Below are positions 1 through 64,000 of a stretch of DNA of 64,000 bases, piece by piece. The stretch comes from Myxococcales bacterium. Its GTDB lineage: Bacteria > Myxococcota > Myxococcia > Myxococcales > Myxococcaceae. Within the stretch, counting starts at the first letter, position 1, and each line of letters begins with the position of its first letter. The stretch is taken from positions 1-64,000 of the forward strand of contig JADLDB010000086.1 of assembly GCA_020846875.1 (NCBI GenBank), given 5' to 3'. The translations under genes were made by a program, and so were the position numbers. Below the pieces are notes generated by a model, which saw only the letters and a list, made by a program, of their open reading frames with translations, made no database searches and was not told where the DNA came from.

Positions 1-168
1 CTAGCAGGGTGCTGAGGAAGGCCGGACCGAGCCCGACCGAGGAGCCGCGAGCCGCGCAAGGAAGAGGCCCGCAGGAATACTTGTCGGTATTTCAAGGGCC
101 TCTGACGATGCCCGGCGACGCGGATCGTCGGTCTGGCGACGGGAGTGCCTTTCTCAGCACCCTGCTAG
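1..168. repeat. CTAG-bounded full-length hairpin element (MITE-like), copy 1
   Basis: The first 22 bases pair with bases 147-168 in inverse orientation at 21 of 22 positions (outer arm begins ctagcagggtgctgag). Pairing continues inward: the gaccga/ccgcg stretches near 35-50 find partners near 118-135, and agaggccc (near 63-70) pairs with gggcctct (near 97-104), closing on a short ttgtcg-like loop. The whole 168 bases therefore fold as one imperfect hairpin with arms of about 80 bases. Both ends are CTAG, a palindrome that could be a 4-bp target duplication; IS5- and IS701-type elements are known to use YTAR/CTAG-like targets. No ORF inside is credible. The right end is one base from the stop codon of the kinase gene, so it may also act as its terminator. 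The element may be a non-autonomous transposon; its left boundary coincides with the window edge. Confidence 0.6.
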
Positions 169-169
169 C

Positions 170-1246
170 TCAACCCACTGGCACGCCGAGGCTCACCAGC
201 CACCGGGTGACGAAGGGCCACCACAGCTCGCGCGTGGCCACCACCGTGCCCAGCACCACCCCGAGGAAGATGCCCAGCCCCCAGCGCGGCCCCCGCACCG
301 TGGCCAGCTCCGCCGGCGACAGCTGGGACAGCTGCGTCAACTGCGTCCTCGACAGCCGCGCCATCGCCTCGGACTCGGTGAGGCGGTTGCGCTTGCGCAG
401 GAAGTTCACCAGCACCGCCGACGGCGAGGAGTCCAGCCCGGACAACAGGCTCTCGAAGGCGCGGCGCAGCTGCGTCGCGTCCAGGTAGCGCTCCTCCAGC
501 TTCACCGCCATCGCCTTCTCGATGACCTCGCGCAGCGCCCTGGGGGCCTTCGGCGCGGCCTTCTTCAGGGAGTCGCGCTTGCCCGTCGTCACCCTGGCGA
601 AGACCTCGCCCGGGTTGCTGCCGGTGTAGGGCCGCTTGCCCGACAAGGCCTCGTACAGCACCACCCCCAGGGAGTAGATGTCGCTGCGCGCATCCACCGG
701 CGCGCCCGTCACCTGCTCGGGGGACATGTAGGCCGGCGTGCCCACCGCCATGCCCGTCTTGGTGAGGCGGTCCAGCTCTTCCGTCTGGACGATGCCGAAG
801 TCCATCAGCTTGGCGTCGCCCCAGGTGGACAGCATGACGTTGCCCGGCTTGAGGTCCCGGTGCACCACCCGGTGGAAGTGGGCGTGCTCCAGCGCGCTGG
901 CCAGTTGCAGGCCCAGCACCGCCACCGCCTCGGGAGGCAGCGGCGCTTCCTTGATGAGGTCGGCCAGGGTGGGCCCGTCCACCAGCTCCATCACCATGTA
1001 CCAGCCGTCGTTCTTCTCGATGAGATCGTACAGGGTGACGATGTGCTGGTGCCGGAAGCCGGCCAGGGCCATCGCCTCGCGCTTGAAGCGGGACAGGGCC
1101 TCGGCGGACTTGGAGCCTTCCGGCGGCAGCTCCTTGACGGCCACCTCCCGCTGCAGCGACTCGTGAATGGCCCGGTACACCGTGGCCATGCCGCCCTTGC
1201 CCAGGGCTCCGAGGATGCGGCAGTCACCCACCTTGCGAATCGCCAT
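170..1246 (-). CDS. Membrane-anchored Ser/Thr protein kinase
   Basis: A Hanks-type Ser/Thr kinase of 358 residues. The Gly-rich loop GKGGMATVY is at 16-24, the ATP-binding Lys at 38 (VAVK), the catalytic HRDLKPGN at 129-136, DFG at 149-151, and the activation segment ends in GTPAYMSPEQ. The kinase domain fills about 1-265. A hydrophobic segment near 322-342 predicts a single C-terminal membrane helix with a very short tail beyond it, so there is no sensor domain outside the membrane. All catalytic residues are present. It lies 9 bases after a long coiled-coil gene and 58 more bases after an AAA+ ATPase, probably one operon. The ATG at 1246 is used; the stop is directly beside the hairpin element at 1-168. 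Confidence 0.9.
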   Translation of the reverse strand: MAIRKVGDCRILGALGKGGMATVYRAIHESLQREVAVKELPPEGSKSAEALSRFKREAMALAGFRHQHIVTLYDLIEKNDGWYMVMELVDGPTLADLIKEAPLPPEAVAVLGLQLASALEHAHFHRVVHRDLKPGNVMLSTWGDAKLMDFGIVQTEELDRLTKTGMAVGTPAYMSPEQVTGAPVDARSDIYSLGVVLYEALSGKRPYTGSNPGEVFARVTTGKRDSLKKAAPKAPRALREVIEKAMAVKLEERYLDATQLRRAFESLLSGLDSSPSAVLVNFLRKRNRLTESEAMARLSRTQLTQLSQLSPAELATVRGPRWGLGIFLGVVLGTVVATRELWWPFVTRWLVSLGVPVG

Positions 1247-1255
1247 CGTCCCTCA

Positions 1256-2677
1256 TCAACTGCGAATCCCCAGCCGCTGCTTGAGCTGCTCCAGCTCGCC
1301 CCGCGCCTCGTCGCGCTGCTCGAGGATGACGATCATCTCCTTGTGGAGCTGCTCGTACTGCCGGTCCGCGTGACCCCACTCGCTGGTGGCGTGGGCCAGT
1401 TGCTGCTCCAGCGTCTGCGCGCGCACCGCCAGCTCGTGGGAGGCCTGCTGGTAGGCCAGGGCCTGGGCCTCGAGCGCCTGCTCGTGCCCCTTGCGCGCCT
1501 CCTCGGCCTGGGCCTCGAGGGTGGCCACGCGGGCGGTCATCTTCTCCAACTGCCCTTCCAGCTCGCGGGACCGCTGCCGCGCCTCCAACAGCCGCTGGGC
1601 GGTGAGCTGGTGCTTCTCCTTCTCTTTGGTGCCCGCCGACTCCACCTCGGCGCGGCGGGCCACCTCGGCGTCCATCGCCTCGCGGGCGGACTTCTCCAGC
1701 GCCTCGCGCAGCTTGCCTTCTTCGGCGCGCACCTCGTCGGCGGCGTGCTGCAGCTTCTCCACCTGGACGCGGGCGTCGTCGCGCGCCCGCTCGGCGTGGG
1801 ACAGCTCCACGTTCAGCTCGTCGCGGCGCACCTTCACCGCCGTCAGCTCGGTCTCCAGCTGGGCCACGCGGGCGGTGGCCTCGATGAGCCGCTGCTGCTC
1901 GGTGGTGGCGCCCTCCTCCAGGGACTTGAGCTGCCCTTCCAGCGCCTGCACCCGCGCGTGGGCGGTGGTGAGCTGCGCGTCGAGCTCGGCGTTCTGCGCC
2001 ACCAGCTCCTCGGACTGCTTGCGGGTGGCGTCGACGTCCTGCAGGGACGCCTCCAGCTCGTTGGCGCGCGCCTCCCAGGCCTGGAGCCGGGTGAGGGCGT
2101 CGGCGTTGTGCGCCTGCTCGGCCAGCAGTTGCTCGCGCGCGGCGGCCAGCTCGTGCTCCGTCTGGGACAGGCGCTTGCCCAGCTCCGTCTGCCGGCCGGT
2201 CTCGTCGGTGAGCTGCTGCAGTTCGTCGCGCGCCTGGGTGAGCAGCCCTTCCAGCTCCTTCACCCGGTCCCGCTGCGCGCGCCGGTCGCCCTCCAGCGAC
2301 CCAATCTCGTCCTCCAGCCCCTTCACCCGCTTCTCGAGCAGCTCCGCGTCGCCGGAGATGTTGGTCCTGTCTTCCCGCACCGGGGACTTCATCATCGGCG
2401 ACGTCTTCAGGGGGATGCCCCGGTTGGTGACCTCCGGGCCGCGGACGTTCACCGGCGGCAGGGTGGTGTTCCCCGACTCGTCCAGCCTCAGCTTGAGCTC
2501 GATGACGCGCGCGCGCTCGCTGGCCAATTCGGCGCGGGCCTTCACCAGCTCGGCCTCCAGGGAGCGCGCCCGGCCTTCCGCGGCGGTCGTCTTTTGCTGC
2601 GAGCCCTTGAGCTCCTCCGCGGCGCGCTGGAGGAGCTTCAGCAGGTCCTTTGCGTCCGGGAGGGCCGAGCTGGCCAT
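1256..2677 (-). CDS. Long coiled-coil protein of unknown function
   Basis: A 473-residue protein made almost entirely of charged heptad-like helix (runs rich in Glu, Gln, Ala, Arg, Leu), broken once near residues 70-100 by a Pro/Gly/Asn-rich stretch. No signal peptide or membrane segment is visible. It resembles generic myxobacterial coiled-coil or SMC-like scaffold proteins, but no named family can be assigned. It sits between an AAA+ ATPase gene and a Ser/Thr kinase gene on the same strand. A role as scaffold or kinase substrate is inference from position only. Confidence 0.75.
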   Translation of the reverse strand: MASSALPDAKDLLKLLQRAAEELKGSQQKTTAAEGRARSLEAELVKARAELASERARVIELKLRLDESGNTTLPPVNVRGPEVTNRGIPLKTSPMMKSPVREDRTNISGDAELLEKRVKGLEDEIGSLEGDRRAQRDRVKELEGLLTQARDELQQLTDETGRQTELGKRLSQTEHELAAAREQLLAEQAHNADALTRLQAWEARANELEASLQDVDATRKQSEELVAQNAELDAQLTTAHARVQALEGQLKSLEEGATTEQQRLIEATARVAQLETELTAVKVRRDELNVELSHAERARDDARVQVEKLQHAADEVRAEEGKLREALEKSAREAMDAEVARRAEVESAGTKEKEKHQLTAQRLLEARQRSRELEGQLEKMTARVATLEAQAEEARKGHEQALEAQALAYQQASHELAVRAQTLEQQLAHATSEWGHADRQYEQLHKEMIVILEQRDEARGELEQLKQRLGIRS

Positions 2678-2735
2678 GCGGTGGGGATTTACTCACGAAT
2701 CGCCACGACGCACAGCGTCAGTCTCGGGGCGGGGG

Positions 2736-4307
2736 CTATTTCTTGCTGAAGCGCACGAAGTAGTTCTTCGCCGCGGCGTCGAGGAGGTCGCCGGAGAGCT
2801 GCGGGGCCTCGCCCCGGTAGTGGGCGATGTCGATGACCTGCCCGAGGAGGTCGCGCGGCTGGCAGGCGGCGAACGGGCGGTTGTGCGGCTTGTAGTGGGC
2901 CTCGATGAGCCAGGCGATGGCGTCGGCGTCGTACGCCACGTTCAGCTTCCGGCACACCGCCTCCCAGATGGCCTGGTACTGCGGCTCGTCGGGCGGGGCC
3001 ACCGCCAGCTTGTAGCGGACGCGGCGGAGGAAGGCGTCGTCGACCAGGTCGGCCGGGTCCAGGTTGGTGGAGAAGGCCACGAAGACGTCGAAGGGGACCT
3101 GCAGCTTCTTGCCGGTGTGCAGGGTGAGGTAGTCGACGTCGTTCTCCAGGGGGACGATCCACCGGTTGAGCAGGTCCTTGGGCTCCACCTTCTGCCGGCC
3201 GAAGTCGTCGATGAGCAGCATGCCGTTCATCGCCTTCAGTTGGAACGGCGCCTCGTAGAAGCGCACGTCGGGGGAGTAGATGAGGTCGAGCGTCTGCAGG
3301 GTCAGCTCGCCGCCCACCACCACCAGGGGCCGCTTCACCCGCACCCAGCGCTGGTCCTGCGCGGGGGCGTTGGGATCCTCCGGCACCGCCTCGTGCAGGG
3401 TGTGATCGAACACGCGGATGATGAAGTCGTCCACCAGCAGGGCGTGCGGCACCCAGATGTCACCCTCGTAGCAGCGCACCAGGGACTGGCAGAGGGCCGT
3501 CTTCCCGTTGCCCGGCGGCCCGTAGAAGAACATCGAGCGGCCGGAGTTCATCGCCGGCCCCAGGCTGTCGAAGACGTGGTCCTTCACCACCAGGTCGCCG
3601 AAGTTGGCCTGCAGCCTGGCCTTGGTGATGCGCATGCCGCGCACCGTCTGGGCGGCCACGGCCTCGAAGTAGTCCTCCATGCGCACCGGCGCGGGCCCGT
3701 TGTAGCGGTTGCGGTCGAGGATCTGCCGCAGCACGTCGGTGGCGAACGTGGTGAGGGTGTAGATCATCGTCGACTTGCCCACGCCGAGGCCCGCGCCGCC
3801 CTTCAGGTCGATGAACTTCTGCTTGCGCAAGGACTCGATGAGGTCGTCGACGATGAGCTGCGGCAGCTTGATGCGGTGGGAGATGTCGGCGCCGCGCAAT
3901 TCGCCCGCGAAGAAGAGCGCCTTGAGCACCAGCTCTTCTCCCATCGTCTGGGACAGGCCCGTCTCGGCCAGCGTGCGGGGCTGGGGCGGGAAGAAGCGGG
4001 GCTGCACCTGCCGCTGGAGCGCGGGCCGGGCGCCCGTCTTTCCGGTGGCGGGCGGGCGCGCGGCGGGCGGGGGCGGAGCATGGGCGCCGGGAGGAGGCGG
4101 GGCCGGAGGGGTGGGATCCGGCGAGGCCGGCGGCTGCGGCATGGGGGTGCGGCCGGGCGTCGCACCTCCGAAGCCGGACGAGTGCTGGCCCGTGCCGCGC
4201 CGGGTGGGGATGGCGGTGGTGACGGGGCGTGGCCCCGAGGCCCTCGGGCGCTCCGGGACGTCGTCGTCGCTGGGAGGACCGCCCACGAACGTGGACTCCT
4301 TCGGCAT
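2736..4307 (-). CDS. AAA+ ATPase with Pro-rich N-terminus
   Basis: A 523-residue protein from the ATG at 4307; a GTG in frame at 4355 would add 16 residues overlapping the stop of the upstream gene, which seems less likely because MPKES begins a natural-looking leader. The first ~110 residues are disordered and Pro/Ala-rich. A predicted winged-helix-like stretch follows (about 115-190). The ATPase core has Walker A GPPGNGKT near 263-270 and Walker B LLIDDFGR near 364-371, and the C-terminus looks like an AAA lid. It probably couples ATP hydrolysis to remodelling a partner. Neighbours are a coiled-coil protein and a Ser/Thr kinase downstream. The specific partner is unknown. Confidence 0.8.
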   Translation of the reverse strand: MPKESTFVGGPPSDDDVPERPRASGPRPVTTAIPTRRGTGQHSSGFGGATPGRTPMPQPPASPDPTPPAPPPPGAHAPPPPAARPPATGKTGARPALQRQVQPRFFPPQPRTLAETGLSQTMGEELVLKALFFAGELRGADISHRIKLPQLIVDDLIESLRKQKFIDLKGGAGLGVGKSTMIYTLTTFATDVLRQILDRNRYNGPAPVRMEDYFEAVAAQTVRGMRITKARLQANFGDLVVKDHVFDSLGPAMNSGRSMFFYGPPGNGKTALCQSLVRCYEGDIWVPHALLVDDFIIRVFDHTLHEAVPEDPNAPAQDQRWVRVKRPLVVVGGELTLQTLDLIYSPDVRFYEAPFQLKAMNGMLLIDDFGRQKVEPKDLLNRWIVPLENDVDYLTLHTGKKLQVPFDVFVAFSTNLDPADLVDDAFLRRVRYKLAVAPPDEPQYQAIWEAVCRKLNVAYDADAIAWLIEAHYKPHNRPFAACQPRDLLGQVIDIAHYRGEAPQLSGDLLDAAAKNYFVRFSKK

Positions 4308-4355
4308 GACCCGAAGCCTAGCCCCAAATCCGCAAGGCGGGCTGCCCTTCCCCAC

Positions 4356-4922
4356 TCAGGGGTCGAGCGCGATGGCCCCGTACAGCTCGTCGACGGAGAA
4401 GCCGACCTCGGGCGACACCAGGCTCACCTGCTCACCGGGCCCTACGTCCCGCTGCGCCCAGCGCCCCTCGCGGCGCTCCACCACCGTCACCCGGCGCTCC
4501 CGGTGGGACACCAGCAGCACCACCTGAAGGGACGGCAACCGCTGGTAGTGCTCGAGCTTCTCTCCCCGGTCGTAGTCCTCGGTGGAGCGGCTGGTGACCT
4601 CCGCCAGCAGCACCGGGTTGATCAGCGCGTTGGCGTCGATGGCCGAGGTGAGCCGCTCCCCACGCACCACGGACGCGTCGGGGAAGCCGGCGAAGTCGGT
4701 CGCTTCGACGCGGATCTTCGCGTCCGAGCTGAAGACGCTGCACCCGGAAGCAAGTCGCGTCCGAAGAAGCGTCGTCACAGCCACGCTCAGCTCGGCGTGC
4801 GCCAAGGTCCCACCCGCCATCGCGTAGATGACGCCGGCGCAGTACTCGAGTTTGAGCTCGCTGTCCTCCAGCGCCCGGAGGTAGTCCTCGTAGGAGTAGC
4901 GCACCTGCCGCGCGGGCCTCAT
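4356..4922 (-). CDS. Uma2 family (DUF820) restriction-endonuclease-fold protein
   Basis: A 188-residue protein typical in length for Uma2/DUF820. Conserved features are the N-terminal YEDYL, ELKLEYCAGVIYAMAG with its Glu, the PDASVV motif carrying the Asp, and the Glu-containing LLAEVTS strand followed by DYDRGEKLEHYQ. These make up the PD-(D/E)XK-like core of the family. Its natural substrate is not known; Uma2 genes are scattered in many genomes and often linked to mobile DNA. It stands between the AAA+ ATPase gene (48 bases downstream) and the EcsC-like gene on the same strand. Confidence 0.85.
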   Translation of the reverse strand: MRPARQVRYSYEDYLRALEDSELKLEYCAGVIYAMAGGTLAHAELSVAVTTLLRTRLASGCSVFSSDAKIRVEATDFAGFPDASVVRGERLTSAIDANALINPVLLAEVTSRSTEDYDRGEKLEHYQRLPSLQVVLLVSHRERRVTVVERREGRWAQRDVGPGEQVSLVSPEVGFSVDELYGAIALDP

Positions 4923-4961
4923 GCCAGGAGGATAGCAGGGGGCGCGCTGGCCCGCGGCCCG

Positions 4962-5582
4962 TCAGCCGCCCGACGCCTTCTTCTGCTTCTCGTGGGCGTG
5001 CACCCAGCCGTCGTAGTGGCGCACCGCCGCGTCGCCCATTTGCTGGATGTGCTGGTTGTTCAAGTACGCGCTGATGGGCGCGGCCACCAGGGGCATGGCG
5101 CGGGACAGGGTGGTGAGGCCGCCGCGCGCGAGGATGAGGGCGGCCAGGCTGCCCAGCACCCGGGGGCTGGAGCGCTGCACCGGGCCGATGCCGTTGGAGT
5201 AGCCGAACAAGTCCAGCAGCTCCTGCCGCTCGCGCTCGCTCTTGAGCGACACCTTGAAGACGGTGGCCACCTCGGCGAGCAGCGAAATCTGCAGGTACAC
5301 CATGCCCAGCAGGTCGACCGGCACGGTGACGGCGCCGAAGACGCCGGTGACGCCCCCCACCATCGACGCCAGCTGCTTCTTCTGGTCGACGCAGCGCTGC
5401 GCCAGCTCGCGGGGCCCCGCGGAAGGGAAGCGCTGGGTGAGCTCGTCCACCTTCGCCCGCGCCCGCACCGCCTCGCGGTCGACCAGGTCGGACAGGCGCT
5501 CCTTCGCCAGCCTGCGCAGGTTGCGCGGAGAGAGCTGCCGCGCCGCCTTGAGCTGCTCCTTGAGGGGATCGAAGAAGCCCAT
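4962..5582 (-). CDS. EcsC-like membrane-associated protein
   Basis: A 206-residue protein starting MGFFDPLKEQ. The ATG at 5582 is preferred over an upstream in-frame start because it lies 5 bases past the stop of the preceding lipoprotein gene. An amphipathic N-terminal half leads into hydrophobic stretches (GGVTGVFGAVTVPVDLLGM and LGSLAALILARGGL) with the VAT/VFKV spacing seen in EcsC-family proteins. The molecular function of EcsC is not established. It is the last gene of a tight minus-strand run PilZ-PilZ-lipoprotein-EcsC. Confidence 0.65.
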   Translation of the reverse strand: MGFFDPLKEQLKAARQLSPRNLRRLAKERLSDLVDREAVRARAKVDELTQRFPSAGPRELAQRCVDQKKQLASMVGGVTGVFGAVTVPVDLLGMVYLQISLLAEVATVFKVSLKSERERQELLDLFGYSNGIGPVQRSSPRVLGSLAALILARGGLTTLSRAMPLVAAPISAYLNNQHIQQMGDAAVRHYDGWVHAHEKQKKASGG

Positions 5583-5587
5583 GGCCC

Positions 5588-6037
5588 TCAGTATCCGGCG
5601 TCGGCCAGGTAGAGGTCCACCAGGGCGCCTTCCTGGAACCAGAACTGGCTCTGCTCCTTGCGGAACCACTTCGAGTCGGGCCGGGCCTCGCGCACCTCGA
5701 TGAGGATGCGGTTGGTCGCCACGTCCACCACCGCGCCCCGTGACAGGCAGGCGCGCCCGGGCGACTCACCGAAGCCGCCTTCCAGGCACACCTCGTCACC
5801 GGGGGACAGGCGCCGCACGTACGTCTCGCCGAGGAAGCGGGCCTCCTCGCACGCGGCGGCCGGGCCGCCCCCTTTCTTGAACTTCGCGCAGCGGTCCACC
5901 GGCGGCGCCGGGTACTCGGGCACGTTCTCCAGAAAACCGGACGCGCCCCGCACCCGCGAGCTGCGCTCCTCGGTGACGCAGGCGGACGCGGCCATCACCA
6001 GCACCAAACCCACCGCGAGGCGTGACTGTTCCCTCAC
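5588..6037 (-). CDS. Small lipoprotein, unknown function
   Basis: A 149-residue protein with a clear lipoprotein signal: basic MREQSR, hydrophobic core, and lipobox AASAC. The mature part has several Cys residues and no recognised domain. The GTG start overlaps the stop of the upstream PilZ gene by four bases, and the next gene starts 5 bases after its stop, so it is translationally coupled in an operon. Probably anchored in the outer or inner membrane facing the periplasm. Confidence 0.7.
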   Translation of the reverse strand: MREQSRLAVGLVLVMAASACVTEERSSRVRGASGFLENVPEYPAPPVDRCAKFKKGGGPAAACEEARFLGETYVRRLSPGDEVCLEGGFGESPGRACLSRGAVVDVATNRILIEVREARPDSKWFRKEQSQFWFQEGALVDLYLADAGY

Positions 6038-6369
6038 TCCCCCTCCAGCATCTGTTGGGCGAAGGCGTCGAGGCGCTCCGCGTCGGGCCCCTCGAGGTCG
6101 AGGAAGCGAATGCCCATGCCGTAGCCCTTCTTGTCCGGCACGTTCACCACCTCGCCGCGGCAGCGAATGGGCTTCTCTTCGCCGGGCAGGGTGAAGGACA
6201 GCGCCACCGTCTCGCCCACCGGGTGGGGGATGGCGCGGTCGAAGTAGACGCCGCCCGACGAGATGTCGCGGGTGGAGTGCAGAGAGAAGCCGCGCTCGTC
6301 CCGCACCTCGATGGGGATGACGACGTTGGCCCGGGTCGCCTGCCGGCGCTCCAGTGACGAGTCACTCAT
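6034..6369 (-). CDS. PilZ domain protein (single domain)
   Basis: An 111-residue protein starting MSDSSLERRQATR. The RRQATR motif near residues 8-13 followed by DISSGGVYF near 35-43 fits the PilZ c-di-GMP-binding signature RxxxR...DxSxxG. The domain occupies nearly the whole protein. The internal ATG at 6369 is chosen because the sequence upstream in frame is out of character. It overlaps the lipoprotein gene by four bases and follows another PilZ gene by 43 bases. It likely transmits a c-di-GMP signal; the output is unknown. Confidence 0.85.
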   Translation of the reverse strand: MSDSSLERRQATRANVVIPIEVRDERGFSLHSTRDISSGGVYFDRAIPHPVGETVALSFTLPGEEKPIRCRGEVVNVPDKKGYGMGIRFLDLEGPDAERLDAFAQQMLEGE

Positions 6370-6412
6370 GACCGGGAGAATGTACCCAAAAACCCCGCGC
6401 GCGCCTCGCGCC

Positions 6413-6880
6413 TTACGACACCAACCGGTGGATGCGCCGGACGGCGTCGATGTCGGGCTTGACGAAGCGCATCCGCACGCCGCCGTCCTCGTCGAAGGGG
6501 CCCAGCACCTCGGCCTTGAGCTGGAGCGGCGCGTCGAGGTCATCGGGGAGGAAGAGGCGCAGGCTGACCACCTTGCCCCTGGCCGGCGTCTGCCCGGCGC
6601 GGATGGACAGGCCGAAGGTGGACAAGTCGTACGTCTGGGCCATCACCCGGGTGCCGGCGTCCTCCGTCTCCAGGGTGATGCCCACCGCCACGCGGGGGGT
6701 GGCGCGGCGGTCGCGGAAGCTGCGGCGCTCCTTCTCGCCCTTCTGGATGCGCTCGAAGAGCTGCGAGGTGGACTCGCCCGAGCTGCCCCGGCGATCGCCC
6801 ACCTGCGGCAGGCGCGGCGTGATGAGGGGGAGCAGCGCGCTGGACTCGGACTGGGTGCGGCTGCGCTTCGACGACGACAT
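6413..6880 (-). CDS. PilZ domain protein with charged N-terminus
   Basis: A 155-residue protein. Residues 1-50 are polar and probably disordered; the PilZ domain follows, with RRATPR near 57-62 and DLSTFGLSI near 84-92. The second signature deviates slightly (DxSxxG is kept). This is the first gene of the minus-strand run reading into a second PilZ protein, a lipoprotein and an EcsC-like protein. Its promoter must lie in 6881-6958, next to the second hairpin element. Confidence 0.8.
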   Translation of the reverse strand: MSSSKRSRTQSESSALLPLITPRLPQVGDRRGSSGESTSQLFERIQKGEKERRSFRDRRATPRVAVGITLETEDAGTRVMAQTYDLSTFGLSIRAGQTPARGKVVSLRLFLPDDLDAPLQLKAEVLGPFDEDGGVRMRFVKPDIDAVRRIHRLVS

Positions 6881-6958
6881 CGTGCCTCGAAGAATAGACG
6901 GGCCGGGCGTCCGCGTCGAACGAAGCGGCCGCCGCGAGGGGCGCCGAAGTGACAGGCC

Positions 6959-7123
6959 CTAGAGCGCCGAACAGGTTGGCTCCCGTCGTGACATCGGCGA
7001 TTTGCGTCGCATCCCGTCGTTGCTCCTCGGTCAGTTGCCCACCAGCAGCTTCCCTCGTCGCGCCTTGGTCTGCTCGCAACTCACCGACGTCACTCGGTCC
7101 GCCAACCTGATCGGCGCTGCTAG
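6959..7123. repeat. CTAG-bounded hairpin element (MITE-like), copy 2
   Basis: Bases 6959-6980 and 7101-7123 are inverted repeats (agcgccga-A/T-caggttggc, one mismatch plus one indel after CTAG). A second, inner pair (gtgacatcggcgatttgcg against a 16/19 partner near 7074-7092) extends the hairpin. Length (165 bases), CTAG ends and the shared first bases CTAGCAG match the element at 1-168, although the rest of the sequence differs. Its right CTAG supplies the TAG stop codon of the MMPL gene. It fills most of the 239-base gap between the PilZ gene and the exporter gene. Probably a non-autonomous mobile element of the same family; a double-sided terminator is the alternative. Confidence 0.55.
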
Positions 7124-9660
7124 CCGGACACGTCACCGGAGCGACGCGTGCCGACCAGCTGCGCTGAGGCCGCTGCCGCGCCCAGGCCCACCGCCAGCGC
7201 GAGGCCGATGCGCGAAACCGGCGCGAGGCCCACCAACAGCAGCGCAAGGCCGGCCGCCCCTACCGCCACGAGGAAGGCCGCTCGCCGGCGCGTGGAGCCG
7301 GGGGCCCCGCCCGCCACCAGCGTGACGACGGGAGGAACGAGGAACAGCGCCGCGGAGCCCGAGTCCACGCCGAAGCCGAAGGTCCCGGTCGTGCCGAGCG
7401 TCACCGCCGCGGCCATCGCAGCCGCCAGCACCGTGAGTGCCGTGTCGAGGAGCCGCCGCGTCAACACCAGCAGCGCCAGCGCTCCCACGCCGAGGAGCAA
7501 CCCCAGCGCCGTCCACAGCCCGCGCAGGAGATCGCCTTCGATCTGCGCGGCCACCACCGGCAGGCCCGTCACCGTCACCGTGGCGGCCTCGCCCGTGCCT
7601 GGGTGTGGATCGAGGAGATCGGTGATCACACCCGCGGCGCGGACAGTGAAGGCCTCGGGCGCTCCCGGAGCCAGCCGCTCCACCAACTGCGCGGCCCGCA
7701 CCGCCAGGCGTGAGTCGTGCTCGCGGGTGAGGATGGTCTCGGTGAGCTCCTTCGCGTGCTCGCCCACGTCGGGGAAGGACGCCGCGACTGCTTCCACCTT
7801 CGCCGCGCGCTCAGCCGGGGCCACCGCGAGCGCGACCTCCAACTGCGCCCACTCCGCGTCCGTCGGGGAATAGGGAGAGTCCGGCGTCGCCAGCCAGGCC
7901 CGGACGCGGCGGTAGCTTTCCTGGCTCAGCGCCACCTGCGCTTCTTCCGGCAGCGGCGCGGTCGCCTCGGCCACCACTTCATCGACCCGCCCGGGCGCCA
8001 GCGCCACGGCGAAGACCGAGCTCAGCGCCAGCAACCGCTGCTTCGCAGCCGCCGCGCCCATCGACAGCGAGTCCTTCACCGCCGCCTCCACCACGCCCAC
8101 CAGCTCCGGCACCGGCTTCTCCGGCACGGTCGGCACCCGCAGCACCACCATCGCCTCGTCCCGCGCGTCGGAGGCGAGGTTCTTCACGTCCGGCCGGCCT
8201 TCGAGGAAGAACCACAGGTTCGCCAGCGAGTCGCGCGACGGGGGAATCCGGTGCACGCCGCCGAAGCCCTTGTTGAGGAAGCCGAGGATCTGCGACACCG
8301 AGCGCACGTCGGAGAAGGCGCGCGAGCCTTCGAGCAGATCGGTGAGCCGCATCAGCCGCGCCGCGACGTTCGGATCGCGGAGATCGCCCCTGAAGTCGAC
8401 CTGGATGAAGTCCGGCCCGCCGAAGCGGCGATCGAAGAAGGCCAGCGAGCGGCCGATCTCGTCGTCGGGGGTGAACATCGATTGGGGCGTGGCGCGGAAG
8501 TGTGCGCGCGTCGCGAGCCCGGCAGCGGCCAGAGCGACCACCAGCGCGCCGAGCACGAGCGCACGGGAAGGCGGGGCCTCCCCTCTCCCCTGCCCCTCGC
8601 CCTCCATGGGGGAGAGGGAAGCGCCGCTCAGCGGCACGAAGAGCAACACGCCAACGAGGAGCACGGCGATCGCGCCCAGTGACAGCCCCAGCCCGAAGTT
8701 GGACACGTAGGCGAAGGGCAACAGGCGCAACGGCGCCGCCGCGACGCCGACCGCGAGCACCGACGCCACCACCGGCCAGGGCAGCGGGTTCGGCGAGCCC
8801 TCCTCGAGCCCGCGCGCGTACGCCGCCACCGCCAGCACCAGCACGCCCAGCAACGCCGTCAGGGAGGTGAAGCTCAAGACGATCCCCAGCGCGCTCACCA
8901 GCCCCAGCCACACCACCAGGGACGCCGCCGCACAGCCGAGCACCACCGCGATGATCCGCACCCGCCGCACCATCACGCCCAGCACAATGAGGAGCAGCGC
9001 CACGAAGGCCGGCACCAGCCAGGGCAACTTCGCGTACACGCCGCGGGTGATGACGTCGGAGAAGAAGGCCGCGCCGAAGTACGCCGGCACGAGCGGGCCC
9101 TTGTGCTCCTCGACCGTGCGCTGCACCAGCGCCGCCAGCTCGGCCGGATCTTTCCGCGGATCCGCGCGCACCAGCACCATGTACCCGCGTTCGTCCCGAC
9201 TGATGAGCGCTCCCGACACCTGCGGGTTCGCCGCGATCTTCCTGCCCAGCGCCTCCAGGCTCGGCGCGTCGGCGGGCACGGAGGAGACCAGCAGCGACGT
9301 CTCCAGCGCGCCGTCCACCCCCTCCTGGATCGACTCGACGTTGGTGACGCTGGTCACCGACAGCACGCCGCCCGCCTTCTGCGCCGCCAGCGCGTCCGTC
9401 ACCTTCTTCACCGCCGCCAGCCCCTCAGCGGTTAGCGGCGCGCCGGGTTCCTCCAGGCCGATGATCAGCGAGTTGAACGCGTCGAACCGCCGCGACAGCT
9501 CGAGCCACTGCGTCACCGCCGGGCTCACCTTCGGCATGTGCTCGGTGACGTCCGAGCTGAAGGCGATCCGCGTGGACAGCGCCGCGCCGCCCAGGACGAG
9601 CAGCACGCCCGCGATCAGCGCCAACCCCCTGCGACGTTGGATGACCGCGACCAGGCTCAC
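7120..9660 (-). CDS. MMPL/RND-superfamily exporter
   Basis: An 846-residue integral membrane protein from a GTG at 9660. Layout is the RND/MMPL two-half plan: an N-terminal helix (ALIAGVLLVLGGAAL), a large periplasmic loop (about 35-210), a cluster of helices to about 390, a second loop (about 395-690), and a final helix cluster. It likely moves a lipid or hydrophobic substrate from the inner membrane toward the periplasm using the proton gradient. It is the last gene of a set with a lipoprotein, a DUF1302-like barrel and a LolA-like protein. A repeat-derived insert (SLSPMEGEGQGRGE) lies in a loop between helices near 347-362. The stop TAG comes from the CTAG end of the hairpin element, so the C-terminus may have been altered by insertion. 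Confidence 0.88.
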   Translation of the reverse strand: MSLVAVIQRRRGLALIAGVLLVLGGAALSTRIAFSSDVTEHMPKVSPAVTQWLELSRRFDAFNSLIIGLEEPGAPLTAEGLAAVKKVTDALAAQKAGGVLSVTSVTNVESIQEGVDGALETSLLVSSVPADAPSLEALGRKIAANPQVSGALISRDERGYMVLVRADPRKDPAELAALVQRTVEEHKGPLVPAYFGAAFFSDVITRGVYAKLPWLVPAFVALLLIVLGVMVRRVRIIAVVLGCAAASLVVWLGLVSALGIVLSFTSLTALLGVLVLAVAAYARGLEEGSPNPLPWPVVASVLAVGVAAAPLRLLPFAYVSNFGLGLSLGAIAVLLVGVLLFVPLSGASLSPMEGEGQGRGEAPPSRALVLGALVVALAAAGLATRAHFRATPQSMFTPDDEIGRSLAFFDRRFGGPDFIQVDFRGDLRDPNVAARLMRLTDLLEGSRAFSDVRSVSQILGFLNKGFGGVHRIPPSRDSLANLWFFLEGRPDVKNLASDARDEAMVVLRVPTVPEKPVPELVGVVEAAVKDSLSMGAAAAKQRLLALSSVFAVALAPGRVDEVVAEATAPLPEEAQVALSQESYRRVRAWLATPDSPYSPTDAEWAQLEVALAVAPAERAAKVEAVAASFPDVGEHAKELTETILTREHDSRLAVRAAQLVERLAPGAPEAFTVRAAGVITDLLDPHPGTGEAATVTVTGLPVVAAQIEGDLLRGLWTALGLLLGVGALALLVLTRRLLDTALTVLAAAMAAAVTLGTTGTFGFGVDSGSAALFLVPPVVTLVAGGAPGSTRRRAAFLVAVGAAGLALLLVGLAPVSRIGLALAVGLGAAAASAQLVGTRRSGDVSG
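8575..8620. repeat. REP-like palindromic repeat inserted in frame in the exporter gene
   Basis: ccctctcccc at 8581-8590 and ggggagaggg at 8609-8618 form a perfect 10-bp stem with an 18-base loop. On the coding strand it translates to SLSPMEGEGQGRGEA, a peptide typical of REP/BIME-like repeats read through in GC-rich bacteria and unlike the surrounding membrane helices. It keeps the reading frame and falls in an inter-helix loop. Confidence 0.6.
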
Positions 9661-9667
9661 GCGTGGC

Positions 9668-10525
9668 TCACTTCGGTGCGTCCTTGAAGACGGCCTGGTG
9701 ATCCCTGGCCAGCGCCTCGCAGGTGTACGTCTGGCCCACGCAGCGGAACTGGTACAGCGTTCCGGCGGCGTTCACCGTGATGGGCGCGGGCGTCAGCAGC
9801 AGTTGGTTGGTCGCCCCGAGCGCGCTCTCGTCAATGCGCGACTTCAGGACGCCCGTCAGCCACTGGTTGTCCAGCGTCAGCTTGCCCAGCTCGAAGCTGA
9901 ACACCGCCCGCCGGACCATGTAGCGGTCTCCGAGTGGGCTCAGGATGTTCAGCGTCACCCCGGGCTGCGTGTCCCCGTCCTGATCGAAGACGTGCGGATC
10001 GCCCATGTAGTTGTCCTTGCTGGGCAGCGGATCGTTGAGCGGATCGGTCAGGTTCTGCAGCGCCCACAACCACGGCAGATCCGCGGCGTGGAACGTCCCA
10101 TCGCTGGGCAACGGGACGCTCAAGGGCGCCTGGAACAGCGCCGCCTTGAGGCCCGCCGGCACCTGCGCCTTCCCCAGGTTGGTCGACTGGCCGGGCCCGG
10201 GGGTGATGGTGACGTCCTGGTTGCAGAAGCGCAGATCCATCGTGCCCGCCGCCGACTTCTCCGCGAGGAAGAGGTCGATCAACGTCATCTTCCACGGCGT
10301 GCCCAAGGGAGAGATGGACGTGTCCTGGTACAGGCGCACCGCCCACTTCCCGCCGTAGCCCGAGCACATGGGCGTGCCGATGTCGACGGGGCCTCCCGTG
10401 CCCGCGTCCACCGGCTGCGGCGTGGGGTACAGCTCTTCGAGGCGCGCCAGACCGTCGGAGTGCAGGCCACAGCCCGCGGCGGCGAGGGACAGGGACGAGA
10501 TGAGGCCGAGCGTTCTGAAGTTCAT
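9668..10525 (-). CDS. Lipoprotein of the exporter operon
   Basis: A 285-residue protein with a lipoprotein signal MNFRTLGLISSLSLAAAGC. The mature chain is Pro/Gly/Asp-rich at first (PVDAGTGG), then a beta-rich domain with a few Cys residues (MCSGYGG, FRCVGQTYTC). No known family recognised. The gene begins 9 bases after the barrel gene and stops 7 bases before the exporter gene, so it is almost certainly co-transcribed and a partner of the export system, perhaps linking exporter and outer membrane. Confidence 0.7.
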   Translation of the reverse strand: MNFRTLGLISSLSLAAAGCGLHSDGLARLEELYPTPQPVDAGTGGPVDIGTPMCSGYGGKWAVRLYQDTSISPLGTPWKMTLIDLFLAEKSAAGTMDLRFCNQDVTITPGPGQSTNLGKAQVPAGLKAALFQAPLSVPLPSDGTFHAADLPWLWALQNLTDPLNDPLPSKDNYMGDPHVFDQDGDTQPGVTLNILSPLGDRYMVRRAVFSFELGKLTLDNQWLTGVLKSRIDESALGATNQLLLTPAPITVNAAGTLYQFRCVGQTYTCEALARDHQAVFKDAPK

Positions 10526-10534
10526 GCGCGGCTC

Positions 10535-12043
10535 CTAGAAGGTGAAGCGCACCTTGAGGTACGCGAAGGAACGACCGGCGGCCTTCTGCCCGAACTTCTC
10601 GCGCGCCGCGTAGTCGTAGGTATTCGACGGCGTGGTCTTCCCGCCGAAGATGAAGGCGCCCACCAGCGCCTCGAGGCCCGGGGTGATCACCCAGGTGAGC
10701 TGTGGGTTGGCCACGTTGGACAGATCGTCGACGTTGAGGATCCCCGCCAGGCGCAGCTTGAGCGAGTCGGAGCGGAACTTGAGCTCGGCGGTGGCCACCA
10801 CGTAGTTGTGCACGCCGTAGGCGTCGTTGAACTCGTCGAAGAAGCCGCGCAGGTACATCGCGTTCACGTAGAGCCACTTGGTGAACGTGTAGTCCATGCC
10901 GAAGGTGGCCTTGATGAACGGCGTGGACGGAACGTTGACGCTCGTCGCCTCGTAGATCTTCGCGTCGCCCTGGTAGGCGCGCAGCCCGAAGGTGACCTGC
11001 TCGGGGAAGATCACCGCCAGCTCGCCGACGATCCCCACGTCGAACAGCCACGGCGCGGTGTAGCTGAAGTCCAGCCCGGCGACCTGCATGCGCGGGTACA
11101 TCACCTCGGCCACGTAATCGACGTTCACCTTCCCCGGCTGCGTGGTGGACGGGTTGGCGACCGCCGCGGCGTTGTAGGCGATCGGGTACGGGAAGCGGCC
11201 GTAGTAGTAGGTGAGCGCGAAGTCGATCGTCTCGAAGCTGAACTTCGCGCGGGCGCCCACCTGCGAGTCCGCGAAGGTGTACTTCGGCATGTACAGGTTC
11301 ACCTGCGGCGTGGCGAAGTTGAGCGAGCAGGGGTCGACCGAGGCGAACAGATCGGCGAGCGCCTGGTTGTCCTCCACGGAGAGCGGCGGCGCAGGGAACG
11401 ACGACAGACAGCCGTTGGCGTCGGTCTCCACCGCGAAGCCCAGCGGCGCCGACGGCGGTAGCAGCGCCGGCTTGAACACGGGGATCCACACCGCGGTCAG
11501 GGTGAGCCAGTCCGCCGGGTAGACGTCCACCTCGAACATCTGGTTGGGGACCTTCCGCACGTAGTCCATCGGATCGTAGAAGTCGTGCGGGTTGAGCAGG
11601 TCGACCTGGTTGAAGACGTCGGCCGAGCCCCAGGTCTGGACCATGCGGCCGGCCTTCAGGTCGAGCCAGCTCCAGGGCAGGCCGCGCGTCGCCACGTACG
11701 CCTGGTCCACCTGGACGCTGAAGGGATCGACCTGGTTCCTGTCCCTCGAGAGCCCGGGAAGATCGTCGGCGGTGTTGAAGCCGTAGAAGCGCAGCCGCCC
11801 GTCGAACACCGCCACCAGCGAGTCGTGGGGGCGGATCTCCGCGTGGAGGATCGCGTCGTTGCGGTTGATGGCGAAGTTGTAGCCCTCGCCTTCCACCGGG
11901 CCGCGGTAGTCCTCGACGTTGAAGCGCACGTCGGTCTCCAGCAGGCCCGAGAGGGAGATCATGTCCAGCCAGCCCTCGGCGCGGGCGGCGGACGGCAGCA
12001 GGACGAAGAGCGCGCAGAGCGCGAAGAGAACACGGCGGAGCAT
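10535..12043 (-). CDS. DUF1302-like outer membrane beta-barrel
   Basis: A 502-residue protein with a cleavable signal peptide ending near PSAARA|EG. The mature part is a repeated pattern of amphipathic strands ending in F (KVRFTF at the C-terminus, the classic outer-membrane barrel signature). Motifs such as RNDAILHAEI, GRMVQTWGSADVFNQVDLLNP and PNQMFEVDVYP match DUF1302-type proteins, which commonly sit beside MMPL/RND genes and LolA-fold proteins. Expected location is the outer membrane, where it would accept or pass the exported substrate. It lies 18 bases after the LolA-like gene. Confidence 0.75.
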   Translation of the reverse strand: MLRRVLFALCALFVLLPSAARAEGWLDMISLSGLLETDVRFNVEDYRGPVEGEGYNFAINRNDAILHAEIRPHDSLVAVFDGRLRFYGFNTADDLPGLSRDRNQVDPFSVQVDQAYVATRGLPWSWLDLKAGRMVQTWGSADVFNQVDLLNPHDFYDPMDYVRKVPNQMFEVDVYPADWLTLTAVWIPVFKPALLPPSAPLGFAVETDANGCLSSFPAPPLSVEDNQALADLFASVDPCSLNFATPQVNLYMPKYTFADSQVGARAKFSFETIDFALTYYYGRFPYPIAYNAAAVANPSTTQPGKVNVDYVAEVMYPRMQVAGLDFSYTAPWLFDVGIVGELAVIFPEQVTFGLRAYQGDAKIYEATSVNVPSTPFIKATFGMDYTFTKWLYVNAMYLRGFFDEFNDAYGVHNYVVATAELKFRSDSLKLRLAGILNVDDLSNVANPQLTWVITPGLEALVGAFIFGGKTTPSNTYDYAAREKFGQKAAGRSFAYLKVRFTF

Positions 12044-12061
12044 GCGGTCACCCCCGAACGA

Positions 12062-12856
12062 TCACTTGCCCCACTGCAGGCTGCGCACGGTGAACAGGTC
12101 GTCCTTGAGGCCCTGGTTCACCACGAAGTCGAGGATGTCCATCTCCGTGCGGTGGCCGGTGCGCGGGTCCGACACGGTGATCTTCTTGTTGCGCATCACC
12201 CCGTGGAAGTCGGTGAAGTTGGTGTTGACGAAGCGCTTCACCTCTTCACCGGCCTTGTTGAAGTAGTGCGTCTCCTGCTGGGCAAAGGTCTTCTTGTCCA
12301 CGCGGTGCTGCACCTTCGAGTACGCGCTGTCAGCCGACTTCGGGGTGAGCAGCAGCCAGTACGAGGTGTCGTCTTCCTTCTCGAGGGACAGGTTCCAGTC
12401 CGCCGCCCAGCTCACCTGCGCCATGTCCTCGCTGGAGAGATCCGAGCCGGCCAGCGACTGGTTCATGTTGTGCGCGGCCACCCGGCGCACCTTCTTGAAG
12501 CCGGGCAGGTACACGTGCACGGTGTTGCGATCCTCCACCAGCGTGGACATGCCCTTCATCTCGCCGGAGGTGAACTGGATCAGCCGCTTCTTGTCGCCCT
12601 TCTGGAACATGGTCATGTCGTAGGACTTCTTCGAGCCGTCGACCTCGAAGACGGTGATGCGGATCTCCATCTTCTGATCCGCGAAGCCGTTGTTGAGCGC
12701 CTCCATCTTCGCGAGGATCTCCTGCGGGGACAGCTTCGGCGCGGCGGCGGGTGCGGCGGCTGGAGGCGGCGTCGGCGGCGCCGGCGTGGAGGCGTCCTCC
12801 TGTGCGAGGGCCAGGCCCCAGACCAACAGCGCTGCCACCACGGTGCTTCGAATCAT
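12062..12856 (-). CDS. LolA-fold outer-membrane lipoprotein-sorting-like protein
   Basis: A 264-residue protein. The ATG at 12856 is preferred because GGGAG lies just upstream and a signal peptide (MIRSTVVAALLVWGLALAQ) follows. After a Pro/Ala linker comes the LolA-like domain: EILAKMEALNNGFADQKMEI, YDMTMFQKGDKKRLIQF, and the IWLYxP-type strand VHVYLPGFKKVRRV. Families with this fold (outer membrane lipoprotein-sorting protein, MxaA/DUF-type) accompany MMPL exporters and DUF1302 barrels. It would carry a hydrophobic cargo through the periplasm. It is the first gene of the operon and faces the palindrome at 12931-12944. Confidence 0.8.
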   Translation of the reverse strand: MIRSTVVAALLVWGLALAQEDASTPAPPTPPPAAAPAAAPKLSPQEILAKMEALNNGFADQKMEIRITVFEVDGSKKSYDMTMFQKGDKKRLIQFTSGEMKGMSTLVEDRNTVHVYLPGFKKVRRVAAHNMNQSLAGSDLSSEDMAQVSWAADWNLSLEKEDDTSYWLLLTPKSADSAYSKVQHRVDKKTFAQQETHYFNKAGEEVKRFVNTNFTDFHGVMRNKKITVSDPRTGHRTEMDILDFVVNQGLKDDLFTVRSLQWGK

Positions 12857-12930
12857 GTGACGTCTCCCAAAGGGTGCGAACCGGTTCAGGCATTTACCGG
12901 TCGAGGACGCCGGCCAACAGCGCGCATTCG

Positions 12931-12944
12931 CTGACAATTGTCAG
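12931..12944. promoter_or_regulatory. Perfect 14-bp palindrome in a divergent promoter region
   Basis: CTGACAATTGTCAG is its own reverse complement. It lies in the 112 bases between the LolA-like gene (minus) and the metallophosphoesterase gene (plus), 74 bases from the former start and 24 from the latter. Such a site fits binding of a dimeric repressor of the TetR or MarR type. No candidate regulator gene is adjacent. The promoter elements themselves could not be placed with confidence. Confidence 0.5.
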
Positions 12945-12968
12945 TCGGCCTAGACTGGTGAGTGCTCC

Positions 12969-14063
12969 GTGAGACGCCTCGGCCTCGTCCTGTCCGATCT
13001 GCACCTCGGCACCGGTCACCGGTTGGGGCGGATCAACGTCTACGACGACTTCAAGGAGGACGAGCGGCTGGTCCAGTTGCTGGCGAAGCACACCCAGGCC
13101 GACGCGGCGACGCACCTGGTGCTCAACGGGGACATCTTCGATCTGCTGAAGGTGCCGATCCTCGGCAAGTTCCCCGACGCGATCGGCGAGCGGCTCGCCT
13201 GCATCAAGCTGTACAAGTGCCTCAAGGGACACCCGCGGGTGGTGGAGGCGCTGGCCGCCTTCCTGAAGCGCGAAGAGAACGTCATCACCTATCAGCCGGG
13301 CAACCACGACATGGAGCTGTGGTTCCCCGCCGCGCAGGCGCTGTTCCGCCGCTTCATCACCGGCGACGACGCGCACCCGCGGATCCGCTTCGTGGACTTT
13401 GGCCACACCTTCTTCACCCTGGACGGCGTGCAGTTCCACCACGGGCACCAGTTCGAGGCGCTGCACGCGATGGACTTCGGGCGCCTCATCCTCCAGCGGC
13501 CGGGGCGGGAGCCGATCCTCAACCTGCCCTGGGGCAGCCTCTTCATTCTCCACGTGGTGAACGAGCTGGTGCGGGAGCGCCCGTACCTCGACAAGGTGCA
13601 CCCCTTCTGGCCGCTCTTCGTGGGGGGGATGATCTTCGACACCCGCTTCACCTCGAAGATGATGGCCACCTCGGCGTGGGCCTTCCTCAAGGCGCGCTTC
13701 AACCCGAGCTGGTGGCAGAAGCGGCCGTTCGAGAAGGTGTCGAAGTTCCTGCGCAACGACCTGGGCTTCTTCGAGCAGCTCGATCGCTTCGCGCAGAAGC
13801 AGCTCACCAGCCACCGGGATCTGCGCGCGGTGTTCATGGGCCACACCCACGTGCCGATGGTGCGCACCTGGAAGGCGCACGGGGTGACGAAGGTGTACGT
13901 CAACACCGGGACGTGGATCCCCATGGTCGATCTCGGCCTCGGGAGGCTGGGGCAGCGGCTCGAGCTGCACTACGGGGCCATCGAGTGGCTGGCCGACGGG
14001 CCGCGGGCGTCCCTGCACCGCTGGCACGGGGTGCGGGGCGAGAGCGAAGAGATCTTCGCCTGA
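12969..14063 (+). CDS. Metallophosphoesterase (calcineurin-like), cytoplasmic
   Basis: A 364-residue protein from a GTG start. All five metal-site blocks are present: SDLHLGT (9-15), GDIFD (~54-58), GNHDME (~110-115), HGHQFE (~158-163) and GHTHVPM (~292-298). A Trp/aromatic-rich middle (about 175-270) is longer than in small phosphoesterases such as LpxH and may form a membrane-facing surface. No signal peptide. The substrate is unknown; a UDP-2,3-diacylglucosamine-type or other lipid-linked phosphoester would suit its position next to an envelope export operon, but that is only context. Confidence 0.88.
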   Translation: MRRLGLVLSDLHLGTGHRLGRINVYDDFKEDERLVQLLAKHTQADAATHLVLNGDIFDLLKVPILGKFPDAIGERLACIKLYKCLKGHPRVVEALAAFLKREENVITYQPGNHDMELWFPAAQALFRRFITGDDAHPRIRFVDFGHTFFTLDGVQFHHGHQFEALHAMDFGRLILQRPGREPILNLPWGSLFILHVVNELVRERPYLDKVHPFWPLFVGGMIFDTRFTSKMMATSAWAFLKARFNPSWWQKRPFEKVSKFLRNDLGFFEQLDRFAQKQLTSHRDLRAVFMGHTHVPMVRTWKAHGVTKVYVNTGTWIPMVDLGLGRLGQRLELHYGAIEWLADGPRASLHRWHGVRGESEEIFA

Positions 14064-14114
14064 GTGAAACTCGGCTGCGGCCTGGCGCATGATGCCCGCG
14101 GGGAGGCCCTTCCG

Positions 14115-16130
14115 ATGCGGCGCGTGGTCATCGCGGTGGTGCTGGGAGTCGCGGCGGGGCTGGCCGGAACGTGGTCCTTCGTGTCCGAGCGCTCGCCGGA
14201 TCCGGCCTCGTCATTCGAAGCCCCTGCGGCTCCAGGCGAAGCGCCTGCACCCACGGCGGTGGCCCTTCCGCGCGCAGAAGATCGCGCCCGCCCCGGCCTG
14301 TGGATCACCGTCCGCGCCAATGGCCAACTCGTCTCTGGCGCGCGCGTGGAGGTGTGGCGGCGCTTCCACGACGAGGCGAAGGGCGGCGTGCGGTGGCTGC
14401 CCCTGGGCCGGGAGTGGACCGACGAGAAGGGCTCCGCCAGCTTCCCCGCGATGATGGGCCGCTACGGCGTGCGCGCCACCGCCACGGGGCGGACCGCGCT
14501 GGCCGAGGTGGACGTGGTGATCGCCGACGAGCCGACGGCGCTGGAGGTGACGCTGGGCGCGGCGCGCGTCCTCTCCGGGCGGGTGATCGACCAGGAGACG
14601 ACCGCGCCCATCGCAGGAGCGCTCGTCACGGCCGCCGCGCAGTCCTCGGGCGCTCACACGCAGCCGTGGCGCTTCCCCGCCGAGACACACGTCACCACCC
14701 AGGCCGACGGGCTGGGCCGCTTCCGGCTGGAGCTGCCTGACGGCCTCGACGTGGAGCTGCAGGCGATGGCCCCCGGCTTCGCGCGCGGTGGGACCGAGGT
14801 CGACGCCGGGGACACCGAGATGACGATCTCCCTGGTGCGCGCGGCGAGGGTGGACGGCCTGGTGGTGGACCCCTCCGGGCAGCCCCTCGCGGGTGCGACG
14901 GTGGACAGCGAGCCGCGCGAGGCGCCGCCGCTCGTCACAGGCGCCGACGGCCGCTTCACTCTGACGCTGCGGCCCGGCGCCACCTCGCTGCACGCCGCGA
15001 GTTCAGGCGGCCTGCAGGCGCTCACCCGCGTGCAGACCGCGGCTGGGCAACACCTGAAGGACGTGCGGCTGGTGGTCGCCGCGCAGGGCGATCTGACCGG
15101 GCGCGTGGTGGACACCTCGGGCGCGGGCGTGGCGGGCGTCGAGGTGCGCGTCCTGGCCGAGCCGGACTTCGTCGAGCTGGCCACGCTGCAGACGGACGGA
15201 AGCGGCGCCTTCACCGCGGTGAAGCTGCCGGCGACCCGGGCGGCCCTCTTCGCGCGCTCGGGCAACGGGGCGCGCGCCCGGCAGGTGGGGCTGGAGCTGC
15301 CGCTGGCGGGTCCGGTGGAGCTCCACCTCTCGGGGAGCGCCTCCGTCGAAGGCCAGGTGGTGAACGCGACGGGGCAAGCACTGGCCAACGCGCTCGTCGA
15401 GCTGGAGTGGAGCAAGGGGCTGGGCGAGCCAGCCGTGCGCGCGCGCACCGACGCCGAGGGGCGATTTCGGGCGGACGATCTGCTCCCGGGGGTGATCACC
15501 GCGCACGCCACGCTGGGCGACGCGTCGTCCGAGGACGTGGAACTCTACCTCCCGGAGGGCCAGACGGTGCTCACCAACCTGACGCTGGTGCGCCGGGGCC
15601 GGCTCAAGGGCCTGGTGCAGGCGGACAGCCCCCGGCGCTTCTGGATCTTCCCCGACCAGGCGGACGGACCGCCCCAGTTCCGGCGCGCCTTCCCCACCGA
15701 TGATCAAGGCCGCTTCGACGAGTGGGTGCTGCCGGGCCACTACATCGTCCGGGTGAGCTCCCCGTCGCAGGTCCTCGCGCAGCATGAGGGCGGCGTGGAG
15801 GTGGACATTCGGGCGGGTGAGACGACGGAGGTGGCGCTGGCCGTTGCTGCCGGTGACTCCAACGAGGTGCCCGAGTCGGTGATGGCCCCGGAGCTGGGCA
15901 GCGGCGTCAGCTTCGACACTGGCCCGGGCGGAGTCGTGATCAGCTTCCTGATGAGCGAGTGTCCTGCCCAGAAGGCCGGCCTCCAGGTGGGGGATCTGCT
16001 GCTCAGCATCGACGGCGAGCCGATCACCCGGACGCTCGACGCCTTCGAGCGCCTCAAGCGCCCGCGCGGCGAGGTCGCGCAGCTCACCGTCCGGCGCGGC
16101 GGGCACGACGTGGCGTTCACCCTGAAGTGA
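14115..16130 (+). CDS. Carboxypeptidase-regulatory-like repeat protein with C-terminal PDZ domain
   Basis: A 671-residue protein. The ATG at 14115 is chosen because an N-terminal membrane anchor (MRRVVIAVVLGVAAGLAG) follows directly. Residues ~60-560 hold about six beta-sandwich repeats of the CarboxypepD_reg type, each with a GxVxDxxG-like strand (SGRVIDQ, DGLVVDPSGQ, TGRVVDTSG, EGQVVNATGQ). The last 90 residues form a PDZ domain (GVSFDTGPGGVVISF, AGLQVGDLLLSIDGEPI). No protease domain is attached, so it is probably a periplasmic or surface adaptor. It begins 51 bases after the phosphoesterase gene and likely shares its transcript. Confidence 0.8.
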   Translation: MRRVVIAVVLGVAAGLAGTWSFVSERSPDPASSFEAPAAPGEAPAPTAVALPRAEDRARPGLWITVRANGQLVSGARVEVWRRFHDEAKGGVRWLPLGREWTDEKGSASFPAMMGRYGVRATATGRTALAEVDVVIADEPTALEVTLGAARVLSGRVIDQETTAPIAGALVTAAAQSSGAHTQPWRFPAETHVTTQADGLGRFRLELPDGLDVELQAMAPGFARGGTEVDAGDTEMTISLVRAARVDGLVVDPSGQPLAGATVDSEPREAPPLVTGADGRFTLTLRPGATSLHAASSGGLQALTRVQTAAGQHLKDVRLVVAAQGDLTGRVVDTSGAGVAGVEVRVLAEPDFVELATLQTDGSGAFTAVKLPATRAALFARSGNGARARQVGLELPLAGPVELHLSGSASVEGQVVNATGQALANALVELEWSKGLGEPAVRARTDAEGRFRADDLLPGVITAHATLGDASSEDVELYLPEGQTVLTNLTLVRRGRLKGLVQADSPRRFWIFPDQADGPPQFRRAFPTDDQGRFDEWVLPGHYIVRVSSPSQVLAQHEGGVEVDIRAGETTEVALAVAAGDSNEVPESVMAPELGSGVSFDTGPGGVVISFLMSECPAQKAGLQVGDLLLSIDGEPITRTLDAFERLKRPRGEVAQLTVRRGGHDVAFTLK

Positions 16131-16154
16131 CGCCACGCGGTGATGGAAGACGAC

Positions 16155-16189
16155 TCGGGCCGGCGCCCCCGCGAGGAGCACCGGCCCGA
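16155..16189. terminator. Hairpin between convergent genes
   Basis: tcgggccgg (16155-16163) pairs perfectly with ccggcccga (16181-16189) around a 17-base loop, in the 86-base gap between two convergent genes. No T-run follows on either strand, so a role as terminator is plausible but not shown. Confidence 0.4.
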
Positions 16190-16216
16190 AGGGCGCAGAT
16201 CAGCACGGCGCGACGA

Positions 16217-17689
16217 TCAGCGGATAGACGCCTCGTAGATCTCCTTCACCAGCTTGGGATCGACGAAGGGGTTGCGCTCGTTCTTCCCGGCGAAGGCTGG
16301 ATCGGTCTGCGGCCGCCACAGGAAGTCCGGGTTGGGGCTGTTGGGGTGGTAGCCGCCGTTGACCAGCTTCCCGTTCTTCTCCTCGAGCCAGTACTTGTAC
16401 GTCTCGAAGCCTCCGCCACCGCCCAGGAACACTTGCCGCTCCACCCAGATGATCTTCCCGTCGCCGGCGGGGCCGTTGAAGCCCTTCTTCAGCAGCTCGT
16501 CGGAGGCCCAGCCCGGCTTGAGCCCATTCTTGTAGAGCGTGTCCTCGGCCTTGTAGAAGTTGTAGTTCCACACGTGGTCGCCCGAGTCCTTGTCCATGAC
16601 GGCGGGCCGGCCCGACTTGAGCCACGCGCTGATCGTCTCGTGCATCAGGACCGGATCATCGCGGCGATCCTCGCGGGCCACGAAGGACAGCTCCGCCTTC
16701 TTGTAGGTCTTCTCGGTGCCGTCCGGCAGCCGCACCTTCACCTCGTCGGGCAGTTTGGTGGAGTTGATGGTCCAGTCCTGCTGGCGGCGCACGCCGGTCT
16801 CGAAGTCGATGCCCTCGGTGAGGATGGTGCCCTGCACCTGCTGGCCGTTCTTGAGCGCGAGCACGTCGAGGTTGGCGTCGTAGCGATTGCCCACGAAGTC
16901 CGAGCCGCCGCCCTGGCTGTCGGCCAGCACGGTGAGCAGGCCCTTGATGTCCTGGGTGGTGAACTTCACGCCGTTGAGCTCGACGTCGCGCTTGGGCTCC
17001 TCGAAGAGGATGCCGGCGCGCGCCACCTTGTCGCAGCTACCCCACCAGCCCACGCTCATCGTGTCGGTCGTCTTGCCGTCCTTGCCGAAGTGGCCGCGGC
17101 CGTCGAGGAAGTCCCACGCCACGTCGGCGTCGATCTTCCCGTTCTTGTTGAAGTCCACGCCGGTGGTGCGCTCGGCGTCCTTCTCGGACAGCGACGAGTC
17201 GGGGATGTAGTGGCCCGCCTCCTTGTTGACGAGCCAGTTGAGGTTCGGCTGGAGCTCGAAGTTGCGGGCGCCTTCCGGCATGCCGCGCGCCTTGAGCAGC
17301 GCGTCGAACTTCGCCAGCGGGCCTTCCTTCGCCCACAAGTTGGAGGACGCGGAGCCGACGTCGTCGCCCGAGCCCGCCATGGGCCAGTAGGTGGTGGTCC
17401 ACGGCTTGCGGGTCGCCTCGATCGTCACCTTCTCCGGCTGATTCGTGGGTGGAGGAGGCGGCGGCGGCGTGATGCTGCCCGTGCCGAGGAGGCGCTCGAA
17501 CTCATTCTTCCCCGCCGCGGTGAACTTCGAGACGTTCGCCTGCAGGATCTTCTGCAGCTCCGCCTTCTCGGTGGCGTCGATGGCGCCCCCGTCCTTCGCC
17601 GCGGTGAACAGCTTGCGCACCTCGTCCCGCGTGATGCGGTTGTTGGTCAGCGCGGTGGTGAGCGACGAGCGAATCGAATCGACGGACAT
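16217..17689 (-). CDS. Transglutaminase-elicitor-like protein
   Basis: A 490-residue protein without a signal peptide. The N-terminal 70 residues are helical, followed by a poly-Pro linker (75-81). The core holds WWGSCDKVARA with a candidate catalytic Cys at 219, followed by the FTTQDIKGLL helix and, further on, GDHVWNYNF with a candidate catalytic His at 372. This order fits the transglutaminase elicitor family (GP42-like). Residues 179-190 (DFNKNGKIDADV) match a dockerin/EF-hand calcium loop, which suits calcium-dependent transglutamination. The family call rests on motifs seen by eye. It is divergent from the ADP-ribosylglycohydrolase gene across 140 bases. Confidence 0.55.
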   Translation of the reverse strand: MSVDSIRSSLTTALTNNRITRDEVRKLFTAAKDGGAIDATEKAELQKILQANVSKFTAAGKNEFERLLGTGSITPPPPPPPTNQPEKVTIEATRKPWTTTYWPMAGSGDDVGSASSNLWAKEGPLAKFDALLKARGMPEGARNFELQPNLNWLVNKEAGHYIPDSSLSEKDAERTTGVDFNKNGKIDADVAWDFLDGRGHFGKDGKTTDTMSVGWWGSCDKVARAGILFEEPKRDVELNGVKFTTQDIKGLLTVLADSQGGGSDFVGNRYDANLDVLALKNGQQVQGTILTEGIDFETGVRRQQDWTINSTKLPDEVKVRLPDGTEKTYKKAELSFVAREDRRDDPVLMHETISAWLKSGRPAVMDKDSGDHVWNYNFYKAEDTLYKNGLKPGWASDELLKKGFNGPAGDGKIIWVERQVFLGGGGGFETYKYWLEEKNGKLVNGGYHPNSPNPDFLWRPQTDPAFAGKNERNPFVDPKLVKEIYEASIR

Positions 17690-17829
17690 GTGTAGCCTCC
17701 CCTTCGACAGGTGCGAATTTGCCTACATTGTCGGACAGCGAGGCAGCGAGTTTCGCACATCCGGCCGATCGCGCTCGCGATTCCTCCAACCAACTGAACT
17801 CGCTGGTGTTTTCGGCTAGGGTGCCAGAC

Positions 17830-18975
17830 ATGCCGCCGCCGAGGCCCGCCGCGAAGCCGCTCAAGAAGAAGACGGGGCCGGCGACGGTGAGTGAAGCGGT
17901 GTTCAAGTCGCGAGCGCGCGGCGCGCTCCTGGGGCTGGCGGCGGGAGAGGCGCTGGCGATCCCGATGGAAGGGAAGAACGTCCCGTCGAGCCAGTTCCCG
18001 CAGCTCAACGAAGGGCCGGTGGTGGAGCTGCGGGGCGGCGGGCGCTTCGAATTGAAGGCGGGACAGGTGGGGTGGTGCAGCGAGCTGGCCTGCTGCGTGG
18101 CCGAGGTGCTGCGCACGCACCGGCGCTACGACGTCTTCGAAGTGGCGAAGGCGTACGCGCGGTACGAGCCGGACGCGCGGGAAATCCCGGAGCCGCTCAA
18201 GCAGGCGCTGGAGCAGGTGCGCGAGTGGAGGAGCCCGGAGAACACGGGGCGGCGGGTGTGGATCGAAGGGCACCAGCGGGTGCGGGACAACGGGTGCCTG
18301 GGGCGCAGCGTGCCGGTGGGGGTCTTCTTCGCGAAGCGGCAGGACCTGCGAATCGTCGCGTCGCTGGAGGACGCGTGCATCAGCCACTTCGATCCGCTCT
18401 GCCAGTTGGCGGCGGCGACGCTCAACGGCGTCATCGCGGCGGCGATCACCACCCCGAAGGAGCGCCTGGAGACGGCGGACGTGCTCAAGGCGGCCGAGGC
18501 CGAGCTGTCGCTGGCGGCCAGCACCCTGGGCAAGCGGGAGAGCGACTGGGTGTCGATCGTCAAGGACTCGGCGGACTGGCTGCGGGAAGATCTCCGCTTC
18601 GCGCAGGACGACGACCCGATGCTGTACGGCCCGGAGCTGCACCTCTTCTTCCCGGTGCCGACGCTGGTGCGCACCACCTTCCGCCTGGCCTTCTGGGAGC
18701 TGTTCCACGCGCCGCACCTCGAGGCGGGGCTCATCGACGTGGTGAACCGGGGCGGCGACGCGGACACCAACGCGGCGGTGACGGGCGCGCTTCTGGGGGC
18801 GGTGTACGGGGAGGAAGCGATCCCCCACCGGTGGACCGAGGTGCTGATGGAGTCCCCTGGGATGTACGTGGGCGGCCCGCACTGGAACGTGTACCACCCC
18901 CGCTTCCTCGTCACGCTCGCGGGGCTGGAGCCGGATCCGCCCGCGCCGCCGCCGGAGAAGAAGCCGGGGAAGTGA
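17830..18975 (+). CDS. ADP-ribosylglycohydrolase (DraG/ARH)-like protein
   Basis: A 381-residue protein from the ATG at 17830, starting with a Pro/Lys-rich leader (MPPPRPAAKPLKKK). Family motifs are RARGALLGLAAGEALAIP (usual form GxAxGDALGxP) and NRGGDADTNAAVTGALLGA (usual form GGDTDT). The second metal-binding loop keeps its Asp residues, but the Asp of the first motif is Glu here. The expected reaction is removal of ADP-ribose from protein or nucleic acid; the Glu substitution may alter metal binding. Its reverse neighbour is the transglutaminase-like gene. Confidence 0.8.
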   Translation: MPPPRPAAKPLKKKTGPATVSEAVFKSRARGALLGLAAGEALAIPMEGKNVPSSQFPQLNEGPVVELRGGGRFELKAGQVGWCSELACCVAEVLRTHRRYDVFEVAKAYARYEPDAREIPEPLKQALEQVREWRSPENTGRRVWIEGHQRVRDNGCLGRSVPVGVFFAKRQDLRIVASLEDACISHFDPLCQLAAATLNGVIAAAITTPKERLETADVLKAAEAELSLAASTLGKRESDWVSIVKDSADWLREDLRFAQDDDPMLYGPELHLFFPVPTLVRTTFRLAFWELFHAPHLEAGLIDVVNRGGDADTNAAVTGALLGAVYGEEAIPHRWTEVLMESPGMYVGGPHWNVYHPRFLVTLAGLEPDPPAPPPEKKPGK

Positions 18976-18989
18976 GGCGGTGAAGCGCT

Positions 18990-19190
18990 TCACTTCGGGC
19001 TGAGGCGCTTGCGCAGGGCCTTGAATACTTCGCGCTGCGGAATCAGCCGGCCACGTTCGATGTCGCGCTCGCCCTGTGCGACCAGCTCGAGCATCGCCAG
19101 CGTGCGCGGCATCGCCGCATACGACGTGGCGTCCTGAAGCACCGCGGTCTCGAGGCCGTTCTGCGTGATGACGATCGGCTTGCCCGGACT
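18990..19190 (-). pseudogene. Truncated Phd/YefM-type antitoxin remnant
   Basis: Reading 66 residues ahead of the stop gives SPGKPIVITQNGLETAVLQD, a block starting like the middle of a Phd/YefM antitoxin, followed by the typical tail (LAMLELVAQGERDIERGR, then EVFKALRKRL). The first ~20 residues of the family, including the start codon and the DNA-binding N-terminus, are missing: the frame runs upstream into the end of the USP gene without any ATG, GTG or TTG nearby. No RelE/ParE toxin gene is adjacent. The stop codon lies in a perfect palindrome gtgaagcgcttcac (18980-18993). It is a decayed half of a toxin-antitoxin locus joined to the USP operon. Confidence 0.7.
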
Positions 19191-19611
19191 ACCGCACCAC
19201 CAGCACCGGCTTCTTGCACACGTGCACCAGCCGGTCGGCGATGCTGCCCAGCATCACCCGGGAAACGGCGTTGTGCCCCTTCGCGCCGATCACCACGCCC
19301 CACACGTTGTCGTCTTCGGCGAGATCGGCGATCGCCTCCGCGGGCCCGCCGTGCAGCATCACCGTCTCGCAGGGAAGGCCCAGGTCCTTCACCAGCTTCG
19401 CCCCGGCGTTGAGCGCGTCCTCGGCGACGAGGCGGTTGCCTTCCTCCACCTTCTGGATCGCCTCGGCGTAGGCCGTCGGTGGCAGCAGGATCGGCTTGAG
19501 CACGTAGACCAGCGTCAGGCGGGCCCCCAGCCCCTTCGCCACGTCCACCGCCATCCGCACGCCCTGGAGCGACCGCTCGCTGCCGTCCACCGCCACCAGG
19601 ATCGTCTTCAT
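19189..19611 (-). CDS. Universal stress protein (UspA family)
   Basis: A 140-residue single-domain USP starting MKTILVAVDGSERS. The ATP-binding motif G-x2-G-x9-G-S appears as GAKGHNAVSRVMLGS near 109-123, so nucleotide binding is likely. The ATG at 19611 is chosen because upstream residues in frame are unlike the family. It is the last intact gene of an operon with a MOSC protein and another USP (gaps 11 and 13 bases). Its stop overlaps the first codon of the antitoxin remnant. Confidence 0.9.
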   Translation of the reverse strand: MKTILVAVDGSERSLQGVRMAVDVAKGLGARLTLVYVLKPILLPPTAYAEAIQKVEEGNRLVAEDALNAGAKLVKDLGLPCETVMLHGGPAEAIADLAEDDNVWGVVIGAKGHNAVSRVMLGSIADRLVHVCKKPVLVVR

Positions 19612-19622
19612 CACCAGCCTCC

Positions 19623-20159
19623 TCAGGCTTGCCGTCTCACCACCGTCACGCGATCGCCCACGCGGATCAACCCCTCGCGCTCCACCCAACCTACCAGCCC
19701 TCGCCGGTGCCGCGAGGCCGTCACGAAGTCCTGCGCGAGGCTCTCCGGGGCCTGCGCGGCCGCGACGATCGCCCGGCCTGCCTTGGTGCACGGCCTGTTG
19801 TCCGAGTCCACCACCACGATCGCCCCCGAGTCGAACACCAGGCGCGTCGAAGCGGGCAGCGCGGTGAAGTCGTCGACGTCGGACACGCACACGTTGGCCC
19901 CCAGCCAGCGGTAGTCCAGCCTCGGCAGGGCCAGGGCCCGGGCGAGGTCGCCCAGCTCCTCCAGGCTGACCAGCGACAGTTGCCGGGTGTTGCGCAGCAC
20001 CGTCCCCCTGGGCACGTGCTTCTGGCGTACGCCCGCCTCCATGGTCAGCCCGAAGTGGCGATCGCCCGCGATGCCGCCGAAAGAGAGCTCGAGCAGCTCC
20101 ACCGCGCGGCTGACGAACTCGCCCGGGGTGTCCGCGGTGCCGAGGTGCTCGACGCGCAC
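19623..20159 (-). CDS. MOSC domain protein
   Basis: A 178-residue protein with the MOSC core: FGGIAGDRHFG near 27-37, the RQLSLVS strand, WLGANVCVSDVD near 85-96, and the closing PCTKAGRAIVA near 123-133 carrying a Cys. MOSC domains (as in molybdenum cofactor sulfurase and YiiM) bind or hand on sulfur to the molybdenum cofactor. It sits between two USP genes in one operon, which is an unusual arrangement. Confidence 0.85.
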   Translation of the reverse strand: MRVEHLGTADTPGEFVSRAVELLELSFGGIAGDRHFGLTMEAGVRQKHVPRGTVLRNTRQLSLVSLEELGDLARALALPRLDYRWLGANVCVSDVDDFTALPASTRLVFDSGAIVVVDSDNRPCTKAGRAIVAAAQAPESLAQDFVTASRHRRGLVGWVEREGLIRVGDRVTVVRRQA

Positions 20160-20172
20160 GGCGGGCCTCCCT

Positions 20173-20589
20173 TCAGTGGACGACGAGCACCGGGCGCTGG
20201 CAGATGTGCACCAGCCGATCCGCCACGCTGCCCACCAACAGGCGCTTCACCGCGCCCAGGCCGCGGCTGCCCACCACCACCAGGTCCGCGCCCATCACCT
20301 CGGCCTGCTCGGCCACCAGCTCCGCGGGAGGACCCAGCTTCACCACGCAGCTCACCGCCGGGCTGCCCAGCGCCTCCACCACGCCGGCCAGCACCTTCTG
20401 CCCGCGCGCCAGCTCGGACTGGTGCAGCTCGTCCAGCGGAGCCCAGGGGGCGTCGCCCGGCAACACCACCGGCGGCACCACGTAGACGAGCGTCACCTTC
20501 GCGCCGAAGGGCTTCGCGTACTCGAGCGCCAGGCGGGCGCCCTTGAGCGAGGGCTCGGAGCCGTCCACCGCGACGATCACCTGCTTCAT
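20173..20589 (-). CDS. Universal stress protein (UspA family)
   Basis: A 138-residue USP starting MKQVIVAVDGSEPS. ATP-binding motif GSRGLGAVKRLLVGS near 107-121. It is similar in layout to the second USP of the same operon, and the pair presumably arose by duplication. The ATG at 20589 is chosen over an upstream start (MRCEALGATM) because of the family's standard beginning. First gene of the USP-MOSC-USP operon. Confidence 0.9.
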   Translation of the reverse strand: MKQVIVAVDGSEPSLKGARLALEYAKPFGAKVTLVYVVPPVVLPGDAPWAPLDELHQSELARGQKVLAGVVEALGSPAVSCVVKLGPPAELVAEQAEVMGADLVVVGSRGLGAVKRLLVGSVADRLVHICQRPVLVVH

Positions 20590-20752
20590 GGCGCGCATGG
20601 TGGCCCCCAGCGCCTCGCAACGCAACGGCCTTCCGCCGGACGAACGCCGGAGTGCGGCCGGTCAGCTTCCCGCTCGACCTGACGCACTTGCTGCCTCCCC
20701 GGGAGGCAGACGCTGTTCTTCCGGCGACGGGCCTCGTGTATAGGCCTCGGCC

Positions 20753-22360
20753 ATGGCGTCGTTCTCCGTCCAGAATGTCAGCAAGGCCTACGGCCCCAAG
20801 AAGCTGTTCGAAAACGTCGACGTGGCGTTCAGCGCCGGCCGCCGCTACGGCCTCACCGGGCCCAACGGCGCGGGCAAGACGACGTTCATGAAGATCCTCG
20901 CCGGCGACGAGGAGCAGGACACCGGCGACATCCTCCGCCCGCGGAAGCTGGGAATCCTCCGGCAGGATCACTTCAAGTACGAAGACCTGCGCGTGCTGGA
21001 CGTGGTGATCATGGGCAACAAGCCCCTGTGGGCCGCGCTCGACGAGAAGCAGAAGCTGCTGGAGAAGCCCGAGCTGTCCGAGGCCGACGGCCACCGCCTC
21101 GGCGATCTGGAGGGGGTGATCGCCGAGGAGGACGGCTACTCCGCCGAGTCCGACGCCGGCGCGCTCTTGATGGGCCTGGGCATCGAGGAGAAGTTCCACG
21201 AGGGGAAGCTCAAGGAACTGACCGGCGGCTACAAGCTGCGCGTGCTGCTGGCCCAGGCGCTGTTCGGCAAGCCCGAAGGGCTGCTCCTCGACGAGCCCAC
21301 CAACCACCTCGACATCGACTCCATCCGCTGGCTGGAGAACTTCCTCCACGAGTACGAGGGCGTGCTGATCACCATCTCGCACGACCGGCACTTCCTCAAC
21401 TCGATCTGCACGCACATCGCCGACATCGACTACGAGACGATCATCACCTACCCCGGCGGCTACGACGACATGGTCCGCAACAAGGCCCAGGTCCGCAGCC
21501 GGGTGGAGAGCGAGAACGCCGAGAAGCAGAAGAAGATCGCCCAGCTCCACGAGTTCGTCGCCCGCTTCTCCGCCGGCACGCGCGCCAGCCAGGTGCAGAG
21601 CCGGAAGAACCAGCTCGAGAAGCTCAAGATGGAGGACTTGAAGCGCTCCAACATCGCCCGGCCCTTCATCAAGTTCGAGCAGAAGGCCCCGTCGGGCCGC
21701 CAGACGCTCGAGATCGAGGGGATCAGCAAGAGCTACGACGGTCAGCTCGTCATCCCGCCCTTCCGCGCGCTGGTGACCAAGGGCGAGAAGATCGCCGTCA
21801 TCGGGAAGAACGGCGTCGGCAAGTCCACGCTGGTGAAGATGCTGGCCGGGGTGGAGCAGCCCGACGCGGGCGCCTTCAAGTGGGGCCACAACGCGGCCGT
21901 CGGGTACATGCCGCAGGATCACCACGGCATCATCAAGAAGGGCACCACCGTCTACGGCTACCTGCGAGAGTTGGCCGACATCAAGATGGGCAACGAAGAG
22001 GTGTCCGGGCTGTTGGGCCGCATGCTCTTCTCGGGCGAGGAGCGCATGAAGCCCACCGACACGCTGTCCGGTGGTGAGACGGTGCGCACCCTGCTCTGCC
22101 AACTGATGATGCGCAAAGACAACGTGCTCATCCTCGACGAGCCCACCAACCACCTCGATCTCGAGTCGATCGCCGCGCTCGCCGAAGGCCTGTCCCGCTA
22201 CGAAGGCACGGTGATCATCGTCACCCACGATCAACAGCTCATCTCCGAGGTCGCCACCCGCATCTGGGCCCCCCGCATCGGCAAGGAACTCATTGATTTC
22301 GCGGGCGGTTTTGACGACTTCCTGGTCAAGCACCAGGACGTGGCCGCCGCGCGGCGCTGA
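20753..22360 (+). CDS. ABC-F family ATP-binding protein
   Basis: A 535-residue soluble protein with two ABC ATPase domains. First: Walker A GPNGAGKT (36-43), signature LTGGYK (a deviation from LSGGQ), Walker B LLLDEPTNHLD. A linker rich in Lys/Glu follows (about 240-310). Second: Walker A GKNGVGKS, signature LSGGE, Walker B LILDEPTNHLD. No membrane segments. The size and motif set match the YbiT-like branch of ABC-F proteins, which act on the ribosome (translation factor or antibiotic protection). It is monocistronic and transcribed away from the USP operon. Confidence 0.9.
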   Translation: MASFSVQNVSKAYGPKKLFENVDVAFSAGRRYGLTGPNGAGKTTFMKILAGDEEQDTGDILRPRKLGILRQDHFKYEDLRVLDVVIMGNKPLWAALDEKQKLLEKPELSEADGHRLGDLEGVIAEEDGYSAESDAGALLMGLGIEEKFHEGKLKELTGGYKLRVLLAQALFGKPEGLLLDEPTNHLDIDSIRWLENFLHEYEGVLITISHDRHFLNSICTHIADIDYETIITYPGGYDDMVRNKAQVRSRVESENAEKQKKIAQLHEFVARFSAGTRASQVQSRKNQLEKLKMEDLKRSNIARPFIKFEQKAPSGRQTLEIEGISKSYDGQLVIPPFRALVTKGEKIAVIGKNGVGKSTLVKMLAGVEQPDAGAFKWGHNAAVGYMPQDHHGIIKKGTTVYGYLRELADIKMGNEEVSGLLGRMLFSGEERMKPTDTLSGGETVRTLLCQLMMRKDNVLILDEPTNHLDLESIAALAEGLSRYEGTVIIVTHDQQLISEVATRIWAPRIGKELIDFAGGFDDFLVKHQDVAAARR

Positions 22361-22444
22361 ACATTCCAGGCGGTCGGATTCGGCGCCGGTCCCTTGTGTG
22401 GCGCGGTGGCCTTTGAGAAAACCCAAGCCGTTCCCGGGGATCCG

Positions 22445-24160
22445 ATGCGTACTCTTCCTGTCCTGACCCTCCTGGTGGTGCTGGGTGCGTCTTCCTGCGG
22501 CAAGGAGAAGCTGGTCGCCGCGCTCTGTCGCGCGGACGACGACTGCGAAGCCGGCTTCCTCTGCGAGAATTACGAGTGCGTGCCGCGCGAGGCGAAGGCG
22601 TGCACCAACGTGCTGGACGGCAACCCGATCCTCCAGCCGACGCCGCACGTGGTGGACTTCGGCACGCTGGACGCGCAGGCCGCGCTGCTGCAGACGGTGA
22701 CGCTGCACAACATCGGCAACTGCACGCTGACGCTCTTCGAGGCCAACCTGAAGGAAGGCGCCCCGCCCGGCTTCTCCTGTGACGTGTGCGGCACCGCCTT
22801 CCCCAAGGAAATCTTCCCCGGCCGCGCGATGGATCTGTCGATCGCCTACACCCCCACCGCGGTGCAGTCCGACTCGACCGAGCTCATCCTGCTGTCCGAC
22901 GACAAGGAGTACCCGACGCTGCGCGTCCCCGTGCACGCCAACTACGTCGGCACGCCGCAGGTGTCCGTCACGCCCAACCCGGTGGACTTCGGCTACACGG
23001 CGGAAGGGCGGCTGGTGCGCAAGACGGTGTCGATCACCAACCAGGGCACCGGCACCGCGCCCATCACCATCACCGCCATCACCCTCTCGCCGACGGACAC
23101 CATGGACTTCGAGCTGGTGCCGGGCTCGCCGCTGCCGCTCACGCTGGTGCCGGTCGGCGCGGATCGCGGGGCGGTGGAGTCGCTGGAGGTGCGCTACCAC
23201 CCCCGCAGCCTCGCCGAGCACACCGCCGACCTGGTGATCACCACCTCGCGGGGCACGGTGACCGTCCCGATGAAGGGCAACTCGTCGACGCCGCCGAAGA
23301 TCACCACCAACCCGGCGATGATCGACCTGGGCGACGTGGCCCTGGGCACCAGCAAGTTCAAGACGCTCACCATCGTCAACGAAGGCGGCGCGCCGCTCAC
23401 CGTCACCCAGCGCTGGGGCGGGATGAACCCCACCACCGATCTCTACACCACGCCGCAGGTGGTGCCCGCGATCGCCCCCGGCATGTACGTGGAGGTGCAG
23501 GTCGCCGTCACCGCCACGCAGACCGGCGCCTACAGCGGGCTGCTCCTGCTCGAGACCAACGATCCGCAGAAGCCGTCCGTCACCATCCCCGTCACCGCCA
23601 ACGGCGTGCCCGGGCCCGGCCCCGCGGTGGTGAAGCTGGAGATGACGTACGAGAACGGCAGCGACACCGCCTTCGACAACGACGTGCGCAACGTGGACAT
23701 GACCCTGGAGCACCCCTTCGGCTACGTCTGCAACAAGCAGACGCCCAGCCCGACCAACTGGGGGGCCTATGGCACGCCCACCTGGCTGGCCTTCGCGCCC
23801 AAGGAGGAGCCGGAGCGGATCGTCCTGGCCGACGCGATGCAGGACGGCACCTGGCGAGTGATGATCAGCTACCAGGCCGACTGCTCTTCGCTGCCCACGC
23901 AGTTGTTGGCCGGGCTGTTGGGCATCAGCGTGGACCTGCTCATCGACTACCTGACGGGCGGGGTGGTGAACATTCCCGGGCAGGACATCGGGCAGTTGAT
24001 CAGCCAGATCTGCCTGTCCACCAAGGGCACCAACGTCAACGTGAAGGCGTACGTCAACGGCACGCTCATCGGTGAGCGCCAGGCGTCGCTGGCCCGCAAG
24101 GGCGACAGCACCTACGCCCTCGATCTGGTCCGGACCGGCGGGACCTTCACCATCCGCTGA
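22445..24160 (+). CDS. Choice-of-anchor-D lipoprotein
   Basis: A 571-residue protein from the ATG at 22445, with a lipoprotein signal (MRTLPVLTLLVVLGASSC). After a Cys-rich segment (CRADDDCEAGFLCENYEC), residues ~60-400 hold three ASH/choice-of-anchor-D-type beta domains (VVDFGTLDAQ, PVDFGYTAEG, MIDLGDVALG). The last ~170 residues form another beta-rich domain without a family I recognise. Such proteins are typical of the myxobacterial cell surface. The next gene starts immediately after and is related. Confidence 0.8.
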   Translation: MRTLPVLTLLVVLGASSCGKEKLVAALCRADDDCEAGFLCENYECVPREAKACTNVLDGNPILQPTPHVVDFGTLDAQAALLQTVTLHNIGNCTLTLFEANLKEGAPPGFSCDVCGTAFPKEIFPGRAMDLSIAYTPTAVQSDSTELILLSDDKEYPTLRVPVHANYVGTPQVSVTPNPVDFGYTAEGRLVRKTVSITNQGTGTAPITITAITLSPTDTMDFELVPGSPLPLTLVPVGADRGAVESLEVRYHPRSLAEHTADLVITTSRGTVTVPMKGNSSTPPKITTNPAMIDLGDVALGTSKFKTLTIVNEGGAPLTVTQRWGGMNPTTDLYTTPQVVPAIAPGMYVEVQVAVTATQTGAYSGLLLLETNDPQKPSVTIPVTANGVPGPGPAVVKLEMTYENGSDTAFDNDVRNVDMTLEHPFGYVCNKQTPSPTNWGAYGTPTWLAFAPKEEPERIVLADAMQDGTWRVMISYQADCSSLPTQLLAGLLGISVDLLIDYLTGGVVNIPGQDIGQLISQICLSTKGTNVNVKAYVNGTLIGERQASLARKGDSTYALDLVRTGGTFTIR

Positions 24161-24172
24161 ATGAGGTTCGGC

Positions 24173-26131
24173 ATGCGACGACTGCTCTGGGCTTCCGTGC
24201 TGGCCGTGACGCTCGCCGCGTGCGGAACGAAGCCGCCCGATCCTCCCGGCCCGGTGATCCCCGCGTACCGGGGCCTGCTGGCGACGCCCCCGCAGCTCAC
24301 CTGGACGTGCGTCATCCCCGGCTGCGACACCACGCTCAAGGTGAAGGTCGCGTCCACCGTCAACCGCCGGGTCGCCATCAAGCGCATCGTCCTGTCCGAG
24401 GAGAACGCGGAGTACACCGTCACCCCGAGCGAGGCGGCACCCTTCATCCTGGGCGCGGCGAGCGACTTCTCCGTCGACGTGCGCTTCGCGCCAAAGTCGG
24501 CGCCGACGTCCCAGCGCCTCAACCTGCTGGTGACGTACACCGACGCCAGCGCCGAGGAGAGCCCGGATCGCATCGAGCCCGGCGAGCTCTCTATTCCCCT
24601 GGTCCGCCGGCTGGTGGGCGAGCCCTTGATGGAGGTGTCGCCGCCCACGCTGAGCTTCGGCGTGGTGCCGCTCAACGCCCGCAAGTCGATGCCGGTGAAG
24701 GTGACCAACGGGGGCTTCGGGAACATCGCGCTGGCGGTGGACCGCGCCGACGCCGGCACGGACGCGTTGATCGTCAACCTGCCGGTGAACGCCGCCCTCG
24801 TGCCCGACGCCGGGGTGGACGTGCCGATCAGCTTCGCCCCCACCTCCGAGGTGTACGTGAAGCACGCGGTGCAGTTGGGCTCGTCCACGCCGGGCGTCGA
24901 GCCGGTGTACGTGCAGGTGGAGGCCACCAGCTACTCCACCCCCCGGCTGCTGGTGGAGCCCGAGGAGCGGGCGATCGACTTCGGGGAAGTGCCGCGCACC
25001 ATGAGCAAGCAGGTCAGCGTGCGGCTGGCCAACGTGGGCGGACAGACGCTCAACCTGACGAACGTCTCGGTGCGCGACCTGTCCGGCAACCTGAAGGTCA
25101 CCCTGCCCGGCGGCATGTCCACCGCCACCCTGCTGCCCCTGCAGCGGCTCACCGTGGACCTGGAGCTCGACGGCACCAACCCCGGCATCGTCGACGGGGC
25201 GCTGGTGATCCAATCGAACGATCCGATGCGTGGGATGCTGGAGGTGCCGATCATCGGCACCGTCACCGAGCCGCGGCTGCAGGCCTCGCCGACGTCGATC
25301 TCCTGGGGCGTGGTGCCCATGGGCTGGGCGGTGGCCAAGCCGATCGAGCTGCGCAACGTGGGCTACGGCACCCTGACCATCAAGCGGATCAGCTTCGTGG
25401 GCGGGACCAGCACCCTGTACTCCTTCAAGAACCTGCCGGCGCTGCCCGCCACGCTGCCGCGCGAGGGGCGCCTGGCCTTCGAGGTGGAGTTCCGCGCCGA
25501 GACGGCCGCCAGCTTCATGGGCTCGCTGTCGATCGAGACGGACGACGCGGTGGAGCCCTTCCAGGAGGTCACCTTGAGCGCCACCGGCGGGACGTGCGCG
25601 GCGGGGTGCCCCATCTCCCACGGGACTCCGAGCTGCTCGACGGGGACGTGCTCGATCGGCGCCTGTGACACGGGCTGGTACGACACCGACGTCTCTCCCG
25701 CCACCGGCTGCGAGTGCCAGGAGATCGGCAGCGATCCAGGCGAGTTCTGTAGCTCGGCCCTCAACAAGGGCACGCTGTCCGACTCGTCGTCCTCGTCCAC
25801 CAGCCACACGGGCATCATCCACTCCGAGAACGACATCGACTTCATCCGCTTCTATGGGCAGGACAACTCGCAGTTCCTCTCGGACGACTACGACGTGCGG
25901 ATCAACATGAGCAGCGGCGATCCCAACATCATGATGTGCGTGTACCGGTACGACACCGGGAACAACGTCAACGAGTGCTACCTGAACAACGAGACCTGCA
26001 ACATCCGCAGCTACCGGAATGACGGCGACCTGGGCGCGGAAGACGGCGCGGTCTACTACATCAAGATCTTCCGCCGGCCGAACACCGCGCCGACCTGCAC
26101 CTCGTACACCGTGTACATGCAGAACGGCTGA
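24173..26131 (+). CDS. Choice-of-anchor-D lipoprotein with Cys-rich insert
   Basis: A 652-residue protein; an ATG at 24161 directly abuts the preceding stop, but the ATG at 24173 has a GAGG at 24163-24166 and a clean signal (MRRLLWASVLAVTLAAC). Residues ~25-475 contain about four anchor-D-like domains (TLSFGVVPLN, AIDFGEVPRT, SISWGVVPMG). Then a Cys-rich stretch (CAAGCPISHG, CSTGTCSIGACDTGWYD, CECQ) as seen in other myxobacterial surface proteins, followed by a C-terminal beta domain that begins with a Ser-rich linker and resembles a bacterial pre-peptidase C-terminal type fold. Probably surface-exposed and co-transcribed with its neighbour. Confidence 0.8.
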   Translation: MRRLLWASVLAVTLAACGTKPPDPPGPVIPAYRGLLATPPQLTWTCVIPGCDTTLKVKVASTVNRRVAIKRIVLSEENAEYTVTPSEAAPFILGAASDFSVDVRFAPKSAPTSQRLNLLVTYTDASAEESPDRIEPGELSIPLVRRLVGEPLMEVSPPTLSFGVVPLNARKSMPVKVTNGGFGNIALAVDRADAGTDALIVNLPVNAALVPDAGVDVPISFAPTSEVYVKHAVQLGSSTPGVEPVYVQVEATSYSTPRLLVEPEERAIDFGEVPRTMSKQVSVRLANVGGQTLNLTNVSVRDLSGNLKVTLPGGMSTATLLPLQRLTVDLELDGTNPGIVDGALVIQSNDPMRGMLEVPIIGTVTEPRLQASPTSISWGVVPMGWAVAKPIELRNVGYGTLTIKRISFVGGTSTLYSFKNLPALPATLPREGRLAFEVEFRAETAASFMGSLSIETDDAVEPFQEVTLSATGGTCAAGCPISHGTPSCSTGTCSIGACDTGWYDTDVSPATGCECQEIGSDPGEFCSSALNKGTLSDSSSSSTSHTGIIHSENDIDFIRFYGQDNSQFLSDDYDVRINMSSGDPNIMMCVYRYDTGNNVNECYLNNETCNIRSYRNDGDLGAEDGAVYYIKIFRRPNTAPTCTSYTVYMQNG

Positions 26132-26150
26132 CGTCAGCGGCTCGAGGTCA

Positions 26151-26240
26151 TCACCAGCGCTGCCGGACCAGCTCGGCGGCCAGCGTGCCGACCGCGCCGA
26201 GATCGGCCTTCGTCATGGGGCGGGTGGCGGGGGAACTCAT
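26151..26240 (-). pseudogene. N-terminal remnant of a GNAT acetyltransferase
   Basis: A 29-codon frame MSSPATRPMTKADLGAVGTL, continuing to a stop after AAELVRQRW, matches the start of GNAT N-acetyltransferases (R-P-M-T-x-x-D-L-x-A-V-x-x-L-A-x-x-L-V-R). The rest of the domain, about 110 residues, is absent. It lies alone in the 164 bases between the lipoprotein and methyltransferase genes. A functional micro-peptide is possible but less likely. Confidence 0.5.
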
Positions 26241-26295
26241 GGCGCCGCGGTAACCCAAATTCCACAAGCGGGGCGTGGTAGGAGCAGCCCAAGAG

Positions 26296-27036
26296 ATGGC
26301 GGCCCCGCACTGCATCGCCGGCGACGCGACGAAGCCCGAGACGTGGACGGGTGCGCTCGGGGGACGGAAGGTGGACGCGTTGGTGACCGATCCTCCGTAC
26401 TGTCTGTTGACCCGGCGGAGGAAGCGCGGCGACCTGCGCGATCCGAAGGACCGGAAGATCGATCGCGGCCCGGTCCGGCGCTTCGAGTCGGTGCGTGACT
26501 ACCGGCTCTTCACCCGCGCGTGGCTGGAAGTGGCGGTGACGCACCTGGCTGCGGATGCGCCGCTGGTGCTGTGGACCAACCTGCTGGGGCGCGAGCCGAT
26601 CAGCCTGGTGGCGAAGGAGCTGGGCTGGGGACACCTGCGCGGCGAGTTCGTCTGGGGAAAGAGGACGCGCGAGGGGAACAGCGGGGAGGAGCTGCTCCGC
26701 GTGGTGGAGACGGCGCTGATCTTCACGAAGACACCCGGTCCGGCGCCCTCCCCGGCCGATCCGGCGGTGCCCTGGGCGGCGGTGGCGGGCTACGACGACG
26801 ACGGCGAAGGGAAGCGCTGGGGCGATCACCCCAACCACAAGCCCTTTGGGGTGCTGGAGCCGCTGGTGCGCACGTGGACGAAGCCGGGACAGCTGGTGCT
26901 GGACTGCTTCGCGGGCTCGGGCTCCATCCCCGCGGCCGCCCTCCGCCTCTCGCGTGAGGCCGCCTGCATGGAGCTCGAGCCCGACTGGGCGGCCCGCGTG
27001 ACGCAACGCCTCTCGAGGGTGAGGAGCGAGGGGTGA
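26296..27036 (+). CDS. Orphan DNA methyltransferase (N4/N6, beta-class order)
   Basis: A 246-residue protein with the catalytic motif DPPY at 32-35 and the AdoMet motif FAGSGS at 205-210, so catalytic region precedes AdoMet region. HPNHKPFGVLEPLVR near 178-192 fits the known element before motif I. No restriction endonuclease or specificity subunit is nearby, so it is an orphan, possibly phage-derived or regulatory. Start at the ATG 26296 (AGGAG about 11 bases upstream); a GTG at 26275 would add 7 residues. Overlaps the HAD gene by four bases. Confidence 0.85.
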   Translation: MAAPHCIAGDATKPETWTGALGGRKVDALVTDPPYCLLTRRRKRGDLRDPKDRKIDRGPVRRFESVRDYRLFTRAWLEVAVTHLAADAPLVLWTNLLGREPISLVAKELGWGHLRGEFVWGKRTREGNSGEELLRVVETALIFTKTPGPAPSPADPAVPWAAVAGYDDDGEGKRWGDHPNHKPFGVLEPLVRTWTKPGQLVLDCFAGSGSIPAAALRLSREAACMELEPDWAARVTQRLSRVRSEG

Positions 27037-27728
27037 CCGTGCGGCCGACCGTCCTCCTCTTCGACATCGACGGGACGCTGGTGACGACGGGCGGCGCGGG
27101 CCGGCGCGCGCTCGAGCAGGCCTTCGAGCGCTTCTACGGCCGCGCGGATGCGTGCTCGCACTTCCCCTTCGACGGCATGACGGATCGCGCCATCGCCCGG
27201 CAGGGCCTCACGGCGATCGGGGTTGATCCCACCGAGGCCGTCATCGACCACCTGCTCGCCCGCTACCTCGCCGTGCTCCAGGAAGAGGTCGCGCGCGTGG
27301 AGGCGGCGCGCTACCGCGTGCACCCCGGCATGGAGGAGGCGGTGCTGGCGGGCCTGTCTGCCGGAATGGCCGTCGGGCTGGGGACGGGGAACATCCGCGA
27401 GGGGGCGCGGGTGAAGCTGGAGCGGGTCGGCCTCTACCGGCACTTCGCCTTCGGCGGCTTCGGGGACGATCACGAGTCCCGGCCGGAGCTGATCCGCAGA
27501 GGCGCGCAGCGCGGCGCCGAGCGGCTGGGCGTCACGCTGGCCGAGGCGCGGGTGGTGGTGATCGGCGACACCCCGAAGGACGTGGCGGCGGCGCAGGCGG
27601 TGGGGGCGCAGAGCCTCGGCGTAGCCACCGGCAACTGGTCGGTGCGGCAACTGCTCGACGCCGGGGCCACCTGGGCCTTCCCCAACCTCTCCGCGCAGGG
27701 GGCCCTCGACACGGTGCTGGACGGCTGA
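27033..27728 (+). CDS. HAD-superfamily phosphatase (phosphoglycolate-phosphatase-like)
   Basis: A 231-residue protein with motif I DIDGT (11-15), a cap helix domain, motif II GTGN, and motif IV GDTPKDVAAA near 175-185, as in class I HAD phosphatases acting on small phosphate esters. The length and cap fit the phosphoglycolate phosphatase/beta-phosphoglucomutase branch. The GTG start overlaps the stop of the methyltransferase gene, so translation is coupled. The substrate cannot be told from sequence. Confidence 0.85.
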   Translation: MTVRPTVLLFDIDGTLVTTGGAGRRALEQAFERFYGRADACSHFPFDGMTDRAIARQGLTAIGVDPTEAVIDHLLARYLAVLQEEVARVEAARYRVHPGMEEAVLAGLSAGMAVGLGTGNIREGARVKLERVGLYRHFAFGGFGDDHESRPELIRRGAQRGAERLGVTLAEARVVVIGDTPKDVAAAQAVGAQSLGVATGNWSVRQLLDAGATWAFPNLSAQGALDTVLDG

Positions 27729-27730
27729 CT

Positions 27731-28261
27731 TCAGTCCCGGCGAACCGGCGGCAGGGCCAGCGCGAAGGCCTCGAGGAAGACCTCGGGCAGGAAGTCCAGA
27801 TCGCCCTCGGCCCGCCGCTGGTAGCCGCGCTTGAGGTAGAGGCCGCGCACGCCCGCCGCGCCCCGCCGGACGTGCAGGCACACCGCCGGCGCGCCCAGCT
27901 CGCGTGCCCACGCCTCCGCGGCGTCGAGCAGCAGGGATGACACGCCCGCGCCCCGGTGCTTCGCGTGGACGGCCAGGTGACGTAGGTCCACCGCTCCGGA
28001 GATCCACGCTTCGCTGCCCGGCGCCCCCGGCGGCCACATCGCCACCGTGCCGACGACCTCTCCGCGGCGCTCCACCACCCACACCCGGGCCACGGCGCGC
28101 TTCCCGGCGGTGGCGCGCAACTCGTCCTTGCGCTCCTCGCTCACCACCACCTCGGGCATCTTCCGCGCGTACTGCTCGAGGAAGCTCTGCACCAACAGCT
28201 CGCCCACCGCGGCGTCGTCCCGCGGCTCGGCCCGGCGCAAGGTGTAGCCGTCCACGGCCAT
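27731..28261 (-). CDS. GNAT family N-acetyltransferase
   Basis: A 176-residue protein with an intact GNAT fold: N-terminal YTLRRAEPRDDAAVGELL, motif A (DLRHLAVHAKHRGAGVSSLLLDAAEAWA) with the acetyl-CoA loop R-G-x-G-V, and the closing YLKRGYQ. The ATG at 28261 is chosen because it gives the family's standard start. It is convergent with the HAD gene, two bases apart. The acceptor is unknown. Confidence 0.85.
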   Translation of the reverse strand: MAVDGYTLRRAEPRDDAAVGELLVQSFLEQYARKMPEVVVSEERKDELRATAGKRAVARVWVVERRGEVVGTVAMWPPGAPGSEAWISGAVDLRHLAVHAKHRGAGVSSLLLDAAEAWARELGAPAVCLHVRRGAAGVRGLYLKRGYQRRAEGDLDFLPEVFLEAFALALPPVRRD

Positions 28262-28322
28262 CGACAGGCGAATTAGCACCGGCCGCGGCGCGCCTGTGGG
28301 CAAAAGCGTGGCGGCTGAGCCG

Positions 28323-28739
28323 TCAGGCGCCGAAGACCCTCCGGTGCAAGGGGTGCAGCGCCTTCTCCTCGTCGCGCAGTCGCCGGGAGAGGAGCTGCAG
28401 CGTCGAGCGCCACTCCGTCTGGAAGGCCGTGAGCTGCTCCGGCCGGAGCGCCGCCCACTTCTCGAAGAAGCCCAGCACACCCTCGGCGATCCGCCCCAGG
28501 TTCGCGTGGAAGAGCGTGACGGTCTGGTGCAGCTGGGCCTGGCCCAAGGTCCGCTCGAGGAGCGCGGGGTAGAACTGCGACTGCTCCAGCTCGAAGTGCG
28601 CGATCAGCATCGCCTCGAGGCGGCCCAGCGCCGCCTTCAGCTCGTCGGTGCGGCCGCCGCTCAGGGCACCTTCCAGCGTGCCCACTTCCCTCTCCAGCGC
28701 CCGGTGCTGCGCTTCGAGGATCTCCACGACGCTCTTCAT
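28323..28739 (-). CDS. Hemerythrin-like (HHE) domain protein
   Basis: A 138-residue all-helical protein. Histidines at H11 (AQHRALE), H48 (LIAHFELEQSQFYP), H77 and H128, together with Glu residues (ELEQSQFYP, DEEKALHPLH), match the spacing of a four-helix hemerythrin-like iron site. Not all ligands can be verified by eye. It may bind a di-iron centre and sense oxygen or nitric oxide. It starts 43 bases from a divergent gene. Confidence 0.7.
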   Translation of the reverse strand: MKSVVEILEAQHRALEREVGTLEGALSGGRTDELKAALGRLEAMLIAHFELEQSQFYPALLERTLGQAQLHQTVTLFHANLGRIAEGVLGFFEKWAALRPEQLTAFQTEWRSTLQLLSRRLRDEEKALHPLHRRVFGA

Positions 28740-28782
28740 TGTGGCCGAAGCGTACCGATTCGCGTGCTATGTGCCACGGTCA

Positions 28783-29655
28783 ATGCACAGCCCCCTCGAT
28801 GCGTTCGACGCCCTCGCCTTCTCCGACGTGCTGCTCGCGCGCCTCAAGGCGGCGAAGGCCGAGCTGTCCCGCAAGCAGGGCCTCAAGGAGGAGAAGGCCT
28901 GGCTGAACACCGCCGTGGAGCGCCTCTGCAGCGCGCGCGAGGGGCTGGGCGATCTGCTCACCCGCGCCCTGAAGCTCGACGAGCTGGCCCCCATGCGAGA
29001 GGACTTCGCCCGCACCCTCCAGCAGGCCGCCGTCGATGCGGTGGAGCGCCTCCAGGCCGGCATCACCTTCCACGGCGGGAGCCGCGCCCCGGTCCTCGAG
29101 ACGCTGTACGGCAAGCTGAAGCTGCCCACGCTGCGCCGCGCGAACCGTGAGGAGTTCGAGCGCTTCTGCGCCGACTTCGAGAAGCGCCTCAGCGGCACCT
29201 ACGTCAAGCGCATGCTGGCCGACGAGGCCATGGCGCCCGTCGCCGCCGCCGTCGCGGAGCTGCGCGCGGCCTTTGCCACCTGGCGCGGCGCCTTCTCCCC
29301 CGAGCCCATTGCCCTGGCCCAGGCGAAGGCCCTGCGCGAGGAGCTGGACGCCGCCGCCCGCAAGCTGGAGCTGCCCCTGCGCCAGGCGCGCCTCCTCGCC
29401 GAGGCTGCCTGCGCACCGGTGAAGGACTTGTTCGAGACCTCTGGCCTGGCGGCGAAGCCGAAGAAGCGCGCGGTGAAGCCCGCCCTCACCGAGGTGGCCC
29501 AGCCCACGCCCGCCGAGGACGACGCGACCGAGGCCCAGGCCGCCGCCGAGGAGCTGGAGCGCGAGGAGCCGCCTGCGGAGCCCGGAAGAGGGGCCTCCAC
29601 CAGGAAGCCTCGCGGGCGCAGGACCGAGAAGGCCCAGCCAGCCTCCGTCGAGTGA
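28783..29655 (+). CDS. Ala/Glu-rich helical protein, unknown function
   Basis: A 290-residue protein, mostly alpha-helical in composition, without signal or membrane segment. Its C-terminal ~60 residues are disordered, rich in Ala/Glu then Arg/Lys/Pro (KPRGRRTEKAQPA), which could contact nucleic acid. I do not recognise a family. The ATG at 28783 is used because the residues before it in the same frame look non-coding. Its downstream neighbour is HrpB, 61 bases away. Confidence 0.6.
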   Translation: MHSPLDAFDALAFSDVLLARLKAAKAELSRKQGLKEEKAWLNTAVERLCSAREGLGDLLTRALKLDELAPMREDFARTLQQAAVDAVERLQAGITFHGGSRAPVLETLYGKLKLPTLRRANREEFERFCADFEKRLSGTYVKRMLADEAMAPVAAAVAELRAAFATWRGAFSPEPIALAQAKALREELDAAARKLELPLRQARLLAEAACAPVKDLFETSGLAAKPKKRAVKPALTEVAQPTPAEDDATEAQAAAEELEREEPPAEPGRGASTRKPRGRRTEKAQPASVE

Positions 29656-29716
29656 GCCGCAGCTCTGCCCCTCACCCTGGCCCACTGTCCCGCCGTGAGA
29701 GAGAAGAGATGGTGCC

Positions 29717-32244
<2,528 letters not shown>

Positions 32245-32245
<1 letters not shown>

Positions 32246-33183
32246 TGCCGGGCCTGGAGCGCGTCGCCTTCCTCCTCTCGTGCATCGCCTTCGTCATCGC
32301 GGTGGCGATCGCCGGAGTGCTCGCTCCGCCCCTGCGGCGAAGGGGCCTGGAGGGAGCCGCGCGGTGGATCCAGCGGGCCTCCCGGGCGGCGATCGCGCTC
32401 CTGGCCGCGGGAGTCCTGTGCCTGCTGTACGCGCTCTTCATCGAGGCCGACTGGCTGGAGGTCACGCCCCTGCGGGTGGAGTCGGCGAAGCTGCCCGTGG
32501 GGACGCGCCTGACGATCGCGCTGGTGAGCGATCTCCACGTCGAGCGCGACACGCGGGCGCTCATCGCGCTGCGGGACGAGCTGACCAGCCACCCGGTGGA
32601 CCTGGTCGTCTTCACCGGCGACGCCATCAACCGGAAGGACGCGGTGACGCTCTTCCGGGCGACGATGGTGGCTCTGGGGGGACGGCTGGGGCGAGCCGCG
32701 GTGAAGGGCAACCACGACGTGGTCCGCTGGCGGGACGTGGAGCTCTTCAGCGGCGTGGCCACCGAGCTGCTCAGCGATCGCCCGCTGGTCCTCGACAATC
32801 ACCTCGCGCTGTGCGGCGCGCCGTACGGCTCCGCGGAATTGGTGGAGAGCTGCCTCTCTGCCGCGCCGAAGGGTGCCTTCACCCTGTTCGCCTACCACTC
32901 GCCGGATCTGATCGAGGACCTCCAGCACCGGCCCGATCTCTACCTGGCCGGGCACACCCACGGGGGCCAGGTGCGCCTGCCCTTCTACGGGGCGCTCCTC
33001 ACCTTCTCGCGGCACGACAAGAAGTACGAGGCGGGCCGCTACGAGGTGGACGGCACCACCCTGGTGGTGAGCCGCGGCGTGGGCTTCGAGCCGGGCTTTC
33101 CGCAGGTGCGCTTCCTGTGCCGCCCGCAGGTGGTGCGCGTAGAGCTCGTGGGGACGGGCCCGCCTGAGGAGCTCAGTAAGTGA
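32245..33183 (+). CDS. Membrane-anchored metallophosphoesterase
   Basis: A 312-residue protein with two N-terminal helices (about 8-28 and 46-66), then a calcineurin-like domain: SDLHVERD, TGDAINRKD, KGNHD, AYHSPD and GHTHGGQVRLP. This is the YkuE-like class (membrane-tethered, domain facing out) that acts on phospholipid-like or UDP-lipid esters in other bacteria. The ATG overlaps the HrpB stop by one base. It converges on the PilZ-AMIN gene with an 11-base overlap. Confidence 0.85.
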
Positions 33184-34162
33184 CGAGCGCGGAGTCGCCG
33201 TGCTGCGCCACCTGGCCCGGAGCACGCTTGAGCGAGAAGATCAACCTCGTCCCCGCGCCGTTGCGCGACACGGAGATCCGCTCAAGCTCGGGATCGGCCA
33301 GCGCCACCGCGTGACGGCCAGTGGGCGACGTGCCCGCGACGTCGATCACCAGCCGCGGGGGACTCTGGATGGCCGTGACCGCGGTAACCCGGCCACCGGC
33401 GACGGGATCGATGGCCACCCGCAGCGCGCCGCCTACCCGAGACACGTTGACCAGCCGCGCCGCCCCCGACGGCAGAGGCGTGCTGGAGAAGCGTCCGGGC
33501 AGCGCCGTGGCCGGCGCCGTCCTCGCCAGGGTGGGCGCCTCCTGCTTCGGCCCCTGGGGCAGCCGCACGCGCGCCCGCTTCCTGGGTGGCTGGAGCTTCA
33601 CCGCCGGCGTCACGGACACCGCCGGGCCTGCCGAGAAGGCCGGGCCAGCGGTCTCCACCGTCTCGGCCCCTGCGCAGGCCAGGGAGGGATCCAGGGACAT
33701 CACCGGGCCCGGCTCCGGGGCGTTCACCGCCAGGAGGAACGTGGCGAGCGCCGCCGCCGTCGCTAGCCGTGACGCCCACCGCCACCGTCGCGCCGGCGGC
33801 GTGAAGGGCTTGAGCGGCGCGCCGCTCTCCACGTTCGCGGCCAGGTACTCGATCAACGCCTGGGCCCGTGGGTGGAGGAAGCGGGTGAAGCGCACGCCGA
33901 AGCCGCCGCGCTGGCTGCCACGCCGCCACGCTACCTCGCCTTCGGCGAAGGGCAGCACCTGGCCCCGCACCTCGAAGGCCAGCACCACCACGGTGCCCGC
34001 CTCCGGCGGCTCGTTCATCTGCAGGAACATGCCGTTGGGCGACAGGTCGCCCGAGAGCAGCCGCACCACCCGCTCGCCGGCGATGGTGACGCGGACGGGG
34101 TACTTGAAGGCCGAGCGCGAAGAGCGCTCCTGCAGGACAGGGCTGGGGGCGACGTCGATCAT
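33173..34162 (-). CDS. PilZ-TM-AMIN fusion protein
   Basis: A 329-residue protein with two domains rarely joined. Residues ~15-105 form a PilZ domain (RSAFKYPVRVTI, DLSPNGMFLQM) with its c-di-GMP-type motifs partly kept. One membrane helix follows near 133-150 (ASRLATAAALATFLLAV), then a Pro/Ala/Lys linker, then a C-terminal AMIN-like beta domain (~240-329: SGAARLVNVSRVGG, RLVIDVAGTSP, RISVSRNGAGTRLIF). AMIN domains localise cell-wall amidases and secretins in the periplasm. The order puts PilZ in the cytoplasm and AMIN outside. The ATG at 34162 has GAGGTG at six bases, better than a GTG at 34171. Confidence 0.8.
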   Translation of the reverse strand: MIDVAPSPVLQERSSRSAFKYPVRVTIAGERVVRLLSGDLSPNGMFLQMNEPPEAGTVVVLAFEVRGQVLPFAEGEVAWRRGSQRGGFGVRFTRFLHPRAQALIEYLAANVESGAPLKPFTPPARRWRWASRLATAAALATFLLAVNAPEPGPVMSLDPSLACAGAETVETAGPAFSAGPAVSVTPAVKLQPPRKRARVRLPQGPKQEAPTLARTAPATALPGRFSSTPLPSGAARLVNVSRVGGALRVAIDPVAGGRVTAVTAIQSPPRLVIDVAGTSPTGRHAVALADPELERISVSRNGAGTRLIFSLKRAPGQVAQHGDSALVTY

Positions 34163-34254
34163 CGTGAGCACCTCGGGGAAGGAAGGACCGAAGTGCTACA
34201 AGTCTGTGGCCGCCTGAAGCGGGATCAAGTTTTCGACCGCCGGATGACGGTTGA

Positions 34255-35304
34255 TCAGGGGTTGAAGTGAACCGTCGCCCCGGTGAGCAGCCACGTCACG
34301 TTGCCGCCCGTCGCCATGTTGACCACGCGCAAATGGAGCGTGTCTCCCGGCTGCAGCGGAACCGTCGGCGCCCAGGAGAACGTGAAGCTTGCGAAGTTGC
34401 CCGCGGGGATCACCTGGAGAGGCGCGCTGAGCTGCCAACTGCTCGTCGCGACCTGTTGCCCCAGCCGGTGGTGGCCCACAAGCAAGGTGAGCTGCGAGTT
34501 ACCGCCATTCTGTGAGTACACATTCATGCGGAAGTCGACGGAGCCACCGGCGCCCGCAGGGACTACCAGGCTCGTGACCAGCTCACCTGTTCCCGGCGCC
34601 ACTTCCCACATCTGGAAGATCATGAAGGAGTTGCCCACCGCGACGCGCCTCAACAGCGGAGCCGGCGTCAACCAGCCTTCGACGAAGTCCGACGCATTGA
34701 GGATGGTGCCAGTCGCGCCATTGACGCCCGCGGCCCCCGCAGGCCCCTGCGGCCCTGTCGCACCCATTGGACCCTGCGCACCCGCAGGCCCCTGCGGCCC
34801 CGTCGCCCCCATTGGACCCTGTGCACCCGCAGGCCCTTCTGCTCCCGTCGCACCCATAGGGCCCTGCTCACCCGCGGGCCCCTGCAGCCCTGTCGCGCCC
34901 GGATCCCCCGGAGGACCCTGCGGCCCCGTCAGGCCATCGACGCCGGGCGCACCCGGCACGCCAGGCAGCCCATCTACACCGTTGCAGACGAACACCGATC
35001 CGCCGTCCGCCTCGAGGAGCTGCGCCCCTCCAGCCGCACACGAAGGATGCCCTGCGTCCACGGGCGCCACGCGGACTGAGGCACCGGTCTCACCCGCTGC
35101 ACCGGGAAGCCCCATCGGTCCTTGTTCTCCGGTAGCCCCCTGCTGGCCCGGGTCGCCCTGTGCGCCTGGATCACCCTTCGGCCCTGGGTCGCCCTTCGCG
35201 CCGGGATCACCCTTCGGCCCAGGATCGCCTTTCGGTCCTTCGCTCGCCGGACACGCCGCGAGCATGGCGCACGCGAACACTGACACCAGGATCTGCTGCC
35301 GCAT
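34255..35304 (-). CDS. Collagen-like lipoprotein
   Basis: A 349-residue lipoprotein (signal MRQQILVSVFACAMLAAC). Residues ~25-75 and ~115-205 are Gly-X-Y triplets (GPKGDPG, GPQGPAGAQGPMGAT) broken by a Cys-containing insert (HPSCAAGG...FVCNG) of ~35 residues. The C-terminal ~150 residues are a beta-rich head with no collagen, probably the trimerisation or binding domain. The ATG at 35304 has GGGAGG five bases upstream. It likely forms a surface triple helix. It follows the 1392-residue lipoprotein gene by 29 bases on the same strand. Confidence 0.85.
   Translation of the reverse strand: MRQQILVSVFACAMLAACPASEGPKGDPGPKGDPGAKGDPGPKGDPGAQGDPGQQGATGEQGPMGLPGAAGETGASVRVAPVDAGHPSCAAGGAQLLEADGGSVFVCNGVDGLPGVPGAPGVDGLTGPQGPPGDPGATGLQGPAGEQGPMGATGAEGPAGAQGPMGATGPQGPAGAQGPMGATGPQGPAGAAGVNGATGTILNASDFVEGWLTPAPLLRRVAVGNSFMIFQMWEVAPGTGELVTSLVVPAGAGGSVDFRMNVYSQNGGNSQLTLLVGHHRLGQQVATSSWQLSAPLQVIPAGNFASFTFSWAPTVPLQPGDTLHLRVVNMATGGNVTWLLTGATVHFNP
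34741..34875 (-). repeat. 45-bp tandem repeat, three copies, coding collagen triplets
   Basis: Units begin at 34741, 34786 and 34831. The first two differ at few bases; the third is more diverged. Each codes for fifteen residues (GPQGPAGAQGPMGAT or a variant). Such repeats commonly change copy number by slippage or recombination. Confidence 0.75.
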
Positions 35305-35333
35305 CAAGCCTCCCTCAGTTGACCGACGTGCTC

Positions 35334-38300
35334 TTACGGCACCTGCTGAACACAGTAAACCGGACGCGCGACGCTGCAGACGTTGCCCGAGCCATTTCCA
35401 TTGAAGTAGTCCCCCGCCGCGCTGGTCACCCGCCCCACGAGCGCTGAGCCGGTGCTGGTCATCCAGTTATTGCAGTTATAGCCGGCCGCGGCGACGTTCA
35501 GGTTCGCCGCGCCGGTCCACGCAAGAATGTTGGGATCGTAGGCGCTGGCAGGGTTCACGTAGCCGCCGGTGGACAACTGCCAGATCCCGGACTCCAGCGT
35601 GCCCGCCTTGAGCTGCGCGTCGGTCCCGACGAGGGCCCCGTCGGGACGGTAGTAGGTGCCGGCGACGATCCGGCTGCCCGCTGATTCGGTGGAGGTCGCG
35701 ACCAGCGCGACGTAGGTCGCCGACGCTGCGGCCGCCGGGCTCGAAGGCTTGTTCACGTTGCAGTAGACGTCCATGGCCACGCGCCCCCCTGTGAAGGTCG
35801 AAGGGGGCGCCAGGTAGATGAACCGCGCCCCGCTCGGGGGTGCAGGCGGTGTCAGCACATTGGTCCGCGACTTCTGCAAGCAGGAGATGCGTGTACCCGA
35901 ATTGTTGCAGGTGTGTCCGCCGGTCCCCTCCGTCCATAATCCAGGACCGCCCGCGGTGCGCCCGCGCTCAAGCCCAGTGGCGTCGTTCACGGTCCACCCC
36001 ACGCAGTCCTGGCCCGGCCGATGCGTCCCGTTCTTCGCGGTGCCGGTCCAGGTCGACGCCGTGACGGCGGGAATGCGCCTGCCTCGCTCATCGAGATCGA
36101 GCTGTGTCAAAACGGCTCCGCCCGTCAGGGCCCCGCGGCTGACCGCGAAGATGGTGCCGTCGAGTCGCCGGTAGCCACCGACCGCCGTCAGTCTGGACAC
36201 CGCCGAGCTGGCCGACGTCGAGATCCACGCCACGAAGTCGTTGTTTCCCGACGTATTGATGCCCGCCGCTGTCGCCAGGGAGTTGCAGATCGCGTCGTAC
36301 GAGGCGACGCCGAAGGGGGTGAAGGCGCCCAGGTTCGCAGCCACGGTGGACGAGGAGGTGAAGGCCAGATTGTAGCTGGCGTTGCTTCCGAGCGTGGCCG
36401 TCACCGTCATGGACCCGAGCATGCTGACAGGGCAGTCGTCTCCATTGCCCGTAGGGCTGCACGTGGCAGGCGACGCCCAGTTCATGAAGTGCGAGTTCGT
36501 GCCATTGGCTGTCCGCGCCTGCACCGTCGTGGCGATCGCGTTGTCATAGAGGGCCGAGCAAGTCGACCCGCATCTGATGTTGCCATCGAGGGTAGAGAGC
36601 ATCCCTGTTCCGGTGCCGGCCTTCGTCACGGTCAGCCGCCACTGGCCCTTGCCCGTCACGCCCAGGGACACGGCGCTTCCGAGCGCCTCAGAGACGCTCA
36701 GCGTCGTCGACTTGACACCGGGGGTCCCCGGAGCAAAGGCGACGCGCAGGCTACAAGTCTGAACAGACGTCAGCGTCTGCCCGGTGCACGTGTCCATCAA
36801 CACCGTGTAGTTGGCCGGATCCGGGTTGTTGATCGCCATCACGCCGGTGGTCACGTCGCCTGAGTTCGAGAGGGTCCAGACGATCGCCCCTGAAGTTGTT
36901 GCGACCTCCTGGCCTCCGAAGTCGTTTGTGCTCAACGTGCTGGCCAGCTTCGCGGGGTTCTGCACGTTGACGGTCAGGTTCAGAAACGGAGACCCACCGG
37001 GGCTGGCCGACGCGGTGAGCGTAGCAGTCTTGACGCCGTTGCCTGCTGAAGTGGTTGAGGTGAAGCGCACCGAAGTCGTGCACGATTGACCCGATGCGAG
37101 TAACTGCCCAGCGGTGCACGAAGACGAGCTGGAGGTCAACTGGAACATCGAAGCGTTGGTACCGGACAGGCTGAGGCTCAAGGGCCCTGCGGTCTGCTGG
37201 CCCGTGTTGGTCACCACAAAGGTCATCGTGCGCGTGCCGTTGAGCAACACGTCGCCGTAGTCCACCGAACTCCCCGCTTGGGGCACCAGGGTGAGGTTCG
37301 CCGGGGTGATGGCACTGCCCGTGAGAGTGGCCGTCGCGCTGCCACCGGGCGTCGCCGAGACCACCAACGCCCCTGAGTGTGTCCCGCCCGACGGAGGCGA
37401 AAACAGCACCGAAACGGTGCACGTATCGCTGGGCGCCAGGATCGCGGAGCAGGCGCTCGACCTGATGCTGAAGGCCGCACCCGAGATGGCGGCGTTCGGT
37501 GTACCGCTGGAGACGTCGCCGTCGTTGGTGACGACGAAGTCCTGGCTCGTTCCCGCCGAGCCAACCACCGCCTGCGGCCACGTCGACATGGTGGGTGAGA
37601 CGGTCAGGGTTGCCGGACGTAGACCCGTTCCCGACAGCTGCGCCTGCACGGTGCCGCCCGCGGTCGCGGTCACCTGGAGGAACGCCGCCAGGGCGTTCCT
37701 CGCCTGCGGAAGGAAAGAGATCCGCAGGGTGCACGCGTTACCAGCGGCCAAGCTATTGCCTGTGCACATGTCGTTGCTCAAGGTGAAGCTGCTGGCCGAC
37801 GCACCTACGACGCTCGCCGTGAGCGTCGACGTCGACACACCGCCGGTGTTGGTGACGACGAAGTCCTGGCTGCCGCCCGGCTGACCGATCACCACGCGGC
37901 CGAAGTCATTCGCAGTGGGGTTGATGGACAGCGTGCCCGGCGGCACGCCCGTACCGCTGAGCGATGCCGTCGACATGCCTCCGGGGCTGGCGCTCGCCGT
38001 TAGCGTCGCCATGCGCGCCCCCAGCATGGCCGGGGCGAAGCGAACCGTGACCGAACATCCGGGCCCTGGGGAGACCACGCCCCCGCACGTGTTGGACTCC
38101 ACGGTAAACTCGGACGATCCTGTGGAGAAGCTGGGCATGCCCGTGGAGACGCCGCCCGTGTTCGTCACGCCGAACACCGCGGTGCCGGACCCGTTGGTCG
38201 CTACGTTGCCGAAGTTCTGCGTCATCGGAGACAGCGCCAGTTGAGCGGCGGCCAAGCCATTGCCCGCCAGGTTGACGTCCACCGACACCAGCCCGCTGCC

Positions 38301-39512
38301 TGAAACCGACAAGGTCCCCGTGCGAGGACCGGCCGCGGTCGCGCGGAACTGGAGCGTCACCGCGCAGGGGTTGCCAGCCGCGACCATCTGACCACTGCAG
38401 GTGTCTGCCGACTTGAAGAAGTCGGCTCCGTTTACGGTGGTAGTAAGGCTGGCCGTCGTCGCTCCACCGGTGTTGGTGAACGTGAAGGTGACGGACGCAC
38501 CGGTGCTGCCGACCACCCCATCACCGAAGGCGCCCACGCTGGGCATGACGGAGAGACTCGCGGGTGCCTGCCCGATGCCCGACAGCGTGGCTGCCGCTGT
38601 GCCGCCGGGGCTGGCCGAGACTTCAAGCGTACCCGCCTTCGTGCCCGCGCTCGTCGGTTCGAAGATCGCCGTCACCCTGCACGTACCCATCGGCGGAAGC
38701 GAAGCAGTGCAGGTGTGAGAATCGATGGTGAACGCGTAGCCGTCGGGCCCGGAGATGCTCGGGATCCCCGGTACGCCGGAGGCCGTGCCACCGGAGTTCC
38801 GCACGGTGAAGTCCTGCGAGGTCGAACTGCCACCGATGTTGATCGTCCCGAAGTCGTGCCCAGTCGGCGTGATGGTGAGGGCGGCATCGGACACGCCCGT
38901 GCCCGTCAGCGCCGCCGAGATCATGCCGCCGGGCGTGCCGGAGACGTCGAAGCTCGCGAACGCCGCGCCGGCCGCTGACGGATTGAAGATGACCGACGCC
39001 CGGCATGTGCCCATGGAGGACAAGGCGCCCGTACACGTACCAACATCGAGCCGAAACGAAGCCCGATCCGTGCCGGACAAGGAGACCACCACCGGACCAC
39101 TGGTGAGGGGCCCAGAGTTGGTCACGGTGAAGGTGGCGGCCACGCTGTTCGTGGCGACCGTCACATCCCCGAAGTCGTGGGTCGAGCGATCGAGCGTCAG
39201 CGCGGTGGTGCCGGCGTCCCCCATCCCTCCGTCATCGGCTGATCCCCCGCCGCCCGTCCCACCACCCACGCCACCATCGTCACCACCGCCGCCGGTGCCT
39301 CCGCCCACGCCGCCGTCATCGCCACCTCCACCTCCCGTTCCCCCGCCGGTGCCCCCACCCGTCCCATCGGGCCGCGCGCACACGCCTTCGGCGCCGCACA
39401 CCTGCCCCGACGGACAATTCGAGTCCGACGTGCACGGCGCTCCCGTCAACTGCGGGAAACACCCGACGACGAACAGCGACGACACGACGACTGCCGACAG
39501 TCTCTTGCTCAT
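35334..39512 (-). CDS. Giant lipoprotein: eight anchor-D repeats plus two endostatin/DUF1554-like domains
   Basis: A 1392-residue protein with signal MSKRLSAVVVSSLFVVGC, a Cys motif (CTSDSNCPSGQVCGAEGVC), and a Gly/Asp linker. Then eight choice-of-anchor-D repeats of about 105 residues (THDFGDV, GHDFGTI, VGAFGDG, TQNFGNV, ANDFGRV, MSTWPQA, SVDYGDV, TNDFGGQ). A bacterial-repeat-like beta domain (~975-1060; CGSTC) follows. The end holds two related domains (~1080-1225 and ~1235-1390) with Trp/Cys signatures (FVAWISTS, DCVGWT, ...ISCLQ; and YVALVATS, NCNNWMT, PVYCVQ) like DUF1554/endostatin-type C-lectin folds. Probably a long surface adhesin. Its neighbour is the collagen-like gene. Confidence 0.82.
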   Translation of the reverse strand: MSKRLSAVVVSSLFVVGCFPQLTGAPCTSDSNCPSGQVCGAEGVCARPDGTGGGTGGGTGGGGGDDGGVGGGTGGGGDDGGVGGGTGGGGSADDGGMGDAGTTALTLDRSTHDFGDVTVATNSVAATFTVTNSGPLTSGPVVVSLSGTDRASFRLDVGTCTGALSSMGTCRASVIFNPSAAGAAFASFDVSGTPGGMISAALTGTGVSDAALTITPTGHDFGTINIGGSSTSQDFTVRNSGGTASGVPGIPSISGPDGYAFTIDSHTCTASLPPMGTCRVTAIFEPTSAGTKAGTLEVSASPGGTAAATLSGIGQAPASLSVMPSVGAFGDGVVGSTGASVTFTFTNTGGATTASLTTTVNGADFFKSADTCSGQMVAAGNPCAVTLQFRATAAGPRTGTLSVSGSGLVSVDVNLAGNGLAAAQLALSPMTQNFGNVATNGSGTAVFGVTNTGGVSTGMPSFSTGSSEFTVESNTCGGVVSPGPGCSVTVRFAPAMLGARMATLTASASPGGMSTASLSGTGVPPGTLSINPTANDFGRVVIGQPGGSQDFVVTNTGGVSTSTLTASVVGASASSFTLSNDMCTGNSLAAGNACTLRISFLPQARNALAAFLQVTATAGGTVQAQLSGTGLRPATLTVSPTMSTWPQAVVGSAGTSQDFVVTNDGDVSSGTPNAAISGAAFSIRSSACSAILAPSDTCTVSVLFSPPSGGTHSGALVVSATPGGSATATLTGSAITPANLTLVPQAGSSVDYGDVLLNGTRTMTFVVTNTGQQTAGPLSLSLSGTNASMFQLTSSSSSCTAGQLLASGQSCTTSVRFTSTTSAGNGVKTATLTASASPGGSPFLNLTVNVQNPAKLASTLSTNDFGGQEVATTSGAIVWTLSNSGDVTTGVMAINNPDPANYTVLMDTCTGQTLTSVQTCSLRVAFAPGTPGVKSTTLSVSEALGSAVSLGVTGKGQWRLTVTKAGTGTGMLSTLDGNIRCGSTCSALYDNAIATTVQARTANGTNSHFMNWASPATCSPTGNGDDCPVSMLGSMTVTATLGSNASYNLAFTSSSTVAANLGAFTPFGVASYDAICNSLATAAGINTSGNNDFVAWISTSASSAVSRLTAVGGYRRLDGTIFAVSRGALTGGAVLTQLDLDERGRRIPAVTASTWTGTAKNGTHRPGQDCVGWTVNDATGLERGRTAGGPGLWTEGTGGHTCNNSGTRISCLQKSRTNVLTPPAPPSGARFIYLAPPSTFTGGRVAMDVYCNVNKPSSPAAAASATYVALVATSTESAGSRIVAGTYYRPDGALVGTDAQLKAGTLESGIWQLSTGGYVNPASAYDPNILAWTGAANLNVAAAGYNCNNWMTSTGSALVGRVTSAAGDYFNGNGSGNVCSVARPVYCVQQVP

Positions 39513-39548
39513 GGTGTGGTTCCCGAGGCTCGGCCCGAAGAGGATGCG

Positions 39549-40520
39549 CTACTCGACGAAAAAGAGAATGGCCGCGCTGACCGCCGCGGCCGCGGCCACG
39601 CCCCACGCGACGTTCGCGCCCGTGGCCAGGCCCTGGGCCTTGTCATGGAGCGCCTGCGCTTCAGCCTGTGTGTGCTCGCTGCCCCGCAGCTCGGCAGACG
39701 CCCCGTTGGCCGCCACCCCCATGCCCACCGCGGCACCCGCGCTGGCCACCGCCACCCCACCCGCCACCCACGTCCACACCCGGCCCTTCTTCTTCGCGGG
39801 CTCCGGCTGGGTGAGGATCGGCGTGTCCTTCGGCGCTGGCGTCAGCGACGCCGTCTTCGGCTCTTCCTTCTTCGGCGCGTCCACCACCAGCGGCGGCGGC
39901 GGGGGCGGCGCCTCCTTCACCGCAGGCCGCAGGTTGATGGTCATCTCGGTGGAGCGCGTGGTGTTCATCACGAAGGAGCGCTCCACCGGCTCGAAGCCGT
40001 CCGCCTTCACGGTGAGCGTGTGGTTGCCCGCGGTCAGCTCGACCGACGCCGGCGACGTGCCCAGCTCCTTGCCGTCCACGGAGATGTGGGCGTTCGGTGG
40101 ATCGGCGAACACCAAGAGCTGCTGCACCCCCCGCTCCTTGAGCCGCCGTTCGAGGTTGGCGATCGCATCGGTGACCGTGTCCCGGTCCTTCGCGTCGGGC
40201 ATGAGCCGCAGGTAGTCGCGGTACGCGCGCAGCGCCTTGGGCGTCTCGTTGAGCTGCTCGTAGCACTTGCCGATGTTGAAGTAGATGACCGGGTGCGGCC
40301 GCACCGCGTAGGCCTCTTCGAACTTCTCGATCGCCTCGGCGTAGCGGGCCTGCTTGTAGAGCGCCTGCGCCCGCTGAAAGAGGTCCTTCGCCTTCTTCAC
40401 GTCGCCGCCTTCCTCGGCCTTGGGCGCAGGGGCCGCCTTGGTGGCCTTGGGCGGCGCCTTGGCCTTGGGAGCCGCCGGGGCGGCGAGCAACAGCGAGACG
40501 AGCAGCGCGGCAGTGGTCAT
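39549..40520 (-). CDS. TPR-PEGA protein with C-terminal membrane segments
   Basis: A 323-residue protein with a short signal-like N-terminus (MTTAALLVSLLLAAPAA), a Lys/Ala linker, two TPR-like helix pairs (~45-115), a PEGA domain (~130-200: VFADPPNAHISVDGKELGTSP), a Pro/Lys linker and two hydrophobic helices (~250-270, ~305-322). PEGA domains are periplasmic carbohydrate/peptidoglycan-type modules common in myxobacterial kinases. It lies 23 bases after the FHA-kinase-PEGA gene, so the two share an operon and a domain. Confidence 0.85.
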   Translation of the reverse strand: MTTAALLVSLLLAAPAAPKAKAPPKATKAAPAPKAEEGGDVKKAKDLFQRAQALYKQARYAEAIEKFEEAYAVRPHPVIYFNIGKCYEQLNETPKALRAYRDYLRLMPDAKDRDTVTDAIANLERRLKERGVQQLLVFADPPNAHISVDGKELGTSPASVELTAGNHTLTVKADGFEPVERSFVMNTTRSTEMTINLRPAVKEAPPPPPPLVVDAPKKEEPKTASLTPAPKDTPILTQPEPAKKKGRVWTWVAGGVAVASAGAAVGMGVAANGASAELRGSEHTQAEAQALHDKAQGLATGANVAWGVAAAAAVSAAILFFVE

Positions 40521-40543
40521 GGAGTGGTTTCCCTTGAAGAGGC

Positions 40544-42634
40544 CTAGAAGGGACTGTCCTTCAAGTCCTCTTCCTGCGTGTACGGATCTTCGGCCAGGCC
40601 GGGCGTGGGGGGCTTCTTCGGGCCGGGGCCGGCCTTCTTTTCCTTCTCGAGCTCGATGGCGATGGTCTGCGCAGACTCGAAGCGCACCTTCTGGGTGAGC
40701 GACTTGTAGCCCCTGGCGGAGAAGGTCAGCGCTACGACGGAGGACGGGGCGCGCTCCAGCTTGAAGGGCGTGGTGCCGACCAGCACGTCGCCCTCGTACA
40801 CCTCCACCTTCTCGGGCACGGAAGAGAAGGTGAGCGCGATCTTCGCGGCCGCGGGGACAGGCGGCGGATCGGCGGGCTTCGGCTCCACCTTCGGCGGCGG
40901 ATCGACCTTCGGCGGCGCCACGACTACCGGCGGCGCCGGGGCGGGCTCGGGCTTGATGGCGACGTACGCGGCGCCCACGCCGGCCAGCACCAGCACCGCG
41001 CCACCGAGAATGAAGGGTAAGGGCGAGCGCTTCGGAGCCACCAGGTCGCCGGGCACGCCGGGCACCTGCCCCGCGCTGGAGGAGACGACGCTCCTGTGAC
41101 CTCCCGACACGCGCACCGCGACACCGGACCGGTTCTGCGGCTGAGTCTGCGCGGCGGCGAAGGAGCCGGACGCGCGGCGCAGGTTGGGATCGTTCGTCTT
41201 GATCCGCGCCAGCAACGTGTCGAGCGTCTGCACCACCAGGTCCATCGTCTGCGGGCGGCCCTCGGGCTCCTTCTGCAGCATCTGGAAGACGAGCCCCTCG
41301 AGGTCAGCCGGCACGTCGGTCAGCGGCCCGGGCTGGAAGGGTGGCGGGGCCTCGGTGACGTGCTTCACCATCAGCATCGACGGCGTCTCGGCGGTGAAGG
41401 TGGGCCGGCCGGTGACGAGCTCGTAGACGATCAGCCCCAGCGAGTAGATGTCGCTGCGCGCGTCCACGGGGATCGCCTTGGCCTGCTCCGGGGACATGTA
41501 CTGGGGCGTGCCCACCACCATGCCCACCGCGGTGTGGCCGCCCTGCCCCTGCCCGTGGGACACCTTGGCCACGCCGAAGTCCAGCACCTTGACGAAGTCG
41601 GCCTGACCGGGCCGCTGCAGCAGCATCACGTTCTCGGGCTTCAGGTCCCGGTGGACGATGCTCTGGTGATGGGCCGCGGCCAGCGCGCGGGCCACCTGCA
41701 GCGAGATGGACACGGCCCGCTCGGGGGCCAGGGCGCCCTCCCGGTGGATGAGCGAGGCCAGGGTCATCCCGTCCAGGTACTCCATGACGAAGTAGAAGCG
41801 CCCGTCGACGGTGCGGCCGAAGTCGGAGATGTCGACGATGTTCTGCTGCCCGATGCGGCTGGCGGCGATCGCCTCGCGCTTGAAGCGGGCGACGAACTCC
41901 GGGTCGCGCGAGAGCTCGGGCAGCATCACCTTGAGCGCCATCGACTTGCCCAGCTCGACATGCTCGGCGCGGTACACCTCGCCCATGCCACCGGCGGCCA
42001 GCTTGGCCACCACGTGGTAGCGGCCGTCGATCACCGTGCCCGGCGGCAGCACGCTGCTCATCACCGTGGCCTCGACGGGCGGCTCCAGGCCATCGTCGTG
42101 GACGTAGCCGGCCAGGGGATCGAGGCCCGGCTGGCGGAAGGGCGTGGGCCGCTTGGCGGTGCTGTCCAGCGCGCCTTCGGGGGCCGGCCCGCGCGGCGAG
42201 GTGGCGTTGCGGACGGCGCCGGACTGTCCCACGCCGCTGGTACGCGCCGCCGCGTTGGGGCCGGTCGCCCGAACGCTCCCCGAGGCGCCGGTGCGGATGG
42301 GCGTGGGCGTGGCCATGGTGCCGGAAGGCCCGCTTCGGCCCCGCTGGCGCACCACCAACTCCAGCCGCCCCAGCCGCAGGAAACACCCGGCCGGCACCTG
42401 GGCCTTCTCGGTCGCCTCGCCGTTGACCCACACCTGCCTCGCGCCGGTCAGATCCCGCACCCACGGCTGCCCGCGCCCGTCCAGCATCACCTCTGCGTGG
42501 CGGGGCTGCACCACCGACGCATCGAAGCGCAGGTGACAGTCCTCTCCCGAGCCCACATAGAAGTGGTTTCCAGGGAAAGCGTGCGATTGACCCTTTCCTG
42601 GGCCGTCGCTGACGACGAACTCGAAGTCCCCCAT
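40544..42634 (-). CDS. FHA-Ser/Thr kinase-TM-PEGA protein
   Basis: A 696-residue protein. An FHA domain at 1-95 (YVGSGEDCHLRFD, RHAEV) would bind phospho-Thr; a linker follows. The Hanks kinase has GGMGEVY (215-221), Lys235, HRDLKPEN (328-335), DFG (352-354) and GTPQYMSPEQ, all intact. A membrane helix lies near 540-560, then a Pro/Lys linker and a C-terminal PEGA domain (~598-662) outside the membrane. It could sense the envelope and phosphorylate cytoplasmic partners, with FHA binding phosphorylated sites. It precedes the TPR-PEGA gene. Confidence 0.92.
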   Translation of the reverse strand: MGDFEFVVSDGPGKGQSHAFPGNHFYVGSGEDCHLRFDASVVQPRHAEVMLDGRGQPWVRDLTGARQVWVNGEATEKAQVPAGCFLRLGRLELVVRQRGRSGPSGTMATPTPIRTGASGSVRATGPNAAARTSGVGQSGAVRNATSPRGPAPEGALDSTAKRPTPFRQPGLDPLAGYVHDDGLEPPVEATVMSSVLPPGTVIDGRYHVVAKLAAGGMGEVYRAEHVELGKSMALKVMLPELSRDPEFVARFKREAIAASRIGQQNIVDISDFGRTVDGRFYFVMEYLDGMTLASLIHREGALAPERAVSISLQVARALAAAHHQSIVHRDLKPENVMLLQRPGQADFVKVLDFGVAKVSHGQGQGGHTAVGMVVGTPQYMSPEQAKAIPVDARSDIYSLGLIVYELVTGRPTFTAETPSMLMVKHVTEAPPPFQPGPLTDVPADLEGLVFQMLQKEPEGRPQTMDLVVQTLDTLLARIKTNDPNLRRASGSFAAAQTQPQNRSGVAVRVSGGHRSVVSSSAGQVPGVPGDLVAPKRSPLPFILGGAVLVLAGVGAAYVAIKPEPAPAPPVVVAPPKVDPPPKVEPKPADPPPVPAAAKIALTFSSVPEKVEVYEGDVLVGTTPFKLERAPSSVVALTFSARGYKSLTQKVRFESAQTIAIELEKEKKAGPGPKKPPTPGLAEDPYTQEEDLKDSPF

Positions 42635-42660
42635 ATGCGGTACGGAACCCTACCATCGAC

Positions 42661-42836
42661 GGCAGATGGCTGGAATGGACGCGGCCCCTGCACGCGCAGA
42701 TGGCTCCCGGGCCCATCGACGTGGTGCTGAGCGGACCGGCCAGCCAGGCCCAGCTGGACGAGAACTTCCAGGCGCTGCGCTGTCCGCCGAGGAGGACGCC
42801 TGGATGCGCCGCTTCGGGCAGGCGGTGCACGGCTGA
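42661..42836 (+). pseudogene. C-terminal remnant of an aldo/keto reductase
   Basis: Two frames together give the typical end of aldo/keto reductases: one reads PIDVVLSGPASQAQLDENFQ and then is lost near 42780, the other continues LSAEEDAWMRRFGQAVHG and stops at 42834-42836. A one- or two-base change (a deletion near GCGCTG-CGCTGTCC) explains the break. No start codon or N-terminal part is present. The rest of the 243-base gap (42635-42660 and 42837-42877) shows nothing clear. Confidence 0.6.
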
Positions 42837-42877
42837 GTCTGCTCCCCACGCGCGCACAGCAGCGCTATGACCTCCCC

Positions 42878-43441
42878 ATGAGCGCCGATCTGCAGGTGAA
42901 GGGCTTCGCGTGGCTCAACCTGCTGGCCTACGTGAAGGAGCGCCACGGCGAGGGCACCGCGCTGGAGCTCAAGCACGCCTTCCCTCAGCACGCGCAGTAC
43001 TTCGACGCCGCGCACGTACTGCCGATCGGCTGGGTGCCGGGCTCGCTGCACCTGGGCGCCATTCACTGGCTGGTCGATCACCGCCACCACCACAAGCTGG
43101 AGGGCGCGCAGGAGGTCGGTCACGATCTCGCCAGCCGCAACGTGTCCACCACCTTCAAGAGCTTCGATCGCCTGGAGGATCTGAAGACGGCGCTGGTCTC
43201 CACCGAGCGCGCCTTCAGCCAGTTCTACTCGCGCGGGAAGATGCGCTTCGAGCTGAAGGACGAGCGGCTGGTGGCCCACCTCACCGAGTTCCCCTACGCC
43301 ACCGCCATCGCCGGCCACTGCCTGGGCGCGGGGCTGGTGGCGTTCCTCAGGGCTGGCCACGTCGAGGCGACGTTGATGTCGGTCACCGTGGGCGAGCAGT
43401 CCATCACCTACGAGGTGAAGGTGAAGCTGCCCCAGGCCTGA
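42878..43441 (+). CDS. DUF2378 (TIGR02265)-like myxobacterial protein
   Basis: A 187-residue cytosolic protein. The order of features (FAWLNLLAYVKERHGEGTAL, the middle HWLVDHRHHH and the C-terminal CLGAGLVAFLRAGHVEATL strand-helix) is reminiscent of the DUF2378 family restricted to myxobacteria, whose fold is related to heme NO-binding/4-vinyl-reductase domains. The family call is by eye. It begins just after the reductase remnant and converges on the DUF58 gene, 3 bases apart. Confidence 0.5.
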   Translation: MSADLQVKGFAWLNLLAYVKERHGEGTALELKHAFPQHAQYFDAAHVLPIGWVPGSLHLGAIHWLVDHRHHHKLEGAQEVGHDLASRNVSTTFKSFDRLEDLKTALVSTERAFSQFYSRGKMRFELKDERLVAHLTEFPYATAIAGHCLGAGLVAFLRAGHVEATLMSVTVGEQSITYEVKVKLPQA

Positions 43442-43444
43442 TCG

Positions 43445-44326
43445 TCACGCGGCCATGCGGCGCGCGCGCAGCCGGAAGAACTTCTGCAGGGCCATGGCGT
43501 AGTCGCCGTCGGCCTTCAGCTCCACCGAGTCGAGCTGCAGCTTCTTGAACAGCCGGTTCCGCTCCTCGCGCCGGGCGGCCATGAAGCGGCTGTAGCGCCC
43601 GCGGATGCGCGGATCGGAGGTGTCCACCGTGAAGCGCTCGCCCGTCTCCGGATCCTCCACGTCGACGATCCCCAGGGCAGGGAACTTCTCTTCGAACGGA
43701 TCGATCACCACCACCGGCACCAGGTCGTGCTTGCGGGCGACGATCCGCAGGGGCTTCTCGAAGTCCTTCACCAGGAAGTCCGAGATGAGGAAGGTGACCG
43801 TCTTCCGCTTGGCCACGTGCGAGAGGTAGGTGAGCCCCGCGTCGAGGCTGGTCCCCTGCCCCACCGGCGTCGTGGTGAGGATGTCGGTGATGAGGCGCAG
43901 CACGTGCGAGCGCCCCTTGCGCGGGGGCACCGCCTTCTCCACCCGATCGGAGAAGAGGATCAGCCCCACCCGATCGTTGTTGGCGATCGCAGAGAAGGCG
44001 ATCTGCGCGGCGACCTCGGCGGCGATCTCAGCCTTGCTGCGCTCCTTGCTGCCGAACAGCCCCGAGGCGGACACGTCCACCAGCAGCACCACGGTCAGCT
44101 CGCGCTCTTCCGTGAAGACCTTCACGTAGGCGTCGTTCATCCGCGCCGTCACGTTCCAGTCGATGGTGCGCACCTCGTCGCCGGGGTGGTACTGCCGCAC
44201 CTCGGAGAAGGCCATGCCGCGGCCCTTGAAGACCGAGTGGTACTGGCCGGACAGCACCGTGGACACCACCTTGCGGGTGGCGATCTCCAGCTTGCGGATC
44301 CGCTTGATCAGCTCTCGGGGCAACAC
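43445..44326 (-). CDS. DUF58 domain protein (vWA-like)
   Basis: A 293-residue protein typical of DUF58: the basic N-terminal region (LIKRIRKLEIATRKVV), the conserved FSEVRQYHPGDEVRTIDWNVTAR, and then a vWA-like core with LLVDVSASG (metal-ion-dependent adhesion site-like DxSxS). DUF58 and MoxR ATPases form partnered systems in many bacteria, thought to insert metals or remodel proteins. It is the last gene in a TPR-MoxR-DUF58 run; the vWA/BatA membrane genes that often accompany the pair are not present here. Confidence 0.88.
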   Translation of the reverse strand: MLPRELIKRIRKLEIATRKVVSTVLSGQYHSVFKGRGMAFSEVRQYHPGDEVRTIDWNVTARMNDAYVKVFTEERELTVVLLVDVSASGLFGSKERSKAEIAAEVAAQIAFSAIANNDRVGLILFSDRVEKAVPPRKGRSHVLRLITDILTTTPVGQGTSLDAGLTYLSHVAKRKTVTFLISDFLVKDFEKPLRIVARKHDLVPVVVIDPFEEKFPALGIVDVEDPETGERFTVDTSDPRIRGRYSRFMAARREERNRLFKKLQLDSVELKADGDYAMALQKFFRLRARRMAA

Positions 44327-44345
44327 GGCGAAAAGGCGGCCTCCC

Positions 44346-45335
<990 letters not shown>

Positions 45336-45345
45336 GGCGTGAGTG

Positions 45346-46686
45346 TCAGCGCAGCGAGTCCAGCTTGGTGCGGGCGTCGGTCTGCAGCTCGGGCCGCACG
45401 TCCGGCGCGCTGGAGGCCACGTACTTCTGGTAGTAGCCGCGCGCGTCGTCGACCCGGTTCATCCCGCGGTACGCCTCGGCCAGCCCATAGAGCGGCGAGG
45501 ACAGCGAGGGATCGAGCTTGAGCGCGTACTGGTAGTCCACCGCCGCCTCGGCGAAGCGGCGCAGGCCGATCAGCGTGGAGCCGCGGGCGATGTAGCCGAC
45601 GGTGAGCGCGGGCTCGAGACGCAGGCACTCGTTCAACGACGCGAGCGCCTCTCCATAGCGCCGCTGGCCGATCAGCTGCACGCCGGTCTCGTAGTGCTGG
45701 CGGGCCTGGGTGCGGGTGGAGTCGGCCACCGGGCCCGAGCCAGGCGGCTTGTTCGCTTCCTGCGGCGTGGCGCCGCCGGCCTGCGCCATCTTCTGCTGCG
45801 CCCGGGCGATGTTGTCGGCTGCGCTCTTGCGCACCGACGGATCCGGCGACACCTGCTGCACCTTCGCCCAGCGATCGATGGCCTGCGAGTAGTAGCCCAG
45901 CACCGCGTAGGCGTTGCCCAGCTTGAACAGCGCCTCCACGTTGTTGGGATCGGCGTTGACCGCGTCCTGGTAGGCGAAGGAGGCCTCGCGGTACTTCTTC
46001 TCGGCCCAATGCTTGTCGCCTTCCGCCATCTTCTGCGCCGCCGCCGGGGCCATCGCGCCGGTGGGAGGCGCCGCCGCGGGAGCTGGAGCCGGAGCCGCAG
46101 CCGCCGCGACCGGAGCCGCCGCCGCGGCAACAGGCGCGGGAGTCGGAGCCGCCTTGAGCTGGGCGATCGACTCCTTCGCGCGATCGATCCACTTCTGCTC
46201 CGACGGCCGCTTCTCCTTGGCGAGGTACGCCTCGTACGCCTTGATCGCCTTCTCGTTCTGCCCGAGCTGCTTGTACGACTCGCCCAGGCCGTAGAAGCCG
46301 TCCGGATCGTTCGGTTCGAGCGCGGTGTACTTCTCGTAGGCCGTCGCCGCGGTGGCGAAGTCCTGCGTCTTGCGCGTCGCGTAGCCCAGGTTGAACCACG
46401 CCAGCTTGAAGGACGGATCCGCCGCGGTGGCCGCCTTGAACTGGGTGATCGCCTCGTCCGCCTTCTTCTGCTTGAAGAGCGCGCTGCCCATGCCGTTGAG
46501 CGCGGCCGCGTAGTGGGGCGTGGCCTTGAGCGCGTCCTGGTACGCGGCGACCGCCTCGTCGTACTTCTGCGCTTCGAGCGCCTTCTCACCTTTGTCGAAC
46601 GCCGCCTTGGCCGCAGGCGACGGAGTCACCGCCGCGACCGCCACCAGCGACCACACCACCACGAGGGAAATCAGGACCTTCCGCAT
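45346..46686 (-). CDS. Secreted TPR protein
   Basis: A 446-residue protein with a signal peptide (MRKVLISLVVVWSLVAVAAV). Roughly eleven TPR repeats fill the rest (patterns such as YDEAVAAYQDALKATP, FKLGNAYAVLGYYSQA, FAEAAVDYQYALKLDP), split by an Ala/Pro/Val linker around 175-210. It would act in the periplasm as a scaffold. It is the first gene of the TPR-MoxR-DUF58 operon; its promoter should be in 46687-46780. Confidence 0.85.
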   Translation of the reverse strand: MRKVLISLVVVWSLVAVAAVTPSPAAKAAFDKGEKALEAQKYDEAVAAYQDALKATPHYAAALNGMGSALFKQKKADEAITQFKAATAADPSFKLAWFNLGYATRKTQDFATAATAYEKYTALEPNDPDGFYGLGESYKQLGQNEKAIKAYEAYLAKEKRPSEQKWIDRAKESIAQLKAAPTPAPVAAAAAPVAAAAAPAPAPAAAPPTGAMAPAAAQKMAEGDKHWAEKKYREASFAYQDAVNADPNNVEALFKLGNAYAVLGYYSQAIDRWAKVQQVSPDPSVRKSAADNIARAQQKMAQAGGATPQEANKPPGSGPVADSTRTQARQHYETGVQLIGQRRYGEALASLNECLRLEPALTVGYIARGSTLIGLRRFAEAAVDYQYALKLDPSLSSPLYGLAEAYRGMNRVDDARGYYQKYVASSAPDVRPELQTDARTKLDSLR

Positions 46687-46780
46687 GGCTCACCTCACCC
46701 AAGGAGTCGCGGGACACACTTTCAACGGACGAACGCCTAGCAAAGTTCAAGGCCTGGCGCGATCGAAGCAATGGAAAACG

Positions 46781-47758
46781 TCACCGGGCCGAGGCGGGCT
46801 TCTTGAGCAGCCCGGGGACGCTCAGCACCACGATGGCGGCGATGACGAGGCTGGCGCCGATGCCCTCCTGCAACTCCAGGGCGCGGCCCAGCCCCAGCGC
46901 CCAGAGGGCCAGGGTGGCCAGCACGCCGGCGAGCACGCTGGAGGCGCGGTTGACGGGCACAGAGAAGGAGTTCTCCGACTTGTCCAGCAGCACCAGCGCT
47001 CCGAAGATGCCCGTCCCCTGTGAGAGCGCGCCGATGAGGACGGCCCACGGCCACTGGCCGGTGAAGACGAGCTGGGTGAAGCCGGCGCGGACCTCCTCGA
47101 CGCCGAAGAGCGCCAGCAGACCGAGCGCCAGCAGCGCCGCCGGGGTGGACACGAGCTGCTCTTCGACGAAGTAGCGGCGGGTCACCTCCACCGAGTCGCT
47201 CTTGGCCAGCCTGGACATGAAGCGCAGGCGCACGAAGTACGCGGCGAGGTAGGCGGTGACGTCCACCACGGCCACGAAGGGCAGCCGAAAGTCGCCGCGC
47301 TTCCCGAGAATGGCCACCACCAGCGACGACAGGGTGAGCCCCAGCGCCACCCAGGAGAACCAGCGCACGTGCCGCCCGGAGATGGCGTCGACGACGGGCG
47401 CCATCATCAGCATGCCGCCGCGCATCAGCAGCATCATGAAGACGATGCTGACGCCGCTGATGGTGTACGCCAGCGTGGTGGTGGTGAGGATGGTGGCGCC
47501 GCACAGCCCGGACAGCGCGGTCCACCGCGTCGGCGTGGGGAGCTTCCGGCCGAAGAGCTCGCGCTGGGTGGCGCTCCTCCACCAGCCGGTGCCCCACAGG
47601 AAGAGCACCATCACCACCAGCGAGGTGAAGGTGCTCAGCGGCAGAATGGTGTTGCCGGGCACCGCCTCGCCCAGCTTCCCGTCGGACAGGGCCTTGGTCA
47701 GCGCGCTGTACGGCGCGTACGCGGCGAAGTAGCCGAGCGCCCACCACCAGATGCTCAC
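46781..47758 (-). CDS. DMT superfamily (EamA-like) transporter
   Basis: A membrane protein of about 325 residues with ten hydrophobic segments spread evenly and short loops, as in drug/metabolite transporters. Two weakly similar halves are visible. The GTG at 47758 (VSIWWW) is preferred for its upstream GGGGAG; a TTG at 47779 is possible. Substrate unknown. It faces the MoxR operon across 94 bases without an obvious regulator. Confidence 0.7.
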   Translation of the reverse strand: MSIWWWALGYFAAYAPYSALTKALSDGKLGEAVPGNTILPLSTFTSLVVMVLFLWGTGWWRSATQRELFGRKLPTPTRWTALSGLCGATILTTTTLAYTISGVSIVFMMLLMRGGMLMMAPVVDAISGRHVRWFSWVALGLTLSSLVVAILGKRGDFRLPFVAVVDVTAYLAAYFVRLRFMSRLAKSDSVEVTRRYFVEEQLVSTPAALLALGLLALFGVEEVRAGFTQLVFTGQWPWAVLIGALSQGTGIFGALVLLDKSENSFSVPVNRASSVLAGVLATLALWALGLGRALELQEGIGASLVIAAIVVLSVPGLLKKPASAR

Positions 47759-47816
47759 GGCTCCCCGTGGTTCGCCCAAAGCCCGGGAGAGTGTACGGGC
47801 CTCCGCGACGTGTTTG

Positions 47817-48174
47817 TTACTTTCCGGCGCTGCCCCGTGAGGCCGCCAGCCCTCCCATCAGCCAGGCCCCACAGCCGCCGGCGCCTGCGAGGTAGCGCGC
47901 CTGGAGGATCGCGAAGTCTCGGCTGAAGCCCAGCACACCGCGGCCGGCGACGAAGAGGACGACCAGACTACCCGCCAGCACCAGCCCGGCCGCGACGGAC
48001 CATCGCGCCCACCTCGCAAGCGCCGAGGACCCCCGCGCCGCCCACCGCCATCCGACGCCCCCCGCCCCCACTCGTCCAGGGAGAGGGCCTGGGCGTCGAG
48101 AGCTCCCGGGTAGCGGGAGAGGACCTGGGCCAGCGCCCCCATCACGCCAGCGGCGAGCGCGCTGAACGTGATCG
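47817..48174 (-). pseudogene. Frame-disrupted small membrane protein remnant
   Basis: Two overlapping frames look coding. One reads VAITFSALAAGVMGALAQVL up to SLDEWGRG; the other, ending at 47817, reads WARWSVAAGLVLAGSLVV and onward through a hydrophobic segment to RGSAGK. They join if one base is gained or lost in the G-rich tract at about 48055-48070. No start codon exists in the first frame before GTG 48145. Two nearly identical 15-bp repeats (ggagaggRcctgggc, 48080-48094 and 48116-48130) lie inside. Either a decayed gene or a sequencing slip; otherwise this 416-base gap holds nothing recognisable. Confidence 0.35.
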
Positions 48175-50022
48175 CTACTTTCCTGCCCCTGACGTTCGGA
48201 GCGGCTTGGGCAAGATGTACTCCCAGGGCAGGACACGCTCTCGCCGACGTTCCTCGTCGAGGTGGCGCATCCTGGCGGCGAGAAGATCGTGGAGTGCGAA
48301 CTTCCCGACCAGGTGCCGTGAGTCCGCGGGGTTCACCACCAGCAGCCGCGTGACGCCGTGCTCAGCCATGCGCTGCACCGCCGTGCGCAGCGTCTCGTTG
48401 GCGAAGATGGTGACCGGTGGCGCCTTGACCACGCCACCCAGCGGCAGCTCGAGATCGGCCGCGCCCTGCCGCAGCGCGACCAGCTCGGCGAACGAGGTGG
48501 CGCCCACCAGCCGCCCCTCCCCGTCGAGCACAGGGTAGAGGTGCTGGCTGCGCTCGTCGCGTGGCGCGTCGACCTGGGCGAGCGCCTCTCGGATCGGCGC
48601 CTCCGCCTTGAGCACCACGATGTCCTTCTTCATGGCGTCGCGGACGAAGAGGACCTCGAGCACGTCGATGGCGTACTCACGGCTGACATGAAAGCCGCGG
48701 CGGGCGACCTTCTCCGTGAGGATGGAGCGGCGCAGCACCAGCACCGTGAAGCCGTGCGCGACCGAGACCGCGATCACCAGCGGCAGCAACATGTTCAGCT
48801 CGTGGGTCAGCTCGATCGCGAAGATGATCCCCGTGAGAGGCGAGCGCATCGTGCCCCCCAGGATCGCGCCCATCCCCACCAGCGGCCAGAAGCCCACGCC
48901 GGCAGCCGGGAACACGTGCGCCTCCAGCCCGCCGAGGGCGCCGCCCATCATGAGCAGCGGCGCGAGCACACCGCCCGAGGTCCCTGAGCCAAGCGAGACC
49001 GACCAGATGATCGCCTTGACCAGCACCAGCACCAGCATCGCCCGCACGGCGAAGTGGTCGGTGAGGATGCCGCCGATCACGTCGTACCCGACCCCGAGGG
49101 CCTGCGGGGAGAACAGGCCGCCCACGCCGATCACCAGCCCGCCGATCGCCGGCCACCACATCCAGTGGAGCCGGAGCCGCTTGAACAGATCCTCGAACAC
49201 GTACACCGCCCCCGTGAGTGTCGCGGACAACAGCCCGGCGCCCACTCCCGCCAGGACACAGCAGGCCAGCGTGGCGCTGCCCGCGAACGCCGGGTGTGGC
49301 GCCATCGGGAACAACGGCCCTGGTCCGAGCACGAAGTGCCTCGCGGCGGCGGCGGTCGCGCTGGCCAGCGCCACCGGCACGAAGCTGCGCGGCTTCCACT
49401 CGAACAACAACAGCTCGACCGCGAGCAGGATCGCGGCGAGGGGTGTCGCGAACGTCGCCGACATGCCGGCGGCGGCACCCGCGACGAGGAGCGTCTTGCG
49501 CTCGGCCGCGGTGAGCGAGAAGAGCTGCGCGACGATGGAGCCGACCGCGCCGCCGGTCATGATGATCGGCCCCTCGGCGCCGAACGGCCCACCCGACCCG
49601 ATGGAGATGGCCGACGACAGGGGCTTCAACAGGGCGACCTTTGGCTCCACACGGCTGCCGCGGGTGAGGATCGCCTCGAGCGCCTCAGGGATCCCGTGGC
49701 CGCGGATCCGCTCCGAACCAAACCGCGCCATGAGGCCGATCAGCAGCGCGCCCACGACGGGGATCGCCACGCTCAAGACGCCCAGCGAATGCGTCGCGGG
49801 GGAGGCGTCCTGAAACGAGAAGCGCTGGAAGTAGAAGACGTTGGTGAAGAGCGCGATGAGGCGCAGCAGCGCCCACGCCACCCACGTGGCCAGCGCGCCG
49901 ATCGCTATGGCCGCGGCGGCGATGAAGAGCATGCGTGGCGTGGCGGTGAAGTCGCCGAGCTCCATCGGCTCGACCGCGGGATCCTGGCGCTCGGCCGCCT
50001 CGCTTGCTGGTTCAGCGCCCAT
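48175..50022 (-). CDS. ClC-type chloride channel/transporter with CBS domains
   Basis: A 615-residue membrane protein. ClC selectivity blocks are RGHGIPEA (107-114), GSGGPFGAEGP (142-152) with the gating Glu at 150, and GSGTSGGVLAPL. About 11 hydrophobic segments fill residues 30-440. The C-terminal ~170 residues contain two CBS-like repeats (VRDAMKKDIVVLK, VKAPPVTIFANETL) that may bind nucleotides. Glu150 kept means a proton-coupled exchanger or a gated channel. Starts within the MarR gene (11-base overlap), so the two are co-translated. Confidence 0.93.
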   Translation of the reverse strand: MGAEPASEAAERQDPAVEPMELGDFTATPRMLFIAAAAIAIGALATWVAWALLRLIALFTNVFYFQRFSFQDASPATHSLGVLSVAIPVVGALLIGLMARFGSERIRGHGIPEALEAILTRGSRVEPKVALLKPLSSAISIGSGGPFGAEGPIIMTGGAVGSIVAQLFSLTAAERKTLLVAGAAAGMSATFATPLAAILLAVELLLFEWKPRSFVPVALASATAAAARHFVLGPGPLFPMAPHPAFAGSATLACCVLAGVGAGLLSATLTGAVYVFEDLFKRLRLHWMWWPAIGGLVIGVGGLFSPQALGVGYDVIGGILTDHFAVRAMLVLVLVKAIIWSVSLGSGTSGGVLAPLLMMGGALGGLEAHVFPAAGVGFWPLVGMGAILGGTMRSPLTGIIFAIELTHELNMLLPLVIAVSVAHGFTVLVLRRSILTEKVARRGFHVSREYAIDVLEVLFVRDAMKKDIVVLKAEAPIREALAQVDAPRDERSQHLYPVLDGEGRLVGATSFAELVALRQGAADLELPLGGVVKAPPVTIFANETLRTAVQRMAEHGVTRLLVVNPADSRHLVGKFALHDLLAARMRHLDEERRRERVLPWEYILPKPLRTSGAGK

Positions 50023-50518
50023 GACGGTTTCTCCCCTTCGGCTCGTCGTCGAAGAACATCAGCGCGGCTCCTTCGTGGGCCCCCACTTCGCGCACCACGG
50101 TCGCCAGGTCTGCCGCGAGCCTGCGCAGCCGAGCCCGGGGGAGCGCTCGGAGCGTGCGAACCAACTGCACCTGGAACGGCTCACCCGCGCGCGCCAGGAG
50201 CCGCTCGCCGCGCGCCGTCAGCGACAGCTCGGTCCGCCGCGCGTCCGTCGAGGCCTGGCGGCGGGAGATCAGCCCGCGCCTCACCAGTCGAGCCACGACG
50301 ACCGAGACGGAGCTCGGATCGGTGAGCGTGCGGGCCGAGAGGCGCCGGATCGAGCACCCCGGCTCAGCCGCGAGCTCGCGAAGCACAAACAACTGAGCGC
50401 CGCCGATCTGCAGCTCATGCTCGACGGAGTGGGCAGAGACCCGGATGGCACGGACGAGGCGCCGCAGGCTGTCAAGGACTCGCGCCGCGTCGTCGTCGCG
50501 CCCAGCTCCTGATTGCAT
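50012..50518 (-). CDS. MarR family transcriptional regulator
   Basis: A 168-residue winged-helix regulator: helices AAEPGCSIRRLSARTLTDPS and VSVVVARLVRRGLISR form the DNA-binding motif, and RRTELSLTARGERLL is the wing. Most similar in layout to MarR proteins. It sits just upstream of the ClC gene with an 11-base overlap, and an inverted repeat covers its own start (50516-50529), so it likely controls this two-gene unit. The inducer is unknown. Confidence 0.88.
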   Translation of the reverse strand: MQSGAGRDDDAARVLDSLRRLVRAIRVSAHSVEHELQIGGAQLFVLRELAAEPGCSIRRLSARTLTDPSSVSVVVARLVRRGLISRRQASTDARRTELSLTARGERLLARAGEPFQVQLVRTLRALPRARLRRLAADLATVVREVGAHEGAALMFFDDEPKGRNRHGR

Positions 50519-50529
50519 GGAATCCCATG
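50516..50529. promoter_or_regulatory. Inverted repeat over the MarR start codon, possible operator
   Basis: CATGGAATCCCATG: CATGG and CCATG are inverted with a 4-base spacer, and the flanks pair partly. The first CAT is the start codon of the MarR gene on the minus strand. A site here would allow autoregulation, but the repeat is short. Confidence 0.35.
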
Positions 50530-50638
50530 TATCACGGCCAGTCTGGCCGAGCCAGCACAGCTCCGGGGCGGCCGCCCAGGGCCTCGCGCCAGCCGAGCGG
50601 CGCGCAATGACTCAGAGGAGGCCAGCCGACCGAGCGGA

Positions 50639-52651
50639 CTACTTCCCAGCGACGCGCTTCACCGCGGCGACGACCGCCGGCACGGTGAGCCCGTACTGCT
50701 CGAAGAGGATCTTGTCCGGCGCCGACGCGCCGAACTTGTCCACGCCCACCGACGCGCCGCCGTCGCCCACCCACTCGGCCCAGCCGAAGGTGACGCCGGC
50801 CTCCACCGAGACGCGCGCCCTCACCGCCTTGGGCAGGACGGCCTCGCGGTACGCCGCGTCCTGGGCGCGGAAGACCTCCATGCAGGGCATCGACACCACG
50901 CGGGTGGGCACGCCGTGCTTTTCCAATTCATCCCGCGCGCCGAGCGCCAGCGCCACCTCGGAGCCCGTGGCGATGACGATCGCCTTCGGCGCGCCCCCCG
51001 TCGCGTCCGCCAGCACGTAGGCGCCTCTGTGCAGCCCGTCCGCAGCCGCCAGCGTGGTGCGATCGAGCACCGGCACCTTCTGCCGCGTCAGCACCAGGCC
51101 CGTCGGACCGGTCCGCCGCTCGAGCGCGAAACGCCACGCCTCCGCCGCCTCCGCCGCGTCCGCCGGCCGCACCGTGCACAGGTTGGGAATGGTGCGCACC
51201 GCCATCAGGTGCTCGACCGGCTGGTGCGTCGGCCCGTCCTCACCCAGCCCGATGGAGTCGTGCGTCCATACGTGGATCACCGGCAGGTGGTTCATCGCCG
51301 CCAGCCGCACCGCCGGCCGCATGTAGTCGACGAAGCAGAAGAACGTGGCGGTGAAGGGCCGCAGGCCACCGTGGTAGGCGATGCCGTTGGCGATCGCCGC
51401 CATCGCGTGCTCGCGCACCCCGAAGTGGATGTTGCGCCCCTGCCCCGTCTGGCCGTTGAAGCTGCCCGCGTCCTTGAGCACCGTCTTCGTCGAGCCGCCG
51501 AGATCCGCGTCACCGCCGATGATCTCCGGCAGCTTCTTCGCCAGCGCGTTCAAGGCCTGCCCCGACGCCGTGCGCGTCTCCACCCCCTGGCCCGCGGCGA
51601 AGGCCGGCAGCACGCTGGACAAGTCGGCCGGCAGCTCACCCTTCAGGGCCCGCTCCAGCTCCTTCGCCTCGGCCGGGAACTCCTTCGCGTACGCCGCCAG
51701 CTTCGCCTTCCACTCGTCGCGCGCGGCCTCGCCCCGCTTCACCGCCTGGCGGAAGTGCGCCACCGCGTCGTCGGGGAGGAAGAACTTCTCCTCATACGTC
51801 CAGCCGAGCGCCTTCTTGGTCAGCGCGATCTCGTCGTTGCCCAGCGGGCTGCCGTGCGCCGCCGACTTGCCGGCCTTGTTGGGCGAGCCGAAGCCGATGG
51901 TCGTCTTCACGATGATGAGCGACGGCTTGCCCGTCTCCGCCTTCGCCGCCGTGACGGCCGCGTCGATCGCCTGCAGGTCCGTGTTGCCGTCCTTCACCGT
52001 CTGCACGTGCCAGCCGTACGCCCCGTAGCGCTTGCCCACGTCCTCGCTGAAGGACAGCGACGCCGGCCCGTCGAGCGTCACGTCGTTGGCGTCATACAGG
52101 GCGATCAGCTTGCCCAGCTTGAGGTGTCCGGCCAGCGACGCGGCCTCCTGCGCCACGCCTTCCATCACGTCGCCGTCGCCCACCAGGGTGTAGGTGAAGT
52201 GGTTGAACAGCTCGTGCCCCGGCTTGTTGAAGCGGGCGGCCAGCGCGCGCTCCGCCATGGCCATGCCCACCGCGTTGGCGTGCCCCTGGCCCAGCGGCCC
52301 CGTGGTGGCCTCCACGCCGGGCGTCAGGTGGTACTCGGGGTGGCCGGGCGTCTTCGAGCCCCACTGGCGGAAGTTCAGCACCTCGTCCTTCGACAGCGCG
52401 TAGCCGGTGAGGTGGAGCAGCCCGTAGAGCAGCATCGAGCCGTGGCCGGCGGACAGCACGAAGCGATCGCGGTCCGCCCAGGTCGGATCCGTCGGGCAGT
52501 GCCTCAGGTGCCGGTCCCACAGCACGTACGCCATCGGCGCGGCGCCCAGCGGCAGGCCCGGGTGCCCCGAGTCGGCCTTCTGGATCACGTCGATGGCCAG
52601 CGTGCGCAGCGTGTTGATGCAGCGGAAGTCGAGGCCGGTGGCAGCGGTCAT
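50639..52651 (-). CDS. tkt: Transketolase
   Basis: A 670-residue protein from the ATG at 52651. It begins at the family's typical position and carries the thiamine diphosphate motif [14 protein letters not shown] near 155-168, [14 protein letters not shown] near 27-40, [20 protein letters not shown] near 460-480 and the C-terminal domain. It moves two-carbon units between sugar phosphates in the pentose phosphate pathway with Mg2+ and thiamine diphosphate. Flanked by an intergenic gap and a conserved unknown gene. Length is standard. Confidence 0.96.
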
Positions 52652-52702
52652 GACGCGGGGAGATACTCCACCCACCCCCCGCACCCAAGGCGGATCCGCT
52701 GA

Positions 52703-53248
52703 TCAGCTGCCGTCGCCGGCGAGGTAGCTCAGGATCACCTCGTCCAGGCTCTTCTCGCTGATCAGATCCTCACCGAACAGCGTCTCCACCCCGACGTTGT
52801 TCTCCTTCGGAGCTTCGGGGAGCTGGCGCGCGGCGAGCACCTCGGGAGGCAACGCCACGACCGCGGGCGGCGGCGCGAGCTGGGTCAGCGGCAACGGCTG
52901 CGGCTGCGACGGCCGGGGCGCCTTGGCCGCGTCGGGCCCGAGCTGGCCGGGCTGGTACGACTGCGCGCTCTTGTCCACGTTGTCGTAGGAGCCGTTGATC
53001 AGGTTCCGCAGCATCTCTTTGTGCTGCTCCTCCATCAGCTCGCGGACCAGCTCGGGGAGGTTCTCGCTCTTGACGATGTCGCCGTACGACGACTTCTTGG
53101 TGGCGAGGATGTTCCCGCCCACGAAGAGGTGGGTGATGATGTGGGGGTTCGACACGCCCGAGTCCTCGGTCTGGACGTGGTAGACCTTCCCCTTGTGCTT
53201 GATGTTGTGGTTGAAGCCGGTGACGGCTTTCTCGAACGTCTTGGCCAT
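52703..53248 (-). CDS. Conserved protein of unknown function
   Basis: A 181-residue protein starting MAKTFEKAVTGFNHNIKHKG. The N-terminal ~90 residues look like a compact conserved domain (YHVQTEDSG, THLFVGGNILATKKSSY, LRNLINGSYDNV); the rest is Pro/Gln/Ala-rich and disordered except for the last 30. I do not recognise the family. Start at the internal ATG 53248, since upstream residues in frame are not protein-like. It lies 51 bases before the transketolase start, on the same strand. Confidence 0.7.
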   Translation of the reverse strand: MAKTFEKAVTGFNHNIKHKGKVYHVQTEDSGVSNPHIITHLFVGGNILATKKSSYGDIVKSENLPELVRELMEEQHKEMLRNLINGSYDNVDKSAQSYQPGQLGPDAAKAPRPSQPQPLPLTQLAPPPAVVALPPEVLAARQLPEAPKENNVGVETLFGEDLISEKSLDEVILSYLAGDGS

Positions 53249-53314
53249 GGACTGTCGCGGACCTGGGCTTTGAGAGTGCAACCGTAGCAAAGCGCGCGGA
53301 CTTCACCGAATCTT

Positions 53315-53917
53315 TCAGCGGATCGAGGCTCTGGCGCGCTGCAGATCCTCCGGAGTGTTGAGGCTGTCCAGTACGGACGGATCGTCGGGCTCGAGGACCC
53401 GGCACCGCGCGCCGCGGATGAGCGACTGCAGCGACGGCTGCGCCTCCAGCCGCGCCGCGAACGCCGTGAGGAGCGAGCGCCGGTACAGCCCCAGCAAGGG
53501 CTCCAGGCGGCCTCCCCGCTGAAAGCACACCACGTCCACTTCCGGTGCCCGTTCCGCCAGCAGCGCGTCGATGGCTTCCTGCGTCACGAAGGGCATGTCG
53601 CACCCCACGGTGAGGACCCACTCGGTGCGCGCCACCGACAGCGCAGTCACCACCCCGCCTGGGGCGCCTCGTCCCGGGACCACGTCGGCGGCGATCGGCG
53701 CGTCCAGCTCCGCGTAGGGCTCTGGCACGTTGGCGACGATCCACGCCGGCCAGCGGCGCTCCTCGGCCAGCCTCAGGAGGCGATCGATGGCGCGATCATT
53801 CCCCAGGCGGATCAGGCCCTTGGGCACGCCACCGAGGCGGGTGCCCTTCCCCCCGGCCTGGACCACGAAGGTGATCCCGGGGGTGTCCTTGACGGGAACC
53901 GTGTGATTTCCGTACAC
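53315..53917 (-). CDS. mobA: Molybdenum cofactor guanylyltransferase (MobA-like)
   Basis: A 200-residue protein with the nucleotidyltransferase signature QAGGKGTRLGGVPKGL (20-35), the metal-binding CDMPF (~110-114) and the conserved VVPGRGAPGGVVTAL. MobA transfers GMP to molybdopterin for enzymes that use bis-MGD, such as formate dehydrogenase. The GTG start at 53917 is not backed by a strong ribosome site. FdhD lies 4.4 kb downstream and a MOSC protein 33 kb upstream, so part of the molybdenum pathway is represented. Confidence 0.85.
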   Translation of the reverse strand: MYGNHTVPVKDTPGITFVVQAGGKGTRLGGVPKGLIRLGNDRAIDRLLRLAEERRWPAWIVANVPEPYAELDAPIAADVVPGRGAPGGVVTALSVARTEWVLTVGCDMPFVTQEAIDALLAERAPEVDVVCFQRGGRLEPLLGLYRRSLLTAFAARLEAQPSLQSLIRGARCRVLEPDDPSVLDSLNTPEDLQRARASIR

Positions 53918-53984
53918 CGTGTCGGACGTTCTCGCACTGTTCCCTGCGGTTCACACGTTTCTGGCGGGCTTTTTCAAGGACGAC

Positions 53985-55052
53985 ATGGAAGACAACCTCC
54001 CTCCGATCGTGCCTCAAGCGCTGCGCACCCGCGTGGCGGTGCCGATGCCTCCCCCGGTGCTGCGCCCGTCGCTGATCCCCCACGACGTGATGCAGGACGT
54101 GAAGCGCGAGGCCCAGCCGGCACCGGAAGAGGTGTTCGACTCGGAGATCATCCGCACCGCGCCCGTGCCGGTGGCCGACGAGGTGCCGATCATCGGCACG
54201 GTGGAGGCGGACCTCGAGGTGGCGCTCTTCGCGCTCTCGCAGGTGAACCTGTTCAAGGAGCTGCCCACCGCCTCGCTGGAGGCGCTGGCGAAGGACGCGG
54301 TGCAGCTCGAGGTTCCGGACGGCGAGCTGCTCTTCAACGAGGGCGACGACGCGGTCAGCTTCTTCGTGGTGGTGGACGGGACGCTGGAGCTGCAGCGGGT
54401 GAAGGACGGGCGCGAGGTGCGGCTGCGGCACGTGGCGCGCGGTGAGGCCTTCGGGCTGTTCGGCCTGTTCTCGGCGCAGCTGCGGGCGGCGTCGGTGCGG
54501 GCGATCGGCGACTGCACGGTGCTGGAGATCTCCGGCGAGAGGCTGCAGTCCCTGCTCGAGTCGGACGACGTGCTGCACGAGCGGCTGCTCGAGTTCTACC
54601 GGGAGCGGCTGGTCGAGGGCTTCTTGGCCTCGAAGCTGTTCTCGGACATCGACTCCATCGCGCGGGCGCGGCTGATCGGCCGCTTCGTGCACCAGGAGAT
54701 CGAGTCCGGCCAGACGCTGCTCCACCCGGGCGAGGTGGGGAACCTGCTCGCCGTCGTCACGCACGGCTCGGTGGTGCTCGAGGAGCGCGCGAAGGCCGGC
54801 CAGCCGCCGCGCCACTTCGAGGTGACGCAGGGGCAGTTTCTCGCGATGACCTGCGCGATGAGCGGCCTGCCGTCGAAGATGCGGGTGTTCGCCCCAGGCT
54901 TCGCCACGCTGTCGGTGCTGCCGCACAAGGATCTGCACGAGCTCTTGCGCGATTACCCGGCGCTGCGGAACCTGCCGGCGCGGCTGCCGCAGGTGGCCAA
55001 CCAGCTCGATCGCGACGTCTTCTGCGGAACCACGGGCGTCCCGGGCCTCTGA
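53985..55052 (+). CDS. Protein with two cyclic-nucleotide-binding-like domains
   Basis: A 355-residue protein from the ATG at 53985 (AAGGA five bases upstream). A Pro-rich leader (~1-65) precedes two CNMP-like beta-roll domains (~80-195 and ~205-330). In the first, LFNEGDDAVSFFVVVDGTLEL and GEAFGLFGLFSAQLRAASV fit the family; the second is degenerate (LLHPGEVGNLLAVVTHGSV), with the phosphate-binding cassette weakly preserved. No output domain. It may link a nucleotide or regulatory signal to a partner. Divergent from mobA. Confidence 0.75.
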   Translation: MEDNLPPIVPQALRTRVAVPMPPPVLRPSLIPHDVMQDVKREAQPAPEEVFDSEIIRTAPVPVADEVPIIGTVEADLEVALFALSQVNLFKELPTASLEALAKDAVQLEVPDGELLFNEGDDAVSFFVVVDGTLELQRVKDGREVRLRHVARGEAFGLFGLFSAQLRAASVRAIGDCTVLEISGERLQSLLESDDVLHERLLEFYRERLVEGFLASKLFSDIDSIARARLIGRFVHQEIESGQTLLHPGEVGNLLAVVTHGSVVLEERAKAGQPPRHFEVTQGQFLAMTCAMSGLPSKMRVFAPGFATLSVLPHKDLHELLRDYPALRNLPARLPQVANQLDRDVFCGTTGVPGL

Positions 55053-55086
55053 GGAACAGCGGGCCGTCTCGGCGCGTTGGCAAGTC

Positions 55087-55818
55087 ATGAGCCGGTCCGA
55101 GCTCCATCCTGGCCGTGCGGCGCTGCTGGTGGGCATTCTCGCGGCCGGGCTCTTCTTCTGGGACTCGCCGGTGCTGCTCCCGTTCAAGCTGCTCTCGGTG
55201 ATGGGGCACGAGACGGGGCACGCGGTGGCGTCGCTCGTCGCCGGGGGATCGGTCGACTCAGTGACGCTGCGGCCCAACGAGTCGGGGCAGTGCCTGTCGA
55301 AGATCCCCGAGTCCTTCTTCGCGAAGGTGCTGGTGTACTCGGGCGGCTACGTGGGCAGCGCGATCATCGCGGTAGCGCTGCTGGTGTTGACGTACCGGTT
55401 CAACGCGCGGCGGAAGATGCTGGCGCTGGCGTGCGCCTGGCTGGTGCTGATGGGGATCTTCTACGCGCGGGACGCCTTCACCTTCGCCTTCTGCGTGGTG
55501 ATGGGGGCGGCCTTCGCGGCGGCGGCGAAGTGGCTGCCGGAGGGCGCGGCGGGGCTGCTCAACCTGTTCATCGCCGGCTTCACCGCCCTCTACGCGCTGG
55601 TCGACTTGAAGGACGACCTGTGGAATCGCGCGGTGCGCAGCCAGTCCGACGCCCAGTTGCTGGCCGACGTCACCATCGTGCCGGCGATCGTCTGGGCGAC
55701 GATCTGGACGCTGGTGTCGGTGGCGGTGGTGCTGTTCGGCGCGTGGGTGGCGCTGCGGGACAAGCCGAAGCCCGCGGCGAGTCCTGCGATACCGCGCGTG
55801 TCGCTCGACGCGCCGTGA
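55087..55818 (+). CDS. M50-like membrane metallopeptidase
   Basis: A 243-residue membrane protein with the zinc motif HETGH near residues 40-44, five or six helices, and a second aspartate site DLKDD near 191-195 where M50 peptidases keep their third ligand. It belongs to the small M50B-like group (site-2-protease type). It might cut membrane proteins in regulated proteolysis. It starts 34 bases after the CNMP protein gene. Confidence 0.8.
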   Translation: MSRSELHPGRAALLVGILAAGLFFWDSPVLLPFKLLSVMGHETGHAVASLVAGGSVDSVTLRPNESGQCLSKIPESFFAKVLVYSGGYVGSAIIAVALLVLTYRFNARRKMLALACAWLVLMGIFYARDAFTFAFCVVMGAAFAAAAKWLPEGAAGLLNLFIAGFTALYALVDLKDDLWNRAVRSQSDAQLLADVTIVPAIVWATIWTLVSVAVVLFGAWVALRDKPKPAASPAIPRVSLDAP

Positions 55819-55821
55819 AGT

Positions 55822-56134
55822 CACGTTCGGGTTCGCGGTCGACGCTCCCCGCTTCTTCGCGAATGGGGCGACCGATCGCTTCGAGCTGCGTCACGAGGGT
55901 CAATGGCCACCCTCGAACTGCCGGTTGCCCGAGATGCGCTTCGCCGTGCCGACGGAGCTGGTGGTCACCGTGTTTGCTGGCGCGAGCCGCAGCGCGCAGC
56001 GGGTCGAGACCAGGCTTCCCGGTGAGCTCTCGACCGACGGTGCCGGCCCGTTCGGCGACTACCGCGTGTTCCCCGGGGGTGTCGCGCTCGTTCGCGACCG
56101 CCTCGCTCTCTCCCTGAGCCCCGCCCTGGCCGGA
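55822..56134 (+). pseudogene. Coding remnant without start codon
   Basis: The 316 bases between the M50-like gene and the MBL-fold gene read, in one plus-strand frame, as a coherent protein-like chain (TFGFAVDAPRFFANGATDRF, then QWPPSNCRLPEMRFAVP and FGDYRVFPGGVALVRDRL). Its composition is that of a beta-rich secreted domain. No ATG or GTG precedes it in frame; a TTG at 55925 is the only candidate and would lose the first third. It is probably the decayed C-terminal part of a lost gene. Confidence 0.35.
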
Positions 56135-56806
56135 TCACGTCCGCGGGCGCATCCGGTGTCTCACAAAGTCCGGCAACGCCGTGAGCTGGAAGTACGGGTT
56201 CTGCTTGCGCTCCCGCTCCAGGCTGGAGACCTGCACGTCCCCGTAGTCGTGCCCCGGGTAGAGCACCGTGTTCCCCGGCAGCCCGCCCAGCACCCGGTGG
56301 AGCGAGTCGAACATCTGCTCCGCGTTGCCTCCGGAGAGGTCGCACCGCCCGCACGCGTTGACGAACACCGTGTCTCCCGAGACCAGCGCGCCGCCGCACA
56401 GCAGGCACTGCGAGCCCGGCGTGTGCCCCGGCGTGTGGATGCAGGTGATGGGCAGCTTGCCGACGTGGATCACCTCACCCGGGCCGACGGGCCTCACCGC
56501 GCCTGCGAAGGGCTTCAGCGCCTCCGCGAAGTCCACCTCGGCCTTCTGCGCGTAGAGGGGCACGTCGAGCTCAGCCAGCAGCGGCGCCAGCCCGTTGATG
56601 TGATCGAAGTGGTGGTGCGACACCAGCGCCGCGACGATCCGCTTCCCGTCCTCCTCCGCGGCCTTGCGGATCGCCTGCACGTCCCACGCCGGATCCACCA
56701 CCGCCACCTCGTCCCCGTCCGCGGGCCCCACCAGGTAGACGAAATTCTTCATCGGCCCCAACGTCATCTGGCGCACGTACAGCGACTTTGCGATCGTCCC
56801 GGCCAT
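56135..56806 (-). CDS. MBL-fold metallo-hydrolase (glyoxalase II-like)
   Basis: A 223-residue protein with the metallo-beta-lactamase metal sites: SHHHFDH (63-69), HTPGHTPGS (~124-132), GDTVF with Asp, and the final PGHDYG His (~187-192). It resembles the thioester-type hydrolase group (glyoxalase II/hydroxyacylglutathione hydrolase). Start at the ATG 56806, which overlaps the start of the divergent gene; ATG 56767 is an alternative. The substrate is not known. Confidence 0.88.
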   Translation of the reverse strand: MAGTIAKSLYVRQMTLGPMKNFVYLVGPADGDEVAVVDPAWDVQAIRKAAEEDGKRIVAALVSHHHFDHINGLAPLLAELDVPLYAQKAEVDFAEALKPFAGAVRPVGPGEVIHVGKLPITCIHTPGHTPGSQCLLCGGALVSGDTVFVNACGRCDLSGGNAEQMFDSLHRVLGGLPGNTVLYPGHDYGDVQVSSLERERKQNPYFQLTALPDFVRHRMRPRT

Positions 56807-57482
56807 GAGAGTCCCCTCTGTCCTCCTCTGTACCCTGTTGGCGGCCCCCGCGCTCGCGGGAGAGAAGCCCACCATCGTCTACAAGAACCCGCCGGCCGGC
56901 GACGAAGAGCGCCCGGTGATGACCGAGATCGTCGTCGGGCCCCAGGGCAGCGACTACGCCTTCAAGCTGGAGTTCAACAAGGCCCCCTGGGGCGAGGAGT
57001 GCGGCACCCGCTGCGCCAACGCCACCCTCTTCCTCGACACCGACAACAACAAGTCCACCGGCCTCAAGCTGTCCGACCCCAAGGCCCCCGAGACCGGCGC
57101 CGACATCGCCCTCACCATCCAGGGCACCAAGGACCTCCACGGCGGCGTGCGGCTGCCCACGCTCAAGGTGAAGGTCGTCCAGTACGCCGAAGACGCCACC
57201 ACCGTCGAGCAGGGCATGTCGCTCGCCGAGCTCGATCCCAAGGTCGACACCGAGCGCGTGCTGGCCGAGGGCACCAGCGTGTACCTGCTGCTCGACGCCA
57301 ACATCGGGAACCTGCCGTCGGGCCAGAAGCTGCGCGTCGTCTACCACCCGCCCGATTCGAAGCCCCTGGTGGGCATGGCCAAAGGCCTGTCCGCGCCCGG
57401 CGCCAACCGCGTGGAGATCTTCAAGGACGGAAAGCTGTCCAACCCCGTCAAGAAGAAGAAGTCGGCGTACGAGAAGTACTGA
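56805..57482 (+). CDS. Secreted protein, unknown function
   Basis: A 225-residue protein with a clean signal peptide (MRVPSVLLCTLLAAPALAG). The mature chain is compact and beta-rich, with two Cys (CGTRCANATLFLDTDNNKST) and Asp-rich turns. No family recognised. Its ATG overlaps the start codon of the divergent MBL gene (shared CATG), so the two leaders must overlap or be leaderless. It is the first gene of a three-gene run with an E2-like protein and FdhD. Confidence 0.7.
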   Translation: MRVPSVLLCTLLAAPALAGEKPTIVYKNPPAGDEERPVMTEIVVGPQGSDYAFKLEFNKAPWGEECGTRCANATLFLDTDNNKSTGLKLSDPKAPETGADIALTIQGTKDLHGGVRLPTLKVKVVQYAEDATTVEQGMSLAELDPKVDTERVLAEGTSVYLLLDANIGNLPSGQKLRVVYHPPDSKPLVGMAKGLSAPGANRVEIFKDGKLSNPVKKKKSAYEKY

Positions 57483-57491
57483 AAGGCGCTC

Positions 57492-58307
57492 ATGCTCTTT
57501 TCGCGCCCCGACGGCACCCGGGTGAAGGACGCCAACGCTCCGCGGCGGATCATGCCGTTCATCATGAAGACGCGGAACGAGTCCGCCGTGTACTTCGAGC
57601 AGCACATCGACCTCACCAAGGCGCTGCCCTTCATCGACACCTGGAACGCCGCGAAGCCGGACAAGAAGATCACCGTCTTCCACCTCTTCCTCTGGGCCGT
57701 GGTGCGCGCCATCGCCCAGCGGCCCCGCCTCAACCGCTTCGTCATGGGCAGCAAGCTCTGGCAGCGCGACGGGATCTGGATCAGCTTCAGCGCCAAGAAG
57801 AAGCTCGAGGACGGCGCGCCGCTGATCGTGCTCAAGCGGCGCTTCGAGCCGGCCATCTCCTTCTCGGACTGCGTCGATCTGATCTACGGCGACGTCAAGG
57901 AGGGCCGCAGCGACAAGCTGTCCCACGTGGACAAGGAGCTGAAGCTGTTCCTCTCCCTGCCCGGCCCGCTCCTGCGCCTCGGCGTGGGCCTGCTCCGGTG
58001 GCTCGATCGCTGGAACCTGCTCCCCGGCAGCTTCATCCATCCCGATCCGATGTACGCGAGCATGTTCATCGCGAACTTAGGCAGCGTGCGGCTCGACTCC
58101 GCGTACCACCACCTCTACGAGTGGGGGAACTGCCCCTTCTTCGCCGTGGTGGGCCGCACCCGCGACGTCGCCACCCCCGAGGGGAAGCGCCGCATGTGCA
58201 GCATCAAGTACTCCTTCGACGAGCGGATCGAAGACGGCCTGTACTGCGCGAAGGGGCTCGAGCTGGTGAAGGAGCTCCTCGAAGATCCCACGGCCCCGCC
58301 CCCATGA
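57492..58307 (+). CDS. 2-oxoacid dehydrogenase E2-like pseudoenzyme (CAT fold)
   Basis: A 271-residue protein with the chloramphenicol-acetyltransferase/E2 catalytic-domain fold but no lipoyl domain. The segment that should read D-H-R-x-x-D-G is DERIEDG at 243-249, so the catalytic His is Glu244. Similar stand-alone members with this change exist in related bacteria by general knowledge. An acyltransferase reaction by the usual mechanism is therefore unlikely; a binding or structural role is more probable. It overlaps the FdhD gene by four bases. Confidence 0.75.
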   Translation: MLFSRPDGTRVKDANAPRRIMPFIMKTRNESAVYFEQHIDLTKALPFIDTWNAAKPDKKITVFHLFLWAVVRAIAQRPRLNRFVMGSKLWQRDGIWISFSAKKKLEDGAPLIVLKRRFEPAISFSDCVDLIYGDVKEGRSDKLSHVDKELKLFLSLPGPLLRLGVGLLRWLDRWNLLPGSFIHPDPMYASMFIANLGSVRLDSAYHHLYEWGNCPFFAVVGRTRDVATPEGKRRMCSIKYSFDERIEDGLYCAKGLELVKELLEDPTAPPP

Positions 58308-59137
58308 GACTCGAGCGGAAGGCCGTCGCCCAGCGCAGGGTGAGCCGCGCCGGCGCTGAAGCGGACGACTCGGTGGCCGTGGAGGAGCCGCTGGACATCC
58401 GCGTCGCGGGGGAGACCGTCGCCGTCACCATGCGCACCCCCGGCGCGGATCACGAGCTGGCCCTGGGCTTCCTCTTCTCCGAGGGCGTGCTGCACGGTCT
58501 GGAGGACGTAGGCTCGGTCTTCTACTGCGGCCGAGCCGACGAAGAGGGCTACGGCAACTCCATCGAGGTGACTCCGGCGCCGGGGGCGCACGTGGTGCTG
58601 CGGCGGGTCGACGCGGCGCGGCGGGGCACGCTCACCACCGCCGCCTGTGGCATCTGCGGCCGGCAGAGCATCGACGATCTGATCGCCCAGTGCGGGCCGG
58701 TGCCTGCCTTCGCGCCCCTGCCCCACGAGCTGCTCGCCCACGGGCCCCTGGCGCTGCGCGGCGTCCAGCCCGCCTTCGACGTCACCGGGGGGATCCACGC
58801 CGCCGCCGTCCTCGATCGACGCGGCGCGATCCTCGCCAGCGCCGAGGACGTGGGGCGCCACAACGCCGTGGACAAAGCGGTGGGCATGCTGTTGCGCGCC
58901 GGGCAGATCCCCGCGCAGCGCACCCCCGGCGGGCCCGAGGTCCTCGTCGTCAGCGGCCGCGCCAGCTTCGAGATCGTCCAGAAGGCCGCCGTCGCCCGCC
59001 TCGCCGCCGTGGTGTCCGTGTCGGCTGCCAGCAGCCTGGCCATCGACCTCGCCACCCGCACCGGCCTGGTGCTGGCGTCCTTCGCCCGCGGAGGCGCCGC
59101 CCAGCTCTACGCCGGGGCCGGCCTCGTCACCGGTTGA
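58304..59137 (+). CDS. fdhD: Formate dehydrogenase accessory sulfurtransferase FdhD
   Basis: A 277-residue protein with the hallmark CxxC site CGIC at 115-118, ALGFLFSEGV (53-62), FDVTGGIHAAAV and EDVGRHNAVDK near 183-193. FdhD moves sulfur from a cysteine desulfurase to the molybdenum cofactor of formate dehydrogenase. No formate dehydrogenase gene is in the window. Start ATG overlaps the upstream stop. MobA and a MOSC protein elsewhere in the window suit the same pathway. Confidence 0.95.
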   Translation: MRLERKAVAQRRVSRAGAEADDSVAVEEPLDIRVAGETVAVTMRTPGADHELALGFLFSEGVLHGLEDVGSVFYCGRADEEGYGNSIEVTPAPGAHVVLRRVDAARRGTLTTAACGICGRQSIDDLIAQCGPVPAFAPLPHELLAHGPLALRGVQPAFDVTGGIHAAAVLDRRGAILASAEDVGRHNAVDKAVGMLLRAGQIPAQRTPGGPEVLVVSGRASFEIVQKAAVARLAAVVSVSAASSLAIDLATRTGLVLASFARGGAAQLYAGAGLVTG

Positions 59138-59218
59138 CTCGCGTCGAAGGCGCTGCTGACGGGTTCATGACATCCCCCAGCCATGGTAGGGAGCACCCTT
59201 CACAGGGGCATTCAGGCC

Positions 59219-60016
59219 ATGAGCAACCTCGACCTCAAGATGCAGGACGCGAAGGCGCTCGCTGCCGGGTACAGCCGGACGTTCCGGATGGTGGAGATCG
59301 CCAGCATCGTCGCCTTCTGGAGCCTGTCCTTCGCCATCGCGTACAAGCTGTGGCCGTACGCGAAGAGCTACGGCTGGCTGCTCCTGGCGGCCCTGTCCTT
59401 CGGCTTCATCCTGGCGGACTTCGTGGGCGGCCTGGTGCACTGGATGGGCGACACCTGGGGCTCCACCGAGATGCCGATCCTCGGCAAGGCGCTGATCCGC
59501 CCCTTCCGCGAGCACCACGTCGACGAGAAGGCCATCACCCGCCACGACTACATCGAGACCAACGGCTCCAACTGCCTGGTGGCCGTCCCGGTGGCCGCCG
59601 CCGTCCTCTTCGTGCCGCTGGACGTCGAAGGCTGGACCGCCCCTGCCCTGTTCCTCGTGGCCAGCCTGGGCTCGATGATCTTCTGGGTGATGATGACCAA
59701 CCAGATCCACAAGTGGTCGCACCTGGACGAGGACAAGGCCCCCGCGCTGCTCAAGCTGCTCCAGCGCCTGCACCTGGTGCTGCCGCCGGAGCACCACAAG
59801 ACCCACCACACCGCGCCCTTCGACACGTACTACTGCATCACCACCGGGTGGCTGAACTGGCCGCTGGCGAAGCTGGGGTTCTACCGGCACCTGGAGCGGC
59901 TCATCACCGCCCTCACCGGGCTCATCCCGCGCAAGGACGACATCGGCCTCGACGCGGCGCTGAAGATCGCCCCGGCCCCGGCTGAGAAGCCGCAGCCGCA
60001 GAAGGCGACGACCTGA
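59219..60016 (+). CDS. carF: CarF-type plasmanylethanolamine desaturase
   Basis: A 265-residue membrane protein of the TMEM189/Kua family. It has about four hydrophobic segments and eight or more His in the family's metal motifs: GLVHWMGDTWG (H74), FREHHVDEKAITRHD (H99, H100, H109), NQIHKWSH (H164, H168) and EHHKTHH (H192, H193, H196, H197). CarF of Myxococcus xanthus makes the vinyl-ether bond of plasmalogens and is needed for the light response; human PEDS1 is its orthologue. Start at ATG 59219; an ATG at 59183 would add 12 residues. No other light-response genes are next to it. Confidence 0.92.
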   Translation: MSNLDLKMQDAKALAAGYSRTFRMVEIASIVAFWSLSFAIAYKLWPYAKSYGWLLLAALSFGFILADFVGGLVHWMGDTWGSTEMPILGKALIRPFREHHVDEKAITRHDYIETNGSNCLVAVPVAAAVLFVPLDVEGWTAPALFLVASLGSMIFWVMMTNQIHKWSHLDEDKAPALLKLLQRLHLVLPPEHHKTHHTAPFDTYYCITTGWLNWPLAKLGFYRHLERLITALTGLIPRKDDIGLDAALKIAPAPAEKPQPQKATT

Positions 60017-60022
60017 CCTCAG

Positions 60023-60844
60023 TCACGCCAACTTCAAGTCGATCTGCCGCGCGCCCGAGAGGGGCCGGCCCAGGAAGCGCGCCCCCACCTCGAGGAAACG
60101 GTTGGGCGTGTCCGTCACCAGGAAGTGGCGCTCCACGCTGGCGCGGACGTCGGTGCGGTTGAGCTCCTCGTCGCGCAGCACCCGCGTCACCTCGTCCGCG
60201 GTGGCGTGCGCCGAGTCCACCAGCGTCACCCTCGGCCCCACCACCTTGTGGATCACCTGCGAGAGCAGCGGGTAGTGGGTGCAGCCCAGCACCAGGGTGT
60301 CTACGCCTCCGGTGAGCAGCTCCCGCCCCAGGTACTCCTCCGCCACCAGGCGAGGCACGTCGCCGTCCACCCAGCCTTCCTCCGCCAGCGGCACGAAGAG
60401 GGGGCAGGCCTGGGCGTGCACCTCCAGCGAGGGGCGCAGCGCGTGCAGCGCCTTCTGGTACGCCCCGGACGCGATGGTGCCCGGCGTGCCGATGACGGCC
60501 ACCTTCCCCGTGCGCGAGGACTCCGCTGCCACCTTCGCGCCGGGCTCAATCACCCCCACCACGGGAATGGGCAGCTTCGCGCGCAGGGCCGGCAACGCCA
60601 CCGCCGACGCCGTGTTGCACGCCACCACCAGCAGCTTGACGTCGTACTCAGCCAGGGCGTGGGCGTTGGCCAGCGAGTACTGCGTCACCACCTCGCCGGA
60701 CTTGGTGCCGTACGGCACGCGCGCGGTGTCACCCAGGTAGACGGTGGACTCCAGGGGCAGGCGCTCCATCAGCGCCTTGAGCACCGTGAGGCCGCCCACG
60801 CCCGAGTCGAAGACGCCGATGGCTGCGTGTCTCTCCCGCCGCAT
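60023..60844 (-). CDS. murI: Glutamate racemase
   Basis: A 273-residue protein with the two catalytic cysteines, VACNTAS (C76) and GCTHYPL (C188), and the DSGVGGLT (13-20) and GDTARVPYG motifs. It makes D-glutamate for peptidoglycan. Standard length. It converges on carF with only 6 bases between stops. Confidence 0.96.
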   Translation of the reverse strand: MRRERHAAIGVFDSGVGGLTVLKALMERLPLESTVYLGDTARVPYGTKSGEVVTQYSLANAHALAEYDVKLLVVACNTASAVALPALRAKLPIPVVGVIEPGAKVAAESSRTGKVAVIGTPGTIASGAYQKALHALRPSLEVHAQACPLFVPLAEEGWVDGDVPRLVAEEYLGRELLTGGVDTLVLGCTHYPLLSQVIHKVVGPRVTLVDSAHATADEVTRVLRDEELNRTDVRASVERHFLVTDTPNRFLEVGARFLGRPLSGARQIDLKLA

Positions 60845-60901
60845 GCATCTGGTCCCCTAGCACACCGCGGGCCGGTCGAGCCCGTGTCTGGCGAGCCGCG
60901 C

Positions 60902-62230
60902 CTAGGGGATCAGCACGAACGTCGGCGCGGTGCTGTCCAGCAGCGGGAACTGCCCGGCCGCCACCATGCCCGTGGGCGGGGTGGTGAAGTTGGTGGTGTA
61001 CAGCACGCCCGCGGTGCCCGTGGCCTGCAGGTAGATCTTGTAGGTGTCCGGGTAGAGGAAGGGGAAGCGAGTCCCCTGGACCGCGCTGGACAGGCAGGGC
61101 ACCTGCACGCCGGAGCCCGGGTAGAGATCCTGATCCTGCGAGTCGCGCAGCTGCACCGTCACCGTGGAGATGCCGGCCTGCGCGCAGTCCACCTGGGTGG
61201 TACCGTTGTTGAAGGTCCACTTGATGGGCAGCGCGCCCACGCCCCAGTCGAAGGTGTACTCGTTGGCCGTGGTGCTGCCCGCCACCACCGTGAAGTTGGA
61301 TAGCTTGCGGTAGTAATAGAAGTTGTTCGCGTCGCGCGCGGCCAGGTCGATGGTGTGGTTACCGGCGGTGAGGCCCGGGAAGATCACGCCGGTCGCGGTC
61401 GGGCTGGCGCGGACGTCGCCCGCCGAGCAGTCGAATTCCTGGCCCACCGCGTCGCCGTCGATGCGGATCAGCACCTTGACGATCGGCCCCTCGGCCTGGG
61501 CGCAGGTGGGCATCGCCACGGTGGCCGTGGCCGGGAAGCGCCAGGTGAACTGCGCGTCCCCCGGTGCGCCCGGGGCCACCGCGAGATCTGCGTTCACCGT
61601 CACGTTGCCGTTGACCGTCAGGTTGCCCGTGAGCTGGTAGAGGATGGCGCCGGCGCTGTTGCGGCCCTGGATCGCGTAGGTGTACGCGCCGTCCCGAATG
61701 CCGACCAGGACGATCCCGTTCACGCCCCCGTTGAGGCAGGGGAAGGTGCCGCTGCTCGGCAGCGTCTGGCCGGGGATCTGAATGGTGACCTGCGTCACGC
61801 TGGGCACCATCGCGCAGGACTGGCCGTTGAAAGTCCAGAAGAAGGTCACGTCGCCGCCCGAGGAGCGCAGCGCCGCGTTCACCAGCACGTCTCCGTCCAC
61901 CGTGAAGGTGCCGCTGGTCGCGTACAGCACCGCGCCCTGGTTGCTGCGGCCCTCGATCTCATAGCTGTAGGCGCCGGGCCGGAAGTTGAGCAGCTTGATC
62001 CCGTCCGCGCCGCCGTTGGTGCAGGAGTAGACGCCGTCGTTCATCAGCGTCTGGCCGGGGATCCGCAAGGTGACGCTCGCCACCTCCGGCGACTGCGCGC
62101 ACGTCTTCCCGTTGAAGGTCCACAGGAAGCTGACGTCACCCCGCACCCCGCTCACACAGACGCACCCGCTGCCGCTCATCACTGCGGCGGCGGCGACGGC
62201 CAACGACAGGAACCGGACTCGGGCGTTCAT
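60902..62230 (-). CDS. Lipoprotein with four repeated beta domains
   Basis: A 442-residue lipoprotein with lipobox MSGSGC (C23). Four related domains of about 95-105 residues start near 31, 126, 224 and 333. Each has a Cys pair (44/70, 139/165, 243/268, 349/379), a WTFN-like strand near its beginning (degenerate in the third), a VTxxIPGQT-type strand and a GxxxLxxLxxGxYxYxIxGR-type core. The first two are close in sequence and the last two are diverged. I know no named family for the unit. Probably a surface protein with disulfides. A short inverted repeat (tcccctag at 60853, ctagggga at 60902) brackets its end. Confidence 0.7.
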   Translation of the reverse strand: MNARVRFLSLAVAAAAVMSGSGCVCVSGVRGDVSFLWTFNGKTCAQSPEVASVTLRIPGQTLMNDGVYSCTNGGADGIKLLNFRPGAYSYEIEGRSNQGAVLYATSGTFTVDGDVLVNAALRSSGGDVTFFWTFNGQSCAMVPSVTQVTIQIPGQTLPSSGTFPCLNGGVNGIVLVGIRDGAYTYAIQGRNSAGAILYQLTGNLTVNGNVTVNADLAVAPGAPGDAQFTWRFPATATVAMPTCAQAEGPIVKVLIRIDGDAVGQEFDCSAGDVRASPTATGVIFPGLTAGNHTIDLAARDANNFYYYRKLSNFTVVAGSTTANEYTFDWGVGALPIKWTFNNGTTQVDCAQAGISTVTVQLRDSQDQDLYPGSGVQVPCLSSAVQGTRFPFLYPDTYKIYLQATGTAGVLYTTNFTTPPTGMVAAGQFPLLDSTAPTFVLIP

Positions 62231-62364
62231 TCGCGCTCCTCGAAGGAAGTTGCCGGCACAGACGGCGCCAAGTCTTCCCTATTCAGAGCGAGCCCGCCAA
62301 CACTCTGATTCCACAGGGACGTTCCTTGATGGCCGGGGGCGCGGGTGTTACTTGCGGGGCCTCC

Positions 62365-63051
62365 ATGCTCGCCGCCATCAACTACGTCGACGTGCTGAAG
62401 AGCGCGTCGGGGATCGAGCTCGCGGTGCTGGTGCTGCTGGCCGCGGCCTCGGCGTACTCGTGGGCCCTCATCGCGATGAAGACGCTGCAGCTGCGCAAGG
62501 CGCGCGGCGAGTCGGTCACCTTCCTCGACACCTTCTGGAAGGCCAGCCGGCTGGACGCGATCTACAACGCGGCGCAGAAGCTCGAGTCGTCCCCCATCTC
62601 CCGCGTCTTCCGCGCCGGCTACGAGGAGCTGTCCAAGCTGGCCCAGTCGAAGAGCGGCCCCGAGGGGGCGATGAGCGACAAGCTGGGGGGGATCGAGAAC
62701 GTCGAGCGCGCGCTCAACCGGGCGGCCCTGGCGGAGATCACCACCCTGGAGGCCCACATCCCCTTCCTGGGCACGGTGGGAAGCACCGCCCCCTTCGTGG
62801 GGTTGTTCGGGACGGTGATGGGCATTCTGGGGGCCTTCAACGAGATCGCCGAGAAGGGCAACGCCACCATCGCCACCGTGGCCGCGCCGATCGGCAACGC
62901 GCTGTTGGCCACCGCCGCCGGGCTGTTCGCGGCGATCCCCGCGGTGATCGCCTACAACTCCTTCGTCTCACGCATCAAGGTGTTCGACACCGAGATGTCC
63001 AGCTTCAGCCACGACTTCCTCAACATCGTGAAGCGGCACTTCTTCAAGTAG
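62365..63051 (+). CDS. tolQ: TolQ/ExbB-type proton channel protein
   Basis: A 228-residue membrane protein from the ATG at 62365, with three helices and the family core AHIPFLGTVGSTAPFVGLFGTVMGILGAF, where the Thr residues in the last two helices line the proton path. It powers the TolR/TolA or TonB complex. The partner TolR starts 7 bases after its stop. Confidence 0.92.
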   Translation: MLAAINYVDVLKSASGIELAVLVLLAAASAYSWALIAMKTLQLRKARGESVTFLDTFWKASRLDAIYNAAQKLESSPISRVFRAGYEELSKLAQSKSGPEGAMSDKLGGIENVERALNRAALAEITTLEAHIPFLGTVGSTAPFVGLFGTVMGILGAFNEIAEKGNATIATVAAPIGNALLATAAGLFAAIPAVIAYNSFVSRIKVFDTEMSSFSHDFLNIVKRHFFK

Positions 63052-63058
63052 GCGCGCC

Positions 63059-63511
63059 ATGGGCATGTCCACCGGACGCGGCGCTCCCGGCCGCACCACG
63101 ATGAGCGAGATCAACGTCACCCCGATGGTGGACGTGATGCTCGTGCTGCTCATCATCTTCATGGTGACGGCGCCCCTCATCCAGCAGGGCGTGAAGGTGA
63201 ACCTTCCCGAGACGAAGGCCGCGCCGGTGGAGTCCACCGACAAGAAGCTGGTGGTGTCCATCGACGCCAACAAGAAGGTCTTCATCGGCGAGGCCGAGGT
63301 GCAGTTGGCCGACCTGGAGGAGAAGCTGAAGGCCAACGCCAAGGCGCAGAAGGACAAGGAGCTCTACCTGCACGCTGATCGCGACCTGCCGTACGGCATC
63401 GTGGTGGACGTGATGGCCGCCGCCCAGCGCGCCGGCGTCACCAACGTCGGCATGATCACGGACCCGATGGGGGCGGGCCGGACGTCGAAGGAAGACAAGA
63501 AGAAGAAGTAG
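63059..63511 (+). CDS. tolR: TolR/ExbD-type protein
   Basis: A 150-residue protein with one N-terminal helix. The catalytic Asp is in EINVTPMVDVMLVLLIIF (Asp at about residue 25), and the periplasmic domain (LHADRDLPYGIVVDVMAAAQRAGV) is complete. It works with TolQ to convert proton flow into motion of TolA/TonB. A Lys-rich tail (KEDKKKK) ends it. Start GTG/ATG ambiguity is small; ATG 63059 used. Confidence 0.92.
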   Translation: MGMSTGRGAPGRTTMSEINVTPMVDVMLVLLIIFMVTAPLIQQGVKVNLPETKAAPVESTDKKLVVSIDANKKVFIGEAEVQLADLEEKLKANAKAQKDKELYLHADRDLPYGIVVDVMAAAQRAGVTNVGMITDPMGAGRTSKEDKKKK

Positions 63512-63525
63512 GGTTACCCGACGAC

Positions 63526-64000
63526 ATGAGCGCCCAGGCCGCCCACAGCCTCCTGCGACCCCGCCCGTCGGGCCTCGGGCCCTTCCTGGTGCTGTCGATC
63601 GCCGGGCACGTGCTGCTCACCGCGGGCGCGCTGGGGCTGTCCTGGGCCTTCGCTGGGCCGCCCATCGATCTCGAGCAGAAGCCGATCAAGGCCTCCCTGG
63701 TGCGCCTGGGCAAGCCGCGCGACGAGAAGCTGCTGCCCCGCAAGGAGCCGGAGCCGCCGCCCGCGCCGCCCAAGCCCGCCGAGGTCGCGGTGCAGGCGCC
63801 CGCGCCGCCCTCCAGCGCGGTGAAGATCCCCTCGAAGGACGCGAAGCCCGAGAAGGCGCCGGACCTGAAGAAGTCCCTGTTCGACGCCTTCAGCAAGGCG
63901 AGCAAGCCGGCCGAGCTGGAAGGCGCGGCGGACGGCGATCCGCTGGGTGACTCGGCGGTGCAGGAAGGCGAGCGCTACCACGGGCTGCTGCAGGCGGTGG
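63526..64000 (+). CDS. TolA/TonB-like protein, cut by the window end
   Basis: The first 158 residues are visible. One N-terminal helix (FLVLSIAGHVLLTAGALGL) anchors it in the inner membrane; a long Pro/Lys/Glu/Ala segment follows, as in TonB and TolA spanning domains. The C-terminal domain lies beyond the window, so TonB and TolA cannot be told apart. It begins 14 bases after the TolR gene, completing a TolQ-TolR-TolA/TonB order. Confidence 0.8.
   Translation, partial: MSAQAAHSLLRPRPSGLGPFLVLSIAGHVLLTAGALGLSWAFAGPPIDLEQKPIKASLVRLGKPRDEKLLPRKEPEPPPAPPKPAEVAVQAPAPPSSAVKIPSKDAKPEKAPDLKKSLFDAFSKASKPAELEGAADGDPLGDSAVQEGERYHGLLQAV

What the first reader, a model, noticed from the sequence alone, without database searches (positions are those of the whole stretch)
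1..168. Whole-element hairpin with CTAG ends next to a kinase stop codon
The 168 bases fold as one imperfect hairpin (outer 21/22 match, inner stems agaggccc/gggcctct), with CTAG at both ends and no coding content. This is the form of a MITE made by an IS5/IS701-like transposase with a CTAG target. The end lies one base from the kinase stop, so insertion at gene ends, or a terminator role, is suggested. The sequence of the pair of ends is shown directly; the transposon view is inference.
Basis: partly seen in the sequence, partly recalled or inferred. Interest (0 to 1): 0.7.

Follow-up and report, generated by a model that had tools for sequence, protein, structure and literature searches.

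The report
Mobile hairpin carrying a conserved RNA-like core
The 168 bases are one copy of a small transposon without genes of its own, spread through the bacterial phylum Myxococcota, whose middle is an unrecorded hairpin under strong selection for its shape that has been carried by the ends of several different transposons, often inserted exactly at the stop codons of genes.

Summary
Bases 1-168 are a complete mobile hairpin with CTAG at both ends. The genome has 3 further copies of this type and some 25-30 of a second type (one at 6959-7123) with different arms but a homologous core. The transposon reading is supported. In relatives, autonomous IS of the IS5/IS1182 clade carry the same ~18-20-bp ends. 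In Anaeromyxobacter, CTCAG is duplicated in filled sites and single in empty ones. Targets (CTAG, CTCAG/CTGAG) often coincide with stop codons, which explains the gene-end position. A terminator role is not supported.

What is new is the ~125-nt core. It is not IS-derived, matches nothing in Rfam, and occurs in 33 of 195 genomes searched in the phylum. It sits on unrelated arms (cores 92-93% identical with arms at chance level; also the reverse). Of 29 stem pairs, 25 have compensatory double changes. G-U outnumbers A-C 181 to 23 in stems, while young copies mutate to both equally. Internal-loop mismatches covary too. Selection therefore acts on the fold of one strand, most likely as RNA. Its job is unknown; transcription was not tested.

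The parts
1..168 (+). Element A: complete non-autonomous mobile hairpin, CTAG to CTAG
   Evidence: Boundaries from copies with different flanks; fold z -12.8
1..4 (.). left CTAG, presumed target duplication
   Evidence: Sequence. CTAG is at the ends of most copies; the duplication itself was shown by empty sites only for the CTCAG-type members in Anaeromyxobacter
165..168 (.). right CTAG, presumed target duplication
   Evidence: As above
1..20 (+). left arm = terminal inverted repeat of an IS5-group IS
   Evidence: Matches the ends of autonomous IS L210/L211 over ~19-20 bp
149..168 (-). right arm = terminal inverted repeat
21..148 (+). conserved structured core; the + strand is the strand whose fold is under selection
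   Evidence: CM R1, 131.5 bits; covariation; GU/AC asymmetry; non-canonical covariation
170..1246 (-). protein kinase gene (PF00069), stop codon 170-172 one base from the element
6959..7123 (-). Element B: second member of the family in this window, other arms, homologous core (6977-7103)
   Evidence: CM R1, 86.4 bits; arms
7120..9660 (-). MMPL-like gene whose TAG stop codon (7120-7122) lies in the CTAG at the end of element B

Best explanation
Element A is a non-autonomous transposon with two separable modules. (1) Shown: the ~20-bp arms are the terminal inverted repeats of IS5/IS1182-clade DDE (DUF772) insertion sequences present in relatives. Inferred: their transposases move the element in trans. 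Shown for the Anaeromyxobacter members: insertion duplicates a short near-palindromic target. Because CTAG and CTGAG contain TAG and TGA, and CTAG is rare in this genome, insertions land at gene ends and the duplication leaves the stop codon intact. (2) Shown: the ~125-nt core is conserved apart from the arms, has been joined to different arms, and is kept by selection as a fold of one strand, with compensatory pairs, G-U but not A-C in stems, and covarying loop mismatches. Inferred: it acts as a folded RNA made when the element is transcribed. The most likely benefit is to the element itself, either a nuclease-resistant, non-terminating rod that makes insertions cheap to the host, or a binding platform for a host protein.
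For: Copies and boundaries. IS with the same ends; Anaeromyxobacter IS with the same CTCAG flanks, 9 intact copies. Empty sites with a single CTCAG. Stop codons. Core/arm discordance; core inside a longer element with other ends. Fold under selection: 25 of 29 pairs with double changes, + strand more stable in 61 of 66, GU:AC 181:23 against 10:13 among young copies, G.A/A.C loop covariation.
Against: No transcription data. G000 has no detectable DUF772 transposase, so element A may now be immobile there. In Anaeromyxobacter the targeted gene transcribes the minus strand of the element, not the strand under selection. The core alignment was fitted to its model, and counts are not corrected for phylogeny. 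No empty site was tested for CTAG-type copies. The RNA step is inference (about 0.6 on its own, and any specific benefit about 0.3).
Confidence: 0.77

Rival explanations
1. The core is a single-stranded DNA or cruciform structure needed in transposition itself: IS1182-type transposases recognise palindromes, and the folded strand is a transposition substrate or a lure for their insertion.
For: IS1272, an IS1182-family element, replaces target stem-loops (PMC5678879). Four of 9 intact IS in G045 sit directly beside a MITE. All identified partner IS are of the DUF772 clade.
Against: Selection favours one strand (GU:AC 181:23, + strand more stable in 61 of 66), while a cruciform exposes both. The IS themselves move without the core. 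Adjacency is explained by the shared CTCAG target.
Confidence: 0.2
2. The core is passive: a long palindrome whose arms are homogenised by template switching during replication, so that apparent covariation arises without a function of the fold.
For: Long quasi-palindromes are corrected arm-to-arm by known mechanisms (own knowledge); the core has no ORF and no Rfam match.
Against: Homogenisation would remove the conserved G.A mismatches, which are kept in 74-79 of 82 sequences at two loops and covary as G.A/A.C; it predicts equal GU and AC, not 181:23.
Confidence: 0.08
3. The hairpin is an ordinary transcription terminator of the kinase gene.
For: It is a strong hairpin one base after a stop codon.
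Against: No U-run and no terminator-like site in 1-1300. It is a mobile repeat, and empty sites of relatives keep the gene end without it in Anaeromyxobacter. Orientation relative to genes is mixed in this genome.
Confidence: 0.04

Closest known systems
RUP of Streptococcus pneumoniae and other IS-mobilised bacterial MITEs
   Same: short, non-coding, multi-copy, inverted-repeat ends shared with an IS (RUP with IS630-Spn1; PMC2229807)
   Different: RUP is tied to one IS and no conserved core function was reported; here one core occurs with the ends of several IS types across a phylum and covaries as a fold
ERIC / NEMIS (Correia) elements
   Same: imperfect palindromes of 105-155 bp in intergenic regions; orientation-dependent RNA effects (ERIC) or RNase III processing (NEMIS) reported (PMC2229807)
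   Different: no sequence relation was seen or tested by alignment; other target and ends; in those no exchange of ends on one core is described in the review read
IS1182 family, including IS1272
   Same: the transposases of the type B partner (L215) and of the Anaeromyxobacter partner are IS1182; the family includes members that target palindromes (PMC5678879)
   Different: IS1272 leaves no TSD and replaces stem-loops; here a 5-bp CTCAG duplication is seen in Anaeromyxobacter
TnRErm46 (IS481 family) of Rhodococcus equi
   Same: targets CTAG, so that TAG stop codons of target genes are preserved (PMC6794481)
   Different: a different transposase family; a large transposon with cargo genes; no hairpin core

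Membership tests
Bacterial MITE | short, multi-copy, no transposase gene | tested here: met
   168 bp; 4 copies of type A and 46 arm ends of type B in the genome
Bacterial MITE | terminal inverted repeats shared with an autonomous IS | tested here: met
   L210, L211 (type A arms) and L215 (type B arms); the IS are in related genera, not found in G000
Bacterial MITE | target site duplication with empty sites in relatives | tested here: met
   Met for Anaeromyxobacter members (CTCAG); for the window copy only CTAG at both ends is seen, no empty site tested
Bacterial MITE | mobilisation in trans by the IS transposase | not testable with these tools
   needs a transposition assay
IS5/IS1182-clade partner | DUF772 + DDE transposase between matching ends | tested here: met
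   NF033581 for L210/L211, NF033551 for L215 and L180
   no IS701 match among the IS found, but only the DUF772 clade was searched for
Functional structured RNA | compensatory base changes beyond chance in the proposed helices | tested here: met
   not phylogeny-corrected
Functional structured RNA | transcription | not testable with these tools
   no RNA data held
Functional structured RNA | member of a described Rfam family | tested here: not met
   no match up to E = 5 in 5 loci and E = 1 in 7 loci
Intrinsic terminator | G+C-rich hairpin followed by a U-run | tested here: not met

The most novel reading that the evidence does not exclude
The core is a mobile functional RNA: a phylum-wide RNA family with a defined three-dimensional fold (stacked tandem sheared mismatches) that spreads as cargo by acquiring the ends of one IS after another, like a bacterial counterpart of a SINE but moved by DNA transposases, and that gives the host or the transposon a selectable activity.
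Probability: 0.4. Interest if true: 0.9.

Novelty: new variant of a known kind. Interest (0 to 1): 0.74.

Why it matters
Bacterial MITEs are usually regarded as deletion remnants of an IS whose interior does not matter. Here the interior is the conserved part and the ends are exchangeable, with statistical evidence of selection on a strand-specific fold. That makes the question 'do bacterial MITEs carry functional RNA?' directly testable in a culturable system: Anaeromyxobacter dehalogenans, where one complete genome has about 57 copies plus 9 intact partner IS and a sister genome has none detected. It also gives a clean case of a transposon that avoids harm by inserting into stop codons that its target duplication restores.

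Tried and rejected
Rfam in two permissive searches: no family. Terminator: rejected. REP/RAYT-type element: not pursued, because the ends are TIRs of DDE IS and a TSD exists. The first genome contigs pattern had a spacing error and found nothing; corrected. Paraburkholderia MAG hit (L095): taken as chance, no CM match in that genome. A search of 12 other genomes with the Anaeromyxobacter transposase itself found nothing; a family search with DUF772 then found the partners. Strand asymmetry from biased mutation: disfavoured because young copies mutate to GU and AC equally (10 vs 13); an earlier version of that count for type B mixed orientations and was discarded. Replication-orientation bias in G045: none evident by eye from the listed coordinates.

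Full report
What was checked. Window 1-168 folds as a single imperfect rod with energy -120.5 kcal/mol, against -67.5 +- 4.1 for shuffles. CTAG stands at 1-4 and 165-168, and the stop codon of a protein kinase gene (170-1246, minus strand) begins one base after the second CTAG. Position 1 of the window is also position 1 of contig C86 of a 7.06-Mb, 200-contig genome. The left boundary could therefore have been an assembly artefact. Two further contigs carry bases 1-127 exactly and then end (probably because the assembler broke in the repeat), and their sequence outside CTAG is unrelated (...GTCGAGC|CTAG and ...GGGGAAGT|CTAG). A degraded fourth copy is in C18. The element therefore does start at CTAG.

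More copies, in two types. A covariance model of the core (R1, 129 positions) finds a second type in the same genome. It has a homologous core but other arms, CTAGAGCGCCGATCAGGTT...AACCTGTTCGGCGCTCTAG, ~165 bp, with 46 arm ends in the genome, i.e. some 25-30 copies, each with different flanks. One is in this window at 6959-7123 on the minus strand. Across relatives the model finds the family in 27 of 145 genomes of the order and 33 of 195 of the phylum, including other classes. A pattern scan of one genome per species returned 74 contigs, nearly all Myxococcota. MAGs labelled Elusimicrobia and Nitrospirae also have confirmed copies; mis-binning of these was not excluded.

The ends belong to insertion sequences. 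In related genomes, autonomous IS have the same termini. L210 (1295 bp) and L211 (1276 bp) begin CTAGCAGGGTGTTGAGAAAG or CTAGCAGGCTGTTGAGAAAG, against CTAGCAGGGTGCTGAGRAAG in the window. L215 (1727 bp) begins CTAGAGCGCCGATCAGGTTT, against the type B arm. Their transposases are IS5 group (NF033581, above cut-off) and IS1182 (NF033551, above cut-off), all with DUF772 and DDE domains. Identity stops at the arm/core junction, so the core is not the remains of the interior of these IS. G000 itself has no detectable DUF772 transposase.

Target duplication and empty sites. The complete genome G045 (5,029,329 bp; from memory the size of Anaeromyxobacter dehalogenans 2CP-1) has 123 arm matches, about 57 copies, flanked by CTCAG on both sides in a fixed orientation. 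An IS1182 element of 1497-1499 bp with related ends and the same CTCAG flanks is present in 9 intact copies, 4 of them touching a MITE across one shared CTCAG. In the sister genome G067 (5,013,479 bp, no copies reported) and in G070, orthologous sites have a single CTCAG (clean at L197, and also seen at L196, L184 and L187). In other sites the first base of the target differs. This establishes a 5-bp duplication for the Anaeromyxobacter members. For CTAG-type copies a 4-bp (or TA) duplication is inferred.

Why at gene ends. CTAG is rare here: 13 in the window, where 72 are expected from dinucleotide shuffles, and 4 of the 13 belong to the two elements. In G000, 15 of 47 arm flanks have their CTAG as the in-frame TAG stop of a gene, and 26 of 47 lie within 80 nt of a gene 3' end. 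The type B copy in the window sits on the TAG stop of the gene at 7120-9660. In G045, 25 of 40 copies have the right-hand CTCAG as the TGA stop (CTGAG) of the right-hand gene, and several of the rest are bounded by another element. Baselines are small: 9 of 28 CTGAG sites in about 48 kb of Anaeromyxobacter contigs that themselves carry copies, and 4 of 24 CTAG sites in the window. The duplication restores the stop. A CTAG-targeting IS481-family transposon with the same property is known in Rhodococcus equi (PMC6794481).

The core is under selection as a fold of one strand. On 95 core sequences (82 distinct), 93.6% of stem cells pair, 25 of 29 pairs show changes on both sides, and the covariation score is 0.528 against 0.162 +- 0.008 shuffled and at most 0.108 when slid (the alignment was fitted to the model, which favours the structure somewhat). 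The + strand folds better than its complement in 61 of 66 copies. Stem cells hold 181 G-U but 23 A-C. Among young copies within G045 and G000, independent stem mutations give G-U and A-C equally (10 vs 13), so the long-term excess is not explained by a mutational bias, though the young sample is small. Internal loops carry tandem G.A mismatches (e.g. 29-30/138-139 as GA/GA in 79 of 82), and some covary as non-canonical pairs: 58:108 G.A (45) or A.C (30); 62:104 A.G (27) or C.A (50); 49:118 G.A (74) or A.C (7) (permutations do not correct for phylogeny). On the complementary strand the G.A mismatches would be T.C. These signs point to an RNA fold.

Core and ends have separate histories. Cores of Anaeromyxobacter copies (L013, L100, L141) and of L046 are 92-93% identical while both arms are at chance level (32-41%); conversely L098/L103/L107 and L112 share arms at 94% with cores at 66%. 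In a Polyangiaceae MAG the core lies inside a longer (~280 bp) element with different ends. The core has therefore been taken over by different transposons.

Mechanism. Shown: copies with exact boundaries, IS ends, target duplication in the Anaeromyxobacter members, and strand-specific selection on the core. Inferred: transposition in trans by IS5/IS1182-clade transposases, and action of the core as RNA. It is not an intrinsic terminator. The strand under selection is not the one transcribed by the targeted gene in Anaeromyxobacter, and orientation is mixed in G000, so the benefit is more likely to the element than to the particular neighbour gene. A stem-loop-based transposition role is the main rival, since the IS1182 member IS1272 replaces target stem-loops (PMC5678879). 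The one-strand bias speaks against a cruciform.

Novelty. MITEs mobilised by IS are well known (PMC2229807, PMC10969869). A conserved, covarying, IS-independent core shared across MITEs with different ends was not found in the literature searched nor in Rfam; the library holds only open-licence papers, and ISfinder was not available. It is filed as a new variant of a known kind, with an unexcluded stronger reading as a mobile RNA family.

Noticed in passing
window 1-127: Contig C86 starts exactly at the element; contigs C164 and C26 end in the same 127 bases, so the assembly probably broke in this repeat. Many type B copies likewise end contigs.
   Followed up: yes
window, whole: CTAG occurs 13 times against 72 expected from dinucleotide shuffles; 4 of the 13 belong to the two elements.
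   Followed up: partly
L180 and L179 (G045:C1:3425600-3427900 and 116200-118400): MITE-CTCAG-IS-CTCAG-MITE arrangements; 4 of 9 intact IS copies touch a MITE through a shared target.
   Followed up: partly
G045 versus G067: About 57 copies and 9 intact IS in one complete Anaeromyxobacter genome, none detected by the model in its sister genome: a recent burst or a loss.
   Followed up: partly
L093, L096, L102, L105, L115, L119, L126, L134, L145 (Polyangiaceae MAG WQYX): The core lies within a longer repeat (about 280 bp) with ends CCGCTTTC.ATTTGACG / CGTCAACTTGAAAGCGG; its transposase is not identified.
   Followed up: no
L104, L108, L091 (Elusimicrobia MAG GWA2_69_24); L086 (Nitrospirae MAG): Confirmed copies outside Myxococcota: transfer between phyla or mis-binned contigs.
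   Followed up: no
L172 (G000:C166:2145-2310) and L067 (end of contig C74): The CTAG targets on both sides of one element are TAG stops of two convergent genes, so one palindromic CTAG may have served as stop codon for both.
   Followed up: no
L005 1684-1810: A second, divergent member of the family (45 bits) lies directly next to the type A copy in G001.
   Followed up: no
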